Of a stretch of 54,196 bases of DNA, positions 1 to 54,196 are shown in pieces. The notes beneath the pieces are model-generated. The model made no database searches. It was given only the letters and a program-made list of their open reading frames with translations, and was not told the origin of the DNA. The stretch is taken from IMG/VR virus record IMGVR_UViG_3300034407_002255, positions 1-54,196 of that record; one strand, 5' to 3'. Source of the stretch: a virus. Numbering within the stretch: the first letter of the stretch is position 1; every line of letters starts with the position of its first letter. The position numbers were made by a program, and so were the translations under genes.

Positions 1-464
1 TGGGGCGAGCGAAAATTCCGATGGTGGTCACAAATCACACATACGATGTGGTTGGTAGTATGTTTCCCCAAAAAGAGATGGGTGGTGGAAGTGGTCTGAA
101 GTATGCAGCTTCTAGTATTGTCTACTTGAGTAAGAAGAAAGAGAAGGACGGTACAGAAGTTATTGGTAATATTGTTCACTGTAAGAATCATAAGAGTCGT
201 TTGACAAAAGAGAACAAGATGGTTGATGTACGATTGACTTATGATGGTGGATTGGACAAGTATTATGGATTATTGGACTTGGCACTGAAGTATGGCATCT
301 TCAAGAGTGTTTCCACTCGTATTGAGCTGCCAGATGGTACGAAAACGTTTGGTAAGACGATCAATAACAATCCAGAGAAGTTCTTTACGGATGATATTAT
401 GAATCAGTTGGATGAAGCAGCGAGAAAAGAGTTCTCGTATGGGGTGTCTGCCGATGAAGAATGA
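1..464 (+). CDS. uvsX: UvsX RecA-like recombinase, C-terminal part (5' end cut by window)
   Basis: C-terminal part of the T4-type strand-exchange protein UvsX, which coats single-stranded DNA and drives homologous pairing in recombination-dependent replication. The frame is open to the left edge ([15 protein letters not shown]), so the ATG at 21 is internal and the gene begins outside the window. Family signals are the NHTYD segment after a hydrophobic strand (RecA core strand near L2), the [10 protein letters not shown] stretch, [12 protein letters not shown], and a C-terminal [14 protein letters not shown] region typical of UvsX. UvsY, its mediator, is encoded far downstream at 48942. The stop overlaps the next gene's start region. 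Identification rests on remembered similarity to T4 UvsX. Confidence 0.9.
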
Positions 465-1044
465 GGAATGGTGGGTTCCTGGCTACGGAACTGAAAAAGT
501 AGGTCCATTTTTGGAAAGTCTAGTAGGTCTTGCAAGGCCACAGCGTATTCTAGAACTTGGTATGGGTTACACCACACCGTTTCTTTTGAATGGGCTCAAG
601 GAAAATACTGAAGGGTTACTGTGGGATGGTAACTGCGATAAAGACTATCTGGATAAACCGTACAGCCCTAAGTTTGTTGTGGTTGATAACTTGAGTATGG
701 AAGATGATCAAGCGGAAAAACGCATGAGCATTCTGGAAGGTGAGCCTCTGGTAGAATTCATACAGGGTGATATGAAAGATGGTGAGGTAATTAGTCAAAT
801 AGATACTCATGGACCCTATGATCTTGTGTGGGTTGACTGTGGTGGTTGGGAAGAATATAAATTCTTTGCAGAAAACTATTGGCATATGGTAAAGGAGTAC
901 GTTCTGTTTCATTTCACTTACTTTAAAGGTGAACCAAACAAGAATTTAGAAGTTGTTAGTCAGTTACCCGCAGCATTTCGCATGGATATTATTGAGCCAC
1001 ACAAATTTAGGCAGGGTAGTATCACGATGTTACGGAAAGTATGA
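454..1044 (+). CDS. class I SAM-dependent methyltransferase-like protein
   Basis: A 196-residue protein with a Rossmann methyltransferase layout: a glycine motif ILELGMGYT at about residues 32-40 (SAM-binding loop), an acidic strand end VVVDNL near 75-80, and DLVWVDCGG near 123-130 at the motif-IV position. The substrate is unknown. I chose the ATG at 454, which overlaps the uvsX stop (462-464), over a longer in-frame start at 412 that would run deep into uvsX. The stop overlaps the next start as ATGA. It heads a small accessory group with two oxygenase genes. It could be a catalytically inactive Rossmann protein; the fold call is firmer than the activity. Confidence 0.6.
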
Positions 1045-1613
1045 CGATGAGTGATTTCATACGTCAATATGCGAATGCTCTACCTGATGATCTGTGTGAA
1101 ACACTGATTGTGTGGTTTGATTCTGTGGAAGATGTTAAGACTGTCAAGGCTGATCGAATAACTCGTAAGGACGAACAAAAATGGCTGACCTTTGAACAAC
1201 ATAGCGACCTGTATACCAGAGTTCAGAAGCACAAGTATGACATGATGCACAGATACAAGGAAGAGTTTCCGTTTTGCTATCGTGGCGCAAAGAAACTGGT
1301 ATCACCTGATATCAAGGTTCAATGCACACCGCCCTTTGGTGGGGGATTTCATAACTGGCATTCAGAGGTAAGTCACTATGAAAACATGGATCGTTGTTTG
1401 GTGTGGTCGTTCTACTTGAATGATGTGGATATTGATGAAGGAGAGACAGAATTTTTGTATGAGAAACTAAGAGTTCGTCCAAGAAAAGGTTTAGGAGTAA
1501 TGTTTCCTGCCGGTTGGACGTTTCAGCATCGTGGAAACCCTGTACACACTGCTGATAAGTATATGCTTACGGGGTGGTGGCACTATCCAACAGAGAAAGG
1601 ATACTACAAGTGA
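1041..1613 (+). CDS. Fe(II)/2-oxoglutarate-dependent oxygenase (prolyl-4-hydroxylase-like)
   Basis: A 190-residue protein with the double-stranded beta-helix signature of Fe(II)/2OG oxygenases. H107-S-E109 in FHNWHSEV would give the first two iron ligands (HxE instead of the commoner HxD), H163 in TFQHRG the distal histidine, and K173 or R164 could bind the 2OG carboxylate. The spacing, the LVWSFYLND strand and GLGVMFPAGW before the distal His match the P4H-like family. The substrate is unknown; phage relatives are suspected to hydroxylate proteins or modified bases. Start overlaps the previous stop (ATGA at 1041). The C-terminus ends shortly after the second beta sheet. Confidence 0.75.
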   Translation: MTMSDFIRQYANALPDDLCETLIVWFDSVEDVKTVKADRITRKDEQKWLTFEQHSDLYTRVQKHKYDMMHRYKEEFPFCYRGAKKLVSPDIKVQCTPPFGGGFHNWHSEVSHYENMDRCLVWSFYLNDVDIDEGETEFLYEKLRVRPRKGLGVMFPAGWTFQHRGNPVHTADKYMLTGWWHYPTEKGYYK

Positions 1614-1867
1614 TTGGTGAGACAGTTAGTTATCTGAATGAATATGAAGAGAAAGTTACCGGCAAGGTAACAGATATCAGTTCGGATAGATTTGATGATG
1701 TGAAGTGGTTGGTTATGGGAGATGGTGAAATAGCCAGACCTCATTACTGGTCCAAGAAGAAAAAGTCCTACGAGCCCGTAAAGGACAAGGACATGGACTC
1801 TATTTACCTTGAGGTGAAAGGTAGGAGAAGTTACGAGTTCATTTATTTGAATGAGGTATTACTATGA
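1610..1867 (+). CDS. small conserved-type hypothetical protein
   Basis: An 85-residue protein beginning MIGETVSYLNEYEE if the GTG at 1610 is used. That GTG overlaps the oxygenase stop (GTGA) and has AAAGGA at 1596-1601 eight bases upstream, so I prefer it to the ATG at 1574 inside the oxygenase gene. The protein is charged and lysine-rich (WSKKKKSYEPVKDKD) with no membrane segment or recognised motif. The stop overlaps the next gene as ATGA, so it belongs to the same transcription unit. Function unknown. Confidence 0.6.
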   Translation: MIGETVSYLNEYEEKVTGKVTDISSDRFDDVKWLVMGDGEIARPHYWSKKKKSYEPVKDKDMDSIYLEVKGRRSYEFIYLNEVLL

Positions 1868-2241
1868 AAACAAAGATGATGACAGAGGAAGATCAGAAAG
1901 CTGTTGCGAAGATGATCGAAAATGGATATGTGTTGACAGATGAAGTAGATACAGAACTTCCAACTGCAATTGATAATCCCGATACGAAAGCTGAGATGGC
2001 AATTCCATACGGAACACCAGATAAAGAAATTAAACTGCACAAGCGATCTCTAAAACAGCTGTTGGCGGAAAGAGCAAGCTGGGAAAAGAAGTTTACAGTT
2101 CGTAATGGTGGTATGCGAGGCCTTCCCCAGAGTGTTCGTAAGAGAATTGAACGTTTGGAGAAAGTTATCAACTATAAATCAGAAATTTTGAAAAGGGCAA
2201 TCGAAGAAAATGAGTCTGGCAGCGTTAGCAAAGAGTCTTAA
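1864..2241 (+). CDS. hypothetical protein with basic C-terminal helix region
   Basis: A 125-residue protein of unknown function. The N-terminus (MKTKMMTEEDQKAVAKMIENGYVL) looks helical and the middle is acidic. From about residue 60 on it is rich in Lys/Arg and Leu (KRSLKQLLAERASWEKKF, RKRIERLEKVINYKSEILKRAI), suggesting a long amphipathic or coiled-coil helix. No catalytic motif or signal peptide is seen. Start overlaps the preceding stop by four bases, and its 3' end overlaps the start of the next oxygenase gene by 32 bases, so translation of the group is probably coupled. Confidence 0.6.
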   Translation: MKTKMMTEEDQKAVAKMIENGYVLTDEVDTELPTAIDNPDTKAEMAIPYGTPDKEIKLHKRSLKQLLAERASWEKKFTVRNGGMRGLPQSVRKRIERLEKVINYKSEILKRAIEENESGSVSKES

Positions 2242-2905
2242 GCCTTCAACACAGTTTGATAGGCATCCCCTGTCAAAACAATTTTCAGAGAAGTTTCCAA
2301 TCATAACTCTTGATTTGGAAGAAATGGCTGATAGAAAAGTTCATGAAGACCAAGATATGTCGTTAAACGAAAATCTTGAACGTCAAATTCGAGAACATGG
2401 CGATAGACAACAAAAGAGAACGAATGTCAAGGCATCTATGACCGATTGGTATATGCAAGATACCAGTAAGGGGTTTCAGTGGGTGTGTAATCATGCAATG
2501 ATGTTAGCATCAGAGAACAATCCTCAAAATTTAGACATGATACCGTATGATTGTTGGGGAGCAATCTATCGTGAGGGTGATTATACGGTTATGCACAACC
2601 ACTGGCCCCACCTCTGGAGTTTTGTTTACTATGTCAACTGTCCAGATGGATCAGCACCGCTGTTATTTGATAGATGCCTTCATCCCGGCAAAGGTATTGA
2701 ACGTGTGGTTCCAAAAAGAGGACTTATGGTTTTATTTCCTGGCTGGGTGCATCATTCTGTACCAAAACATATAGGTGAAGACCGAATTGTGGTTGCTGGT
2801 AACCTCTCTATGAACCCATTTTCGCATTTAAAGACGTTAGAGGACCGTGGATTGGGTCAATGGCGGTCTGTTTATGGGTCTAGAGGAAATACTCAAAGAT
2901 TATAA
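2210..2905 (+). CDS. putative 2OG-Fe(II) oxygenase (PF13759-like)
   Basis: A 231-residue protein resembling the 2OG-FeII_Oxy_5 type common in marine phages. H129-N-H131 in YTVMHNHWPHLWSFVYYV corresponds to the family's HxH metal motif before the SGVYYV-type strand. H181/H182 in LFPGWVHHSV is the distal ligand, and R192 in EDRIVVAGN the likely 2OG-binding arginine. The usual SG of SGVYYV is replaced by SF, a small deviation. The N-terminal 100 residues are less conserved and probably cap the fold. Substrate unknown. It overlaps the upstream gene by 32 bases. A similar gene sits at 49936, so the phage carries two members of this subfamily. Confidence 0.7.
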   Translation: MSLAALAKSLKPSTQFDRHPLSKQFSEKFPIITLDLEEMADRKVHEDQDMSLNENLERQIREHGDRQQKRTNVKASMTDWYMQDTSKGFQWVCNHAMMLASENNPQNLDMIPYDCWGAIYREGDYTVMHNHWPHLWSFVYYVNCPDGSAPLLFDRCLHPGKGIERVVPKRGLMVLFPGWVHHSVPKHIGEDRIVVAGNLSMNPFSHLKTLEDRGLGQWRSVYGSRGNTQRL

Positions 2906-2907
2906 TT

Positions 2908-2915
2908 ACTAAATA
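2908..2915 (+). promoter_or_regulatory. weak late-promoter-like octamer ACTAAATA
   Basis: ACTAAATA lies between the oxygenase stop and the small gene at 2925. It keeps the TAAATA half of the late consensus but not the first two bases, and it is only nine bases from the ATG. A similar variant precedes gp20. It may be a weak promoter or chance. Confidence 0.3.
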
Positions 2916-2924
2916 AAATCTACC

Positions 2925-3107
2925 ATGTCAGTAAAATACAAAATTATCCGTAGGGATATAGTATGTGATAATATGGATGGAAATGTAGCGCAAGAAACTT
3001 TAGCTCAATTGCGTGATTGTAACCCCGATATTGAATATGAAGTCATTAAATATGACTTTATACCACCTGAAGCCAAACGAATGGGGCGTGATCCAGACTT
3101 ACATTAA
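2925..3107 (+). CDS. small hypothetical protein
   Basis: A 60-residue soluble protein (MSVKYKIIRRDIV ... GRDPDLH) with no recognised domain. It sits alone between an oxygenase gene and the gp5 late promoter. The ATG at 2925 lacks a clear Shine-Dalgarno sequence. The sequence has a plausible beta-strand, helix, beta-strand pattern and ordinary phage codon use, which is the main support for it being real. Function unknown. Confidence 0.45.
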   Translation: MSVKYKIIRRDIVCDNMDGNVAQETLAQLRDCNPDIEYEVIKYDFIPPEAKRMGRDPDLH

Positions 3108-3111
3108 TCGT

Positions 3112-3119
3112 TATAAATA
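3112..3119 (+). promoter_or_regulatory. late promoter TATAAATA before gp5
   Basis: Perfect match to the T4 late promoter octamer, 20 bases before the gp5 ATG, with an AAAGGA ribosome site between them (about 3126-3131). In T4 this element is read by gp55-bound RNA polymerase with its start about six bases downstream. A gp55 homologue is encoded at 52557. Confidence 0.8.
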
Positions 3120-3139
3120 ATTCTGAAAAGGATTATTTT

Positions 3140-4606
3140 ATGACAGACACAATTAATTTTATGGGCCTGGATGGGTTTGCCTGGTTTGTTGGTGTAGTAG
3201 AGGATAGAAATGATCCCGAGCAACTTGGTCGTGTTCGGGTTCGTTGTCTTGGGTGGCATACTGAAGATTTGAGTGCATTACCTACAGCAGAGTTGCCGTG
3301 GGCCCATGTCATGCATCCTGTAACTGACCCATCTATGCACGGTATGGGAACAACGCCCTCATTTCTTTTAGAGGGTGGATGGGTAGTTGGATTCTTTCGA
3401 GATACAGAGTATCAACAACCAGTTATTATTGGAACGCTACCTGGCGTGCCTCTCAACCCTGCTGATCATAAAAGAGGATTTAATGACCCTCGACATATGG
3501 ACTCGACTCAAATAAACTTTGCTGGTAAAAAACAATACGCAAAGGAAGATAAGGGCGGGAAAGTATATAATCCCGGCGAGGATGGCGGAACCATTGAGGA
3601 TTACAATCCAGCATACTCTCAACAATCATATGGCCCATATCCACTAGGCGGCGATGATGGTAAGGGCGGTAAGTTTAGTAGGTCATCTGGACATACCATT
3701 AAAGAATCAGACACAAACAGACTCGCCAGGAACGGTGGTCATGCTGTATTGAGTTCTAAAGATATAGATTATGATCCCGAAACTGCTCCTCAAGGTAGGA
3801 CCAAAGATGTTTTTGTTGCTTTATATGAGCCAGATGCTGAAAATGGTAATGATATTATTGGCAATAAGGTAGGTAACAAACAACATACTGTGGATGCATC
3901 AAGAACAGTTGACTCTATCAATACAGATGTAAATGAGAATAAATGGGTAGAGCCAAGTACCACATCCCCATCCTCAAATGGTAATCCCAGATATGACACA
4001 AAATATCCGTACAATCATGTATTTGAAACAGAGAGCGGTCATATCAAAGAGTATGACGATACTCCAAACGCAGAGCGTATCCATGAGTATCACAAGTCAG
4101 GAACATTTTACGAGATAGACACAGATGGCAACAAACAAACCCGTATAGTAGGAAACAATTATGAGGTAATTGCGGGAACTAATTTCGTCAACGTCAAGGG
4201 AGATGTAAATCTAACCATCGACTCAAATTGTAAAACGTATATTAAAGGTGATTGGGATATACAAGTTGACGGCAACAAAACTGAGCTCATAAAAGGTAGT
4301 CACTCGAAAACTGTCAATCAAAATCATACTGAAGTGGTATCTGGCACACAAACATCAACCATTGCTGGAGCGGTAACAGAGTCTTACAGTTCATCACTCA
4401 ACACAACCATTGTTGGCACAACTGGAATATTACATCAAGACGTTGCCACATATCACTATGTTGATGATTTCAAAGAAAAGATCGACAAAGATCATTATAT
4501 TGACAAAGAGGGCGGAAAGGTTGATCATACTCATCCGGTTAGCCCACCAAGAACATCTGGTGAGGAACCAGTAGAGGGTCTATTAGAAATAGATGATGTG
4601 TTATGA
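3140..4606 (+). CDS. gp5: gp5-like baseplate hub / tail spike protein without lysozyme domain
   Basis: A 488-residue central baseplate spike protein. Residues about 10-100 form the gp5/VgrG OB-fold: FVGVVEDRNDPEQLGRVRVR, then WVVGFFRDTEYQQPVIIGTLPG. The C-terminal third (about 290-430) is a run of short strands such as GNKQTRIVGNNYEVIAG and GDVNLTIDSN, the gp5C triple-stranded beta-helix needle that punctures the outer membrane. T4 gp5 (575 residues) has a lysozyme domain between these parts; here a Gly/Asp/Ser-rich linker (about 120-230) takes its place with no lysozyme-like motif. It is the first gene of the baseplate operon and overlaps the next gene by ATGA. Confidence 0.85.
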   Translation: MTDTINFMGLDGFAWFVGVVEDRNDPEQLGRVRVRCLGWHTEDLSALPTAELPWAHVMHPVTDPSMHGMGTTPSFLLEGGWVVGFFRDTEYQQPVIIGTLPGVPLNPADHKRGFNDPRHMDSTQINFAGKKQYAKEDKGGKVYNPGEDGGTIEDYNPAYSQQSYGPYPLGGDDGKGGKFSRSSGHTIKESDTNRLARNGGHAVLSSKDIDYDPETAPQGRTKDVFVALYEPDAENGNDIIGNKVGNKQHTVDASRTVDSINTDVNENKWVEPSTTSPSSNGNPRYDTKYPYNHVFETESGHIKEYDDTPNAERIHEYHKSGTFYEIDTDGNKQTRIVGNNYEVIAGTNFVNVKGDVNLTIDSNCKTYIKGDWDIQVDGNKTELIKGSHSKTVNQNHTEVVSGTQTSTIAGAVTESYSSSLNTTIVGTTGILHQDVATYHYVDDFKEKIDKDHYIDKEGGKVDHTHPVSPPRTSGEEPVEGLLEIDDVL

Positions 4607-4842
4607 TAATAAGAAAAAAAAGTTTAGTTACGGTTGACATACTGTACTGGATGCCTGATTATGAAAACATATTGCAGCAGTTCATTTGGCAAACTAAGGA
4701 TGTTGTGCCAGACATACCAAGGGTGCATAAATTCTTAAATTATTGGCATGACAATATTGATGCGGTCATATCAGAGGTAAAGGTTGCTGATACTACAGAT
4801 CATAGTTATCTACCAGTGAAGGATGTGTATACTTTACGGTAA
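4603..4842 (+). CDS. conserved-type hypothetical protein between gp5 and gp25
   Basis: A 79-residue soluble protein containing DILYWMPDYENILQQFIWQ and PRVHKFLNYWHDNIDAVI. Small proteins of this kind are, as I recall, found beside gp5 in marine T4-like phages, hinting at a baseplate assembly role. It starts inside the gp5 stop (ATGATAA), so translation is coupled to gp5, and the gp25 late promoter follows right after it. No catalytic motif is visible. Function unproven. Confidence 0.65.
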   Translation: MIIRKKSLVTVDILYWMPDYENILQQFIWQTKDVVPDIPRVHKFLNYWHDNIDAVISEVKVADTTDHSYLPVKDVYTLR

Positions 4843-4846
4843 ACCT

Positions 4847-4854
4847 TATAAATA
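4847..4854 (+). promoter_or_regulatory. late promoter TATAAATA before gp25
   Basis: Perfect late octamer 24 bases upstream of the gp25 ATG at 4879, in the short gap after the 79-residue gene. It likely drives gp25, gp6 and the giant gp7-position gene, which follow with almost no spacing. Confidence 0.8.
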
Positions 4855-4878
4855 AACAAAACCCCTTTTGGAGTGGTG

Positions 4879-5346
4879 ATGGCTACCATAACTAAAACAC
4901 AAAGTTTCAAAGATTTAACTGGATTGAGAGATGCAGAAGGAACTAACGATTCAAATCTCAACGGTAGACAGTATAGAGATTTAGATTTGTTTTTTACAAA
5001 ACGATCAAGAGATAAAGATGTTAATGTTCTTTCAAATGTGACTGCGATTAAACGATCTGTTAGAAACCTTGTGTTGACTAATTTTTATGAAAAACCTTTT
5101 CACCCAGAGATAGGCTCTGGTGTGAGAGAGTTGTTGTTTGAAAATGCAAACCCGTTAACATCTATAGCAATAAGTCAATCAATAACCGATGTTATAAACA
5201 ATTATGAACCACGAGCAAGACTTAATAGTGTTACAGTTTTTGACAACATTGATGCGAATGAGTATGAAGTTACCGTAAATTTCACTGTTGTAAATGGACC
5301 TCCAGAAAATGTTGAATTATCACTGACAATGGAGTTACTACGATAA
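4879..5346 (+). CDS. gp25: gp25-like baseplate wedge protein
   Basis: A 155-residue baseplate wedge subunit that with gp6 forms the wedge core and primes sheath polymerisation. Family marks: NVTAIKRSVRNLVLTNFYEKPFHPEIGSGVRELLFEN, then the EPR motif in INNYEPRARL, then a beta-rich tail. T4 gp25 is 132 residues; the extra length is N-terminal. The ATG at 4879 with GGAG at 4870-4873 is preferred over two in-frame GTG codons just before it. The Pfam name 'gp25-like lysozyme' is historical and no hydrolase activity is implied. Stop and gp6 start overlap as TAATG. Confidence 0.93.
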   Translation: MATITKTQSFKDLTGLRDAEGTNDSNLNGRQYRDLDLFFTKRSRDKDVNVLSNVTAIKRSVRNLVLTNFYEKPFHPEIGSGVRELLFENANPLTSIAISQSITDVINNYEPRARLNSVTVFDNIDANEYEVTVNFTVVNGPPENVELSLTMELLR

Positions 5347-7259
5347 TGGCAAACAATCAAAAATTAGAGATCACAGGCCTTGATTTTGACACGATTAAAG
5401 ACAATCTCAAGACTTACATGAAAAATCAACAACAATTTCTTGATTATGATTTTGAGGGATCAGGCATCAATGCTCTTCTTGATGTATTAGCCTATAATAC
5501 ACATTATCTAGGGTTCCATGCGAATATGTTGGCAAATGAGATGTTCATTGATACGGCGCAGTTGCGATCAAGTGTCGTCTCTCATGCAAAAACACTGGGA
5601 TACGTTCCTCGTTCTGTGAGAGCTCCAAAGGCGAACGTTAATGTCACGTTAAATGATCGTGCCCTTGCAACTGCAACGATGAATGCTGGACAAGTCTTTA
5701 CCACCACCATAGACAACGTTGAATATCAGTTTGTTACAGTTGCAGATTTTAGCGCAACTCAAACTGGAACGAACCTAGTATTCTCTGACATTCCAATTTA
5801 CGAGGGCACATATGTAACGACTCGATACACAGTGGACACATCTGATGTTAATCAAAGATTTTTGATAACTTCAAATCAAGCGGACACAACAACCTTATCT
5901 GTTCAAGTTCAAAACTCAAGTTCAGATTCAACTACGGAAACCTACAATTTAGCAACTGATATCACCCAACTTACTGGTAGTAGTGTTGTTTATTTTTTGC
6001 AAGAGGTAGAGGATGGTTTGTTTGAGGTTTATTTTGGAGACGGTGTGGTTAGTAAAGCGGTAAGTGACGGGAACATAGTTATTCTCAAATATGTCGTCAC
6101 AAATATCGCAGAGGCAAATGGCGCATTTTCATTTACTAACTCTGGTGCGATAGACACGGTAACTGACGTTACAACAACAACTATGGCAGCTGCATCGGGC
6201 GGTGCTGCAGCAGAAAGCACACAGTCTATCAAATTGTCTGCTCCTCTTGATTACGCATCACAAGGTAGGTGTGTCACCACGAATGATTATAAAGTGTATG
6301 TTCAAAAGTTTTATCCTCAAGCAACTGCCGTTCAAATTTTTGGTGGAGAAAATGGATCGTTCGATTCAAGTCTTGGGGTTGTGTCAACACCAGACTATGG
6401 TAAGGTTTTTATTTCAGTCAGAAATAATTTAGGCACTAATTTAACAACAGATGAGAAGGCAACTTTAGTATCAGATTTGAGTCCATACACAGTGGCCTCT
6501 ATAACACCAGTTGTCGTTGACCCAGATTTTATTTATTTATTTTTAACAGTTTCTTTCAAATTTAATTCTCTTGCAACGACAAAGACAAAAGATACTTTGG
6601 TGACAGAGGTTACGAAAGCATTAACCACATATAATACAAATGAGTTAACAAAATTTGATGTTATTTTTAGACACTCACAATTATTAAGACAAATTGGTGA
6701 TGTTGATGGCTCGATTACGAGCATAACTGTCTCACCTCTTGTGGTTAAGTATTTTACTCCAACAATATCTACAACTGAAGCAAAATCTTACAACCTGTAT
6801 TTTAACAATGAGTTGTTCAATCCTCACAGCGGTCACAATGCGGGTGCTGGTGGAATATTGTCTTCAACAGGGTTTAAGGTTAGTGGTGAAACTAATGAAC
6901 AATTTTTTGATGACGATGGTGAAGGGAATGTAAGATTATATTATTTGACAGGTGGGACTCGAAACTACACAAATTCTACGGCTGGTACAATAAACTATAA
7001 AACAGGTGAGGTGAATATTAGTTCTCTAATCATTACTGCAATATCCGATATCAATAGTGTGGCGCAAACTCAAATTCGTATCACTGTAGTGCCAAACTCA
7101 AATGATATTGTTGCATTGAGAAACCAAGTTTTAGAACTCGATGTTACAAATTCAACAGTAACAGGAGCTGTTGATAATGTCGCAGTTGGAGATGAAGGAG
7201 GTGCGGCAACGTATAGTGCTTCCGGCGCAACCGTAAGTACATCAGGGACGAGTTATTAA
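5346..7259 (+). CDS. gp6: gp6-like baseplate wedge protein
   Basis: A 637-residue wedge protein (T4 gp6 is 660) that dimerises to form the inner ring of the baseplate. The N-terminus is diagnostic: ITGLDFDTIKDNLKTYMKN, FEGSGINALLDVLAYNTHYLGFHANMLANEMFIDTA and SVVSHAKTLGYVPRS. The middle resembles the J-type baseplate fold (DYASQGRCVTTNDYKVYVQKFYPQA), and the C-terminal third is beta-rich and probably peripheral. It is translationally coupled to gp25 and separated from the next gene by two bases. No anomalies seen. Confidence 0.93.
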   Translation: MANNQKLEITGLDFDTIKDNLKTYMKNQQQFLDYDFEGSGINALLDVLAYNTHYLGFHANMLANEMFIDTAQLRSSVVSHAKTLGYVPRSVRAPKANVNVTLNDRALATATMNAGQVFTTTIDNVEYQFVTVADFSATQTGTNLVFSDIPIYEGTYVTTRYTVDTSDVNQRFLITSNQADTTTLSVQVQNSSSDSTTETYNLATDITQLTGSSVVYFLQEVEDGLFEVYFGDGVVSKAVSDGNIVILKYVVTNIAEANGAFSFTNSGAIDTVTDVTTTTMAAASGGAAAESTQSIKLSAPLDYASQGRCVTTNDYKVYVQKFYPQATAVQIFGGENGSFDSSLGVVSTPDYGKVFISVRNNLGTNLTTDEKATLVSDLSPYTVASITPVVVDPDFIYLFLTVSFKFNSLATTKTKDTLVTEVTKALTTYNTNELTKFDVIFRHSQLLRQIGDVDGSITSITVSPLVVKYFTPTISTTEAKSYNLYFNNELFNPHSGHNAGAGGILSSTGFKVSGETNEQFFDDDGEGNVRLYYLTGGTRNYTNSTAGTINYKTGEVNISSLIITAISDINSVAQTQIRITVVPNSNDIVALRNQVLELDVTNSTVTGAVDNVAVGDEGGAATYSASGATVSTSGTSY

Positions 7260-7261
7260 CA

Positions 7262-10200
7262 ATGGCACCTTTTGATTCTGGATTACCAACAAAAATATCT
7301 CCATTAATAGATGGTCAAGTGCCTGATTTTATTCAGGCAGATCATCCTGTTTTTGTAGAGTTTCTTAAACAATATTATAAGTTCTTAGAATCTGCTGAGA
7401 TTACTATCGACGGCACAGTTGATGATTTGTTATTGGAGACATTTACAACAAGTTATGTGTCCTTGGATGGTACAAATGAGTCAGGATTGGACGGTGGAGA
7501 TAGAGTTGTTTTAGAGACAGGTTCTGGCACCACAGGAAAATTTGAAATTGGTGAAACCATCACTGGATCGACAAGTAAAGCAACCGCAACAGTTCTTGTT
7601 GACGCAGAGGGTAAAGCAGCTTCATGGACTGCTAGACTTTTCATTTCTGCGAACCAAAAGTTTATTGAAGGTGAAACAATAACTGGCGGAACATCTGGTG
7701 CGACCTCAACTATATTAACATATAGGGCAAACCCTGTACAGAATATTCAACAACTTTTAGAATATCAAAATACAGATAATACAGTTGATCATTTTTTAAC
7801 AGCGTTTAGAGATTCGTTTTTGGACTCCATCCCTCTTGCTCTTGCAGATGGAGTATCAAAAAGAAAATTAATCAAATCAATTCGTGACTTGTACGCAGCA
7901 AAAGGAACTTCAGAGGGTCACAAGTTATTCTTTAGAATTTTATTGGGTCAGGAAGCAGAGATAGACTATCCATCGAAGTACATGATGAGAATAAGTGATG
8001 GTAACTGGTCCACTCCGACGATAATTAGATGCACATCTGATTCCACTGGTGCCATACCGTCAGAGATGGCAGGCCAAACTGTAACTGGAGCATCATCTGG
8101 AACTAAAGCTCAAATTATAGGTGTGACCACCTTCAATCAAGGTACAGATTCCGTTGTTGAATTTTCGTTACGAGAGGATAGTATTGAGGGTTCTGGTTTT
8201 TCTATTTCAGAAACATTTACCGGACAAACAACATCAACCGATATAATTCAACAGTTCACAGTGCAAGGTATTGTAACAGATGTAACCGTAAACGACGGCG
8301 GTATTCTTTACAGTGTCGGAGATGCAATAACCTTTGACACTCAAAAGGGTAATGGTCGGGCTGAGGCAAAAGTTAGTGAAATCAGTAGTGGTTCAATATC
8401 GGGAGTGCATATTGAGGAACGTGGTGAGAATTATGCTATTGGAGACTCTTTAAAATTCACACCAGCATCAACTGATGTTTCTGTAGATGATGCGAGAGCA
8501 TTTGTTTCTGTCGTTGGTGGTCGGTTATCATTAGAGGATTCAACAGCAATCACCCCAACTTTTTTCAATGTAGAAAATGAAACAAACTCACAGTTTGTCA
8601 ATACAAAAATATTACTAAATGGAACGTCCATAGCTGACGCTGCTGTTGAACCGTATGCTGTTCAAGGGACTGATAGAAGATATAGTGATAGCAGACTTTA
8701 TTACTATCCACTGTATGTCACTAAGGCAAGAGCAGAGGCAGCAAACACCTCAACTGGACTTGCTCACGCACACGTTTTTGAACAATATCCTGACATAGTT
8801 TTTTATATGCCCAGTGATGATCAGAATCATGCGAAGTCAACCTTCGACTCATCAAAGTATGATTTATTTGTGACAAGACAAAAAACAGTTGATGATGGGG
8901 ATGAAATAGTTTTAGAGGATGATTTTAAACTTCTTCAAGAGGAAGAGTTATTATCTCTAGATTCTTATGGCACAGATACAGATGGTATCATTTTGGAGTC
9001 AGGGACTTTCACGGTTGCTGAATCAACAGAGATTAATAGACTGTTTTTTGTTGATGGCGGCGGTGGTTACAAAAAATTACCAACGGTCACGGTGACTTCC
9101 TCCGCTGGTTCCGGTGCAGAAATGGTTGCAAATACAACCACCATTGGTGCTATCAAAGAGATTGAAGTTGTTGATAACGGATTCAAATATAACGCAGATG
9201 TTCCAGAGGCATCTGTTAACACAAACTTGATATTGAAAGATGTTGATGCTACATTTAACTTTGGTAGTCGATTGACATCTCATACAGGAAATGTTGTTTC
9301 ATACGACAATTCAGTTCATAAGTTAGTTACTAGTTCAACACCTACCAATAGATTGACAATGGAACAATCTGGTACTTTCAATGAAGCTATTAGATTAGAA
9401 AATACTGCGTTTGCAGGAATCGGTGAAGAACAGCATGGACCAGTTAATCAGAACTATAGTGTGCAAGATGAATCAGATGATGGTGTATTAATTGATAATC
9501 ATAGTGAAAAAGATACAAGGATTACCTTAGAGAATGAGCCAGGTTCTATAGTAATTGATGCTTTTGAAATTGGAAATTATGAACAAATTAGTTTAGAGCA
9601 AGACTTAGATTCTCCCGTAGATGTAGGAATTGAACTTGAGGACAGTTTAGTTGTAAAGGCAGATGTATCTGGTAAGATTTTATTGAATTCTCATAGAAGA
9701 ATAAAATTTGCACGGACTGAACAACTAAATGAAAGAGTGGATTTAGAGGATGCCACTGTAGGTAACAATGTTTTTGGCGAACAACAATCAGGTGGGCTTC
9801 TGTATAACTCTAGCATGGATGATGTTGGTGACCGTTTCGACCTTGAGGCTGATACTCCCGGCAGAGAGGGGAGAGGGTTTATTCAGTTTGAAACTGCCAC
9901 TGAAAGTAGTTCGGGGTTAGGAAGAGAACCTAGACCAATTTTTGATGGAACTGGTTTTAGTGAAGGCGATAGAGTAACATATGAAATTGATACTAGTATA
10001 GAATTTGGGAATAATACAGATTCCATCCTTTTGGAAACTTCTGAAAATCCGTTATTTAACTCGGGCAGTTTTCTCATACAAGAGGACACAGGTAACTCTA
10101 TAGTATTAAATACTAGTGGCGGTATTGATAATGAACTAGATGTTGGAGATAAACTTTTACAACCTGTTTTAGATCGTTCCGAAGCCTCTAATCCTGGCCA

Positions 10201-12682
10201 ATCAATAAAACATGTTAATACTCCAAACTCCAGATTAATCGGTGAGGGATTAGATACTTTTGTAACAGAAATTTCCGATCTTGATAATTTAGGACCTGCT
10301 GAATCTGGTAAAAACTTTATCGTTTACGATGAAGTCATCTTTTCTGGTGATGAAGATGGATATGGTTATATAAGTTTAGATGGAACTAATAACCTTAGCG
10401 CAGATGCGGGAGACAGAGTATTAAGCGAGCAAGCTGGATTTAATATTCTTCTAGATGGAAATCCATCCGATCCAAGTTTTGAATCTGGTGACATACTTCT
10501 TACTGAAGATGACACAGGTGGTGAACAGATAATTTTAAATGCCACTGATAATCGTGCTAGAGATGATGGTGATGAAATTGTTATGGAAGATGCCTTTAAT
10601 GTTGTAGGTGATTCCATATCAGATGCGGCCGGTGGTATTGCAACAGTTCTTAATCAGGGTACAGCATCAGTAACGGCAAATATTGGAACGACAGCACCCA
10701 GACTTGGTAATTATATAAACACCGATAGTCTTGTCAGCGAGGACATCATAAGAATTCAAGATTCATATTTTTATCAAGCATTCTCTTATGAAGTTAAAGT
10801 TGGTTCTATTCTATCTGATTATATCAATGAGTTGAAAGCATCAGTTCATCCTGCTGGATTTATTCCTTTTGGTAAATTATCACTGTCATCACAGATATCT
10901 GTAAAGATAGGCACAACCGGAGAAAGCACTATTGACTTTACCGGAGACACAGATACGTTTAGTCCAGAATTTGCATCTCTCTTTGGTCTTGTATTTGGTG
11001 AGACTTTGCGTATGCATCATGGCGAGGTAAGAGAAGGTGTTCTTTCTCCAGATGGTAGTAGCAGTTTATTTAACTCATTAGTACAAGAGAACGGAACTGC
11101 CATAGGTGACAAGCTTTTAGAAGAGACTGACGGCGATGCATTGTTGTTTGAAAGTGGTTTTGAGATTGCGGTGGAGAACTCACCACAACACAGTGACGGT
11201 GCTATCCTTTTGGATGCTGGTGTTGGTGGTTCGTTATTATTAGAAACAGCTTTAGGAGAAAATCTAAATCAAGATAGGTCTGTTTCTCATATCACCAAAT
11301 TGTCAGTTAGGCCAGAGATCACTGCACCTAAAACTGCATATGGTGCCCCGATTGCTTCTGGTGTACCAGCTGGTTCTTTATTCATAGCTCCCGGCGGCAT
11401 ACAACTGGAGGATGGATTGTCCGATGGACTTCCGGCCATCGAAAAAGATAATTTGGTGTTAGATGGTGTTGATAACAATAGCACTGGTGGTGGTGATAAA
11501 ATACTTTTTGAAGAAGACTTCAATACGGTATCTGGTGTAAAAATCTCTGACTTGGATGGTTTGTCTATAAGTGACTTAGTTGAATTAGACACTGTAGGAT
11601 TTGTTGAAAATGCTGGTTTAGACTCTGATGGTGATAACATAGCACTTGATGGCACAGATAGCTCTGCATCTAACGCAGATGACAGCCTCTTATTGGACGG
11701 CGGTATCGGCGGCGCTGGTGCTGGTTCCAAGTTACTTCTTGATGGTGCTGGGTTTAGAAATTTCAGTGATCCACCAGAGGGTGGAATAATATTTGAACAG
11801 AGCTCTGCATCTGAAGAATTAGTATTAGAGGATTTCTTGCAACTTCTCATGGAAGATGGTGCTAACATAGATTTAGAGACGGGAACAGATACGGGTCTTT
11901 TAATTGGTGAAGCGATTGGTGTTGGAGACAATAGTGTTAATATAGTCATTGAACATGGTTTGATTGCTGGTGAGAAACTTATCACAGAAGGAAGTAAAAT
12001 TGAACTTGAGGATGACACATTTGGTGGAACTATTCCACCAGAGAACTTTGGTAATAAAGGTATAACACAGTTTACAAGACAAGCAGTTATAACCACTAGA
12101 GACAAAACTAATAGACTCGCACTACAAGATGAATTTGAAATTAATTTAGGGATTGCATTAGAGGACAGTAGCGGAAGTATCAGATTAGATGGAACATCAG
12201 CTGTTCTTGACATTGAGGGGCAGATATTACTGGATGGCACAGACTCTGCTAAAAGTGATGAGGGGTCTCTGTTATTATTAGACAGGACAGATGGTGGTGG
12301 ATCAGATGCGGGAGATAATGTTCTTCTTGACAGCACAGGTGGACGTGATCTTGGTGACAAGTTGATTATGTTTGATACAGTTCGTAATTTTGTTGTTGGT
12401 AATGAGGGTGGTTTCTTTTTATTGGATGGGACAGATGGAACTGGCTCTAACGCTGGTGATGAGTTATTGTTAGAAACAAGTGATGATTTTGGGATAGGTG
12501 GAACACTTGAATTTATTAATCAAAATACGATTAATTTGGCGAATGGTTTAGATGCAGAAAGTGGTGGTTTAGTATTGCCAGGGTCAGAAGCAGATACTGG
12601 TGAGGGTGAAGTTTTGGTAACAACCTTTGATAGCGCTATTGGTACGTTTGATTCAACACAAACAACCTTCGATGCTGCATAA
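7262..12682 (+). CDS. giant baseplate wedge-position structural protein (gp7-like position) with acidic LDGTD repeats
   Basis: An 1806-residue virion protein in the gp7 slot after gp6. Residues 1-55 (SPLIDGQVPDFIQADHPVFVEFLKQYYKFLE) and about 160-255 (FLTAFRDSFLDSIP, KRKLIKSIRDLYAAKGTSEGHKLFFRILLGQEAEI) form a conserved head seen in marine T4-like phages. Between and after these are Thr/Gly beta modules of the form GETITGxTSGAT. From about residue 580 to the end it becomes strongly acidic, with repeated LLLE, LEDG and LDGTD..S.AGD units; the tightest cluster is at 12179-12484. A late segment near 1180-1215 (FYQAFSYEVKVG, LKASVHPAGFIPFG) is non-repetitive and probably folds as a separate domain. 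T4 gp7 is 1032 residues; the assignment is positional. Confidence 0.7.
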   Translation: MAPFDSGLPTKISPLIDGQVPDFIQADHPVFVEFLKQYYKFLESAEITIDGTVDDLLLETFTTSYVSLDGTNESGLDGGDRVVLETGSGTTGKFEIGETITGSTSKATATVLVDAEGKAASWTARLFISANQKFIEGETITGGTSGATSTILTYRANPVQNIQQLLEYQNTDNTVDHFLTAFRDSFLDSIPLALADGVSKRKLIKSIRDLYAAKGTSEGHKLFFRILLGQEAEIDYPSKYMMRISDGNWSTPTIIRCTSDSTGAIPSEMAGQTVTGASSGTKAQIIGVTTFNQGTDSVVEFSLREDSIEGSGFSISETFTGQTTSTDIIQQFTVQGIVTDVTVNDGGILYSVGDAITFDTQKGNGRAEAKVSEISSGSISGVHIEERGENYAIGDSLKFTPASTDVSVDDARAFVSVVGGRLSLEDSTAITPTFFNVENETNSQFVNTKILLNGTSIADAAVEPYAVQGTDRRYSDSRLYYYPLYVTKARAEAANTSTGLAHAHVFEQYPDIVFYMPSDDQNHAKSTFDSSKYDLFVTRQKTVDDGDEIVLEDDFKLLQEEELLSLDSYGTDTDGIILESGTFTVAESTEINRLFFVDGGGGYKKLPTVTVTSSAGSGAEMVANTTTIGAIKEIEVVDNGFKYNADVPEASVNTNLILKDVDATFNFGSRLTSHTGNVVSYDNSVHKLVTSSTPTNRLTMEQSGTFNEAIRLENTAFAGIGEEQHGPVNQNYSVQDESDDGVLIDNHSEKDTRITLENEPGSIVIDAFEIGNYEQISLEQDLDSPVDVGIELEDSLVVKADVSGKILLNSHRRIKFARTEQLNERVDLEDATVGNNVFGEQQSGGLLYNSSMDDVGDRFDLEADTPGREGRGFIQFETATESSSGLGREPRPIFDGTGFSEGDRVTYEIDTSIEFGNNTDSILLETSENPLFNSGSFLIQEDTGNSIVLNTSGGIDNELDVGDKLLQPVLDRSEASNPGQSIKHVNTPNSRLIGEGLDTFVTEISDLDNLGPAESGKNFIVYDEVIFSGDEDGYGYISLDGTNNLSADAGDRVLSEQAGFNILLDGNPSDPSFESGDILLTEDDTGGEQIILNATDNRARDDGDEIVMEDAFNVVGDSISDAAGGIATVLNQGTASVTANIGTTAPRLGNYINTDSLVSEDIIRIQDSYFYQAFSYEVKVGSILSDYINELKASVHPAGFIPFGKLSLSSQISVKIGTTGESTIDFTGDTDTFSPEFASLFGLVFGETLRMHHGEVREGVLSPDGSSSLFNSLVQENGTAIGDKLLEETDGDALLFESGFEIAVENSPQHSDGAILLDAGVGGSLLLETALGENLNQDRSVSHITKLSVRPEITAPKTAYGAPIASGVPAGSLFIAPGGIQLEDGLSDGLPAIEKDNLVLDGVDNNSTGGGDKILFEEDFNTVSGVKISDLDGLSISDLVELDTVGFVENAGLDSDGDNIALDGTDSSASNADDSLLLDGGIGGAGAGSKLLLDGAGFRNFSDPPEGGIIFEQSSASEELVLEDFLQLLMEDGANIDLETGTDTGLLIGEAIGVGDNSVNIVIEHGLIAGEKLITEGSKIELEDDTFGGTIPPENFGNKGITQFTRQAVITTRDKTNRLALQDEFEINLGIALEDSSGSIRLDGTSAVLDIEGQILLDGTDSAKSDEGSLLLLDRTDGGGSDAGDNVLLDSTGGRDLGDKLIMFDTVRNFVVGNEGGFFLLDGTDGTGSNAGDELLLETSDDFGIGGTLEFINQNTINLANGLDAESGGLVLPGSEADTGEGEVLVTTFDSAIGTFDSTQTTFDAA
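12179..12484 (+). repeat. cluster of acidic LDGTD / LLLD protein repeats in the gp7-position gene
   Basis: About 100 residues made of near-tandem units of the form [LI]LLDGTDxxxSxAGDxLLL[ED]: ILLDGTDSAKSDEGSLLLLD, RTDGGGSDAGDNVLLD and LLDGTDGTGSNAGDELLLE, with shorter degenerate units between. Weaker copies lie near 7457, 10373, 10450, 11455 and 11640 in the same gene. The same unit recurs in gp18, gp14, the gp10-position protein and a fibre protein. Confidence 0.8.
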
Positions 12683-12686
12683 GAGT

Positions 12687-12694
12687 TATAAATA
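12687..12694 (+). promoter_or_regulatory. late promoter TATAAATA before the 216-residue fibre-like gene
   Basis: Perfect late octamer four bases after the stop of the giant gene and 22 bases before the next ATG at 12717. AGAGGGA at about 12702-12708 could serve for ribosome binding, although the gap to the ATG is slightly long. Confidence 0.8.
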
Positions 12695-12716
12695 ACATAT
12701 GAGAGGGATGTAGAAG

Positions 12717-13367
12717 ATGGCAGTACAATCAATAGGAGTAGGCACTAACGCTAACGATGGCAGTGGTGATACTCTGCGTGATGCAGGCGCAAAAATTAAT
12801 GACAACTTCACTGAACTTTATACAAAGTTCGGTGATGCTAGTAGTTTGAGTAGTGGTATTAGTGCGACTGCAACTGTGGTTACTTTAACAGCTCCAGAAA
12901 TTAATGGTGTTGTTGCAGGGACACAAACTTCTGCGACCATTACTACTTTGGCGACCACCACAGTAAACGGGACAACATTAAATGCTGGCACTCTTGCTCT
13001 TGCGGCGGGTTCAATAACGGATAGCTCTGGTGACATTGATTTTGGAAATGAAAACCTTGTAACTACAGGAACGTTTGGTGCGGGTGTTACCACTGTGGGC
13101 AACTTAACATGTGGTTCGATAACTTCCACAGGATCATCTATCGTGTTTGAGGGGGCAACATCAGATGACTTTGAAACAACTGTTACAGTGGTTGATCCGA
13201 CGGCAGATAGAACAATAACCATCCCAAATGAAACAGGGACAATGTTGACTACAGGTGCAACCGATGTGGTTAGTGGTAACATGATGAAAAGTTCCTCAAC
13301 ATTACTAATTGTTAATTCGTCAGGATCAACTGTAAAAACAGTTATAGGTTCTGGGGTTGCATCATAA
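12717..13367 (+). CDS. tail-fibre-like structural protein
   Basis: A 216-residue low-complexity protein rich in Thr, Ser, Gly and Ala. It opens with GTNANDGSGDTLRDAGAKINDNFTELY, a motif found at the N-termini of many phage fibre or virion-attached proteins. The body looks like fibrous beta structure (TVNGTTLNAGTLALAAGSI). Near the C-terminus are FEGATSDDFETTVTVVDPTADRTITIP and STLLIVNSSGSTVKTV, and both modules recur in the 524-residue protein at 21699. It lies between two baseplate genes under its own late promoter, so a baseplate-attached short fibre or connector is plausible, but this is inference. Confidence 0.65.
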   Translation: MAVQSIGVGTNANDGSGDTLRDAGAKINDNFTELYTKFGDASSLSSGISATATVVTLTAPEINGVVAGTQTSATITTLATTTVNGTTLNAGTLALAAGSITDSSGDIDFGNENLVTTGTFGAGVTTVGNLTCGSITSTGSSIVFEGATSDDFETTVTVVDPTADRTITIPNETGTMLTTGATDVVSGNMMKSSSTLLIVNSSGSTVKTVIGSGVAS

Positions 13368-13370
13368 ATA
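13363..13370 (+). promoter_or_regulatory. late promoter variant CATAAATA before gp8
   Basis: CATAAATA (first base off consensus) overlaps the upstream stop codon TAA at 13365-13367 and precedes the gp8 ATG at 13389 by 18 bases. The same one-base variant precedes the gene at 24258. Confidence 0.65.
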
Positions 13371-13388
13371 AGTAAATAGGAAAAACAA

Positions 13389-14885
13389 ATGGCTGCTATT
13401 ATCACAGAGAAGTTTAGACTTCACAACACTGATCAGTTTGAGGAATCCTTTACGGAGTCTGCTAACAATACTTACTACTTTTTCATTGGAAAGTCCATGC
13501 CCTTTACGTCAGGGACAAGTGGTGGATCAGACGCATCTCCTCCGACTCCTCTAGATGGTCCTACTGAAGAATTTTATGCTTGGGATGCAATGACCGCTGC
13601 AAAGAAGATTTCGTCAACTAACGTGCAACGTGTTATTCCCAGAAGGAATTGGGCAAACGGTTCCACGTTTGATATGTATAGACCAGATTATAGTTCTTCA
13701 AATACTGCAACGTCTGGAGCATCAAATCTGTATGACTCAACATTTTATTTTATGACTGCTGACAATAGGGTATATAAGGTATTAGATAATAATGCTGGAG
13801 CAGCGTTTAGTGGAACAGAGCCAACAAGCACCACCACCTCTCCATTTGCGTCGGGCGGATATGTATTACAATACATGTATACTTTATCTAGCAGTGAAAT
13901 CAATAATTTTCTAACATCAGATTTTCTTCCTGTGACAACAGACTCAACTGTTAGCGCTGCTGCCACAGATGGGGCCATTGACTCCCTAATTGTAACTGCT
14001 GGTTCTGGATACACGAATGGGACATATTACGCAGCTGTTTATGGAGATGGAACTTCTCAAGGAACATCTTCCGGTGCGATTGTGAGGATCACTGTTGCGT
14101 CTGGAGCAATTCAATCGTTTGGAATGACAGCGGGTACAGATACCACAGTTCATTCTGCTGGTGAAGGTTATACTTTTGGGACTGTTAATCTTTCGTCAGG
14201 TTTTACCTTTTCAGATGCATCACTGGCAACTGCTTCAGCAATGGGTGGTTCTGGTGGTTCTATTGAAGTCGTTATTGGACCGAAGGGTGGACATGGTTCA
14301 AATGCGGTAGAGGAACTTGGTGGTCATTTTCTCATGATGGCAACGTCACTCAATGCAGCTGAGGGTGATGACGTAACGACAGCGAATGATTTCCGTAATA
14401 TTGGTATTGTAAAAGACCCAACATCTTTTGGAACAACGTCAGTTGCAACGGATGCCACGGTAAGACTAACATATGCACTTAAACTGTCGGGTGTGTCCGG
14501 CACGTTTGATGGAGACGAAAAAATAAGTCAAGCATCCACAGGAGCTATTGGTAGAGTTGTTGAGTGGGACAGTTCTAATTCCATACTTTATTACCAACAA
14601 GAGAGATTTGGTGATTATGGAACAAATGGCACGAACGGTGGATATGTTGCTTTTAGTGGGGAAAATTTGGTTACAGGTGCAACCTCTGGTGCAACAGGAA
14701 CCCCAGACGCCGCAGCAGATACAGCAGTGACCCTTGCTGGTGGTAACACCATTACATTCACTAATGGTTACGCAAATCCAGAGATGGCTGCAGATAGTGG
14801 AGATATCATTTATATAGAAAATAGAAAACCGATCAGTAGATCATCTGACCAGATTGAAGATATCAAGGTAATTGTGGAGTTTTAA
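13389..14885 (+). CDS. gp8: gp8-like baseplate wedge protein
   Basis: A 498-residue wedge protein (T4 gp8 is 334). The N-terminal part carries the family signature: FRLHNTDQFEESFTE, TYYFFIGKSMPF, AAKKISSTNVQRVIPRRNW, then TADNRVYKVLDNN and GGYVLQYMYTLSS. Extra length lies in Gly/Ser/Thr-rich beta inserts in the second half, including KISQASTGAIGRVV and NLVTGATSGAT, modules also present in the two giant proteins on either side. The C-terminus ENRKPISRSSDQIEDIKVIVEF is typical. It is followed three bases later by the next structural gene. Confidence 0.88.
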   Translation: MAAIITEKFRLHNTDQFEESFTESANNTYYFFIGKSMPFTSGTSGGSDASPPTPLDGPTEEFYAWDAMTAAKKISSTNVQRVIPRRNWANGSTFDMYRPDYSSSNTATSGASNLYDSTFYFMTADNRVYKVLDNNAGAAFSGTEPTSTTTSPFASGGYVLQYMYTLSSSEINNFLTSDFLPVTTDSTVSAAATDGAIDSLIVTAGSGYTNGTYYAAVYGDGTSQGTSSGAIVRITVASGAIQSFGMTAGTDTTVHSAGEGYTFGTVNLSSGFTFSDASLATASAMGGSGGSIEVVIGPKGGHGSNAVEELGGHFLMMATSLNAAEGDDVTTANDFRNIGIVKDPTSFGTTSVATDATVRLTYALKLSGVSGTFDGDEKISQASTGAIGRVVEWDSSNSILYYQQERFGDYGTNGTNGGYVAFSGENLVTGATSGATGTPDAAADTAVTLAGGNTITFTNGYANPEMAADSGDIIYIENRKPISRSSDQIEDIKVIVEF

Positions 14886-14888
14886 TAA

Positions 14889-17800
14889 ATGCCCCAAAAA
14901 ACAAATTTAAATGTTGCCCCGTACTATGACGATTTTAATGAATCTGATAATTTTGTGCGAACACTGTTTCGGCCAGGGTTTGCCATACAGGCGAGAGAGT
15001 TAACACAGCTCCAATCGGTTTTACAAAATCAATTGGAGCAGGGATTTAGTCATATCTTCACAGATGGGACTATGATCATTCCTGGCCAAGTAACATATTC
15101 TGGAGGTAAAGACGCATTAAGATATGTTAAATTAGCATCAACAATTAGTGGAGAAACTATTGAGTTAGATCAGTTTGTTGACGCTGACAATCCTGTTATT
15201 GTCACAGGTAAAACTTCTGGTGTGCAGTTCATGGTGATCGACGTTGCAGCTGCAACATCAACTGACCCAGCAACTTTATTTGGTCATTATATTACAGGTA
15301 ACCTTCAAGGTACAAGAGATTATAATCAAAATACAGACAGAGATACCCTCCGTGGTGAAGTTCAACAACTTGATGCAGCAGGGTTCGATAGATTTGTTGT
15401 TGATGAGGAATTAACTGCAAACGTAGCAATTCAACACGGAAGCACTGCTTTTGCAATTGGGGATGTGTGTCTTAAAACAGAAGCGACAGAGGACACAAGT
15501 GTTACAGATGGAAGAGTAACCGGACTTTCAACTCTTGCAAAAATTTCTGAAGGTATATATTTTACCAGAGGACATTTTGTAAAAGTAGATGATCAAATTA
15601 TTGTTGTAGAAAAGTATAACTCAAAAAACATAAGCGTAAGAATTGGTTTACAGGTTAACGAAGAAGTTGTAACACCAGAGACAGATACCACTTTGTTAGA
15701 TAATGCACAGGGGTCATCTAACTTTGCTGCGAAGGGTGCCCATAGGTTAAAAATATCTTTAACTCTTGTATCAAAAGCACTTGGTTCTACAGATGATGCT
15801 AACTTCTATGAAATCGTTAGAATTAAAGATGGTAAAGCTGAGAAGTTTGCAAGAACCACAGATTATTCAATTATTGAAGAGACACTTGCTCGTAGAACCT
15901 TTGATGAATCTGGAAACTACACTGTAAGACCATTTACCTTCCAAATAAAAGAATCGGTAGACGTTAGTGTGGGTGCAGAGAATTTTGAAGGTGCATACAC
16001 GGTTGGCCAAACTACGGACAAAGGTAATGTTGCATCCGACGACTTACTAGCACTTCAAATATCTACAGGTAAAGCATATGTTAAAGGTTTTGAAATTGAA
16101 AAGATTGCTCCAACTGTTCTTGATATTACTAAGGCAAGAAGTTTCAATACTGTAAATGCTGGTGTCACTGCATTTGAGATTGGTAACTATGTAGCAATTA
16201 CTAATCTACACAGCACCCCAGATATTACATTTATTAGTGGTGAGTCAACAGCATTTAAAGAAATACAATTGTATGACACAGCAATCGCAACTAGAGGAAG
16301 TGCATCTGGCACAAAGATAGGTGTTGCTCGTGCAAGAACATATCAGCATCAGTCGGGAGTTGCAGGACAAACAGATGCAGTTTATCGTTTGTATCTTTTC
16401 GACATTAGACCATTCACTAGAATTACTTTATCCGATACTCCTAGTCCATCAATCACTTCAGTTGCTACTAATGGAGGTTCAAGAATAACTGGTAACACAA
16501 GTGGTGCAACAGGATTTGTGTTTGGTTCTGGAACCACTGGAACAACTCTTATTCTAACTAACGTTGCCGGAACTTTTCAGGCGGGAGAAAAACTTAAACT
16601 GTCAAACTCAGCTGAGACAGATCAGTTAATAGAAAATTCAAGTAACGCAGATTTAACTGTTGATAGATTAGTAACGTTTACGTTTGATCAAGTCCGGTCT
16701 GTTTTCATGGAGGACCCAGACTCGGGTCAAGACTTTACTGCTGACATAGCACTCACCTCAGTTCAGACCACGGCATCTTTTATTGTTCTTGATGGAACAG
16801 ATGCTAATGCTTCAGACTCAGAGGATAACATTGTTACGGAACAGGAGGGTATTCCTGTTTCTCTAAACCCTGCAGCATCTGGTGGAACGGGATCAACTGT
16901 TAAACAGGCAAAACTAGAAGAGGCTGAGAAAAACTTATCTTTGTTTAAGTTAGCAAAACGTCCAGTTAAGACCTTGTTGACTGCAACTAATAACGGAGTT
17001 AGTGATACCCAATTTACTATTCGTAAACAGTTTGTTGCAACCACAAACTCCTCTGGAGCTGTCACTGTTTCTGCTGGTGCAAATGAGACTTTTGTATCCC
17101 ACTCTGAAACGGACTATACTATATCCATTCTTACTGGTGGTACGGGCTCAGGAAAACAAGGTGACATAGTAAGTGCTTCAACAGGATTTTCTGGCGCTGG
17201 CTCTGCAACTCTGACAATCACCAACAATGCTGTTTTTGGAACTGGTGCTAAACTAAAAATAATGGCGACCCTACTGAAAACATCAGTTGTGCAAAAAACA
17301 AAGACCACAAAATTGATGAAACAGTTGAAGGTTGTTGCGGGAACAACAGATGCATTTGGAACTCGGCCTTCAGATAAAGTTATATCTCTGGGTAGGGCAG
17401 ATGCGTTTCGACTTATGGCTGTTTTTGAAGGTGTCGATTCAAGCACTGATGCTGCCGCACCAACTATAAGTTTAACTGATGTTAATGGTACTTTTATTCG
17501 TGGTGAAAAAATTGAGGGCGGAACTTCTCAAGCAACTGCAAGAATTGTTAACACCAATACACCGTTAAGTTTGGTTTATACGAGTGGAAATAAAACTTTC
17601 GTTGTAGGAGAAGAAATTACTGCTGAAAGCTCTGGTGCAACTGGAACGATATCTGCTGTTACCATTGGTGACAAAAATATCACACCTAACTTCCTATTTG
17701 ACTCTGGTCAACGAGATAACTTCTATGACATTTCTAGAATACATCGGCGGCCGGGTATCCCTGCCCCCGTTGGAAGACTTTTAGTCATCTATGATTATCT

Positions 17801-20800
17801 TGAGCATAGTTCGGGTGATGTTATAACCGTAGACTCTTATTCAGACGTTGCTAATCAAATGGACTATGTTGATATTCCAACATACACTGCTACTAAAGTT
17901 GATCCAGATGCTCCAGCACCAACTGGTGAGTTTCCGTTGTATAACGTGTTCGACTTTAGACCGACTGTTGAAGATGCAGCAGGAACATCCACTGATGTTT
18001 CTTTGGTTGATGAAATTACAGGACACTCTTTAGATTTCTTCCATCGTCAATATGATGGAACAGGTGCGTCTCCTAATAATTTCTTGAAACCAGGCTCTCT
18101 TGTTCAAGCAGATTATGAATATTATTTACCTAAGAGAGCAGTTCTTGATCTTGACAAAGAGGGATTTTTTAATCTAACTGAAGGTGAACCATCTGAAGCG
18201 CCCGCTCTCCCAGAGATGACAGACGGAGCGATGAAACTTGCTGAGTTATTCATACCGGCATATACTTTCAAGCCAACTGATGTTGTTCTTCGCAGAGAGA
18301 AGAACCAAAGATTTACCATGAAAGACATTGGTAAACTCGCAGACCGTATTGGTAATTTAGAATATTACACACACCTTTCTCTTCTGGAAAGAGATGCAGA
18401 GAGTTTTGAGATTACCGATGCAAACGGATTGAACAGATTTAAATCTGGATTTATTGTTGATGCTTTCCAAGGCCATCGTCTTGGTGATGTGCAACACCCA
18501 GATTATAATTGCTCAATTGACCAAGAAAATAATGAGTTACGTCCTAAAACTAAAAATAAAAATGTTACTCTCATTGAAAAGTTCTCTACAGATTCAGAAA
18601 GAGCAAACTCTGGATATCAAAAGACAGGAGACTTGGTAACCCTGCCTTATACAGAGGTTGTTGCTTCAGAACAAGTATACGCTACGAGACTTGAAAGAGT
18701 TACACCCGTGCTTCTTTCTCACTGGAATGGTAAAATTGAGTTAAGCCCTTCCGGCGATAACTGGTTTGAGGTAGAGATAGCACCAGACCTTATCATAAAT
18801 CAAGAGGGTAACTTTGATACCGTCCTTGCAGCAAATAGAGATGCGATAGGAACAATTTGGAACGCATGGCAAACACAATGGTCAGGTGTTGTTCAATCAT
18901 CATCCTCGCAATGGTGGGAAGGCAATTCATTAGTTGAAAGAACTACACAAACAGTTAGATCAGATCAACAACGAACTGGTGTTCAAACGGATGTGGTAGA
19001 AAAAATTGATTTAGAATCTATGGGAACAAGAGTTATATCCAGAGCGATGCTTCCTTTCTGTCGTGAGAACACGATTGAATTTACTGGAACAGACTTTTTA
19101 CCTAACACACAACTTTATCCGTTCTTTGATCGTAAAGACGTTGCACAGTTTACAAAACCAGCCGAGGGATTTTCTACAAGTGATGCGAGTTTAATTTTTG
19201 GAGATGCACTAATCTCTAGTCCCTCTGGTAAAATTTCTGGGACGTTCCAAATCCCTGATCCTAAAGTTGCGGGAAATCCTCGATTTAGAACTGGAGAGGT
19301 AAGCTTCCGTCTTACATCGAGTCCGACTAATATTACATCAAAGGACCCCCAGACGGCAGCGGAGGCAATTTACCATGCTGTTGGTGTTCTTGAAACTGAA
19401 CAAGAAACTATTCTTGCAACAAGAAACGCTGAAGTCGTTAGAAAAGACGTTGTTGAAAATACGGTTGTTTTCTCTAACGTGATTGACCAAAGGCAGATTG
19501 GAACAAGACAACCGCCTGTACCACCCTCATCTGATGGAGATGGAGATGGTGATGGCGACGGTGGTGACGGTGATCCACTTGCACAAACTTTCATGGTTGA
19601 TGATGTTGGAGGAATGTTTGTTACGAGTTGTGATATTTTCTTCCAAGCAAGAGATGATATTTTACCAGTGACTTTGGAACTTAGGAATGTCATCAATGGA
19701 TATCCTGGCCCAAAGATTATGCCTTTTGGACGGGTCGTTAAGGAACCATCAGAAATAACTTTGACAGAGGATGCAAAAACAGCCACTACGTTTACATTTA
19801 AATCTCCAGTTTATCTCCAACAAGGATTTGAATATTGTATCTGTCTTTTATCAAACTCGCCTGTATATAAGGTGTGGATTGCTCGCATGGGTGAGACTGA
19901 ACTTCAGTCAACTTTGACAGCAACACAAACGGGTGGAACGGCGACGGCTGCAAGTAATCAGTTATTTGCTGAGAGAACTGTATCTGAACAACCCGCTCTT
20001 GGTGTTTTGTTCAAATCTCATAATAATAGGACTTGGGCTCCATCTTTGATGGAGGATTTAAAGTATACTTTGAACAGAGCTTCTTTCAATGCTTCCACTG
20101 GAAACTTCCCTGTGGTAAACCAAGTAAACCCTGTTAAACTACTTGAGAAAAATCCTCTTATTTTCCAAGACGGGAGTAATGTTGTTCAAGTTAAACACAG
20201 AGACCACCAGATGTATTCAACATCCAATAACGTTACACTTGCAAACGTTAAGTCTGGTGCGTCAACAACTCTTGCGTCAGCGATAACAAATGATGCAACG
20301 TCCATCACGTTATCCGATGGAACTGACTTTGATAACACGAGTGGTAAATTCTCTAGAGATTCTAGTAACACATATTTCATAAAAATTGGTGATGAGATTA
20401 TTACTTATCAAACAATCTCTGGTGCAGCGATTACTAGTGCAACAAGAGGGACGAATGGAACCACCGCAGCTGCACATGCAGCAGGGGCAACAGTTGAATT
20501 ATTCATGTTGCACAAAATTCCATTTACGGAACTTAATACGACACACACCTCTCTTGGTAATATTGGAATTGATGATTACACTATTACAATAACCACCTCT
20601 GCTGTGATTGATGGGACTGGTGTCACAAGAGCACAAAATGGTGAAACAGAAGTAACAGCAACGGAAAATATTTTGTTTGATCTTGCACAATACTCAATTT
20701 CAAATATGACAGTTAGTGGGACGAATGTCGTGGCCACCAAACAAAATACCACTGGAACAAGTCCTAGTGGCTCTCAAACTTCATTTGTTAAAACGGCTGC

Positions 20801-21470
20801 CGCAAATGCACAAGTGATACCTTTGAATGAAAATGTGTATTATGAAAAACCATTTATTGCTGCATCAGCAATTAATGAAACAAATGAAATGGCTGGTGAA
20901 AAATCAATGGAGATAAATTTAGAATTGAAGACAGATTTTGAAAATGTATCTCCAGTTATTGATACAGAGAGAATGACGGTATATGCTATTGCGAACAGAG
21001 TCAATAAAATTGATTCTTCTTCTGATGTGTTCCCGTCTTCGGAGTATATTCCATCAACAGAACCAGATGGTGATAACAATGAAGCGATATACTGCACCAA
21101 GAAAGCAACTCTCGCACAAGCAGCAACTTCACTGAAGGTATTCTTTGCTGCGAATAGGGATAATGACGCAGAGATTAAAGTATTGTATAAAATACTAAGG
21201 TCCGATGATGCGAGTGACTTTGATGAATTGGGATGGAGATTCTTTAATGATGGTGAAGCAATACCTGGCCTACCAGACCAAGCAACTAATCCATCACTTG
21301 GTAGAGATGATTTCCAAGAGTATTTGTTTACTGCTGGTGTGACTGATGATGGTATCGGTGACCCTCTTGATCCATTCATTGCGTTTGCGATTAAGATAGT
21401 TATGCAATCATCCAACTCTGCCGAACCACCAAGAATTAAAGACTTTAGAGCAATGGCATTGGCGACATAA
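14889..21470 (+). CDS. giant virion protein, DUF4815-type N-terminus, gp10-like position
   Basis: A 2193-residue virion protein, the largest gene here. The N-terminus (NVAPYYDDFNESDNFVRTLFRPGFAIQARELTQLQSVL, then FSHIFTDGTMIIPGQV) matches what I know of DUF4815-type proteins of marine T4-like baseplates. GExITG..SGAT modules occur near residues 535, 875 and 910, and one LDGTDANASDSED copy at about 630. Around 1545-1560 a run of Asp-Gly follows PPVPPSS and leads into DPLAQTFMVDD, which looks like a linker before a carbohydrate-binding-like domain. The last 500 residues are fibre-like. It may act as baseplate wedge plus tail pin (T4 gp10 role); that role is inferred from position. Confidence 0.65.
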   Translation: MPQKTNLNVAPYYDDFNESDNFVRTLFRPGFAIQARELTQLQSVLQNQLEQGFSHIFTDGTMIIPGQVTYSGGKDALRYVKLASTISGETIELDQFVDADNPVIVTGKTSGVQFMVIDVAAATSTDPATLFGHYITGNLQGTRDYNQNTDRDTLRGEVQQLDAAGFDRFVVDEELTANVAIQHGSTAFAIGDVCLKTEATEDTSVTDGRVTGLSTLAKISEGIYFTRGHFVKVDDQIIVVEKYNSKNISVRIGLQVNEEVVTPETDTTLLDNAQGSSNFAAKGAHRLKISLTLVSKALGSTDDANFYEIVRIKDGKAEKFARTTDYSIIEETLARRTFDESGNYTVRPFTFQIKESVDVSVGAENFEGAYTVGQTTDKGNVASDDLLALQISTGKAYVKGFEIEKIAPTVLDITKARSFNTVNAGVTAFEIGNYVAITNLHSTPDITFISGESTAFKEIQLYDTAIATRGSASGTKIGVARARTYQHQSGVAGQTDAVYRLYLFDIRPFTRITLSDTPSPSITSVATNGGSRITGNTSGATGFVFGSGTTGTTLILTNVAGTFQAGEKLKLSNSAETDQLIENSSNADLTVDRLVTFTFDQVRSVFMEDPDSGQDFTADIALTSVQTTASFIVLDGTDANASDSEDNIVTEQEGIPVSLNPAASGGTGSTVKQAKLEEAEKNLSLFKLAKRPVKTLLTATNNGVSDTQFTIRKQFVATTNSSGAVTVSAGANETFVSHSETDYTISILTGGTGSGKQGDIVSASTGFSGAGSATLTITNNAVFGTGAKLKIMATLLKTSVVQKTKTTKLMKQLKVVAGTTDAFGTRPSDKVISLGRADAFRLMAVFEGVDSSTDAAAPTISLTDVNGTFIRGEKIEGGTSQATARIVNTNTPLSLVYTSGNKTFVVGEEITAESSGATGTISAVTIGDKNITPNFLFDSGQRDNFYDISRIHRRPGIPAPVGRLLVIYDYLEHSSGDVITVDSYSDVANQMDYVDIPTYTATKVDPDAPAPTGEFPLYNVFDFRPTVEDAAGTSTDVSLVDEITGHSLDFFHRQYDGTGASPNNFLKPGSLVQADYEYYLPKRAVLDLDKEGFFNLTEGEPSEAPALPEMTDGAMKLAELFIPAYTFKPTDVVLRREKNQRFTMKDIGKLADRIGNLEYYTHLSLLERDAESFEITDANGLNRFKSGFIVDAFQGHRLGDVQHPDYNCSIDQENNELRPKTKNKNVTLIEKFSTDSERANSGYQKTGDLVTLPYTEVVASEQVYATRLERVTPVLLSHWNGKIELSPSGDNWFEVEIAPDLIINQEGNFDTVLAANRDAIGTIWNAWQTQWSGVVQSSSSQWWEGNSLVERTTQTVRSDQQRTGVQTDVVEKIDLESMGTRVISRAMLPFCRENTIEFTGTDFLPNTQLYPFFDRKDVAQFTKPAEGFSTSDASLIFGDALISSPSGKISGTFQIPDPKVAGNPRFRTGEVSFRLTSSPTNITSKDPQTAAEAIYHAVGVLETEQETILATRNAEVVRKDVVENTVVFSNVIDQRQIGTRQPPVPPSSDGDGDGDGDGGDGDPLAQTFMVDDVGGMFVTSCDIFFQARDDILPVTLELRNVINGYPGPKIMPFGRVVKEPSEITLTEDAKTATTFTFKSPVYLQQGFEYCICLLSNSPVYKVWIARMGETELQSTLTATQTGGTATAASNQLFAERTVSEQPALGVLFKSHNNRTWAPSLMEDLKYTLNRASFNASTGNFPVVNQVNPVKLLEKNPLIFQDGSNVVQVKHRDHQMYSTSNNVTLANVKSGASTTLASAITNDATSITLSDGTDFDNTSGKFSRDSSNTYFIKIGDEIITYQTISGAAITSATRGTNGTTAAAHAAGATVELFMLHKIPFTELNTTHTSLGNIGIDDYTITITTSAVIDGTGVTRAQNGETEVTATENILFDLAQYSISNMTVSGTNVVATKQNTTGTSPSGSQTSFVKTAAANAQVIPLNENVYYEKPFIAASAINETNEMAGEKSMEINLELKTDFENVSPVIDTERMTVYAIANRVNKIDSSSDVFPSSEYIPSTEPDGDNNEAIYCTKKATLAQAATSLKVFFAANRDNDAEIKVLYKILRSDDASDFDELGWRFFNDGEAIPGLPDQATNPSLGRDDFQEYLFTAGVTDDGIGDPLDPFIAFAIKIVMQSSNSAEPPRIKDFRAMALAT
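16779..16850 (+). repeat. single LDGTD acidic unit in the gp10-position protein
   Basis: One copy of the shared acidic unit, VLDGTDANASDSEDNIVTE, within otherwise Thr/Ser-rich beta sequence. It matches units in gp18, the gp7-position protein and the fibre at 21699. Confidence 0.7.
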
Positions 21471-21471
21471 A

Positions 21472-21699
21472 ATGGATGATTTCGTAAAGGTTAAAGACTC
21501 ACCTCATTTATCTCGGGATGAGCATTCTCAAGCAATTGTTAATACGGACACAACTGCTTATGAGAGGGCGATTAAAAGAGCAAAGGCAGCTCAAGCACAG
21601 AGAGATGAGTTAAGGGAGGCGTCGAGGGAGATAAATACTTTGAAGTGTGAGATGCACGAAATCAAAAGTCTGTTACAACAACTAGTGAGTAAAGAATAA
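21472..21699 (+). CDS. small coiled-coil protein of marine T4-like phages
   Basis: A 75-residue, highly charged protein. It starts MDDFVKVKDSPHLSRDEHS and continues into a long helix (YERAIKRAKAAQAQRDELREASREINTLKCEMHEIKSLLQQL) with heptad-spaced hydrophobics, a probable coiled coil. Similar short proteins occur next to tail-fibre genes in marine T4-like phages as I recall, where a chaperone or connector role is guessed. It is one base from the giant gene upstream and overlaps the fibre gene downstream as TAATG, so it is made with them. Confidence 0.65.
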   Translation: MDDFVKVKDSPHLSRDEHSQAIVNTDTTAYERAIKRAKAAQAQRDELREASREINTLKCEMHEIKSLLQQLVSKE

Positions 21700-23273
21700 T
21701 GCCAACAGTTACAGCATCAGTAGTAGGGACAGGAGACTCTTTAGAGACTTTTCGTCAACAGTTTAATAATCTTAGAACGGATGTTTCTGGATTATCATTT
21801 AGTTCCACTCTTATTTTTGAGGGATCAGTGGCAGATGATTTTGAGACAACTCTATCCGTGACAAACCCGACTGCTGATCGTACTATCACAATTCCTGATA
21901 AATCTGATACGATTGCACTGCTCGGTGATTTGGGAGATGTTGTTCTTCTAAATGGAACGGATAGTTCTGGTACAGATGCCGGTGATAATCTTGTTCTTGA
22001 TGGTCCGGCAGTTGATGTGGGTGATCAAATTTTATTTGAGGATGCTACGGGTGATCACTTAGAAAATCCAGCGGTTCGCAATGAGGTAGACATTCTTTTG
22101 GAAACTTCTACTTTTGCGAAAAAAGATTTTCTTTTAGATGAACGTGATAGCGACAGAATAGAATTTGAGAGTGCAACACAAGACCCTCTTATTGGTGGTC
22201 TTTTTGTTCCACCAGCTGGAGGTGGTCCACAGTTTACGATGCCGACTTCTGATGGTCTAGCAAACCAAATTCTAGGAACAGATGGTTCTGGTAACCTTTC
22301 TTTCATTAACCAATCTTCGGGACTGTCACTTGCCAATGATGGAAACAATAGGGTCATCACTGCAACAGGGGCTAACTCTGGTAACGGTGAGGCTAACCTT
22401 TTATTTGATGGGTCAACTCTTACAGTCACAGGAAATATCACCGTGCCTGATGATGGCGACATTGGTTCAGTCAGCGCAACAAATGCGATACAGATTTCTT
22501 CCGGTGGTATTGTAACCTTTGTAGATGATATTAAGATTAAGGATGGCGGTACAATTGGCGTTGCGTCAGCTGCCGATGCTATGACCATTTCGTCTGCTGG
22601 TATTGTTACCTTTAAGGATGATATCCTTATTAAGGATGCCGGGACAATTGGTTCTGCCTCTGACCCAGATGCGATTTCTATTGGTTCGGATGGTGATGTA
22701 ACACTGACTCAAGATTTAGAGCTGCAACATGATGGTGCAACAGTTGCCTTTGGCAGTAATGATGAAATTACAATAACGCATGTTCATAACTCTGGATTAA
22801 CTATAACCAATACTGTAAACGGTACAGATGACAGTCCTGTTGTACTACAATTGAAATCAGAAGAAGATGCAATTGTTGCCGATGATGTTATTGCTTCTAT
22901 TGAAATGGCCGCGGGTGATTCTGATGGGACAGATGGTGCGACTGTTGCTGCTGGTATTCATGCAATTGCAGAGGGTACATTTTCTGCTAGTGCAAACGCA
23001 ACAAAACTAGTATTTACAACTGGTGTCTCTGAGACTGCTGCCGCCTCTGCTACTGCTAAGATGACATTAAGTTCAGCAGGGCTATTGACAATTGCTGATG
23101 ATTTACTTATTAAGAATAGTGGGACTATTGGCACCGCTGCTGATAGTGATCTTTTAACTTTAGGAAATGGTAATTTGACTGTCGCTGGTACAGTTACCGC
23201 TACAGCGGGTTCTACTTTGTTAATTAAGGACTCGGGTGGAAGTACTGTGAAGACTGTGAAGGGAATAAGTTAA
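21699..23273 (+). CDS. repeat-containing tail fibre protein
   Basis: A 524-residue fibre-like protein. The N-terminus contains FRQQFNNLRTDVSGLSF, then FEGSVADDFETTLSVTNPTADRTITIPDKSDT, a module shared with the 216-residue protein at 12717. Next comes an acidic LLNGTDSSGTDAGDNLVLD segment. Then follow about three and a half repeats of roughly 30 residues, of the form IKDxGTIGxASxxDAMTISSxGIVTFKDD, which suggest a trimeric beta-fibre shaft. A STLLIKDSGGSTVKTVKG tail ends the protein. Probably the phage's receptor-binding or long-fibre component, although no receptor-binding tip can be recognised. Confidence 0.7.
   Translation: MPTVTASVVGTGDSLETFRQQFNNLRTDVSGLSFSSTLIFEGSVADDFETTLSVTNPTADRTITIPDKSDTIALLGDLGDVVLLNGTDSSGTDAGDNLVLDGPAVDVGDQILFEDATGDHLENPAVRNEVDILLETSTFAKKDFLLDERDSDRIEFESATQDPLIGGLFVPPAGGGPQFTMPTSDGLANQILGTDGSGNLSFINQSSGLSLANDGNNRVITATGANSGNGEANLLFDGSTLTVTGNITVPDDGDIGSVSATNAIQISSGGIVTFVDDIKIKDGGTIGVASAADAMTISSAGIVTFKDDILIKDAGTIGSASDPDAISIGSDGDVTLTQDLELQHDGATVAFGSNDEITITHVHNSGLTITNTVNGTDDSPVVLQLKSEEDAIVADDVIASIEMAAGDSDGTDGATVAAGIHAIAEGTFSASANATKLVFTTGVSETAAASATAKMTLSSAGLLTIADDLLIKNSGTIGTAADSDLLTLGNGNLTVAGTVTATAGSTLLIKDSGGSTVKTVKGIS
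21939..22043 (+). repeat. LNGTD/LDG acidic unit in the fibre gene
   Basis: Encodes VVLLNGTDSSGTDAGDNLVLD followed by VGDQILFED, the same pattern as the acidic units of gp18 and the gp7-position protein. It sits directly after the FEG..DDFETT module and before the shaft repeats. Confidence 0.75.
22443..22706 (+). repeat. tandem ~30-residue shaft repeats in the fibre gene
   Basis: Three consecutive units of about 84-90 bases encode PDDGDIGSVSATNAIQISSGG, then IKDGGTIGVASAADAMTISSAG, then IKDAGTIGSASDPDAISIGSDG, each linked by IVTFxDDI or a variant. A fourth, separated unit (IKNSGTIGTAADSDLLTLGNG) lies at about 23104-23170. DNA identity between units is high enough to allow slippage or recombination. 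Confidence 0.85.
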
Positions 23274-24235
23274 TGGCGTCTGTTCGTCCTTTATATCAAA
23301 GTTCTGGTAATTTATTTGAAATGACTGACGGTGAAATTACCCAGTGGAGGACCATTGCTCAGTTTGGTTATGCTGCAAGTCCAACTGCTGTTTTAACAGT
23401 TGTGTCAAACAGTGGTGCGTTAATTGATGGTATGAGCGATACAAGATTACAAGCTGGTTCTGCATCACAAGCAGCTGCTTCATTCGTTGCAGAGGGTAGT
23501 ACTGCTGAACCAAGTACAGTTACCGTTGCATTTGATAAAATTAATCTCGCATATACTGCAAGTGGAAGTATAAGTAAAACTGCTGATTCTGGCACCAGTT
23601 ATCCAGTATATTATGACAGCTCAGCAGGAGCAGTTCGAGCGATGAGCCTAACTGATTTGTTGGACACATTTATTCATCCTCAAGTTGATAATATGATTGC
23701 TGCAACTGAGTCCGATGCGACAGCAGGAACATATACGATAAACACAGCAACCTCGGTAGGAGGATACACAGAGGTTTCTGGAGCAAACACAGCAGTTTTT
23801 ATTGATACGAGAGCCAATACGGGTGCATATTCTGCTGCTGGTATTCCAGAAACTTTAGATCAACCCACAACTGTTCAAAACTACTATCTCCATAGAAGAA
23901 ATCTTTCTGATCCCGGCGATGCTGATAGAACTCCGTTGTTTATTAATGGTGACAATGACTTACAAGAATTTGTTCAGGCGGATATGGATTCGTTACTAGC
24001 AGGGTGGTTAAGATTTACAGCGGCACATTCTACTGATGGTTATAAAATAACTTATTCTGTGGGAACATCTGGAAGTGGTAATGTTCGTGGGTCAACAATG
24101 ACAGATACGAAGTTAGATGGCTCTGGAAATTATCAAACACTTCAAGCCGGAGTTGACGATTATAGATCACAAGAATTTCCCAATGGTTCTGCTGCAACTA
24201 TCAACTCGTATAATCTAAGAATAAATAAGTCATAA
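23273..24235 (+). CDS. virion structural protein, fibre-associated
   Basis: A 320-residue protein beginning MASVRPLYQSSGNLFEMTDGEITQW, then beta-rich Ala/Ser/Thr sequence. The middle includes DLLDTFIHPQVDNMIAATESDATAGTYTI and YYLHRRNLSDPGDADRTPLFIN, and the C-terminus is QEFPNGSAATINSYNLRINKS. I recall proteins with this start and end from marine T4-like tail regions, but no activity is known. It overlaps the fibre stop by one base (TAATG) and ends at the late-promoter variant for the next gene, so it is the last gene of the fibre unit. Tail fibre hinge or baseplate-attached role is inferred. Confidence 0.6.
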   Translation: MASVRPLYQSSGNLFEMTDGEITQWRTIAQFGYAASPTAVLTVVSNSGALIDGMSDTRLQAGSASQAAASFVAEGSTAEPSTVTVAFDKINLAYTASGSISKTADSGTSYPVYYDSSAGAVRAMSLTDLLDTFIHPQVDNMIAATESDATAGTYTINTATSVGGYTEVSGANTAVFIDTRANTGAYSAAGIPETLDQPTTVQNYYLHRRNLSDPGDADRTPLFINGDNDLQEFVQADMDSLLAGWLRFTAAHSTDGYKITYSVGTSGSGNVRGSTMTDTKLDGSGNYQTLQAGVDDYRSQEFPNGSAATINSYNLRINKS

Positions 24236-24238
24236 ATA
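24231..24238 (+). promoter_or_regulatory. late promoter variant CATAAATA before the accessory cassette
   Basis: CATAAATA overlaps the stop codon of the structural gene (TAA 24233-24235) and lies 19 bases before the ATG at 24258, with GTAGGAG at 24241-24247 as ribosome site. It is the only late-type element I see before the enzyme cassette, so it could transcribe all of 24258-32231. Confidence 0.65.
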
Positions 24239-24257
24239 GGTGTAGGAGAAATGAATT

Positions 24258-24851
24258 ATGGCATATGAAGGTAAAGAGACTGACGCATATTTTGAGAATG
24301 GTGAACCCAAGTTCCCATTTGTTGGTCAAATTGTGGAAGCGTACTACACTGATCCAGAGTTGAAACACATTTGTATTGTTTACAACTATAAAGTTCCAGA
24401 AGATGGTGTTCACACAGATCGTGATGGAAACCCTAATGGTGGACAAATTGATACCACAGTTTATAATATTATGATTGAAGATAAAGAAGACGAGCGTCTT
24501 CTTGCTTTGTTGGAAGAGTTTAGTTGGGAAGCCATTGACGAATGCACAAGGACTCGTCACGAAAACCATAGACAAGAATTTAGAGATGCATTTCATCGTT
24601 ACGCCACCGAAAACAATATGTACGGTCATGGACTAGATGCGGGCTTTAAAGATGAAACACAAGGGAGTTTAGAAATATTATTTAATTATGATCCCGATAA
24701 CTCTGAACATAAAGAAGCGTTGTTCAAATTAAAATTGAGAATGTTTGAGGTGCCGGAAGTGAAAGAGAGTAGGAAGAAAAAAGCAAAAGCTGAAATCCGT
24801 AAGTCAGATACTCCAGTTCAGGCTGTAAAGGCATTCGCATCATTCTTTTAA
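24258..24851 (+). CDS. hypothetical protein heading the accessory cassette
   Basis: A 197-residue acidic protein of unknown function. It contains FPFVGQIVEAYYTDPELKHICIVYNYKVP, a small beta-barrel-like stretch, then DEDERLL-type helices (EDKEDERLLALLEEFSWEAIDECTR) and a Lys-rich C-terminus. No catalytic motif, signal peptide or membrane segment is visible. It has its own late-type promoter and may belong with the tail genes upstream rather than with the enzymes downstream, from which it is separated by six bases. Confidence 0.6.
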   Translation: MAYEGKETDAYFENGEPKFPFVGQIVEAYYTDPELKHICIVYNYKVPEDGVHTDRDGNPNGGQIDTTVYNIMIEDKEDERLLALLEEFSWEAIDECTRTRHENHRQEFRDAFHRYATENNMYGHGLDAGFKDETQGSLEILFNYDPDNSEHKEALFKLKLRMFEVPEVKESRKKKAKAEIRKSDTPVQAVKAFASFF

Positions 24852-24857
24852 TAACAT

Positions 24858-25445
24858 ATGAACAAACCAATCTTTATAGATTTTGGTTGTGGTCCAAATA
24901 CAAAACACTTAATCAGATATAGAAAAAAAGGTTATTATGTAATTTCAGTTGACAGGTCTGAACAAGATTTATATGAAAACTCAGACATAAAAGATATTAG
25001 TTATTACGAACTTGTGTCTGACGAAATATCTTTCTTTGACATAACAGACCTTTCAAAGAAAACAAATTATCCAGCTGATGTGTGGAATTGTGGCGCTGTT
25101 ATGGAACACATTGAACCAAACCAAATAGACCCGTTTCTATATGGCATCAAAAATAATTGCAAAAAAGGATCACGGGGAGTCATATATATAGATTTAACAG
25201 ATCATTTTGGTGGGTTTGATCATCGTGTTAACCCAGAAAAATATAATCATTTTATTAAAAATGCGTATGAAGAAATAGAGTGGTTCGATATTATAGGAAG
25301 ACATTTTGAAATAGAAGAGTGGTGGCGGCGTTTTAAATCAAATATTTCTTCAGAGGGTTTTGTTACAATTAGAGGCCCAAAGAATAAATTTCAAATTTCA
25401 AACTCTGGTAACTGTATAGCACTCTCATTTTATGTTTTTGTGTGA
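24858..25445 (+). CDS. class I SAM-dependent methyltransferase
   Basis: A 195-residue methyltransferase-like protein. FIDFGCGPNTKHL (about residues 6-18) is a textbook SAM-binding motif I, VISVDRSEQDL supplies the acidic residue of motif II, and FDITDL followed by DVWNCGAVMEHIEP fits motifs III-IV (NCGAVMEH is the usual position of the xxEHxxP-type catalytic loop). The C-terminal third lacks known substrate domains. First enzyme of the cassette; its stop lies beside the glycosyltransferase start. The acceptor could be a sugar, peptide or small molecule. Confidence 0.72.
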   Translation: MNKPIFIDFGCGPNTKHLIRYRKKGYYVISVDRSEQDLYENSDIKDISYYELVSDEISFFDITDLSKKTNYPADVWNCGAVMEHIEPNQIDPFLYGIKNNCKKGSRGVIYIDLTDHFGGFDHRVNPEKYNHFIKNAYEEIEWFDIIGRHFEIEEWWRRFKSNISSEGFVTIRGPKNKFQISNSGNCIALSFYVFV

Positions 25446-25453
25446 GGAATTAT

Positions 25454-26245
25454 ATGACTGAAAATACAATATTATGTGTTAATTGGGGAGACAAGTACGG
25501 TAAAGAATATGTTGAAAAATTGAAACAACAATGCGAAGAAAACTGTTCAATTCCTTTTAATTTTTATTGTCTCACTGATAATCCAGTTAATGATTATGAC
25601 CTTCTTCTCCCTACTGATTGGGACGATTATGAGGGTAAACATAGTCGTTATAGAAATGAACAAGCTCCATCAAACATGTGGGCGTATAGAAAACTCTACA
25701 TTTTTAAGATAGGAAAAAGAACAGAGGGCCGTGGTGGATATACACAGTCCATGATCGACTTTAAAAAGATTGAGGGTGACAAGTTTTTATATCTTGATCT
25801 AGATGTTATCATTCACCAAGACTTAAAATATTTCTTTGACCTTGATATGGAAAGACCTTGGATAGTTCGGGGTTGGTGGAATGACACAAATGAGTGCCGT
25901 AAAAATTATGCTGCGATGAAATCAACACCTATCAATTCATCTGTAATAAGATGGGACAGAGAACAACTCAATAAAATATATTATCACATAGCTAATAATT
26001 TAGATGTTTTGTTTTTCACATATCCAACCATTGATAACTATCTAAATCATTTTTGGTATGACATGTTGGATGATGATAAATCATTCTTTTCTGTTTTTCC
26101 TCAAGGTGATGTGTATTCATATTATCGTGGTAATATATGGCCTGATGATTTAGAGGAGAAAAAAATAAGATTGGATCACAAAATATGTTTATTTAATAAC
26201 AGTGCAGAGACAAATGATATTGAGGAGTTGAAGTCGTTATGGTAA
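25454..26245 (+). CDS. GT-A-type glycosyltransferase
   Basis: A 263-residue protein with a nucleotide-sugar transferase layout. There is an N-terminal strand and loop (TILCVNWGDKYGKEYVEKL), APSNMWAYRKLYIF, and the metal-binding DxD at D115-L-D117 in FLYLDLDVII. Later WWND, INSSVIRW and a YLNHFWYD helix follow. The ATG at 25454 with GAGGA at 25444-25448 is preferred over an upstream GTG. The related gene at 31055 shares the GxKYGxEY start and DxD, so the two look like paralogues. The sugar donor is unknown. It overlaps the next gene by seven bases (ATGGTAA). Confidence 0.7.
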   Translation: MTENTILCVNWGDKYGKEYVEKLKQQCEENCSIPFNFYCLTDNPVNDYDLLLPTDWDDYEGKHSRYRNEQAPSNMWAYRKLYIFKIGKRTEGRGGYTQSMIDFKKIEGDKFLYLDLDVIIHQDLKYFFDLDMERPWIVRGWWNDTNECRKNYAAMKSTPINSSVIRWDREQLNKIYYHIANNLDVLFFTYPTIDNYLNHFWYDMLDDDKSFFSVFPQGDVYSYYRGNIWPDDLEEKKIRLDHKICLFNNSAETNDIEELKSLW

Positions 26246-26943
26246 TTTTAGGAGAGGATGGTTATAACTTGCATTTACAATTTACACCAGAACTAGCAAA
26301 CGATTGGAAGAACGCCATGTTGGCTTCTGTTGAAGTTCCTTATTTACTTCAAAGGGTAATGACTTCAATGAATGCCTCACAGTTAGAGAGTAAGATTTGG
26401 TTGGTTCAAACTCTAAAGGTGTTGGATAATAAACTTGGATTTAATCCTAGAAGGGTTGCATTACTCGCTGGTTGGTTTGGTCAATACATTGTTCCTCTTA
26501 TGTTCGATACGTTTGATAATTGCAAATGGATTGAAAACTTTGAGATTGATAATGATGTTTCTCCTATAAGCTACAAGTTCAATAAAAGATATAAAGATGA
26601 AAACAAATATAAAATGAACATTAGAAATATTATGACAAAACCAATGAGGATAAAAAGTAATCCTAATATTGCTGTTCCCCCAGAGGATATTTTTGATATC
26701 GTTATTAATTGTTCGTGTGAACACATGTTCCCGATGTGGAAATTTAGAGAGATGAACGAGAGATTTCATGGGCGACCTTTATATGTTTTGCAGTCATCAA
26801 ATGCAACACAGCATGAGGACCATATCAATTGTGTCGAGTCTGTGGATGAGTTGATTGAGCAAGCACAAATAAAGGACGTATTATTTTCTGGATCAAAGGT
26901 ATTGCCGAATGATAGCACAAGGTTTATGGTAATTGGAAAATGA
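26239..26943 (+). CDS. Rossmann / methyltransferase-like protein
   Basis: A 234-residue protein. The middle resembles a methyltransferase core: RRVALLAGWFGQYIVPLMF (about residues 71-89) in place of a glycine-rich motif I, a second strand ending FEIDNDV (acidic, motif II position), and FDIVINCSCEHMFPMWKF near 157, like the CxxEH motif IV region. Motif I is atypical (GWFGQ), so SAM binding is uncertain. Related sequences are, as I recall, carried by marine myoviruses. It overlaps both neighbours, the downstream one by ATGA at 26940. Confidence 0.55.
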   Translation: MVILGEDGYNLHLQFTPELANDWKNAMLASVEVPYLLQRVMTSMNASQLESKIWLVQTLKVLDNKLGFNPRRVALLAGWFGQYIVPLMFDTFDNCKWIENFEIDNDVSPISYKFNKRYKDENKYKMNIRNIMTKPMRIKSNPNIAVPPEDIFDIVINCSCEHMFPMWKFREMNERFHGRPLYVLQSSNATQHEDHINCVESVDELIEQAQIKDVLFSGSKVLPNDSTRFMVIGK

Positions 26944-27635
26944 ACCCTGTAGAGTGGTGCAGAAAAAATGATGTGTGGTATTTGAAAATAGATTTAGACA
27001 TTCCAGAGATCATTATTAAAGAAGCTCAAGCAGTCTACGATGAGGGTTTTTTTGTTCCACACCGACTACAAGATGGTGATGAGTGGTGGTCTTCTTCTCT
27101 TCATGGATTTGTCCCAGAAACCGATAATGATACTTCAATGGGATGGCATTACACTAAGAATCCGTCTGGTCATGGACTCACTGAAGATACAGTAAAGTGG
27201 GGATGGACTGAAGTTGCCGAGGTCGCACCAGAGATGAAGAGGTGGTTAGAAGATTTTCCACACAAACACTACAGGCGTTGTAGGTTTATGTTGATAAAAC
27301 CAGGCGGTAGTATCACTGCACATCATGACGCTGGAGACGCTAGAATAAATGAGGGCCGGCAGAGAAACATTTCAGCGGCAATCAATCTTGCAATCTATCA
27401 ACCAGAAAATTGTTACTTGAGAAGAGTCGACACAAAAGAGGAACTACCATTTGAAAATTGCACTGGTTTCTGGTTTGACAATGGGGTCACCCATGAGGCA
27501 CTAAACAGTTCAGATGAAAATCGTTTTCACTTTATTATTCATGGGGGATCGAATAAAGAGAGAATTGAATTGATGAAACGATCTATGGTGAAACAGTTTG
27601 GCAAGAGTGTGTTGAAAGAGATAGCCCATGACTAA
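26940..27635 (+). CDS. aspartyl/asparaginyl beta-hydroxylase-like Fe(II)/2OG oxygenase
   Basis: A 231-residue protein with the AspH-type fold. RRCRFMLIKPGGSITAHHDAG gives H128-H-D130 as first iron ligands, FWFDNGVTHEALNSS gives H185, and R195 in ENRFHFIIHG is the likely 2OG-binding arginine. ISAAINLAIYQPENC is the central strand. AspH enzymes hydroxylate Asp/Asn side chains in proteins; phage substrates are unknown. It sits between a methyltransferase-like gene and a radical SAM gene, overlapping both. A second AspH-like gene lies at 30234. Confidence 0.72.
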   Translation: MNPVEWCRKNDVWYLKIDLDIPEIIIKEAQAVYDEGFFVPHRLQDGDEWWSSSLHGFVPETDNDTSMGWHYTKNPSGHGLTEDTVKWGWTEVAEVAPEMKRWLEDFPHKHYRRCRFMLIKPGGSITAHHDAGDARINEGRQRNISAAINLAIYQPENCYLRRVDTKEELPFENCTGFWFDNGVTHEALNSSDENRFHFIIHGGSNKERIELMKRSMVKQFGKSVLKEIAHD

Positions 27636-28929
27636 GTTGAAAGATTTAAAATGGTTCTGTCCTCAACCATTCACTAATTATGTTTTGTATAGAGACTTAG
27701 CGCCACTATCTTGTTGTGTATTAAAAGAGTGGCCACGAAATAAAATAAAACGAAAATACAAAACAAATGATCCTAGAAAATTACACAATGAAGCTGAATA
27801 TGCAGATTTTAGAAAAGAGTTTTTAAACGGTGGTGGACCACTAACAAATAAACATTGTCAAGTATGCATCGAGCAAGAAAAGCATTCAGGCGAAAGTCAC
27901 CGAAAAGTTTATCTTGAAAAGTTCATAGAGGAGCATGGTGAGTATAATCAGTATCTAGAAGATTTAGAGAACTACATTGACACAGACATGACAGAACCCC
28001 ATATCTTAACTATGGAGTATGTTGCACCAAGTAATTTTTGTAATCTAAGGTGTAATATGTGTGGGCCTGCAAACTCTTCATCCTTGGCAAAGGAAAATAT
28101 AGATATTGGATTAACTAATCTGTTTCAGATGGAAAAATACAAAGATAATCCTTTGCAAAAAATAAAAGACAACGTAGAAAAATATGATGATATTCTTGTT
28201 AACTTGGCTGAATTAAAATTAGTAGGTGGAGAAACGTTAGCAATAAAAGATAATTACGACATGATACAACGAACCATAGATTTGGGCGTAAGTAAAAACA
28301 TGGTGTTGAAGATTACTACAAACGGCACTCTGACTCCCAAGTTTGATGGTAAAGATATATTTCATTACATCCCATATTTTAGAGGATGCACTATGACAGT
28401 ATCCATAGAATTTTGGGGCAAGAGAAACAATTATCTAAGGTTTCCATCAAAATGGGATGTGATAATAAACAATGCTAAAAGATTTGCTGAATGTCCAAAT
28501 ACGAACGTAATGTTTGCAACCACAGTGAATGCATTGAACATAGGATACATGCCTGAAATTTCATGTGGAGTTAAGGAGTTGATGAGTAAGTGTGATGAGC
28601 CATCAGTAAATTTTAAAGAAACTTTTTCAATTCCTAAATGGTCATGGGCTTCTGGAAGTTTAGTGTGGGGTGAGGGAAATGAATACGCAGTGACAGCTTT
28701 ACCGTTGGACATTCGTGAGCAATACATGGAAAAATATTTTGATTTCGGACCAAAGATAAAAGGAGATTATAGTCATTTTCAAAAGTTGTATGCGTATATG
28801 GAAGAGATGCCCTTTGATGAAAAATTACACAAAGAGATGATGACAAACGTTCAATTGAGAGATAAGCACAGAGGAACTTGTTTGGTTGATGTGTTTCCAG
28901 AGTGGGAGCCATACTATGAAAAACTTTGA
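27628..28929 (+). CDS. radical SAM protein with N-terminal twitch-type Cys region
   Basis: A 433-residue radical SAM enzyme. C138-x3-C142-x2-C145 in NFCNLRCNMCG would bind the [4Fe-4S] cluster that cleaves SAM, and LKLVGGETLA is the GGE motif. The N-terminal 100 residues carry extra cysteines (C11, C29-C30, C77-x2-C80 in CQVCIEQEKHSGESHR), the pattern of 'twitch' or SPASM-like auxiliary cluster domains in phage radical SAM proteins. TTNGT and MTVSIEF strands complete the barrel. The reaction is unknown; relatives act on peptides or sugars. It overlaps the AspH-like gene by eight bases. Confidence 0.8.
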   Translation: MTKLKDLKWFCPQPFTNYVLYRDLAPLSCCVLKEWPRNKIKRKYKTNDPRKLHNEAEYADFRKEFLNGGGPLTNKHCQVCIEQEKHSGESHRKVYLEKFIEEHGEYNQYLEDLENYIDTDMTEPHILTMEYVAPSNFCNLRCNMCGPANSSSLAKENIDIGLTNLFQMEKYKDNPLQKIKDNVEKYDDILVNLAELKLVGGETLAIKDNYDMIQRTIDLGVSKNMVLKITTNGTLTPKFDGKDIFHYIPYFRGCTMTVSIEFWGKRNNYLRFPSKWDVIINNAKRFAECPNTNVMFATTVNALNIGYMPEISCGVKELMSKCDEPSVNFKETFSIPKWSWASGSLVWGEGNEYAVTALPLDIREQYMEKYFDFGPKIKGDYSHFQKLYAYMEEMPFDEKLHKEMMTNVQLRDKHRGTCLVDVFPEWEPYYEKL

Positions 28930-30247
28930 AGAATTTAAATTGTTGTGGGAAACACAAAAATCGAATCGTGTGAGTGATGAACTTGATCATTTAATTTTTG
29001 TTGTCGCATACCCAGATAATTTAGAATGGAGTTTCATAATTGAAAAGCAAACTCAAACAACTTGCTTGCAAACCTCTGGTGGTTCCACTGGTGCGGGAAC
29101 AGGACATAGACACGTTCTGTGTTATCAAAGTGAAGTTAACGATGTTCTAAGAGAGTGTGAGCAGACACACGCAATGATTACTTGTGTCGGGATGACATTT
29201 AATATGATTGTGCCGCAAACGTCTATAACTAGATTTTGTAACTGGGCTGAGACTGATGAATACTGTAGGGCACACATTATATCAAGGCCTAATAAAAAAG
29301 CATATCTACATCATCAACACATAGAGTTGAATCTTGTCAAATGGAAAGAGCATGGCGCTCCAGATATATTTGAAAGATGGGAGAATTATGAAAGGTCACC
29401 AGAAAATTTTCATGATGATTATACCCCGCCATGGATTAAGGTTGACGAATTACCTTTGATTAAAAATTTTACTGAACAAGAAAGAAACATAAAAGGGTTC
29501 GCCTATCATATGGAGAATAGAACAGAAATTCAAGATCAGAACTGGAGAAAGATGGCCCATAAATCTTTTGGGTGGAGAGATCGTATCGACCAAAGTGATA
29601 GATATTTTGAGTTGCTTATGAATAGGATGACTGAAAAATTCTACGCAGAAAATACGGAGAACTTGGGTAAAATACCAGACGGAAAGTTTGACTTAATCTT
29701 TACTCCTACTGCTGGTTATAGTGGAGAGGTTTTTGCAGATAGATTAGATTTTGATGGTGACGTTGTATTTTATGATTACTGTGAGGAGAACATAGAAATA
29801 AAACAAAATATCGTTGAGATGAATATGAGTTTTGAAGAGCTTGAAATATATTCTAGATTTAGTGATCATGATATTGTGTTTACATCCAATATACCAAGAC
29901 ACTATGTTGTATCTGAAAAATTAAAAAAAAGAGTGGAGACATTTGGTAGCTTTGAGGAATGCAGAAAACTACAAAAAAATATGGTAGAAAATTATAATAT
30001 AGAATATTGGATCATGGATATAATTAATCCAGACTATGGAAAGATAATTAATAAAATCAAAGGTAAAAGAGTTTTCTTTGATCTAAGTAATATTTTTAGC
30101 TATCACACTAGTCATGTTTGTTATACCTTAACAGAGTTGGTTGAGAGTTTAGATTGTCTGATTGAAACATTAAGTAACAACACAGAATATTTTTTCATTA
30201 GAGGTAAAAAACCCACTAAACAGAGTATGCCGAATGAGAAAAAGTGA
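28916..30247 (+). CDS. unknown Rossmann-like protein of the enzyme cassette
   Basis: A 443-residue protein not assigned to a known family. The C-terminal half has the rhythm of a SAM- or nucleotide-binding Rossmann domain: KFDLIFTPTAGYSGEVFADRL, then DGDVVFYDYCEENIEIKQNIV (strand ending in an acidic residue), then DIVFTSNIPRHY, and GKRVFFDLSNIFSYHTSH. The N-terminal half (residues 1-200) contains HRHVLCYQ and PNKKAYLHHQHIELN and may be a separate domain. The ATG at 28916 overlaps the radical SAM stop and has GGGAG about ten bases upstream; an ATG at 28886 is less likely. A methyltransferase-like role is a guess. Confidence 0.5.
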   Translation: MKNFEEFKLLWETQKSNRVSDELDHLIFVVAYPDNLEWSFIIEKQTQTTCLQTSGGSTGAGTGHRHVLCYQSEVNDVLRECEQTHAMITCVGMTFNMIVPQTSITRFCNWAETDEYCRAHIISRPNKKAYLHHQHIELNLVKWKEHGAPDIFERWENYERSPENFHDDYTPPWIKVDELPLIKNFTEQERNIKGFAYHMENRTEIQDQNWRKMAHKSFGWRDRIDQSDRYFELLMNRMTEKFYAENTENLGKIPDGKFDLIFTPTAGYSGEVFADRLDFDGDVVFYDYCEENIEIKQNIVEMNMSFEELEIYSRFSDHDIVFTSNIPRHYVVSEKLKKRVETFGSFEECRKLQKNMVENYNIEYWIMDIINPDYGKIINKIKGKRVFFDLSNIFSYHTSHVCYTLTELVESLDCLIETLSNNTEYFFIRGKKPTKQSMPNEKK

Positions 30248-31058
30248 TTGTACATTTACAAGACTAAATGAAGAATATAATGCTTTTGATTTTTATGAAG
30301 AGAAGTTAGAGGATAACTTTTTGGAATTTACGTTGGAAGAACTTGGTATGCCTTCAGCTGAGGAGTTATATGATAAAACACTAAAGATTACAGATGAGAT
30401 TGGTGGAATAAGAGGTTGGAGAAAGGTTGATCTTGAGTCAGAAAAATATAGAGGGTTTAGTATTTGTATAAATGAAAAGGGGGATGACTATCTACAAAGT
30501 CCGTATGCCAGTCTTGGCCATCCAGAATTAAATTGGACATATTCAAGAATGAATAATCCTAATCCGCCTTGGGAAACAGACAAAGATACTTACTATGATA
30601 CATACGGTTTGTCTACGGTTCACCCGATAGTTAAAAAACATTATGATACATTTTTAGAGTGTGTTGACCTACCGCCCACGAGGTCAAGAGTGATGTGGGA
30701 GTATCCTAGACACGAGCAGGGGTGGCATGTAGATGAAGTGTTGTGGTGTGCCATAAGATTTAATATACCATTAGTTACTGAGCCTTCATATGTTTTAGAG
30801 ATTGATGGTACAGACGAATATGATAATTCTTTAACATTAACTAAACATCTAGAGGTTGGTAAGGTTTACATGTGGAATACAAGAATAAAACATAGAGTTA
30901 GAGATATGGGTGGAGCAAAGAAACCAAGAGTTCACATTGTGGCGGCGTTCATACCTTGGTTTGAGAAAGATAACAATGATTGGAAACCAAATAAATATTT
31001 TGGTATACAACCTTTAGATATGATAAAATCAAAAATGATTTTTCCTTATGCGCCATGA
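30234..31058 (+). CDS. second AspH-like Fe(II)/2OG oxygenase
   Basis: A 274-residue protein. H165-V-D167 in EQGWHVDEVLW, H220 in TRIKHRVRD and R232 in KKPRVHIVAAFIPW make a complete Fe(II)/2OG triad and arginine. WCAIRFNIPLVTEPSYVLEIDG and HLEVGKVYMWN are the matching strands of the aspartyl/asparaginyl-hydroxylase type. The N-terminal 140 residues are family-specific and not recognised. It overlaps the unknown gene by 14 bases and the downstream glycosyltransferase by ATGA at 31055. Compared with the gene at 26940 it is longer and clearly divergent, so this is not a recent duplication. Confidence 0.7.
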   Translation: MRKSDCTFTRLNEEYNAFDFYEEKLEDNFLEFTLEELGMPSAEELYDKTLKITDEIGGIRGWRKVDLESEKYRGFSICINEKGDDYLQSPYASLGHPELNWTYSRMNNPNPPWETDKDTYYDTYGLSTVHPIVKKHYDTFLECVDLPPTRSRVMWEYPRHEQGWHVDEVLWCAIRFNIPLVTEPSYVLEIDGTDEYDNSLTLTKHLEVGKVYMWNTRIKHRVRDMGGAKKPRVHIVAAFIPWFEKDNNDWKPNKYFGIQPLDMIKSKMIFPYAP

Positions 31059-31756
31059 AAATATTTGCAGTCAGAATAGGAGAGAAGTACGGTCCAGAAT
31101 ACGAAACGTATTTAGAGAAAAAACTTTCTAAATATGAGATTGTGTGGATAAGAGAGCCATATGACTCTAGGGTTGAATTGCAATGGAATAAGATGTGGGC
31201 AATGCAACAAGACATTGATGAACCTATTTGTGTGATGGATATTGATGTTTTATTAGTTAACGATTATGAAAAGATATTTGAATATCCTGTTGAACGTGGA
31301 CAATTTGTTGCAATGCCTGGATGGTGGAGAGATACAAAAAAAGAAGGATACAAGATTAACGGTGGATTTTTTAAATATTATCCAAAAGATTGTAAATATA
31401 TCTATGAAAAATTTATGTCTGATGTTCATGGGTGGCAAAGATATTATATCGACAACGGGACAACAAATGGTCCAGTAAACGGTGAACAATATTTTGTTGA
31501 AGATTCTGTGAACGAAAGACTTGAGCTAATAACGTTACCTGATGCGTGGTTTACTCGTTGGGTCACTGGAACTGACATAAATTATGGAAAGAGCATGTTT
31601 AGATGGAATGTTCAATTGACAAGAAAATATAGAAACCTTACTGGTAATGAATATGTTTGTTTGGGTGATGAGTTTCATCCAGATATAAAATTCGTTCATT
31701 TTACTCATAGAATGAATAAACCTCATGAGTGGGAGCATTATGCAGATAACGTTTGA
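31055..31756 (+). CDS. second GT-A-type glycosyltransferase
   Basis: A 233-residue protein related in layout to that at 25454: start strand AVRIGEKYGPEYETYL, NKMWAMQQDI, and a metal-binding DxD at D62-I-D64 in ICVMDIDVLLVND. A GWWRDTKKEGYKINGGFF segment corresponds to GWWND in the first enzyme. The C-terminal FVHFTHRMNKPHEW resembles the closing His motif of GT-A enzymes of this kind. It probably adds a sugar to a product of the same cassette. It overlaps the GNAT gene by 17 bases. Confidence 0.68.
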   Translation: MKIFAVRIGEKYGPEYETYLEKKLSKYEIVWIREPYDSRVELQWNKMWAMQQDIDEPICVMDIDVLLVNDYEKIFEYPVERGQFVAMPGWWRDTKKEGYKINGGFFKYYPKDCKYIYEKFMSDVHGWQRYYIDNGTTNGPVNGEQYFVEDSVNERLELITLPDAWFTRWVTGTDINYGKSMFRWNVQLTRKYRNLTGNEYVCLGDEFHPDIKFVHFTHRMNKPHEWEHYADNV

Positions 31757-32231
31757 TTTTGTAGAGGAAATAAATTTCGAGGAAATCAAAGAGGTCTGGG
31801 AAAAAGAACTGTGGCCTAATAAAAAGAATGGGGTCGCAAAGGCAAATGAGTGGACATGGCATTGGTTACAAAAAGAACTTGGTAAAGATAAACAAATGGC
31901 AAAGGATGCAGAGCCTACGTTTGTTGGTATTAGGTCTAATAAAGAATTAGTTGCCGTAAATAGTTGTTACTATAGTAACTCAAAAGGTATATTTAATTAC
32001 TGGAGATCAAGAGGATTGTGGGTTCACCCAAATTTTAGGGGTCAGAAATATTCTTCAATTATACTAAATTGGTGTTTAAAGTATGCAAAACTTAAAGGTG
32101 GCAACTGGATGTGGACTGTTCCTAGACAAAGTGCAATGCCTGCATATAAAAGTGTAGGGTTTGTTCAAGAGACAAATTGGTTTGATGATGGACAGTTTGG
32201 TCCTAACTGTATCGCATCCAAATACTTATAA
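31740..32231 (+). CDS. GNAT-family N-acetyltransferase
   Basis: A 163-residue protein with GNAT features: KELVAVNSCYYSN (core strands), GLWVHPNFRGQKYSSIILNWCLKYAK (motif A, with RGQKYS as acetyl-CoA pyrophosphate loop, a weak version of the Q/RxxGxG/A rule), and PAYKSVGFVQETNWF (motif B, the common Y-x-x-x-GF ending). The ATG at 31740 follows GGGAG at 31731-31735 and overlaps the upstream gene. Last gene of the cassette; its stop TAA is embedded in the gp13 late promoter. Acceptor unknown, possibly an amino sugar given two neighbouring glycosyltransferases. Confidence 0.75.
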   Translation: MQITFDFVEEINFEEIKEVWEKELWPNKKNGVAKANEWTWHWLQKELGKDKQMAKDAEPTFVGIRSNKELVAVNSCYYSNSKGIFNYWRSRGLWVHPNFRGQKYSSIILNWCLKYAKLKGGNWMWTVPRQSAMPAYKSVGFVQETNWFDDGQFGPNCIASKYL

Positions 32232-32234
32232 ATA
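32227..32234 (+). promoter_or_regulatory. late promoter TATAAATA before gp13
   Basis: Perfect late octamer that contains the stop codon of the acetyltransferase gene (TAA 32229-32231). It lies 20 bases before the gp13 ATG, with AAAGGAG at 32241-32247. It probably drives gp13-gp14-gp15 and perhaps the packaging genes. Confidence 0.8.
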
Positions 32235-32254
32235 GAGTATAAAGGAGTGATAAC

Positions 32255-33070
32255 ATGGCTGTTCCCTCAACAAAGGCAACTCTGAAGTCATATTGTCTTA
32301 GAGCATTGGGTAGTGGGGTTATCGACATAAACGTGTCAGATGACCAAATTGACGATAGACTTGACGAGGCCCTTCAATACTTTGCAGAATATCATTATGA
32401 TGGTGTGGAAAGAATGTATCTTAAACACAAGATCACATCTGATGATATCAGTAGAGCAACAACTGATGCATCAGAAGTTGCCACAGATACCGCTGATAAT
32501 TCTGTTACTGCGACTTGGTTAGAGGGCAAAGGTTTTATCCCCGTGCCTGAAGCTGTAATCTCAGTGGTGAGTGTTTTTCCTTTTACAGACAGCACAACAG
32601 CAAATATGTTTGATCTAAGGTATCAACTACGGTTGAATGACTTGTATGATTTTTCATCTACTTCTATTATGGAATACCAGATGACGCTTCAACATCTTGA
32701 CTTTTTAGAACATATTCTTGTTGGTGAGGTTCCAATTCGTTTTAGTCAACACCAACAGAGACTCTATCTGGATATGGATTGGAATAATGATATTAAAGTA
32801 GATGAATTCATAATTATTGAGTGTTATAGAAAACTTGATCCAGCAACATTCACAGATGTCTTCAACGACATGTACTTAAAAAGATATGCTACTGCACTGA
32901 TAAAAAGACAGTGGGGTGCTAACCTTTCCAAATTCAACGGTGTATCTATGTTAGGTGGTGTTACCATGAATGGAGAAACAATTTATTCGCAGGCACAAGA
33001 GGAATTAGAAAAATTAGAAGAACAAATTCAACTCGCATTTGAGTTACCAGTAAATTATATGATAGGATAA
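32255..33070 (+). CDS. gp13: gp13-like neck protein
   Basis: A 271-residue neck protein (T4 gp13 is 309) that closes the filled head and joins it to the tail. The N-terminus is diagnostic: TKATLKSYCLRALGSGVIDINVSDDQIDDRLDEALQYFAEYHYDGVERMYLKHKIT. Later ITVPEAVISVVSVFPF-type strands and NDMYLKRYATALIKRQWGANLSKFNGV, where the YLKxYATALIKxQWGxNLxKF helix is characteristic, complete it. Followed after four bases by gp14. No unusual insert here, in contrast to gp14. Confidence 0.92.
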   Translation: MAVPSTKATLKSYCLRALGSGVIDINVSDDQIDDRLDEALQYFAEYHYDGVERMYLKHKITSDDISRATTDASEVATDTADNSVTATWLEGKGFIPVPEAVISVVSVFPFTDSTTANMFDLRYQLRLNDLYDFSSTSIMEYQMTLQHLDFLEHILVGEVPIRFSQHQQRLYLDMDWNNDIKVDEFIIIECYRKLDPATFTDVFNDMYLKRYATALIKRQWGANLSKFNGVSMLGGVTMNGETIYSQAQEELEKLEEQIQLAFELPVNYMIG

Positions 33071-33074
33071 CTCT

Positions 33075-34076
33075 ATGGCCGTCAATTCAATATTTCATAC
33101 CAGCAATAGAACTGCGATTGCTACAGAACAAAACTTATATAGGGATTTGGTTGCAGAGGCTATTCAAATATATGGTCATGACGTTCATTATGTTGACAGA
33201 ACTTTGACTGCTGAAGATACAGTTTTTGGTGAAGACGCTCTTTCTAAATTTAGAAACTCTGCAAAGATAGAGATGTACGTTGAAAATGCAGAGGGTGGGT
33301 ATCAGGGCGAAAGAGAACTCATGAATAAGTTTGGGTTGCAAGACCTAAGTGAGTTAACCTTTGTTGTTGCAAAACATAGATTTCAAGAATTAACAAAACA
33401 GTTTACCATCGAAGATGGCACAGATACAACTGGCGGTTCTATTCTGTTGGAGGAGGGAACTATAGATCAGAGTGGTAATGCAATCGTGTTTGAAGGGACA
33501 GATTTTTATCTTCTCAATGAAACTGATGCGACAGATTCAGATAGGCCTTTAGAGGGGGATTTAATTTTTCATCCTGTTCTCAAAAAACTATTTGAGGTTA
33601 ATTTTGTTGACCATGATGAACCGTTCCACCAATTAGACAATAATCCAGTATTTAAATTACAATGTCGCACATTTGATTATAGTTCTGAAGCACTTGATAC
33701 TGGCATCACTGATATTGATGCGATTGAAGATGCATTGTCTGTGGACACTATGTTCTTTCAGTTTACTTTGGAACAATCAAGTGCGGTCAATGAACAAATT
33801 AGAATACATGATACAGCCACCACTAGAGGTCTACTAAAAGATGAAACGGATAATGATAATATTATTGGTGAGGACGACTCAACTTCTGTTGGTGAAAGTC
33901 TACTTCTAGAGACAGGAGAGTTCTTGATACAAGAAGACTATATAGTTGGTACAGGTGGAGCAAACACAGGTAGTCTTGATAACACAGCTCAAAATGAGTT
34001 ATTTGATGATCTTGATGATGATGTGTTAGACTTCACAGAAAGTAATCCGTTTGGTGATGCAGGGAGTAAAGGTTAA
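33075..34076 (+). CDS. gp14: gp14-like neck protein with acidic repeat inserts
   Basis: A 333-residue neck protein (T4 gp14 is 256) that acts with gp13 at the head-tail joint. Residues 1-115 are typical: NQLYRDLVAEAIQIYGHDVHYVDRT-like start, DALSKFRNSAKIEMYVENAEGGYQGERELMNKFGLQ. The middle holds PLEGDLIFHPVLKKLFEVNFVDHDEPFHQL. Two acidic low-complexity inserts explain the extra length: IEDGTDTTGGSILLEEG to LNETDATDSD (about 110-155) and DDSTSVGESLLLETGEFLIQED (about 270-295). Both resemble units in the gp7-position protein. It overlaps gp15 as TAATG. Confidence 0.9.
   Translation: MAVNSIFHTSNRTAIATEQNLYRDLVAEAIQIYGHDVHYVDRTLTAEDTVFGEDALSKFRNSAKIEMYVENAEGGYQGERELMNKFGLQDLSELTFVVAKHRFQELTKQFTIEDGTDTTGGSILLEEGTIDQSGNAIVFEGTDFYLLNETDATDSDRPLEGDLIFHPVLKKLFEVNFVDHDEPFHQLDNNPVFKLQCRTFDYSSEALDTGITDIDAIEDALSVDTMFFQFTLEQSSAVNEQIRIHDTATTRGLLKDETDNDNIIGEDDSTSVGESLLLETGEFLIQEDYIVGTGGANTGSLDNTAQNELFDDLDDDVLDFTESNPFGDAGSKG
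33402..33503 (+). repeat. EDGTD/LLEE acidic insert in gp14
   Basis: Encodes TIEDGTDTTGGSILLEEG and then NAIVFEGTD, a degenerate pair of the shared acidic units. A further related stretch, GESLLLETGEFLIQED, is at about 33889-33936 and closely matches LLETSENPLFNSGSFLIQED in the gp7-position protein. Confidence 0.6.
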
Positions 34077-34849
34077 TGTTAGGTCAGCAGTTCTACCACG
34101 AAACGACTCGAAAAGTTGTCGTTGCATTTGGTACATTATTTAACAATATACAATTAGTTCGTAAAGACAACGCTGGCGTTGTTACACAATCTATGAAAGT
34201 TCCTCTGGCATATGGGCCCAGACAAAAGTTTTTAGTTCGTTTGAGAGAAGACCCTGACTTAACAAAACAGGTTGCAATCACACTACCTCGTATTGGATTT
34301 GAAATAAATGGTTTGTCTTACGATCCTACAAGAAAACTAAACAGAGTTCAACAGTTTAAGAAAACCAAGTCAGGAAATTCAAGTAAACTTGACACACAAT
34401 ATATGCCCGTTCCGTATAACTTAGGTTTTGAGTTATATATTTTGGCAAAAAGTTCTGATGATGCCTTACAGATTGTAGAACAAATTTTACCATTCTTTCA
34501 GCCCGACTACACTTTGACTATTAATGATATGCCTGATATGAGCGTGAAACGAGATGTTCCTATCGTTCTGAATAGTATATCATACGAAGATGATTATGAG
34601 GGTGATTTTGCAACAAGAAGAGCAATCATATACACTTTAGATTTCACTGCGAAGTTCTATCTTTATGGTCCGGTCACAGGTCAAAGTATTATTAAAACGG
34701 TTCAAGTTGATCAGTTTACAGACTTACCAGATAAATCACCAAAAAGAGAACAAAGACTTGTGGTTTCACCAGACCCAACTACAGCTTCAGCTGATGATGA
34801 TTTTGGATTTAACGAAACAACCTCTTTCTTCCAAGATGCTGGAGAATAA
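34076..34849 (+). CDS. gp15: gp15-like tail terminator / sheath stabiliser
   Basis: A 257-residue protein (T4 gp15 is 272) that caps the tail tube and sheath and is the tail-side partner of the neck. Marks are QFYHETTRKVVVAFGTLFNNIQLVRKD, VPLAYGPRQKFLVRLREDPDL, ITLPRIGFEINGLSYDPTRKLNRVQQF and PVPYNLGFELYILAKSSDDALQIVEQILPFFQPDYTLTIND, all conserved in this family. The C-terminus is acidic. Located after gp14 with one-base overlap, as in T4. No anomaly. Confidence 0.93.
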   Translation: MLGQQFYHETTRKVVVAFGTLFNNIQLVRKDNAGVVTQSMKVPLAYGPRQKFLVRLREDPDLTKQVAITLPRIGFEINGLSYDPTRKLNRVQQFKKTKSGNSSKLDTQYMPVPYNLGFELYILAKSSDDALQIVEQILPFFQPDYTLTINDMPDMSVKRDVPIVLNSISYEDDYEGDFATRRAIIYTLDFTAKFYLYGPVTGQSIIKTVQVDQFTDLPDKSPKREQRLVVSPDPTTASADDDFGFNETTSFFQDAGE

Positions 34850-34864
34850 TAAAAGGAATATATT

Positions 34865-35302
34865 ATGAGTAAGGAAATTGATGAATCACTTGGTGTAATT
34901 GAAAATACATCAAAACATTCGTCCACGGCAAAAGTTGGAAACCCTAAACTAAACATTACGCAAGAGGTGATGTTACAGTCTCAAGAAGATTGGGGTGATG
35001 CGAATAAACATGTGGAGAGAGATTATGAATACCAGCGACAAAACTTCTACAATTTGGTCGAAAGAGGAACGGATGCAGTGGAAGGAATACTGGAGCTCGC
35101 CAAAGAATCGGACCATCCACGAGCATACGAGGTTGCCGGAAACCTCATCAAACAGGTGGCTGAAGTCACTGAAAAACTTGGTGACCTTCAAGAGAAAATG
35201 AGAAAACTAAAAGAGGTGCCAAACAACGCACCTAAGAATGTGACAAATGCATTGTTTGTAGGGAGTACGGCGGAATTGCAGAAGATGCTAAAGGAAAAAT
35301 AA
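34865..35302 (+). CDS. gp16: gp16-like small terminase subunit
   Basis: A 145-residue small terminase (T4 gp16 is 164) that recognises concatemeric DNA and stimulates gp17. The core YEYQRQNFYNLVERGTDAVEGILELAKESDHPRAYEVAGNLIKQVAEVTEKLGDLQEKMRKL is a long helical pair, the coiled-coil oligomerisation region of this family. NNAPKNVTNALFVGSTAELQKML is the typical C-terminus. AAAGGAA lies before the ATG. In T4 gp17 follows directly; here two enzyme genes intervene. Confidence 0.92.
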   Translation: MSKEIDESLGVIENTSKHSSTAKVGNPKLNITQEVMLQSQEDWGDANKHVERDYEYQRQNFYNLVERGTDAVEGILELAKESDHPRAYEVAGNLIKQVAEVTEKLGDLQEKMRKLKEVPNNAPKNVTNALFVGSTAELQKMLKEK

Positions 35303-35303
35303 C

Positions 35304-36314
35304 TTGTATGATTATGATGGGAATTTTATTCTGCATTTTGAATTGACAAATAAATGTAATGCTAGATGTATTCTCTGTAAAAGAACTGTTCTAGATAATG
35401 ACACTCCCATACAAGACCCAAATTTAAATTTGTCTGAAATAACTCTTGACAACTATAAAAAAATATTTTATAATAATAAAAATAATATTATAAAAATACT
35501 ACTGTGTGGTAATTTGGGCGATCCTATAATCGCAAAAGACATATTTGAAATCACAGAATATTCATTATCATCAGTCTTAAATAAAACACAAGGTAAATTT
35601 GATGTAAGAACAAATGGTTCTTTAAGAACAAAAGAATGGTGGAGTGAGTATGGTAAATTATGTAAAGGTGTTGAGCCTGGTGTGGTTTTTGGTATAGATG
35701 GTCTGAAAGACACAAGTCATATTTACAGGGTGAATACATCATTTGAAAAAGTGATAGAAAATGCTGCAGCATTCATAGATCAAGGTGGTGTTGCAATATG
35801 GCAGTTCATTGTGTTTAAACACAATGTTCACCAATTAGAAGATGCAAAAGAACTTGCACGAAAGATGGGATTTCATAGTTTTTTATCATTTAATAATACC
35901 AGAGAAGAAAAAATAAATTATGTCTGGAAGGGAAAAAACTACACTCTAGAAAATTTTGATACTAATTCAACTAAACCACATGGGCCGGGGAAAATTCACT
36001 GTCTTGCTCATAAAAATAATATGATTTATATTGACTCTTTTGGAAGCGTCTTTCCCTGTTGTTGGGTTCCCTCTGATTTAGATCATGATATTACGATGAA
36101 TTCTTTTATTGAAGAAAAAGCTTGGGATAAAGATTTTATAAAAATTTTACAAAATGATTGGTTCTCACAAATTTTACCTATGAGTTTTGAAAGTTTTCCT
36201 ATACCCATGTGTAAACAAGTCTGTAGTAAAAAGTCAACTGAGGGCGCTAATAAATCTAAAGAGAGGGTAGTTGAGATGGGTGGTCTTGGTAGCAGAGAAT
36301 ACATTAAATTATGA
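35304..36314 (+). CDS. radical SAM protein (SPASM-like) between terminase subunits
   Basis: A 336-residue radical SAM enzyme. C18-x3-C22-x2-C25 in TNKCNARCILCKR binds the SAM [4Fe-4S] cluster, LLCGNLGDP follows at the GGEP position, and DVRTNGSLR and GVVFGIDGL are barrel strands. The C-terminal cysteines (HCLAHK, GSVFPCCW, CKQVCS) resemble a SPASM/twitch auxiliary-cluster domain. The start appears to be TTG at 35304, two bases after the gp16 stop, with AAGGAA at about 35291-35296; no in-frame ATG precedes the Cys motif. AT-richer than its flanks. Substrate unknown; it pairs with the next gene. Confidence 0.78.
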   Translation: MYDYDGNFILHFELTNKCNARCILCKRTVLDNDTPIQDPNLNLSEITLDNYKKIFYNNKNNIIKILLCGNLGDPIIAKDIFEITEYSLSSVLNKTQGKFDVRTNGSLRTKEWWSEYGKLCKGVEPGVVFGIDGLKDTSHIYRVNTSFEKVIENAAAFIDQGGVAIWQFIVFKHNVHQLEDAKELARKMGFHSFLSFNNTREEKINYVWKGKNYTLENFDTNSTKPHGPGKIHCLAHKNNMIYIDSFGSVFPCCWVPSDLDHDITMNSFIEEKAWDKDFIKILQNDWFSQILPMSFESFPIPMCKQVCSKKSTEGANKSKERVVEMGGLGSREYIKL

Positions 36315-36326
36315 AGGAAAATTTAA

Positions 36327-37391
36327 ATGAAGGTTAAATATTATAGGCCGGATATTTTTAAAATTGATGATCTAAAAATTAATCCCCTTATTGAAGGGCC
36401 ATCCCGATTAGTTGAAGCATATATGGGGGTGGATAGAACAAATATGTTTAATCCATTTAATATGGTGTATGATCCTATCCCGTCAGCTGGAGATTTCAAT
36501 AAAAATTGGGAAGAGTGTTGTATGGATACAGCATGTGACCTATGGAGTATAGGCAAACCCATAGAGTTGTTTTGGAGTGGTGGTATTGATAGCAGTGGAG
36601 CCTTAATAGCATTACAAGAAACCAAGACTAATTCTGATATATTAAACATTCGATACACAGAAGACTCAATAAAAGAGTTTCCTTTAATGTGGGAGAAATT
36701 AGTCAAGGGAAGAAGTGATCCTTTACCTCATCGTGAGATATTGGATGAGGACTTGTTTAATAATGATGATATTATAAAAGTAACCGGAGAGTGCGGGGAT
36801 CAGTGTTTTGGTAGTGACGCTCTTCATAAAAATTTAGATAAACATGCTGACAACTGGGAGACTGTCCTAACATGGCCTGATATGAAACAACATAGTAGAG
36901 AACAGTTGGCAAAAGTTTTATTCGATCAGATTGACACTGCTCCCATAGACGTAGTAACAGTATTTGATTTGTTTTGGTGGTGTAACTTTTGTTTCAAGTG
37001 GCAGGATGTCGATAGTAGGATGATTTTTACATATACGACAACGCCAAACTGGAACTCTACATTAAGTTTTTTCAACACCGCTGACTTTCAAAGATGGTCT
37101 ATAGTCAACCATGATATCAAACATGGTGGAACTTGGGAGACATATAAACAACCAGCTAAAGAGTACATAAACAAGTATGTTAAGGATGAGACTTATAGAA
37201 AAGATAAGACGAAAGAGCCGTCTTTACTTAAAGTCCTAAAGGGATCAACCGATGAAAAGTATGATTATGCATTTAGGACAAAAAGAAGAAATAATCCACA
37301 ATCAATTAAATTGGTTTTAGATGATGGGCAATTTTGGAGAAGAAATGAGAAGGTGCCTGATGAGGTGTATGAAACTTGTTTAACTAAATAG
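36327..37391 (+). CDS. asparagine-synthase-like PP-loop ATP pyrophosphatase
   Basis: A 354-residue protein with an N-type ATP pyrophosphatase core. SGGIDSS at residues 84-90 is the PP-loop that adenylates a carboxylate or similar group, and GECGDQCFGS near 154-163 matches the GEGGDE(L/C)FGG region of asparagine synthase. The N-terminal glutaminase domain of AsnB is absent, so ammonia or another amine would be the nucleophile, or the enzyme adenylates a different acceptor. The C-terminal 200 residues (DLFWWCNFCFKWQDVDSRM) fit the AsnB synthase helices. GAAGGA lies before the ATG. It lies between the radical SAM gene and gp17. Confidence 0.72.
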   Translation: MKVKYYRPDIFKIDDLKINPLIEGPSRLVEAYMGVDRTNMFNPFNMVYDPIPSAGDFNKNWEECCMDTACDLWSIGKPIELFWSGGIDSSGALIALQETKTNSDILNIRYTEDSIKEFPLMWEKLVKGRSDPLPHREILDEDLFNNDDIIKVTGECGDQCFGSDALHKNLDKHADNWETVLTWPDMKQHSREQLAKVLFDQIDTAPIDVVTVFDLFWWCNFCFKWQDVDSRMIFTYTTTPNWNSTLSFFNTADFQRWSIVNHDIKHGGTWETYKQPAKEYINKYVKDETYRKDKTKEPSLLKVLKGSTDEKYDYAFRTKRRNNPQSIKLVLDDGQFWRRNEKVPDEVYETCLTK

Positions 37392-37395
37392 TATC

Positions 37396-39036
37396 ATGGA
37401 ACAGAACTATCTAGGAAATCCAAATCTCAAGAAAGCCAATGTTCAACAAGAATGGACAAAAGAGGAGCTTCAAGAATACAAGAGGTGTATGGATGACCCA
37501 CAATATTTTGTGGAAAACTATATCATGATTGTATCGCTTGATCATGGTCTAGTGCCATTCAAGCTCTATGATTTTCAGAAGGAGATGATAGGGACGTTTC
37601 ATAACAACCGTTTCACCATATGCAAACTTCCTAGGCAGTCAGGGAAGTCTACTACTATCATCGCTTATTTACTTCACTATGTTTTATTTAATCCTAGTGT
37701 GAATGTGGCAATACTTGCGAACAAAGCCGCAACTGCAAGAGACTTGCTAGGACGATTGCAACTTGCATATGAACATTTACCGAAATGGTTGCAACAGGGG
37801 GTCATGTCTTGGAACAAAGGAAGTTTGGAGTTAGAAAATGGGTCTAAAATATTGGCTTCTTCCACCAGTGCTAGTGCTGTTCGTGGGGGTTCTTATAATA
37901 TCATATTTTTGGACGAGTTTGCCTACGTCCCAGCAAACGTTGCAGAACAATTCTTCTCTTCAGTATATCCTACAATATCATCCGGTAAAACAACAAAAGT
38001 AATGATCGTATCAACACCACACGGTATGAATATGTTCTATAAGTTGTGGGTAGATGCAGAGGAACAGAGAAACGAATACGTTCCAATTGAGGTGCATTGG
38101 AGTGAAGTTCCTGGCCGAGATGAGGCATGGAAAGCACAAACAATTAAAAACACATCAGAGGCACAGTTTAATACAGAGTTTGAATGTGAGTTTTTAGGTT
38201 CTATTGATACTCTTGTGTCACCCGCAAGGCTTAAAACTCTTACCTATCGAACACCTTTAAAGAGTAATGCTGGTCTTGATGTACATGCAAATCCAGAGAA
38301 CGGTCACACATATTTCATAACCGCTGATGTTTCTAGAGGAACAGCAAATGACTATTCTGCATTTGTGGTTATTGATGTGACAGAGATACCATATAAAATT
38401 GTCGCAAAATATAGAGACAATGAAATTAAACCTTTGTTGTTTCCATCAAAAATATACGATGTTGCAAGGGCATATAATCAAGCATTTGTGATGATTGAGG
38501 TCAATGATATTGGTGAACAAGTTGCAAATACTATGCAGTTTGATCTTGAGTATGATAATCTAGTTATGGCATCCATGAGAGGAAGAGCTGGTCAAGTAAT
38601 GGGTGGTGGTTTTTCTGGTGGTCGAGCTCAGTTGGGAGTTAGGACAACAAAAGCAGTGAAGAGGATAGGTTGCTCTAATTTAAAACAATTGGTTGAAGAC
38701 AATAAAATTATAGTAGAGGATTTAGAAATAATTAACGAGTTGTCAACGTTTATCGTAAAGGGACAATCTTTTGAAGCTGATGAGGGTTGCAATGATGACT
38801 TAGTATCCTGCCTATTTCTTTTTGCTTGGGCAACGGATCAACAATATTTTAAAGAATTAGCAGACCAAGATATTCGTGCAACTATGATGAGAGAACAACA
38901 AGATGCGTTGGAACAAGACATGGCGCCCTTTGGTTTTGTTGTAAATGGTTTAGAGGACGAGAACATAGGTGAAATGGTAGATGAGTATGGAACTCGCTGG
39001 AATCCTGTGGTTAGAGATTATGGTTCAAATTGGTGA
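37396..39036 (+). CDS. gp17: gp17-like large terminase subunit
   Basis: A 546-residue packaging motor (T4 gp17 is 610). ATPase: LPRQSGKST (Walker A, about 79-86), NIIFLDEFAY (Walker B, about 168-177), then MIVSTPHG (coupling motif). Nuclease: ITADVSRGTANDYSAFVVID (first catalytic Asp), VMIEVNDIGEQVAN (second acidic) and CNDDLVSCLFLFAW (third Asp). It translocates DNA into the prohead and cuts at headfulls. The ATG at 37396 follows the upstream stop by four bases. The only T4-type core gene in the unit whose partner (gp16) is separated by accessory genes. Confidence 0.95.
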   Translation: MEQNYLGNPNLKKANVQQEWTKEELQEYKRCMDDPQYFVENYIMIVSLDHGLVPFKLYDFQKEMIGTFHNNRFTICKLPRQSGKSTTIIAYLLHYVLFNPSVNVAILANKAATARDLLGRLQLAYEHLPKWLQQGVMSWNKGSLELENGSKILASSTSASAVRGGSYNIIFLDEFAYVPANVAEQFFSSVYPTISSGKTTKVMIVSTPHGMNMFYKLWVDAEEQRNEYVPIEVHWSEVPGRDEAWKAQTIKNTSEAQFNTEFECEFLGSIDTLVSPARLKTLTYRTPLKSNAGLDVHANPENGHTYFITADVSRGTANDYSAFVVIDVTEIPYKIVAKYRDNEIKPLLFPSKIYDVARAYNQAFVMIEVNDIGEQVANTMQFDLEYDNLVMASMRGRAGQVMGGGFSGGRAQLGVRTTKAVKRIGCSNLKQLVEDNKIIVEDLEIINELSTFIVKGQSFEADEGCNDDLVSCLFLFAWATDQQYFKELADQDIRATMMREQQDALEQDMAPFGFVVNGLEDENIGEMVDEYGTRWNPVVRDYGSNW

Positions 39037-39039
39037 ATT

Positions 39040-39339
39040 CTAAATAAATTCAATAAGATCGTGGTCTAATTTTATAAAACAATTTGAGCAGACAACATGA
39101 GATTGTTTGATAAGGTCATTAACTTCTTTACGACTCTTATCATTCAGTCCTTTTCGTTTTGTTAGATTGCGTATTTTATTATTGTGTGGATAGAACTTGA
39201 GACATACAGTTTCGCTCTCTCCACAGTGAACGCAAGACTTATCTGCGAGATATTCGTTTAACCATACCACACGTTGACGGTAGTTCCTACGAGCTACCTT
39301 TTTGATAGTCTCTTTATACTTTTCATAATGTGTCTCCAT
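39040..39339 (-). CDS. small zinc-finger / HNH-like protein on the minus strand
   Basis: A 99-residue basic protein with two CxxC pairs: SCVHCGESETVCLKFYPHNNK (C36, C39, H52) and VVCSNCFIKLDHDLI (C84, C87). The arrangement CxxC ... LxFxxH/PH ... N ... CxxC resembles phage HNH or treble-clef proteins; the DH of the usual LxFDH is changed to YPH, so nuclease activity is doubtful. It is the only convincing minus-strand gene, in the gp17-gp18 gap with a late octamer (39347-39354) just upstream. It could be a degenerate HNH homing endonuclease or a DNA/RNA-binding regulator. Confidence 0.6.
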   Translation of the reverse strand: METHYEKYKETIKKVARRNYRQRVVWLNEYLADKSCVHCGESETVCLKFYPHNNKIRNLTKRKGLNDKSRKEVNDLIKQSHVVCSNCFIKLDHDLIEFI

Positions 39340-39346
39340 GTTATTT

Positions 39347-39354
39347 TATTTATA
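39347..39354 (-). promoter_or_regulatory. minus-strand late promoter TATAAATA
   Basis: Perfect late octamer read on the minus strand, ending eight bases before the ATG at 39339. With the T4 spacing the transcript would begin two or so bases before the start codon, giving an almost leaderless mRNA. The plus-strand gp18 promoter lies 42 bases away, so the two are divergent. Confidence 0.55.
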
Positions 39355-39395
39355 AGAATCGGAGCATATAAAAACACGTTTAGGATTTCAATTTT

Positions 39396-39403
39396 TATAA
39401 ATA
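39396..39403 (+). promoter_or_regulatory. late promoter TATAAATA before gp18
   Basis: Perfect late octamer with a leader of about 45 bases before the gp18 ATG at 39451, longer than the roughly 20 bases typical elsewhere in this window. AAAGGAG at 39437-39443 is the ribosome site. Confidence 0.8.
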
Positions 39404-39450
39404 TCTGTAATAACAATAATAATGCTCTTGGAAAATAAAGGAGTACAAAA

Positions 39451-41622
39451 ATGGGTTTCTTAGTATCGCCAGGTGTACAGGTAAGAGAGATTGACCTTAC
39501 AAATATTGTTCCTGCTGTTCAAACCAACATTGGTGCGATTGCAGGGCCATTTGCAAAGGGTCCAGTGGCATCTGTAACTGCCATTAGTTCTGAAGAGGAA
39601 CTAGTTCAAGTATTTGGTAAGCCAAATGCTGATAACTTTGAATATTTTTTCACTGCTGCAAATTTCTTGCAGTATTCTAACGCACTTAGAGTTGTCAGAT
39701 GTGAGTCTGGTGTTTTAAACGCTGCGTCTAATTCAGGTCTTCTTATTAGAGATACAGATCATTACTCTGGTTCTTTTAGGGACGGCCAGGGTAGTGTTGG
39801 GCCTTTCGCCGCAAGAACTGCCGGTACACATGGTAACTCATTGAAAGTTTCTATTTGTGCAACAGCAACTGCATTTTCACAAAACATCACAGGTGCAAAC
39901 CAAGTTAACGGTGCAGCATCGAGTGGTGCAACGTCTGTTACAGTTGATGACGTTGATCTTGCAGACAATGTAATCAATGTTGGAGATATTGTTTCTTTCT
40001 TCACATCAAGTGGATTTGACACATTTGCATCAGGTCATGAGGGAATTGAGTACGAAGTTACTGCTCGTGATACAGCAAATAATACGATTACAATTCGTGA
40101 ATTGGACAACCCGAATGGAACAGGCTTGGTTAATTCCCTTGCCGATAATTCTTTCATTCGTCGTCGTTGGAAATTCTATGATTTATTCGCCGATGCGCCG
40201 GGAACATCACAGTGGTCAACTGATAACGAAAGAGGCACAAATGACGAGCTTCATATCGTTGTTTACGATAGCACTGGTGATTTATCTGGATTTGCTGAAG
40301 GTGTTGCTGGTCAAAGAACTTTGTCAGTTTTAGAAACATATGACGGTTTGTCAAAGAACAAAAACGCAAAAACTCCACAAGGTGGAACGAACTACTATCC
40401 AGATGTTCTCTATCAGCAGTCTGCTTTCATTTACTGGATGGATCATCTAGCTTCTGGTACAAACTGGGGTTTAGACCTTGAATTGTCCAACAATGTTACT
40501 CTTAACGGAACTGACGCAAATGGTTCTGATGAGGGTGATTTCATTATCTTAGATGGCACAGACGGCTCTGCAACGAATGCTGGAGACAACGTTATCTTTG
40601 ATAACACAGAGAGCGACGGTAGAGGTTCTGGAGTTTATGCCGCTGTTGACACGCCGACATACGATGCACTTACAGGTGGAACAGACGATTATGCTGTTAC
40701 TCTTGGTGAGAAGAGGTCTGCGTATGATCTGTTCAAGAACGCTGAACTTCATGATATTAACTTTGTTCTTGGTGGCCCTTCAGTTACAGTTACAGGTAGT
40801 TCTTTCGGAACCGCCGGTGACGAATTCGACACACACGGTACAATGTTAACTGATCTTGTGGAACTTCGTAAAGACTGCGTTGCATTCATCTCTCCTGCTC
40901 GTCAGGCAGTTGTTAATGTTCAAAGTGAAGTTACACAAACAACAAACGTTAAAGACTCCTTTGACACACTACCTTCATCGTCTTATGTGGTTTATGACAG
41001 TGGGTACAAATACATGTATGACAAATACAACGATGTATTCCGTTTTGTCCCTCTCAATGGTGATATTGCTGGTCTGTGTGCTAACACCGATAGAGTTGCT
41101 GACCCGTGGTTCTCGCCAGGTGGTTACAACCGTGGTAATGTTCGTGGAGCAATTAAACTTGCGTATAACCCACAGCAAGCAAACAGAGACATTCTCTATC
41201 AGGCAAGAATTAATCCAGTTGTGGATTTCCCTGGCCAGGGTGTGGTTCTGTTCGGTGATAAAACTGCTCTTACAAAACCAAGCGCCTTTGATCGTATCAA
41301 CGTGCGTAGATTGTTCTTGGTTCTGGAAAAAGCAATTGCTACCGCTGCTAAGTTCCAACTCTTTGAGTTCAACGATGAGTTTACACGGGCACAGTTCCGT
41401 AACTTGGTTGAGCCTTTCTTGAGAGATGTTCAAGGAAGAAGAGGTATCACAGACTTTGTGGTGGTTGCCGACGGCACAAACAATACTGGTGAGATTATAG
41501 ATAGAAACGAGTTTGTCGCAGATATCTATATTAAACCGGCTCGATCAATTAACTTCATTACTCTTAACTTTGTTGCGGTTCGCACAGGTGTTGAGTTCTC
41601 TGAAGTCATTGGTAGATTTTAA
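39451..41622 (+). CDS. gp18: gp18-like tail sheath protein with acidic insert
   Basis: A 723-residue contractile sheath protein (T4 gp18 is 659). N-terminus GFLVSPGVQVREIDLTNIVPAVQTNIGAIAGPFAKGP is diagnostic. YWMDHLASGTNWG, DLFKNAELHDINFVLGGPS, FVPLNGDIAGLCANTDRVADPWFSPGGYNRG and AKFQLFEFNDEFTRAQFRNLVEPFLRDVQGRRG define the core and C-terminal domain, ending RTGVEFSEVIGRF. At about residues 349-386 an insert carries NGTDANGSDEGDFIILDGTD and SATNAGDNVIFD, two copies of the acidic unit. It starts under its own late promoter and is followed by the tube gene. Codon use is GC-richer than neighbours, fitting high expression. Confidence 0.95.
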   Translation: MGFLVSPGVQVREIDLTNIVPAVQTNIGAIAGPFAKGPVASVTAISSEEELVQVFGKPNADNFEYFFTAANFLQYSNALRVVRCESGVLNAASNSGLLIRDTDHYSGSFRDGQGSVGPFAARTAGTHGNSLKVSICATATAFSQNITGANQVNGAASSGATSVTVDDVDLADNVINVGDIVSFFTSSGFDTFASGHEGIEYEVTARDTANNTITIRELDNPNGTGLVNSLADNSFIRRRWKFYDLFADAPGTSQWSTDNERGTNDELHIVVYDSTGDLSGFAEGVAGQRTLSVLETYDGLSKNKNAKTPQGGTNYYPDVLYQQSAFIYWMDHLASGTNWGLDLELSNNVTLNGTDANGSDEGDFIILDGTDGSATNAGDNVIFDNTESDGRGSGVYAAVDTPTYDALTGGTDDYAVTLGEKRSAYDLFKNAELHDINFVLGGPSVTVTGSSFGTAGDEFDTHGTMLTDLVELRKDCVAFISPARQAVVNVQSEVTQTTNVKDSFDTLPSSSYVVYDSGYKYMYDKYNDVFRFVPLNGDIAGLCANTDRVADPWFSPGGYNRGNVRGAIKLAYNPQQANRDILYQARINPVVDFPGQGVVLFGDKTALTKPSAFDRINVRRLFLVLEKAIATAAKFQLFEFNDEFTRAQFRNLVEPFLRDVQGRRGITDFVVVADGTNNTGEIIDRNEFVADIYIKPARSINFITLNFVAVRTGVEFSEVIGRF
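40495..40608 (+). repeat. two LDGTD acidic units in gp18
   Basis: Encodes VTLNGTDANGSDEGDFIIL and LDGTDGSATNAGDNVIFDN, two adjacent copies of the shared unit. They occupy a position that should be surface-exposed in the sheath because T4 gp18 has no equivalent there, as I judge from length and alignment by eye. Confidence 0.75.
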
Positions 41623-41638
41623 GGAGGAGTAAAGAAAA

Positions 41639-42199
41639 ATGGCTGGAAATATTGATGAATTTAGAGCCAGATTAGCGGGCGGTGGTGCGAGAGCAAACCA
41701 ATTTAGGATCACTATCAATTCACCTACAGGTATTGCTATTGGACTGAACTCAAGAGATGCCTCATTCCTGTGTTCTGCAACGAACTTGCCTGCAACGACT
41801 CTTGGAGAGTTTGCTCTTAACTTTAGAGGTCGTCAGCTTTACATTGCTGGTGACAGAGAGTTTGCTGATGCTTGGACAACAACGTTTCTCAATGATACAA
41901 GTTTCTCTATTAGAAATGCATTGGAGCGGTGGTCTAACGGTATCAACGATCTTGAGTTGTCAACAGGTGTTAACGATCCTGCTGACTACATGGCTGATCT
42001 AGAAGTGTTTCAATTGGATCGTGACGACAATATTCTCAAAGCATATAAGTTTATTAACGCATGGCCGCAGTCTATTGGCACCGTTGACCTTAGTATGGAA
42101 ACTACAAATGAAATTGAGACATTTGAATGCACTTGGAGATATCAACACTTCTTAGCAAGTGAGGTTGGAGACAGTAGGTCAAGCTCTCCTGTTGAGTAA
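41639..42199 (+). CDS. gp19: gp19-like tail tube protein
   Basis: A 186-residue tube subunit (T4 gp19 is 163) that stacks as hexamers inside the sheath. Marks are NQFRITINSPTGIAIG, SFLCSATNLPATTLGEFALNFRGRQLYIAGDREFADAWTTTFLNDTSFSIRNALERWSNGIND, and later QLDRDDNILKAYKFINAWPQSIGTVDLS. AAGGAGGAG precedes the ATG. It follows gp18 with 16 bases between. Nothing unusual seen. Confidence 0.94.
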   Translation: MAGNIDEFRARLAGGGARANQFRITINSPTGIAIGLNSRDASFLCSATNLPATTLGEFALNFRGRQLYIAGDREFADAWTTTFLNDTSFSIRNALERWSNGINDLELSTGVNDPADYMADLEVFQLDRDDNILKAYKFINAWPQSIGTVDLSMETTNEIETFECTWRYQHFLASEVGDSRSSSPVE

Positions 42200-42208
42200 T
42201 ATAATCCT

Positions 42209-42216
42209 ACTAAATA
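42209..42216 (+). promoter_or_regulatory. weak late-promoter-like octamer ACTAAATA before gp20
   Basis: ACTAAATA lies 18 bases before the gp20 ATG at 42235, with TAGGGAG at 42223-42229. The position is as expected for a late promoter, but the first two bases differ from TATAAATA. If active it would be weak; otherwise gp20 is read from the gp18 promoter. Confidence 0.4.
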
Positions 42217-42234
42217 AAGAAGTAGGGAGATATT

Positions 42235-43908
42235 ATGGCTGAACTTTTCGGATACACAATTACTCGGGCAAAGAGTAAAGGGAGCGGTGATCAATTCACC
42301 GCTCCTGAGTCCGACGATGGGACAATAGAGGTTGCCGGTGGTGGTTTCTTTTCATCCATTCTTGATACGAATGGAAGAGAGAGAACAGAACTCGACCTTA
42401 TTCGCAGATATAGAGATATTGCACAACAACCAGAGTGTGACAGTGCTATTGAGGATATCGTCAATGAGGCAATCTCATTTGATGAAGTTTCTCAATCGGT
42501 GTCTATTAGTCTTGATAGATTACCGTATCCAGATAAAATTAAAAGAGCAATCAGAAAAGAGTTTGACGAAATTTTAACATTGTTAGAGTTTGAAGAGAAA
42601 GGTTCTGATATTTTTAGAAGGTGGTATGTTGATGGTCGAATTTTTTATCACAAAGTCATAGATAAGAAAAATCCAAGACAAGGTATTATCGCACTAAAAT
42701 ATGTTGATCCAACAAAAATTAAAAAGGTTAGAGAAGTCAAAAAGGAGAAAGACCCAAAGACAGGTGTAGATGTGGTGAAGAACATCACCGAATATTATGT
42801 CTACAACGAAAAGGGTCTAGCCCATGCTGGTTATGGTGGAACTGGTCAAGGAATTAAAATTGCAAAAGATTCAGTAACATATTGCCCATCTGGTGTCATT
42901 GACCAGAATGGTGGAAAGGTTTTATCTTATCTTCATAAGGCTATTAAACCTGTAAATCAACTAAGGATGATTGAAGATGCATTGGTTATCTATCGCATTT
43001 CGAGAGCGCCCGAGCGTAGGATTTTCTACATTGATGTTGGCAATCTACCCAAGGTAAAAGCAGAGCAATATCTTAAAGATGTGATGAATCGTTATCGTAA
43101 CAAGTTGGTGTATGATGCATCTACTGGTGAGATTAGAGACGATAGAAATCATATGAGTATGTTGGAAGATTTCTGGCTACCCCGCCGTGAAGGTGGTCGA
43201 GGTACAGAAATCACAACACTGCCGGGTGGTTCAAATCTTGGTGAAATTGATGATATCGTTTATTTCCAAAGAAAACTTTATCGGTCACTCAATGTTCCTA
43301 TTTCAAGACTAGAGGCAGAGAATAATTTTAGTCTTGGTAGAACTACAGAAATCACAAGAGATGAGCTGAAGTTTACTAAGTTCATACAAAAACTTAGAAA
43401 GAAATTTGTAGTTTTATTTACAGACGTATTAAAAACTCAACTTCTACTAAAAGGTGTAATTGCCTCTGAAGATTGGGATAATATGAAAGAACACATTCAA
43501 TATGACTTCTTGAAAGATGGACACTTTGCAGAGCTGAAAGATGCAGAGTTGTTGAGAGATCGTATTGATGCTCTTGATCAAATTCAATCTTACATTGGCA
43601 CATTCTTCAGTAAGGAATATGTTCTTAAACGTGTTCTTCGCATGACTGACAGTGAAGTTCAAGAAATGCGTGATCAAATCGCAAGAGAGATTAACACCGA
43701 TCCTATGGACGGCGGTATAGATATGCCGGATGCTGGAGATGGTATTACACGTTATCCTCAAGATGGTGCTGGAGGAATGGTCCCGGCAGATGATATTGCC
43801 AAGTACGATGGAGAAGCACCACCTGGCGAAGACAAAGGTGGTGACAAAGAAAAACCAGTAGAGGATGACTTTGATAAAAGTATAACCGTGAAAGGAAAGA
43901 GAAAATGA
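42235..43908 (+). CDS. gp20: gp20-like portal protein
   Basis: A 557-residue portal protein (T4 gp20 is 524) forming the dodecameric head vertex. Characteristic segments: ERTELDLIRRYRDIAQQPECDSAIEDIVNEAIS, FRRWYVDGRIFYHKVIDKKNPRQGIIALKYVDP, YLHKAIKPVNQLRMIEDALVIYRISRAPERRIFYIDVGNLPK, RNHMSMLEDFWLPRREGGRGTEITTLPGG and YRSLNVPISRLEAENNFSLGRTTEITRDELKF. The C-terminus is Asp/Gly/Lys-rich. A perfect 10-bp hairpin lies within codons 16-24. The stop overlaps the following small gene as ATGA. Confidence 0.95.
   Translation: MAELFGYTITRAKSKGSGDQFTAPESDDGTIEVAGGGFFSSILDTNGRERTELDLIRRYRDIAQQPECDSAIEDIVNEAISFDEVSQSVSISLDRLPYPDKIKRAIRKEFDEILTLLEFEEKGSDIFRRWYVDGRIFYHKVIDKKNPRQGIIALKYVDPTKIKKVREVKKEKDPKTGVDVVKNITEYYVYNEKGLAHAGYGGTGQGIKIAKDSVTYCPSGVIDQNGGKVLSYLHKAIKPVNQLRMIEDALVIYRISRAPERRIFYIDVGNLPKVKAEQYLKDVMNRYRNKLVYDASTGEIRDDRNHMSMLEDFWLPRREGGRGTEITTLPGGSNLGEIDDIVYFQRKLYRSLNVPISRLEAENNFSLGRTTEITRDELKFTKFIQKLRKKFVVLFTDVLKTQLLLKGVIASEDWDNMKEHIQYDFLKDGHFAELKDAELLRDRIDALDQIQSYIGTFFSKEYVLKRVLRMTDSEVQEMRDQIAREINTDPMDGGIDMPDAGDGITRYPQDGAGGMVPADDIAKYDGEAPPGEDKGGDKEKPVEDDFDKSITVKGKRK
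42281..42305 (+). promoter_or_regulatory. perfect 10-bp hairpin early in gp20
   Basis: GGAGCGGTGA (42281-42290), loop TCAAT, then TCACCGCTCC (42296-42305): a perfect inverted repeat about 46 bases after the gp20 ATG. No T-run follows, so it is not an intrinsic terminator. As RNA it would be among the strongest local structures here. Its function is unknown. Confidence 0.6.
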
Positions 43909-44072
43909 GTAGAGAACTTATTGATGCAATCTCAGATGGAAATAATCTAGAAGCAGAGGATGAATTTAAAAATTTAATTGCTGGTAAAGTTGGAGACGCA
44001 TTGGAAGTAAAACGTGCAGAATTAGCAAATACTTTTGTTAACAGTGGAGCATTTTCAAGTGAAGAGGATTGA
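43905..44072 (+). CDS. gp67-like prohead core protein (short)
   Basis: A 55-residue protein, MSRELIDAISDGNNLEAED ... VKRAELANTFV. It starts in the gp20 stop (ATGA) and ends at the TGA at 44070-44072. The pattern of an acidic middle followed by a GDALEVKRAELANTF helix is like the short prohead core proteins in this slot of T4-like phages; T4 gp67 is 80 residues and also lies between gp20 and gp68. Such proteins are internal core components degraded by gp21 during maturation. Assignment is by position and general resemblance. Confidence 0.6.
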   Translation: MSRELIDAISDGNNLEAEDEFKNLIAGKVGDALEVKRAELANTFVNSGAFSSEED

Positions 44073-44307
44073 GGAGATATATGAATCTACAGTTGTAGAG
44101 AGAGATGAACATCGTAAATCTAAGGAGTATAAAAAACTATCTCCAAGGATGAAGGATGCCGTTGATTTTATTTTTGGGAAAATGGACTCTAAACCTTCAG
44201 ATTTCCTAAATAGTTTTGAAAAAACTATAAAAGATGCGGCGAAACAGTTCAAAGTCAAAGAAAATGAACTAATGTCGTATTTTGAAAAAGAAATGCTTTC
44301 GATTTAA
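44059..44307 (+). CDS. gp68-like prohead core protein candidate
   Basis: An 82-residue charged helical protein (MKRIEEIYESTVVERDEHRK ... VKENELMSYFEKEM) in the gp68 slot. I prefer the GTG at 44059, which overlaps the upstream gene by 14 bases, to a TTG at 44035; GTGGAG lies about ten bases upstream. T4 gp68 is 141 residues, so this is short. KKLSPRMKDAVDFIFGKMD and ENELMSYFEKEML look like two amphipathic helices. A core scaffold role is inferred from position between portal and protease genes. Confidence 0.55.
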   Translation: MKRIEEIYESTVVERDEHRKSKEYKKLSPRMKDAVDFIFGKMDSKPSDFLNSFEKTIKDAAKQFKVKENELMSYFEKEMLSI

Positions 44308-44318
44308 GGAGTTAGAGG

Positions 44319-44741
44319 ATGGCAGTCGCAACCAGAACATTAAAAGATACGGTAGTAAATGCTGCTGGAGCTGGTGGTAAAGTTACTATTTTGGTTAATT
44401 GGGATGATGAAACAAGTTCCAACAATACGATTCTAGATGCGTCTGGTCTTGACGGTCATGCTAATGGTGCAAAATTGGATATCACTCGTATCTGGTGGCA
44501 GATAACTGGCGGTGTTGCAGACGATGACTTAAACTGGGCGTTTGTAGAATTTAAGGGCGCATCATCTGATACACTTGCAATCAATCTCGCTGGAACTGGA
44601 CACTATGACGGGACTGCTGGACCAATCACCAATAACGCAACAAATACAACTGCGACCTCTGGTGACTTGGAGTTGAGTTTGCGTGGCAGCTCTGGATCAA
44701 TGATAATCGAATTACGAAAAGACGAGAACTTTACCTCATAG
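44319..44741 (+). CDS. small beta-rich virion-type protein between gp68-like and gp21
   Basis: A 140-residue protein of unknown function. MAVATRTLKDTVV opens it, followed by VTILVNWDDETSSNNTILDASGLDGHANGAKLDITRIWWQITGGVADDDLNWAF, a Gly-rich turn region, then SGDLELSLRGSSGSMIIELRKDENF. The strand-turn rhythm and ending (LEL..RGSSGSMIIELRK) suggest a small beta-sandwich. T4 has no gene here. It sits in the head operon, so a capsid decoration or internal head protein is possible, but that is inference. GGAG precedes the ATG. Confidence 0.6.
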   Translation: MAVATRTLKDTVVNAAGAGGKVTILVNWDDETSSNNTILDASGLDGHANGAKLDITRIWWQITGGVADDDLNWAFVEFKGASSDTLAINLAGTGHYDGTAGPITNNATNTTATSGDLELSLRGSSGSMIIELRKDENFTS

Positions 44742-44750
44742 GGGATGAAC

Positions 44751-45407
44751 ATGGAAACGGTAAAACTATTTTCAGAAGCCGTAGAAGAAGTAGAATATAT
44801 CTGCGAACAAAGAGAAAACGGCGATAAGAACTATAAAATCAAAGGTATCTTTATGCAAGCAGACGTAAAGAACCGAAACGGCCGTGTTTATCCTATGGAA
44901 GTTCTCGAAAGAGAAGTTGCAAAGTACAATAAAAAGTTCGTCAACGAGAAACGTGCGTTTGGTGAACTTGGTCACCCAGAGGGACCAACCGTGAACCTCG
45001 AAAGAGTGTCACACATGATAACATCACTAAAACCAGATGGTAAAAATTTTATCGGTGAGGCGAAGATTATGTCTACACCGATGGGAGAAATCGTTAAAAA
45101 TCTAATGGACGAAGGCGCCAAGCTTGGAGTTTCCTCTAGAGGAATGGGAAGTCTAGTGCAAAAGAATGGAGCCAATTATGTGAGAGATGATTTTTACCTC
45201 GCAACTGCTGCTGACATTGTAGCAGACCCTTCCGCCCCTAATGCTTTTGTAGAAGGCATTATGGAGGGAAAAGAGTGGGTCTGGAATCATGGGTCTTTGG
45301 TAGAAGCACATGTTGCAGAGTTAAAAAAGGAATTTGATGTTAAACAACGTCAAAGAAAGGCGAAACAAGAAGCACTAGAGTTCGCCAAATTCCTCAAAAT
45401 GTTATAA
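44751..45407 (+). CDS. gp21: gp21-like prohead core protease
   Basis: A 218-residue maturation protease (T4 gp21 is 212) that cleaves scaffold, core and capsid proteins. Candidate catalytic residues are H75 in FGELGHPEGPTVN, S128/S129 in LGVSSRGMGS, and acidic residues near 155-159 in ATAADIVADPSAPNAFVEG. These motifs are conserved in the herpes-protease-like family. I prefer ATG 44751, which has AGGGG at 44740-44744, over ATG 44745. A short Lys-rich C-terminus may be a self-cleavage tail. gp23 has a matching LSE|A site near residue 52. Confidence 0.93.
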   Translation: METVKLFSEAVEEVEYICEQRENGDKNYKIKGIFMQADVKNRNGRVYPMEVLEREVAKYNKKFVNEKRAFGELGHPEGPTVNLERVSHMITSLKPDGKNFIGEAKIMSTPMGEIVKNLMDEGAKLGVSSRGMGSLVQKNGANYVRDDFYLATAADIVADPSAPNAFVEGIMEGKEWVWNHGSLVEAHVAELKKEFDVKQRQRKAKQEALEFAKFLKML

Positions 45408-45409
45408 CT

Positions 45410-45417
45410 TATAAATA
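45410..45417 (+). promoter_or_regulatory. late promoter TATAAATA before gp22
   Basis: Perfect late octamer two bases after the gp21 stop and 27 bases before the gp22 ATG, with AAAAGGAG at 45429-45436. Confidence 0.8.
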
Positions 45418-45444
45418 ATATAATTACAAAAAGGAGACAATTCC

Positions 45445-46878
45445 ATGTCCGAATTAGATAAAACCATTGAGGAGCTTGAAGCAGAGGTTCTGGCGGAACT
45501 AGAAGAAGCCAGTCAACCAGATGATACTGGTGGACCCGCTGATACTCCTAAAAAAGTAAAATCTGATGGGGTAACTAAAGAAGAAGACGGTGGAAAAGCC
45601 GTTGTTGACCCAGAAGAAAAATCATCCCCCACGGATGTTGCAACAAAAAGTGCAAAAGAAGTTAGTGGAGATGCACAACAGAAGAGTGAAGGAGCCCCAG
45701 AAAAAATGGCTAAACTCAAAAAGGTAAAAGAAGAAATCGGTTACACCGATGACGAGATTAGAGAACTTTGCCATTCTGAGGACCATGACTGCGCTGTAGT
45801 TGTGGAACATCCAGTTTGGGGCAAAGGTAAACCAATTTATGCTTCTCATGCAATGCCTGACGAAAACGGTCACGTTGAGTGGTACGATGTGCAGTTCAAG
45901 CATGGTATCGAAGAAAAAGTCATGGTAGAAGACATGGAAGTCATCGAAGAATCTTCTCATATGGGAGAGGAGCCAAAGACTAAATCAGCTCTCATGGCAG
46001 CAATGCATAAAGAAATGAAGCACATGAAGAAAGAACAACTTCGTGCTGCATATGAGATGATGATGAAGCCAGAAGGTGCTCACGAATCTGTTGAAGATGC
46101 AGAGTTGAAGAAACTCAAGTCAGAGAAAGCAGAGATCGAAGAGAAGATCAAAGCAATTAGTGTTAAAGAAGACGTTGAAGCACTTGTGGAAGGTGAAGAC
46201 CTTACAGAAGAGTTCAAGGAAAAAGCTGCAACAGTGTTTGAAGCAGCAGTTAAGTCTAGAATTCGTAGTGAAATTGAGCGTATGGAAGAAGGTTACGTTG
46301 ATTCACTTGCAGAAGCTACTCACGTTATTAAAGAGGAGTTGTCAGAAAAAGTTGATGACTATCTCGGTTATGTCGTTGAGCAATGGATGCAAGAGAACGA
46401 GTTGGCAATCGAGCGTGGCTTGAAGGGTGAAATTGCCGAGGACTTCATTGTTGGTCTGAAACAATTGTTTGAAGACCATTACATTGATGTTCCTGACGAG
46501 AAATATGACGTTCTAGAGGCTCAGGCTGAGAAGATCACTGAGCTTGAAGAAAAACTCAACGAGACTATTGAAGAAAACGTTGAGAAAAAGAAAGTGGTAG
46601 AATCTCTGTCGAGAGAAAAAGCAATCGCAGAAGCTTGTTACGATCTTGCTGAGACAGAAACAGAGAAGTTTTCTTCTCTTGTCGAAGACGTAGAGTTTAC
46701 TGACGAAGAGTCTTTCGCAGAGAAACTTAGCACATTGAAAGAGAGCTACTTTCCTAAAACTGGTGGAGAAGGTTCTTTTGTAATTGATGATGATAATGGT
46801 GAAACTGCACAGGACATTGATGCGACTGATACGATTAGATCGTACATGTCGGCAATCAGTCGGTCAAAAAGTGCATAA
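45445..46878 (+). CDS. gp22: gp22-like prohead scaffold protein
   Basis: A 477-residue major scaffold protein, well above T4 gp22 (269). It is very rich in Glu and Lys with long coiled-coil stretches (LKKLKSEKAEIEEKIKAI, ITELEEKLNETIEENVEKKKVVESL). Central marks are FKEKAATVFEAAVKSRIRSEIERMEE and VDDYLGYVVEQWMQENELAIERGLKGEIAEDFIVGLKQLFEDHYIDVP, which match gp22. The N-terminal 200 residues (QPDDTGGPADTPKK, then HPVWGKGKPIYASHAMP...YDVQFKHG, an SH3-like bit) are extra compared with T4. Removed by gp21 during maturation. Confidence 0.9.
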   Translation: MSELDKTIEELEAEVLAELEEASQPDDTGGPADTPKKVKSDGVTKEEDGGKAVVDPEEKSSPTDVATKSAKEVSGDAQQKSEGAPEKMAKLKKVKEEIGYTDDEIRELCHSEDHDCAVVVEHPVWGKGKPIYASHAMPDENGHVEWYDVQFKHGIEEKVMVEDMEVIEESSHMGEEPKTKSALMAAMHKEMKHMKKEQLRAAYEMMMKPEGAHESVEDAELKKLKSEKAEIEEKIKAISVKEDVEALVEGEDLTEEFKEKAATVFEAAVKSRIRSEIERMEEGYVDSLAEATHVIKEELSEKVDDYLGYVVEQWMQENELAIERGLKGEIAEDFIVGLKQLFEDHYIDVPDEKYDVLEAQAEKITELEEKLNETIEENVEKKKVVESLSREKAIAEACYDLAETETEKFSSLVEDVEFTDEESFAEKLSTLKESYFPKTGGEGSFVIDDDNGETAQDIDATDTIRSYMSAISRSKSA

Positions 46879-46880
46879 TT

Positions 46881-46888
46881 TATAAATA
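46881..46888 (+). promoter_or_regulatory. late promoter TATAAATA before gp23
   Basis: Perfect late octamer two bases after the gp22 stop and 30 bases before the gp23 ATG, with AAAAGGAG at 46903-46910. A dedicated promoter fits the high dose of capsid protein. Confidence 0.82.
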
Positions 46889-46918
46889 ACTGTAGAGAAA
46901 TAAAAAGGAGAAACAACA

Positions 46919-48268
46919 ATGTTTCAAACAGAACATCTACAAGAAAAGTGGCAGCCAGTCCTAGAACACCCCGATCTTCCTAAGATTGAGGATTCCTATC
47001 GCCGTGCAGTCACAACTGTTATCCTTGAGAACCAAGAGAAGGCTCTCAGAGAAGATCGTGCGTTCCTTTCGGAAGCCGCTCCCACTAACAGCACTGGTGG
47101 TTCGATTGACAATTGGGACCCGATCCTGATTTCGCTCGTTCGCCGTGCAATGCCAAACCTGATTGCGTATGATATCTGTGGCGTCCAGCCGATGACTGGT
47201 CCTACAGGTCTTATCTTCGCAATGCGTGCTTCGTTCCTGTCTTCGGACGGTGCAGAAGCGTTGGTTGACGAAGCTTTGCCTGGTAAACAGGGTGCTTCTA
47301 ACCAGAACGCCGCCGGTACAACTGGTGGTGGCGATGTTGGTGCTACAGAGACAAACCCTGCCGTTCTGAACGACAGTCCTTCTGCTGGTACTTACACAAG
47401 TGCAACTGGTATGACAACTGCTCAAGGTGAAGCGCTGGGTGATACATCCACAAACGCTTTCGCTGAGATGGCGTTCTCCATCGACAAGTCAACCGTTACG
47501 GCGGTGACTCGTGCTCTGAAAGCTGAGTACACGATGGAACTTGCTCAAGACCTCAAAGCGATCCACGGTCTGGACGCTGAGACGGAACTTGCGAATATCC
47601 TGTCTTCGGAAATTCTTGCTGAAATCAACCGTGAAGTAGTTCGCCGTGTTTATGTTGCTGCTGTTAAAGGCGCACAGGTTAACACAACGACTGCCGGTAT
47701 CTTCGACTTGGACACAGACTCCAATGGTCGTTGGTCGGTTGAGAAGTTCAAGGGTCTGATGTTCGGTATTGAGCGTGATGCCAATGCGATTGGTCAACAG
47801 ACTCGCCGTGGTAAAGGTAACATGCTGATGTGTTCTGCTGACGTTGCGTCTGCTCTGCAAATGGCTGGTATCCTTGACTACACCCCGGCTCTCAACAACA
47901 ACTTGAATGTTGATGACACAACGACAACTTTCGCTGGTGTTCTTAACGGACGCTACAAAGTGTACGTTGACCCGTATGCCGCTAACGTTGCTGCTTCGCA
48001 GTACTACGTTGTTGGTTACAAGGGAACATCCCCGTATGACGCTGGTATGTTCTACTGCCCATACGTTCCTCTTCAGATGGTTCGTGCGGTTGGTGAGAAT
48101 ACCTTCCAGCCGAAGATTGGCTTCAAGACACGTTACGGAATGGCTGCGAACCCATTCGCTCAGACTGCTGGTGCGGTTGCGGCGGGTGACTCGCAGAACA
48201 CCGATGCGTCGATTGACGATGGCGTAAACGTTTACTACCGTCGAGTAAAAGTCACCAACCTTATGTAA
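46919..48268 (+). CDS. gp23: gp23-like major capsid protein
   Basis: A 449-residue major capsid protein with HK97 fold (T4 gp23 is 521). Signature pieces: NWDPILISLVRRAMPNLIAYDICGVQPMTGPTGLIFAMRA, KSTVTAVTRALKAEYTMELAQDLKAIHGLDAETELANILSSEILAEINREV, and VYVDPYAANVAASQYYVVGYKGTSPYDAGMFYCPYVPLQMVRA. L50-S-E52|A53 in FLSEAAPTN fits the gp21 (I/L)xE cleavage rule, so the mature protein probably starts at A53. Codons are strikingly C/G-ending compared with neighbours. Followed by a strong terminator. Confidence 0.96.
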   Translation: MFQTEHLQEKWQPVLEHPDLPKIEDSYRRAVTTVILENQEKALREDRAFLSEAAPTNSTGGSIDNWDPILISLVRRAMPNLIAYDICGVQPMTGPTGLIFAMRASFLSSDGAEALVDEALPGKQGASNQNAAGTTGGGDVGATETNPAVLNDSPSAGTYTSATGMTTAQGEALGDTSTNAFAEMAFSIDKSTVTAVTRALKAEYTMELAQDLKAIHGLDAETELANILSSEILAEINREVVRRVYVAAVKGAQVNTTTAGIFDLDTDSNGRWSVEKFKGLMFGIERDANAIGQQTRRGKGNMLMCSADVASALQMAGILDYTPALNNNLNVDDTTTTFAGVLNGRYKVYVDPYAANVAASQYYVVGYKGTSPYDAGMFYCPYVPLQMVRAVGENTFQPKIGFKTRYGMAANPFAQTAGAVAAGDSQNTDASIDDGVNVYYRRVKVTNLM

Positions 48269-48292
48269 GAACAATAAGGTGACTTATAAACT

Positions 48293-48321
48293 GGGGGGGT
48301 CAATCGACCCCCCCTTTTTTT
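48293..48321 (+). terminator. intrinsic terminator after gp23
   Basis: Perfect nine-base stem GGGGGGGTC / GACCCCCCC (48293-48301 and 48306-48314), loop AATC, then seven T (48315-48321). It lies 25 bases after the gp23 stop and just before the next late promoter. The GC-rich stem is exceptional in this AT-rich sequence. Confidence 0.95.
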
Positions 48322-48323
48322 AT

Positions 48324-48331
48324 TATAAATA
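48324..48331 (+). promoter_or_regulatory. late promoter TATAAATA before the tail gene at 48350
   Basis: Perfect late octamer directly after the terminator T-run, 18 bases before the ATG, with AAAGGAAAA at 48337-48345. Confidence 0.8.
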
Positions 48332-48349
48332 TAGGTAAAGGAAAATGAT

Positions 48350-48931
48350 ATGGCAACGGTAGGACCACTTTCAAGACAACCAGATAAGTTAGACTATGCA
48401 AGTCCAACCCAATTTAGGTTTATAATAAATCAACTTCCAAAAGTTGAATTTTTTACTGTTGCAGCAAATGTGCCAGGAATAACTTTGGGTGAAACTCTTT
48501 TCCCCACACCTTTTAGACAAATTCCTATTGCTGGTGACGAATTGACATACGAAAGTTTCACCATATCGTTTCTTGTTGATGAATATCTTGAGAACTATAT
48601 CACTCTACATGATTGGTTGGTTGGACACGGGTTTCCTAGAGAGAGACGAGAATTTACAAATTTTAGAGACAATACAGCTGTAGAAGATACTAAAACGAGT
48701 TCTGCAAGTAGTAGAACCAGTGGACTTGCTGTGAGTGATAGAGTTATGTCCTCTGACAGCACTTTAACTATCTTGAGTAACAAAAACAATCCAATTGTTG
48801 AATTTAGATTTAGAGATATGTATCCTACATCTTTAGGATCGTTGGTATATGATCAAGGTGCCACAGACGTTGACTATATAAGAGTAGATGCCTCATTCTC
48901 GTATCAGTCATTTTCAATACACACTTTATAA
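48350..48931 (+). CDS. tail tube-fold protein, gp3-like tail completion protein candidate
   Basis: A 193-residue protein with tube-fold features resembling gp19: PTQFRFIINQLPKVEFFTVAANVPGITLGETLFPTPFRQIPIAGDELTYESFTISFLVDEYLENYITLHDWL, and the closing FRDMYPTSLGSLVYDQGATDVDYIRVDASFSYQSF. In marine T4-like phages a gp3 tail-completion gene commonly follows gp23, which fits its place before uvsY. T4 gp3 is 176 residues. T4 gp54 (320 residues) is an alternative tube-fold relative, but it is too long. Confident on fold, moderate on which T4 gene it equals. Confidence 0.65.
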   Translation: MATVGPLSRQPDKLDYASPTQFRFIINQLPKVEFFTVAANVPGITLGETLFPTPFRQIPIAGDELTYESFTISFLVDEYLENYITLHDWLVGHGFPRERREFTNFRDNTAVEDTKTSSASSRTSGLAVSDRVMSSDSTLTILSNKNNPIVEFRFRDMYPTSLGSLVYDQGATDVDYIRVDASFSYQSFSIHTL

Positions 48932-48941
48932 TGGAGATTAA

Positions 48942-49376
48942 ATGGATAAGTTAAGTGAGTTACAGGCGGAAGCCAAAGAAGACCTTATTATAGTAGATGA
49001 TGAAGACTTACACCAACAATCTTATAAAAATCAAATCATCAAACCAAAGTGGTTAGACTATAAGTCTAAGTACCGGATGCTCATGTTTCAAACGAAAGCA
49101 CAACACAAGAGGTTGTATCGTGAGAAGTGGGAGTATTACGGTGGCAAGGCTGATGCAAAGGTCTACGCTGCAAAACCATTCGACCTCAAAGTTTTAAAAA
49201 CTGATCTTGGTGTTTATATAAACTCTGATGAAGATATTATGGAAATAGAGATGAAGATTGAATATTATGAAACGTTAGTCCAATTTATTGATGGAGTGAT
49301 TAAGTCAATTGATAATCGCAGTTGGGATATTAAACACGCACAAGATTGGAAAAAATTCTTGGCTGGGGGTTTCTGA
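48942..49376 (+). CDS. uvsY: UvsY recombination mediator
   Basis: A 144-residue protein (T4 UvsY is 137) that loads UvsX onto gp32-coated single-stranded DNA. Typical segments are LSELQAEAKEDLIIVDDEDLHQQSYKNQIIKPKWLDYKSKYRMLMFQTKAQHKRLYREKWEYYGG and IEMKIEYYETLVQFIDGVIKSIDNRSWDIKHAQDWKKFLAG, where the WDIKxxxDWxKFxxG end is diagnostic. GGAG precedes the ATG. Its stop overlaps the next start (TGATG at 49374-49378). Confidence 0.93.
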   Translation: MDKLSELQAEAKEDLIIVDDEDLHQQSYKNQIIKPKWLDYKSKYRMLMFQTKAQHKRLYREKWEYYGGKADAKVYAAKPFDLKVLKTDLGVYINSDEDIMEIEMKIEYYETLVQFIDGVIKSIDNRSWDIKHAQDWKKFLAGGF

Positions 49377-49948
49377 TGTTAACTACAATTGCTCAAGAAG
49401 TTATGCAAGATGTGTCACATTGGGTTGGTCATTATGAAAATATATTAGATGAGGCTGGATGCAAATCCATAATGAACTATCCTTGGTCTTGGCAACCATC
49501 TACATATTCAAACGATGCAGGTGTTGTAGAAAAAAGTGACGAAAGAGTTAGAATGGATGAGTGTTGGTGTGTTGAAAAAAACCGGCCGTATCCGTTGATG
49601 AAGAAATCTGTCATAGAGGTAATGAACATATATGCACAAGAACATGAAAGATTTAGCTGCATACATCATACCGATTTTCGTCTTAATAAGTATGGGGTCA
49701 GCGGTTTTATGTCCTCACATGTTGACAACATACACCACTCTCATGGTCAATCATATGGTTATCCACAGTGCTCGGTTCTCTTGTTTCTAAATGATGATTA
49801 TGAGGGAGGTGAGTTTATTGTCGCAGATAAAAAGTATGAAACTAAAAAAGGTTCAGCAATAATTTTTCCTTCTAACTTCATGTTTCCTCATGAAGTAAAA
49901 GAAGTTACTAAAGGTGAAAGGTGGAGTATAGTATCATGGCTGATGTAA
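49376..49948 (+). CDS. Fe(II)/2OG oxygenase (prolyl-4-hydroxylase-like)
   Basis: A 190-residue protein with a complete P4H-type site: H115-V-D117 in FMSSHVDNIHH, H172 in FPHEVKEV and R182 in GERWSIVSW. LLFLNDDYEGGEFIV is the typical middle strand of the family, and GSAIIFPSNFMFPH precedes the distal His. The substrate is unknown. The ATG at 49376 overlaps the uvsY stop; an ATG at 49346 inside uvsY is less likely. It overlaps the next oxygenase gene by 13 bases. Insertion of two oxygenases between uvsY and uvsW breaks up the recombination genes. Confidence 0.82.
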   Translation: MLTTIAQEVMQDVSHWVGHYENILDEAGCKSIMNYPWSWQPSTYSNDAGVVEKSDERVRMDECWCVEKNRPYPLMKKSVIEVMNIYAQEHERFSCIHHTDFRLNKYGVSGFMSSHVDNIHHSHGQSYGYPQCSVLLFLNDDYEGGEFIVADKKYETKKGSAIIFPSNFMFPHEVKEVTKGERWSIVSWLM

Positions 49949-50580
49949 TTGATGTGGTTGATGAAAATGAAAAAAATGTAGAGATATCATACGAGGAGTA
50001 TGCAGCGTTTCCCACTATGGTTTATAAATTTAAATCTAAGTTGCCTGTGGTGGATCACATACAAATGGCACAATGGATTAAAAGACAAAAAGAAGCAGAG
50101 GGTCAGGTAGTTCAGACAGAGGGCGATTTATACAAGTTGTCTTATTTTAGACCTTTAGTTGAGACGACAAAACAAGTGAGTGCTGAAATTTTACAAAAGT
50201 TAGGTTACAAGTATGACAAGCTTGAGATGACAGGTATGTGGGGAAACTATCTATCAAATGGTCAGACACACCCGCCGCACACACATTCAAATAATGTGTT
50301 ATCTGGTGTTTATTATGTGGAGTCACAAAAGGGCGCATCTCCTATACAATTTTTTGATCCTAGGCCCATAGCCCATCATCTGAAACCAGTTAACCGTCCA
50401 AACTGGGAGAATGCGGGAATGGTACAATTTGATGCTGAACAAGGGACAGGTATAATTTTTCCATCTTGGTTGCAGCATTGGGTGCCACCTACGCAAACAG
50501 ATAGAGTGAGTGTTTCTTGGAATATAATTCCTAGAGGGCACTATGGTTCGATCTCTGAATACCAGTATGCTCATATCTAA
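49936..50580 (+). CDS. 2OG-Fe(II) oxygenase (PF13759-like)
   Basis: A 214-residue protein of the 2OG-FeII_Oxy_5 type. H115-T-H117 in HPPHTHSNNVLSGVYYVES is the standard metal motif and strand, FFDPRP is conserved, and GIIFPSWLQHWVPP (H181) with R190 in TDRVSVSWNI complete the site. It matches the family better than the gene at 2210. The start is ATG 49936 with GGAG at 49923-49926, and a longer in-frame ATG at 49921 lacks a ribosome site. It overlaps uvsW by 38 bases if uvsW starts at 50543. Confidence 0.82.
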   Translation: MADVIDVVDENEKNVEISYEEYAAFPTMVYKFKSKLPVVDHIQMAQWIKRQKEAEGQVVQTEGDLYKLSYFRPLVETTKQVSAEILQKLGYKYDKLEMTGMWGNYLSNGQTHPPHTHSNNVLSGVYYVESQKGASPIQFFDPRPIAHHLKPVNRPNWENAGMVQFDAEQGTGIIFPSWLQHWVPPTQTDRVSVSWNIIPRGHYGSISEYQYAHI

Positions 50581-52033
50581 GAAAAATGAAGTTTACATCG
50601 TACTTAAAGATGTTGAACTTTCAACTGCTGCAGAGTTGAATGATTTTTTTACCTTTGAAGTTCCTGGCTTCAAATACATGCCTGCTTATAGAAATAAAAT
50701 GTGGGACGGTAAAATACGTCTGTATAATATTGTCACAGGTGAAATCTATATGGGACTTCTCCCATATATAGAAGAGTATCTTAAAAATAATGGTGAATAC
50801 TATGAATTGGCAGACGGAATCAGAAGTGAAAGAGACATTGCCCCAAGTGTGGTGCAAGGGTTTGTGCGAGGACTTAGACCCACTCTCAATGGACGAAGAA
50901 TTAAAGTACGAGATTATCAAATTGATGCCATTGCCCACGCTATTGCCGCAGATCGTTCTCTTCTTATTTCTCCTACTGCTTCCGGTAAGTCGTTAATAAT
51001 ATATTGTCTTGTTCGATACTATCAAATGATGGAACTGAAAACTTTGATACTAGTTCCAACAACTTCTCTTGTCGAGCAAATGTATAAAGATTTTGAAGAC
51101 TATGGTTGGAGCTCTGGAACATACTGTCAAAAAATATATCAAGGTTACGATAGAAAAGTTGAAAAGGATGTAGTCATATCAACTTGGCAATCTATACACA
51201 GAATGCCTAGACAATACTTTAGACAGTTTGGTGCAGTGTTTGGTGATGAAGCACATTTATTTAAGGCAAAATCTCTGACAGGGATTATGACAAAGTTAGA
51301 TACTTGCAAATATCGTTTTGGTTTGACAGGTACATTGGATGGAACACAAACACACAGATTAGTTTTGGAAGGATTATTCGGTAAAGCAAAATATGTAATT
51401 ACAACTAAAGAGTTGATAGATAATAAAACTCTATCTGAATTAAAAATAAATTGTATAGTTCTAAAATATCCAGATGAGGATATACAAATAGCAAAGGATT
51501 TTGATTACCATGAAGAACTGGAATACATCGTCACTAAGACTGAAAGGAATAATTTTTTATGCAAGCTTGTGGGTCATTGCAATGGGAACACTCTCGCTCT
51601 TTTCCAGTTCGTAGAAAAACATGGTGAACCATTATATAAGTTAATAAAAGATAAATATAAAGATAGAAAAGTTTTTTTTGTTTATGGAGGAGTGAACACA
51701 GATACCAGAGAACATATAAGGGAGATTGTAGAAAATGAAGAAAATTCAATCATCGTTGCAAGTTACGGTACGTTTAGCACTGGGATTAATATTCGGAATA
51801 TTGATAACATCGTGTTCGCAAGTCCCTCAAAAAGCAAAATCAGAGTGCTTCAGTCTCTTGGGCGTGGCTTGCGCCGTGGGGATAAGAGCGAAAGCCTCCG
51901 AGTCTTTGACATCTCCGATGACCTTACCAGTGAATCCTCTCGGCTCAATTTTACGTTAAGACACTTTCAACAAAGACTAAATATTTACAAGGAACAGAAT
52001 TTTAATTTCAAAATAGATAAGGTAAAACTATGA
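50543..52033 (+). CDS. uvsW: UvsW-like DNA/RNA helicase
   Basis: A 496-residue SF2 helicase (T4 UvsW is 503) that remodels branched DNA and unwinds R-loops to end origin-dependent replication. N-terminal: ELNDFFTFEVPGFKYMPAYRNKMWDGKIRLYN. Helicase motifs: SPTASGKS (Walker A, about 143-150), VPTTSLVEQM, GDEAH (about 234-238), GLTGTLDG, IVASYGTFSTGINIRN and VLQSLGRGLRRG (motif VI). ATG 50543 follows AGAGGG; ATG 50567 is an alternative closer to T4 in length. Codons 397-472 have abnormal GC and codon choice where another frame (51735-51959) is open. Confidence 0.94.
   Translation: MVRSLNTSMLISKKNEVYIVLKDVELSTAAELNDFFTFEVPGFKYMPAYRNKMWDGKIRLYNIVTGEIYMGLLPYIEEYLKNNGEYYELADGIRSERDIAPSVVQGFVRGLRPTLNGRRIKVRDYQIDAIAHAIAADRSLLISPTASGKSLIIYCLVRYYQMMELKTLILVPTTSLVEQMYKDFEDYGWSSGTYCQKIYQGYDRKVEKDVVISTWQSIHRMPRQYFRQFGAVFGDEAHLFKAKSLTGIMTKLDTCKYRFGLTGTLDGTQTHRLVLEGLFGKAKYVITTKELIDNKTLSELKINCIVLKYPDEDIQIAKDFDYHEELEYIVTKTERNNFLCKLVGHCNGNTLALFQFVEKHGEPLYKLIKDKYKDRKVFFVYGGVNTDTREHIREIVENEENSIIVASYGTFSTGINIRNIDNIVFASPSKSKIRVLQSLGRGLRRGDKSESLRVFDISDDLTSESSRLNFTLRHFQQRLNIYKEQNFNFKIDKVKL
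51735..51959 (+). CDS. nested candidate lipoprotein inside uvsW (+1-type overlapping frame)
   Basis: A 74-residue open frame fully inside uvsW. It encodes a positively charged start (MKKIQ), a hydrophobic segment (LALGLIFGILI) and ITSC at residues 24-27, which fits a signal-peptidase II lipobox. The mature part would be 48 residues from C27. GGAG lies at 51721-51724, ten bases upstream. GC content is 37 of 60 in 51841-51900, versus 19 of 60 in 51661-51720 and 13 of 60 in 51961-52020, and uvsW here uses codons rare elsewhere (ggg, cgc, cgg, ctc). This suggests selection on two frames. It might be an outer-membrane lipoprotein or o-spanin-like protein; no partner is seen. Confidence 0.5.
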   Translation: MKKIQSSLQVTVRLALGLIFGILITSCSQVPQKAKSECFSLLGVACAVGIRAKASESLTSPMTLPVNPLGSILR

Positions 52034-52449
52034 CGGAATCTTTAAGAGTTTTTAAACTATCTAACGGTGAAAGTATAGTCGGGTCAACGTTGGGTGAAAA
52101 CGAAATATTTGATTTCAACAAACCTATACAAATATCTTACCCGTTAAAAATGCTTGTTGTTCCAAGAATGACAAAAGATGGTCCATCAGAAGCATTGAGT
52201 TTATCTCCGTGGATACATCCTATGACAGAAGTCGAGTATATTGATATTAATCCCGAAACCGTAGTAATGAGTGCTCCCGCATCACATGGCCTCACACAGT
52301 ATTATAGACACTGTATTGATCAATTTGATATGCATACCTCCCCATATAAGGAAGTAAGAAATCCAACTGATGAAGACCTTAGAGAAATAGAGGTTGAAGA
52401 AGCACTAGATGAATTGACTGATCCTGATAAATCTGAAACAATTCATTAA
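52030..52449 (+). CDS. small LSm/SH3-like hypothetical protein
   Basis: A 139-residue acidic protein. Its first 55 residues (LRVFKLSNGESIVGSTLGE, IFDFNKPIQISYPLKMLVV) have the strand pattern of an Sm-like or SH3-like small barrel, beginning with the LxNGExIxG signature of LSm proteins. A second segment has SPWIHPMTEVEYIDINPETVVMSAPA, and the C-terminus is an acidic tail. I recall similar genes near uvsW in marine T4-like phages, with no known function. It overlaps the uvsW stop (ATGA at 52030). The gap after it holds the gp55 promoter. Confidence 0.6.
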   Translation: MTESLRVFKLSNGESIVGSTLGENEIFDFNKPIQISYPLKMLVVPRMTKDGPSEALSLSPWIHPMTEVEYIDINPETVVMSAPASHGLTQYYRHCIDQFDMHTSPYKEVRNPTDEDLREIEVEEALDELTDPDKSETIH

Positions 52450-52506
52450 CCCAGCACATTCTTAATGTAACAGGTTTTTGCTAGTTTGTCAAGACCCCAA
52501 GGGACA

Positions 52507-52535
52507 TTGACATTTTAAGTAATATGTCATATAAT
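52507..52535 (+). promoter_or_regulatory. consensus sigma-70 promoter upstream of gp55
   Basis: TTGACA at 52507-52512 and TATAAT at 52530-52535 are both perfect, separated by exactly 17 bases. The predicted start lies about 52542, 15 bases before the gp55 ATG at 52557, with TTAGGAG at 52545-52551. It would be used by the host's housekeeping holoenzyme before late sigma is made. Confidence 0.85.
52508..52529. promoter_or_regulatory. dyad TGACAT-N10-ATGTCA overlapping the gp55 promoter
   Basis: Perfect six-base arms TGACAT (52508-52513) and ATGTCA (52524-52529), 16 bases from centre to centre. The left arm lies in the -35 and the right abuts the -10. A further TTGTCA half-site is at 52486-52491. 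This is the geometry of an operator for a dimeric regulator, but no regulator gene is identified here. Confidence 0.45.
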
Positions 52536-52556
52536 GAATAAAATTTAGGAGTTACT

Positions 52557-53093
52557 ATGGCTAGAAAAAAGAGTGTTCATTACGTTGATAATAAAAAATT
52601 CTTGGAGGCGATGACTCAGTGGCGTGAGAAATGTCAAGATGCAGAAGAAGCTGGAGACGAATCACCGCCCTTAACAAATTACATTGGTGATTGTTTTCTA
52701 AAGATTGCAACCCACTTATCTTATAAACCAAACTTTATTAACTACTCATATAGAGATGAAATGATTTCAGACGGCATTCAAAATTGTTTGCAATACGCAC
52801 ATAACTTTAATCCAGAAAAATCTCAAAATCCTTTCGCATATTTCACACAGATAATTTATTATGCTTTTCTAAGAAGAATTCAGGCTGAGAAAAAACAAGT
52901 GCATATTAAAAATAAAACGATAGAGAAACAACATTACGAACCATATGTAACGTTGCCCGGCGATGACATGGTTTATAGTGTGGATCAAACTCTTATTAAT
53001 AATATGCTCCCAAGTGAGGATGTATATAAACCAAAGAAAAAAGAAACCACTAGTAGCAAGGGACTAGAAGTTTTTATGGAGAAAAATTCTTGA
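52557..53093 (+). CDS. gp55: gp55-like late sigma factor
   Basis: A 178-residue late transcription sigma (T4 gp55 is 185) that binds RNA polymerase and reads TATAAATA. Marks: SVHYVDNKKFLEAMTQWRE, YIGDCFLKIATHLSYKPNFINYSYRDEMISDGIQNCLQYAHNFNPEKSQNPFAYFTQIIYYAFLRRIQAEKKQ, which is a reduced sigma-2 region. The last 20 residues (SKGLEVFMEKNS) resemble the gp45 sliding-clamp-binding tail of T4 gp55. The many TATAAATA sites in this window are its predicted targets. Its stop overlaps the gp47 start (TTGA). Confidence 0.94.
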   Translation: MARKKSVHYVDNKKFLEAMTQWREKCQDAEEAGDESPPLTNYIGDCFLKIATHLSYKPNFINYSYRDEMISDGIQNCLQYAHNFNPEKSQNPFAYFTQIIYYAFLRRIQAEKKQVHIKNKTIEKQHYEPYVTLPGDDMVYSVDQTLINNMLPSEDVYKPKKKETTSSKGLEVFMEKNS

Positions 53094-54151
53094 AAATAGC
53101 TCTAATTACAGATACGCATTTTGGGGCAAGAAACGACAATCTAAACTTTAACGAATATTTTTACAAATTCTATGAGGAGTTGTTCTTTCCATATTTAAGA
53201 GAGAACAATATTACAACCGTCATTCATCTTGGGGATGTGATGGATCGACGGAAATATATTTCCTACAGGATTGCAAAAGATTTTCGTGAGCGGTTTCTTG
53301 ATCAGTTTGATGACATTCAATTCCACATGTTGGTTGGTAATCATGATACCTACTACAAAAATACCAATGATGTAAATTCTTTGGCTGAATTGGTAGACGG
53401 TAAGTATGATAATATAAAAGTATATCCAAAAGCCACAGAGGTAACCTTTGACGGTTGCAAGATTCTGTTTGTCCCTTGGATTAACTCCGATAATATGTCA
53501 CACACAACAAAGATGTTGAAAACATCTGATGCTCAAATTTGCATGGGACATTTAGAGTTGAATGGCTTTGCGATGCAAAAAGGTATGATCATGGATCATG
53601 GTTGGGACAAGGAAGAGTTTAACAGGTTTGATATGGTCATGAGTGGCCATTATCATCACAAGTCAGATGATGGTCAGGTATTTTATCTTGGCACACCGTA
53701 TGAAATTTATTGGAATGATTGGAATGATCCTAAAGGGTTCCATGTGTTTGATACGGAGAAAAGAGAGTTAGAGAGAATTGTTAATCCTTTCAACTTGTTT
53801 TCTAAGATTTATTATGATGATACGAGAGGATTGCATTTTGATGATCAGTATGATTTTAAACAACACAAAGATAAGTATGTCAAACTAGTCGTAGTAAACA
53901 AAAAAGATTTGTATCAGTTTGATATGTTTGTTGATAAACTGTTGCAGGCCGATTGTCATGAGGTAAAAATTGTTGAAGACTTCTCTGACTTAGATGCGAG
54001 TAATGTATCTGATGATATTGTAGAAAACACACAGGACACTATGACATTGCTTGAGTTATATATTGATGATTTACCAGTGGACCTAAGTAAAGATAGACTC
54101 AAGAATACGACAAGACAATTATATATTGAAGCACAGGATTTAGAGATTTGA
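53090..54151 (+). CDS. gp47: gp47-like recombination nuclease (Mre11-type)
   Basis: A 353-residue phosphoesterase (T4 gp47 is 339), the nuclease of the gp46/gp47 complex that resects ends for recombination and degrades host DNA. Metal motifs: TDTHFG (D8, H10), HLGDVMDRR, LVGNHDTY, MGHLELNG and MSGHYHHK. The C-terminal third (FVDKLLQADCHEVKIVEDFSD) fits the family's capping region. The start is TTG at 53090, overlapping the gp55 stop, with GGAGA at 53078-53082. The stop overlaps gp46 (TTGA at 54148). Confidence 0.94.
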   Translation: MKIALITDTHFGARNDNLNFNEYFYKFYEELFFPYLRENNITTVIHLGDVMDRRKYISYRIAKDFRERFLDQFDDIQFHMLVGNHDTYYKNTNDVNSLAELVDGKYDNIKVYPKATEVTFDGCKILFVPWINSDNMSHTTKMLKTSDAQICMGHLELNGFAMQKGMIMDHGWDKEEFNRFDMVMSGHYHHKSDDGQVFYLGTPYEIYWNDWNDPKGFHVFDTEKRELERIVNPFNLFSKIYYDDTRGLHFDDQYDFKQHKDKYVKLVVVNKKDLYQFDMFVDKLLQADCHEVKIVEDFSDLDASNVSDDIVENTQDTMTLLELYIDDLPVDLSKDRLKNTTRQLYIEAQDLEI

Positions 54152-54196
54152 TTCATTTTAATTATGTTAGGTGGAAGAACTTTTTATCAACTGGTA
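54148..54196 (+). CDS. gp46: gp46-like recombination ATPase subunit, N-terminal fragment (3' end outside window)
   Basis: Only the first 16 codons are present: a TTG start at 54148 in the gp47 stop gives M-IHFNYVRWKNFLSTG. The FxxxRWKNFLSTG start is that of the Rad50-like ATPase gp46, which partners gp47, and precedes its Walker A. Order gp47-gp46 is as in T4. TTG is inferred because no ATG exists near the stop; the nearest downstream ATG is out of frame. Confidence 0.75.
   Translation, partial: MIHFNYVRWKNFLSTG

Follow-up and report, generated by a model that had tools for sequence, protein, structure and literature searches.

Phage lipoproteins comparable to the putative nested gene product

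Phage T5 Llp and Cor are small outer-membrane lipoproteins of superinfection exclusion, each with an intramolecular disulfide (Cys11-Cys58 in Llp), and the receptor is bound by Llp on the periplasmic side, according to the available part of the source (PMC9586334). Many exclusion proteins are described in the same part as early (PMC9586334). Lambda Rz1 and other embedded o-spanins are also small outer-membrane lipoproteins, whose genes lie out of frame within a larger one. In the portion of the spanin paper that is accessible, the embedded architecture is that of an o-spanin inside an i-spanin gene, periplasmic cysteines are common in o-spanins, the commonest pattern is two cysteines in the o-spanin and none in the i-spanin, and two cysteines are needed by the T4 o-spanin PseT.2 (PMC6139136). 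T4-type phages additionally possess a small uvsW-linked gene, uvsW.1, which lies downstream of uvsW in RB32.

The putative gene described here occupies the +1 frame of uvsW and would encode a small outer-membrane lipoprotein with an inferred disulfide, as in Llp and Cor. Its mature part is mostly shorter than theirs, its cysteines are only 7–8 residues apart and it is encoded inside uvsW. Unlike many exclusion proteins, it is probably late. It shares with the embedded o-spanins its out-of-frame position and, as predicted, periplasmic cysteines; unlike Rz1-type genes, it is housed in a replication/repair helicase gene and not in an i-spanin gene, and no partner was found among the open reading frames (ORFs) of the window. 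It is linked to uvsW as uvsW.1 is, but is nested.

The initial annotation of this DNA had proposed a nested membrane lipoprotein, and that proposal is strongly supported by the comparative tests below (stop avoidance, lipobox, cysteine pair and replication in further genes). We put the probability that 51735–51959 is a genuine overprinted gene encoding a lipoprotein at roughly 0.87; this figure does not extend to its function and rests on sequence comparison, there being no expression data. If correct, a clear overlapping gene has been overlooked by annotation across a large group of marine phages, and marine T4-like phages have a new candidate outer-membrane effector.

Relatives compared and controls

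The window, i.e., the whole stretch of DNA analyzed (54,196 bases), is an IMG/VR virus record which covers only part of the phage genome. A first scan of viral contigs supplied the best 80 uvsW relatives of a larger number of matches, and these were grouped by identity to the window as close (>70%, 25 genes including the window), mid (57–70%, 13 genes) and far (below that, 43 genes). The matches listed in four further scans, together with phage Melnitz-3, brought the collection to at least 401 loci, 23 of which were excluded as incomplete, broken or poorly covered. This left 378 genes and the window, of which 254 were non-redundant, and the addition of 12 named or record-level phages (RB32, JS98, one Vibrio phage, two pelagiphages, six cyanophages and one marine virus) gave a working set of 266 genes. 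No near-identical uvsW DNA was matched among named phages. Synonymous shuffles or identity clusters served as controls, and relatedness was not modeled.

A replication set was drawn from a further pair of viral scans plus a scan of genomes, which yielded 149 new loci, 147 of them complete and 69 non-redundant to the earlier genes. As these scans began from carriers of the nested frame, the shares found in them are not natural frequencies, and relatedness was left in the counts.

The nested frame and its composition

The nested frame is present as first described, with an ATG, an MKK start and the lipobox at residues 24–27 (Table 1), and it overlies what we take to be helicase motifs V–VI of uvsW. 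An ORF of at least 74 codons in the +1 or +2 frame was obtained in 6% of synonymous shuffles of the window uvsW alone (P = 0.06). The length of the frame in the window is thus not significant by itself and the case rests on the relatives. AlphaFold2 (27 sequences) returned a mean pLDDT of 59.8, with a helix at residues 3–29 at modest confidence; the signal helix alone was fair.

Table 1. Features of the uvsW locus in the window and of the spanin genes of phage Melnitz-3.
Feature	Coordinates	Strand	Remarks
Motif taken to be a T4-type late promoter, TATAAATA	48324..48331	+	Upstream of the gene run leading to uvsW; outside the nested gene
uvsW, SF2 DNA helicase, outer gene	50543..52033	+	496 aa; Pfam ResIII, UvsW_N, Helicase_C; PHROG_16 DNA helicase, E 1e-103
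Shine-Dalgarno-like AAGGGAG	51718..51724	+	GGAG ends 10 nt upstream of the nested ATG
Putative nested lipoprotein gene	51735..51959	+	74 aa; overlaps uvsW codons 398–472 in the +1 frame
Hydrophobic signal core, nested residues 12–26	51768..51812	+	Leu16 kept in 86/88 vs. 33% expected
Lipobox I-T-S-C, residues 24–27	51804..51815	+	Cys27 is the predicted lipid anchor
uvsW codons 423–425, ATC GTG TTC	51809..51817	+	Rare codons; nested frame reads S-C-S
+2 serine, residue 28	51816..51818	+	Ser in 83/88 vs. 21% expected
Mature Cys38	51846..51848	+	Position 38 or 39 among relatives
Mature Cys46	51870..51872	+	79/88 vs. 10% expected; requires NTG at uvsW L443 and CGN at R444
Melnitz-3 i-spanin (MZ577098.1, L415)	24173-24565		PHROG_739, 5e-17; annotated as hypothetical protein
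Melnitz-3 o-spanin (MZ577098.1, L415)	24528-24908		PHROG_812, 8e-15; annotated as hypothetical protein; overlaps i-spanin gene

A G+C anomaly had been reported over the frame, and the counts are exact: 37 of 60 bases at 51841–51900, as against 19 of 60 at 51661–51720 and 13 of 60 at 51961–52020. In 5000 synonymous shuffles of the window uvsW the patch at 51841–51900 contained 28.2 ± 2.4 G+C (P = 0.0002), so it is not explained by the amino acids of the helicase alone. The further claim that uvsW uses unusual codons there was broadly borne out by the counts inside and outside the overlap (CGC 1/0, CGG 2/0, TCC 2/1, AGC 4/1), while the statement that they are avoided elsewhere was too strong for GGG (3/3) and CTC (2/4).

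The open +1 frame could also be accounted for without any nested protein, if a local quirk of codon usage or composition around helicase motifs V–VI left it open and hydrophobic by chance. The G+C content at third codon positions (GC3) is indeed raised over the overlap. In the window uvsW it is 0.44–0.52 in three blocks of codons 401–475 and 0.12–0.28 in the other blocks, except for 0.48 at codons 326–350, and in the close relatives it also rises, to 0.40–0.45 at codons 401–475 and 0.36 at codons 326–350. Such values are not unique, as a GC3 of at least 0.47 was found in 1.5% of 13,939 75-codon stretches of the window (those of uvsW itself counted), with peaks in other genes of 0.56 (46919–48268), 0.50 (1041–1613) and 0.48 (45445–46878). 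The gene at 46919–48268, which synteny with Melnitz places where the major capsid gene would be, has an overall GC3 of 0.46, and the other genes of at least 100 codons range from 0.19 to 0.42. When the codons of the overlap itself were shuffled, the open frame was unremarkable in the window (P = 0.61) and in all close genes except L019 (P > 0.05), as the compositional account would have it. By sequence logic, T-ending codons moreover make +1 frames hydrophobic. In the far group, by contrast, several genes kept an open-frame P of <0.02 in the same shuffles.

Synonymous variation and stop avoidance

A drop in synonymous variation of uvsW over codons 397–472 had been predicted, and it is absent, which is again in keeping with composition alone. 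The observed/expected ratio was 0.96–1.27 in windows within codons 396–475 of the close group, and the lowest values in that group were found elsewhere in uvsW, at 0.73–0.80 (windows of codons 121–165) and 0.80–0.85 (codons 301–345). A third-base change in uvsW alters the second base of a nested codon, so the absence of a drop implies that most nested residues are loosely constrained. As judged from the aligned genes, constraint is confined to a few codons (423–425 and 443–444) plus the avoidance of stops. Of the features expected of overprinting, selection that acts on the second frame over and above what uvsW requires is present, while reduced synonymous variation, which is usual and not obligatory, is absent. 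Average synonymous conservation can overlook genes of this type, which stop-avoidance and motif tests detect.

Stops in the +1 frame were depleted at codons 397–445 in all three groups, with observed/expected ratios of 0.05–0.09 in the close and mid groups and 0.27–0.36 in the far group. Outside this region the far group gave 0.79–1.23 (windows outside codons 385–469), and the lowest value in the mid group was 0.50 (outside codons 385–457). The close group showed other dips at codons 97–145 (0.10–0.24) and 325–349 (0.02), as well as at 37–61 (0.00) and 49–73 (0.40), where few stops were expected.

The codon contexts of 35 non-redundant far genes separate stop avoidance from composition. NTA before a purine, which makes a stop, accounted for 12.3% of 285 cases in the overlap vs. 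36.4% of 2103 outside, whereas NTA before a pyrimidine, which is harmless, was found at 39.5% of 177 vs. 42.2% of 1326. NTG before A did not occur in 49 cases in the overlap vs. 28.5% of 687 outside. The avoidance in the far group is specific to stop-making contexts and occurs without raised GC3 there, which speaks against a compositional origin of the open frame. In 27 close and mid genes (L012 and L030, in which the motif is lost, having been excluded beforehand) NTA before a purine was found in 0 of 207 cases in the overlap vs. 43.2% outside. As NTA before a pyrimidine was also low in these genes (6.7% of 150 vs. 46.6%), their avoidance is not purely stop-specific, and composition or other residue needs must act as well.

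Lipobox and lipoprotein signal

Lipoprotein signals were sought by a strict rule, which required, besides a PROSITE-like lipobox and a start codon, a lysine or arginine close to the start and a run of hydrophobic residues. In the +1 frame it was met by 67 of the 266 genes including the window (63 at codon 424 and four at codon 420), as against 0.25 expected from gene-wide synonymous shuffles, and every other place in five alternative frames together gave 12 matches. The serine-cysteine pair encoded at codons 423–424 (S-C) was present in 88 of the 266 genes, 63 of which met the strict rule and 25 of which, Melnitz among them, failed it. Among 481 +1 sites in these 88 genes, the largest excesses were at Ser26 and Cys27, which define the set, followed by Cys46, Ser28 and Leu16 (Table 1). 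Serine at +2 predicts sorting to the outer membrane by the Lol rule.

The presence of the lipobox is tied to an open frame. Among 61 clusters at 75% identity, scored by a looser lipobox rule, 13 had both a lipobox and an open frame, none had a lipobox without an open frame, eight were open only and 40 had neither (Fisher P = 3e-8, clusters taken as independent). Per gene, the corresponding figures were 85, 3, 46 and 132 of the 266, with both features expected in 0.27 genes. In the three exceptions (L065, L164, and L165) the mature part is 23 aa long and ends inside the tested stretch. The association recurred among the 69 replication genes, where 57 had S-C and an open frame (0.35% expected), none had S-C without it, four were open only and eight had neither; 52 of the 69 met the strict rule. 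In several groups of genes (L039, L043, L044, L052, L053, L058, and others) the nested frame is open and hydrophobic without the lipobox cysteine, perhaps representing an unlipidated membrane form.

A different explanation would be that the codons are constrained by an element of the DNA or RNA, conserved around TCGTG[TC]TCGC (codons 423–425). The conservation of ATC GTG TTC in the close and mid groups is certainly striking: in 29 such genes not selected by motif, ATC was used for 25 of 27 isoleucines at codon 423 and GTG for 27 of 28 valines at codon 424. Such an element would leave unexplained that the Cys27 codon varies (TGT in 63 and TGC in 25 of the 88 genes), which indicates that the amino acid and not the DNA word is conserved, and that the frame is open around the sequence. 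At a distance of about 20 codons there is another conserved spot, at which cysteine is spelled by two adjacent codons and R444 is variable at its third base. A fixed element is further argued against by four distant genes of other lineages (L222, L229, L237, and L269), in which the frame is open and an LSGC or similar lipobox stands four codons earlier (codon 420), the sequence there being different. We regard this explanation as hardly tenable.

Cysteine pair and mature part

Cys46 was not used to define the S-C set (Table 1). Of the two codons on which it depends, NTG was found at uvsW Leu443 in 79 of the 88 genes and CGN at Arg444 in 84, with a variable third base in the latter. The cysteine at position 38 or 39 and Cys46 occurred together in 78 genes (3.3% expected), were both missing in seven and occurred singly in three. 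Within 34 residues after Cys27, 75 genes had two cysteines, seven had none, four had four, one had three and one had one. Similar figures were obtained for the 57 replication genes with S-C and an open frame, where both cysteines were present in 53, neither in three and C38/39 alone in one, and the number of extra cysteines was two in 54 and none in three. Joint presence or absence is what would be predicted for a periplasmic disulfide, for which there is no chemical evidence. The mature part is mostly 29–54 residues long (48 in the window), being 29 aa in 34 of the 88 genes and 29–32 aa in 62.

Neither the lipobox nor Cys46 nor the pairing of the cysteines is predicted by composition. In addition, 40 of the 48 clusters without a lipobox are not open, and three genes which have lost S-C (L012, L015, and L030) have ordinary codon use in the overlap, as local shuffles gave 3.9, 3.9, and 6.7 stops, respectively. 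A purely compositional origin is therefore considered very unlikely. An overlapping lipoprotein gene is favored since it is the sole reading which covers stop avoidance, the lipobox, the +2 serine, the cysteine pair, the ribosome sites and the association of the lipobox with an open frame. According to this comparative evidence, selection acts on the frame as well as on the lipobox and the paired cysteines; translation, lipidation, sorting and disulfide formation of the nested protein are inferred.

Start sites and expression

A start codon was present in the open frame 14–35 codons upstream of Cys27 in all 88 S-C genes, compared with 87% in shuffles. A start preceded by a Shine-Dalgarno sequence (at least 4 bases, 4–11 nt away) was found in 50 of the 88 vs. 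7.7 ± 2.3 expected (maximum of 15 in 200 shuffles), and 38 genes, including that of Melnitz, had none by the rule used. The ATG position of the window is barely conserved, with a start there in 34 of the 88 genes (39% vs. 32% expected), and the start shifts among lineages. At uvsW codon 394, which carries the Shine-Dalgarno sequence in genes near the window, the rarer GAG was used in 15 of 19 genes with glutamate at that position. As a positive control, AGG was found in 19 of 20 genes at uvsW codon 493, the ribosome site of the next gene.

The sequence TATAAATA, presumably a T4-type late promoter motif, occurs nine times in the window vs. 3.7 expected. Eight plus-strand copies lie 26–55 bases before an ORF start, as for T4-type late promoters. 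Late expression is likely, given the copy upstream of the genes leading to uvsW (Table 1). Translation of the nested gene remains an inference from these signals in the absence of transcript, ribosome or peptide data.

Lysis and the spanin genes of Melnitz

A role in lysis or envelope change had been suggested from the resemblance to outer-membrane spanins. Under such a reading the nested protein would be either an o-spanin or a small lipoprotein which aids lysis by weakening the outer membrane. Nested small lysis lipoproteins are known (Rz1 in Rz), the cysteine pair recalls the pattern of o-spanins outlined above and the requirement of PseT.2, and a late promoter motif lies upstream of the gene run. 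The outer-membrane lipoprotein signal expected of an o-spanin is met (by the sequence rule only), but the expected location in, overlapping or beside an i-spanin gene is not, the outer gene being a helicase, though separated pairs also exist. By a hydropathy rule, no ORF with a single N-terminal transmembrane segment was found among the 53 in the window, which covers the genome only in part. A mature part of 29 aa, as found in over a third of the S-C genes, is short for a lysis role, and the losses in several lineages suggest that the nested gene is dispensable.

The cultured phage Melnitz (host Methylophilales H5P1) is informative in this respect, since its nested frame has S-C and both cysteines and its genome has a separate i-spanin and o-spanin elsewhere (Table 1). 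The nested protein was considered as the missing spanin of Melnitz, a possibility weakened once this pair was located. In the available part of the Melnitz paper (PMC9004378) a spanin is mentioned once, namely the lambda one, and a role in lysis is proposed for the curli pore CsgGF. The periplasmic parts of the Melnitz pair contain no cysteine other than the predicted lipid anchor of the o-spanin, which leaves some room for a lysis protein with cysteines. The spanin suggestion has thus not been demonstrated and is weakened by the separate Rz/Rz1-type pair; we consider a lysis function unlikely. As Melnitz already has a spanin pair, the nested gene probably supplies an additional lipoprotein of the outer membrane.

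Proposed function

As an extra lipoprotein, the nested protein would be translated from its own start inside uvsW as a short secreted protein with a basic N-terminus, a hydrophobic signal and a lipobox, and would be lipidated at Cys27. Its mature part would be placed on the outer membrane by the +2 serine and would usually contain one disulfide, between Cys38/39 and Cys46. By analogy with T5 Llp or Cor, it may be a late accessory protein which binds, from the periplasmic side, a receptor or porin of the outer membrane and so blocks useless adsorption or superinfection. The small size, the likely disulfide and the loss in several lineages fit such a role. The function is unproven, and the assignment is tentative, with the odds somewhat against it.

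It is further conceivable, and on balance rather doubtful, that motifs V–VI of uvsW, which are among the most conserved parts of this replication helicase, have been overprinted repeatedly in marine T4-like phages. An unrecognized family of outer-membrane lipoproteins with a disulfide would then have persisted, disappeared and arisen anew (with the lipobox mostly at codon 424, at 420 in others), and would act late to mask receptors or exclude superinfection in phages which also have a normal spanin pair. As hardly more must be retained than a signal, a lipobox and two paired cysteines, a secreted protein could overprint a conserved helicase motif at low cost. The presence of the nested gene in a cultured phage, Melnitz, makes it testable.

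Losses, homolog searches and a second frame

Stops or loss of the ITSC motif in close relatives had been named as grounds for refutation. The frame and lipobox are kept in many relatives, and this part of the expectation stood; the refuting condition was met in the close relatives L012 and L015 (80–81% identity), where both the frame and S-C are lost. They are also lost in L030, L146–L148, and L354. Parsimony of the S-C state gave 17 changes on a 335-gene tree vs. 110 with shuffled labels, and the counts of gains and losses depend on the motif rule. None of the 12 added T4-like phages has the lipoprotein signal, and the +1 frame has stops at the nested site in RB32 and JS98. Eight T4-like uvsW genes on contigs of GTDB bacterial metagenome-assembled genomes (L639–L646; e.g., Chloroflexi and Rhodopirellula) are probably binned phage DNA. 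All eight are without S-C and give no clue to the host.

The nested protein of the window had no match in Pfam and a best E of 0.17 in PHROGs, and 27 members of the family gave nothing significant against either database, so that no match to Llp or Cor emerged from these libraries. Spanin families were among the matches without significance (PHROG_456, Rz-like spanin, in three of the 27 members with a best E of 0.24; PHROG_1275 in one member with an E of 0.17). In phage records, tblastn with the Melnitz nested protein retrieved only four Melnitz records and 12 weak uvsW or chance matches (E 3–10), and tblastn with that of L090 retrieved none. The four Melnitz records annotate the outer gene alone, three of them as “putative restriction enzyme subunit” and the fourth as “hypothetical protein”. 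No report of a lipoprotein gene overlapping uvsW was found in the open-access papers that were searched.

Another +1 frame lies within uvsW at 50790–50996. It encodes 68 aa with a hydrophobic C-terminal end in which no motif was seen, overlaps the codons of low synonymous variation (121–165), and is open in most relatives above ~76% identity and broken in others.
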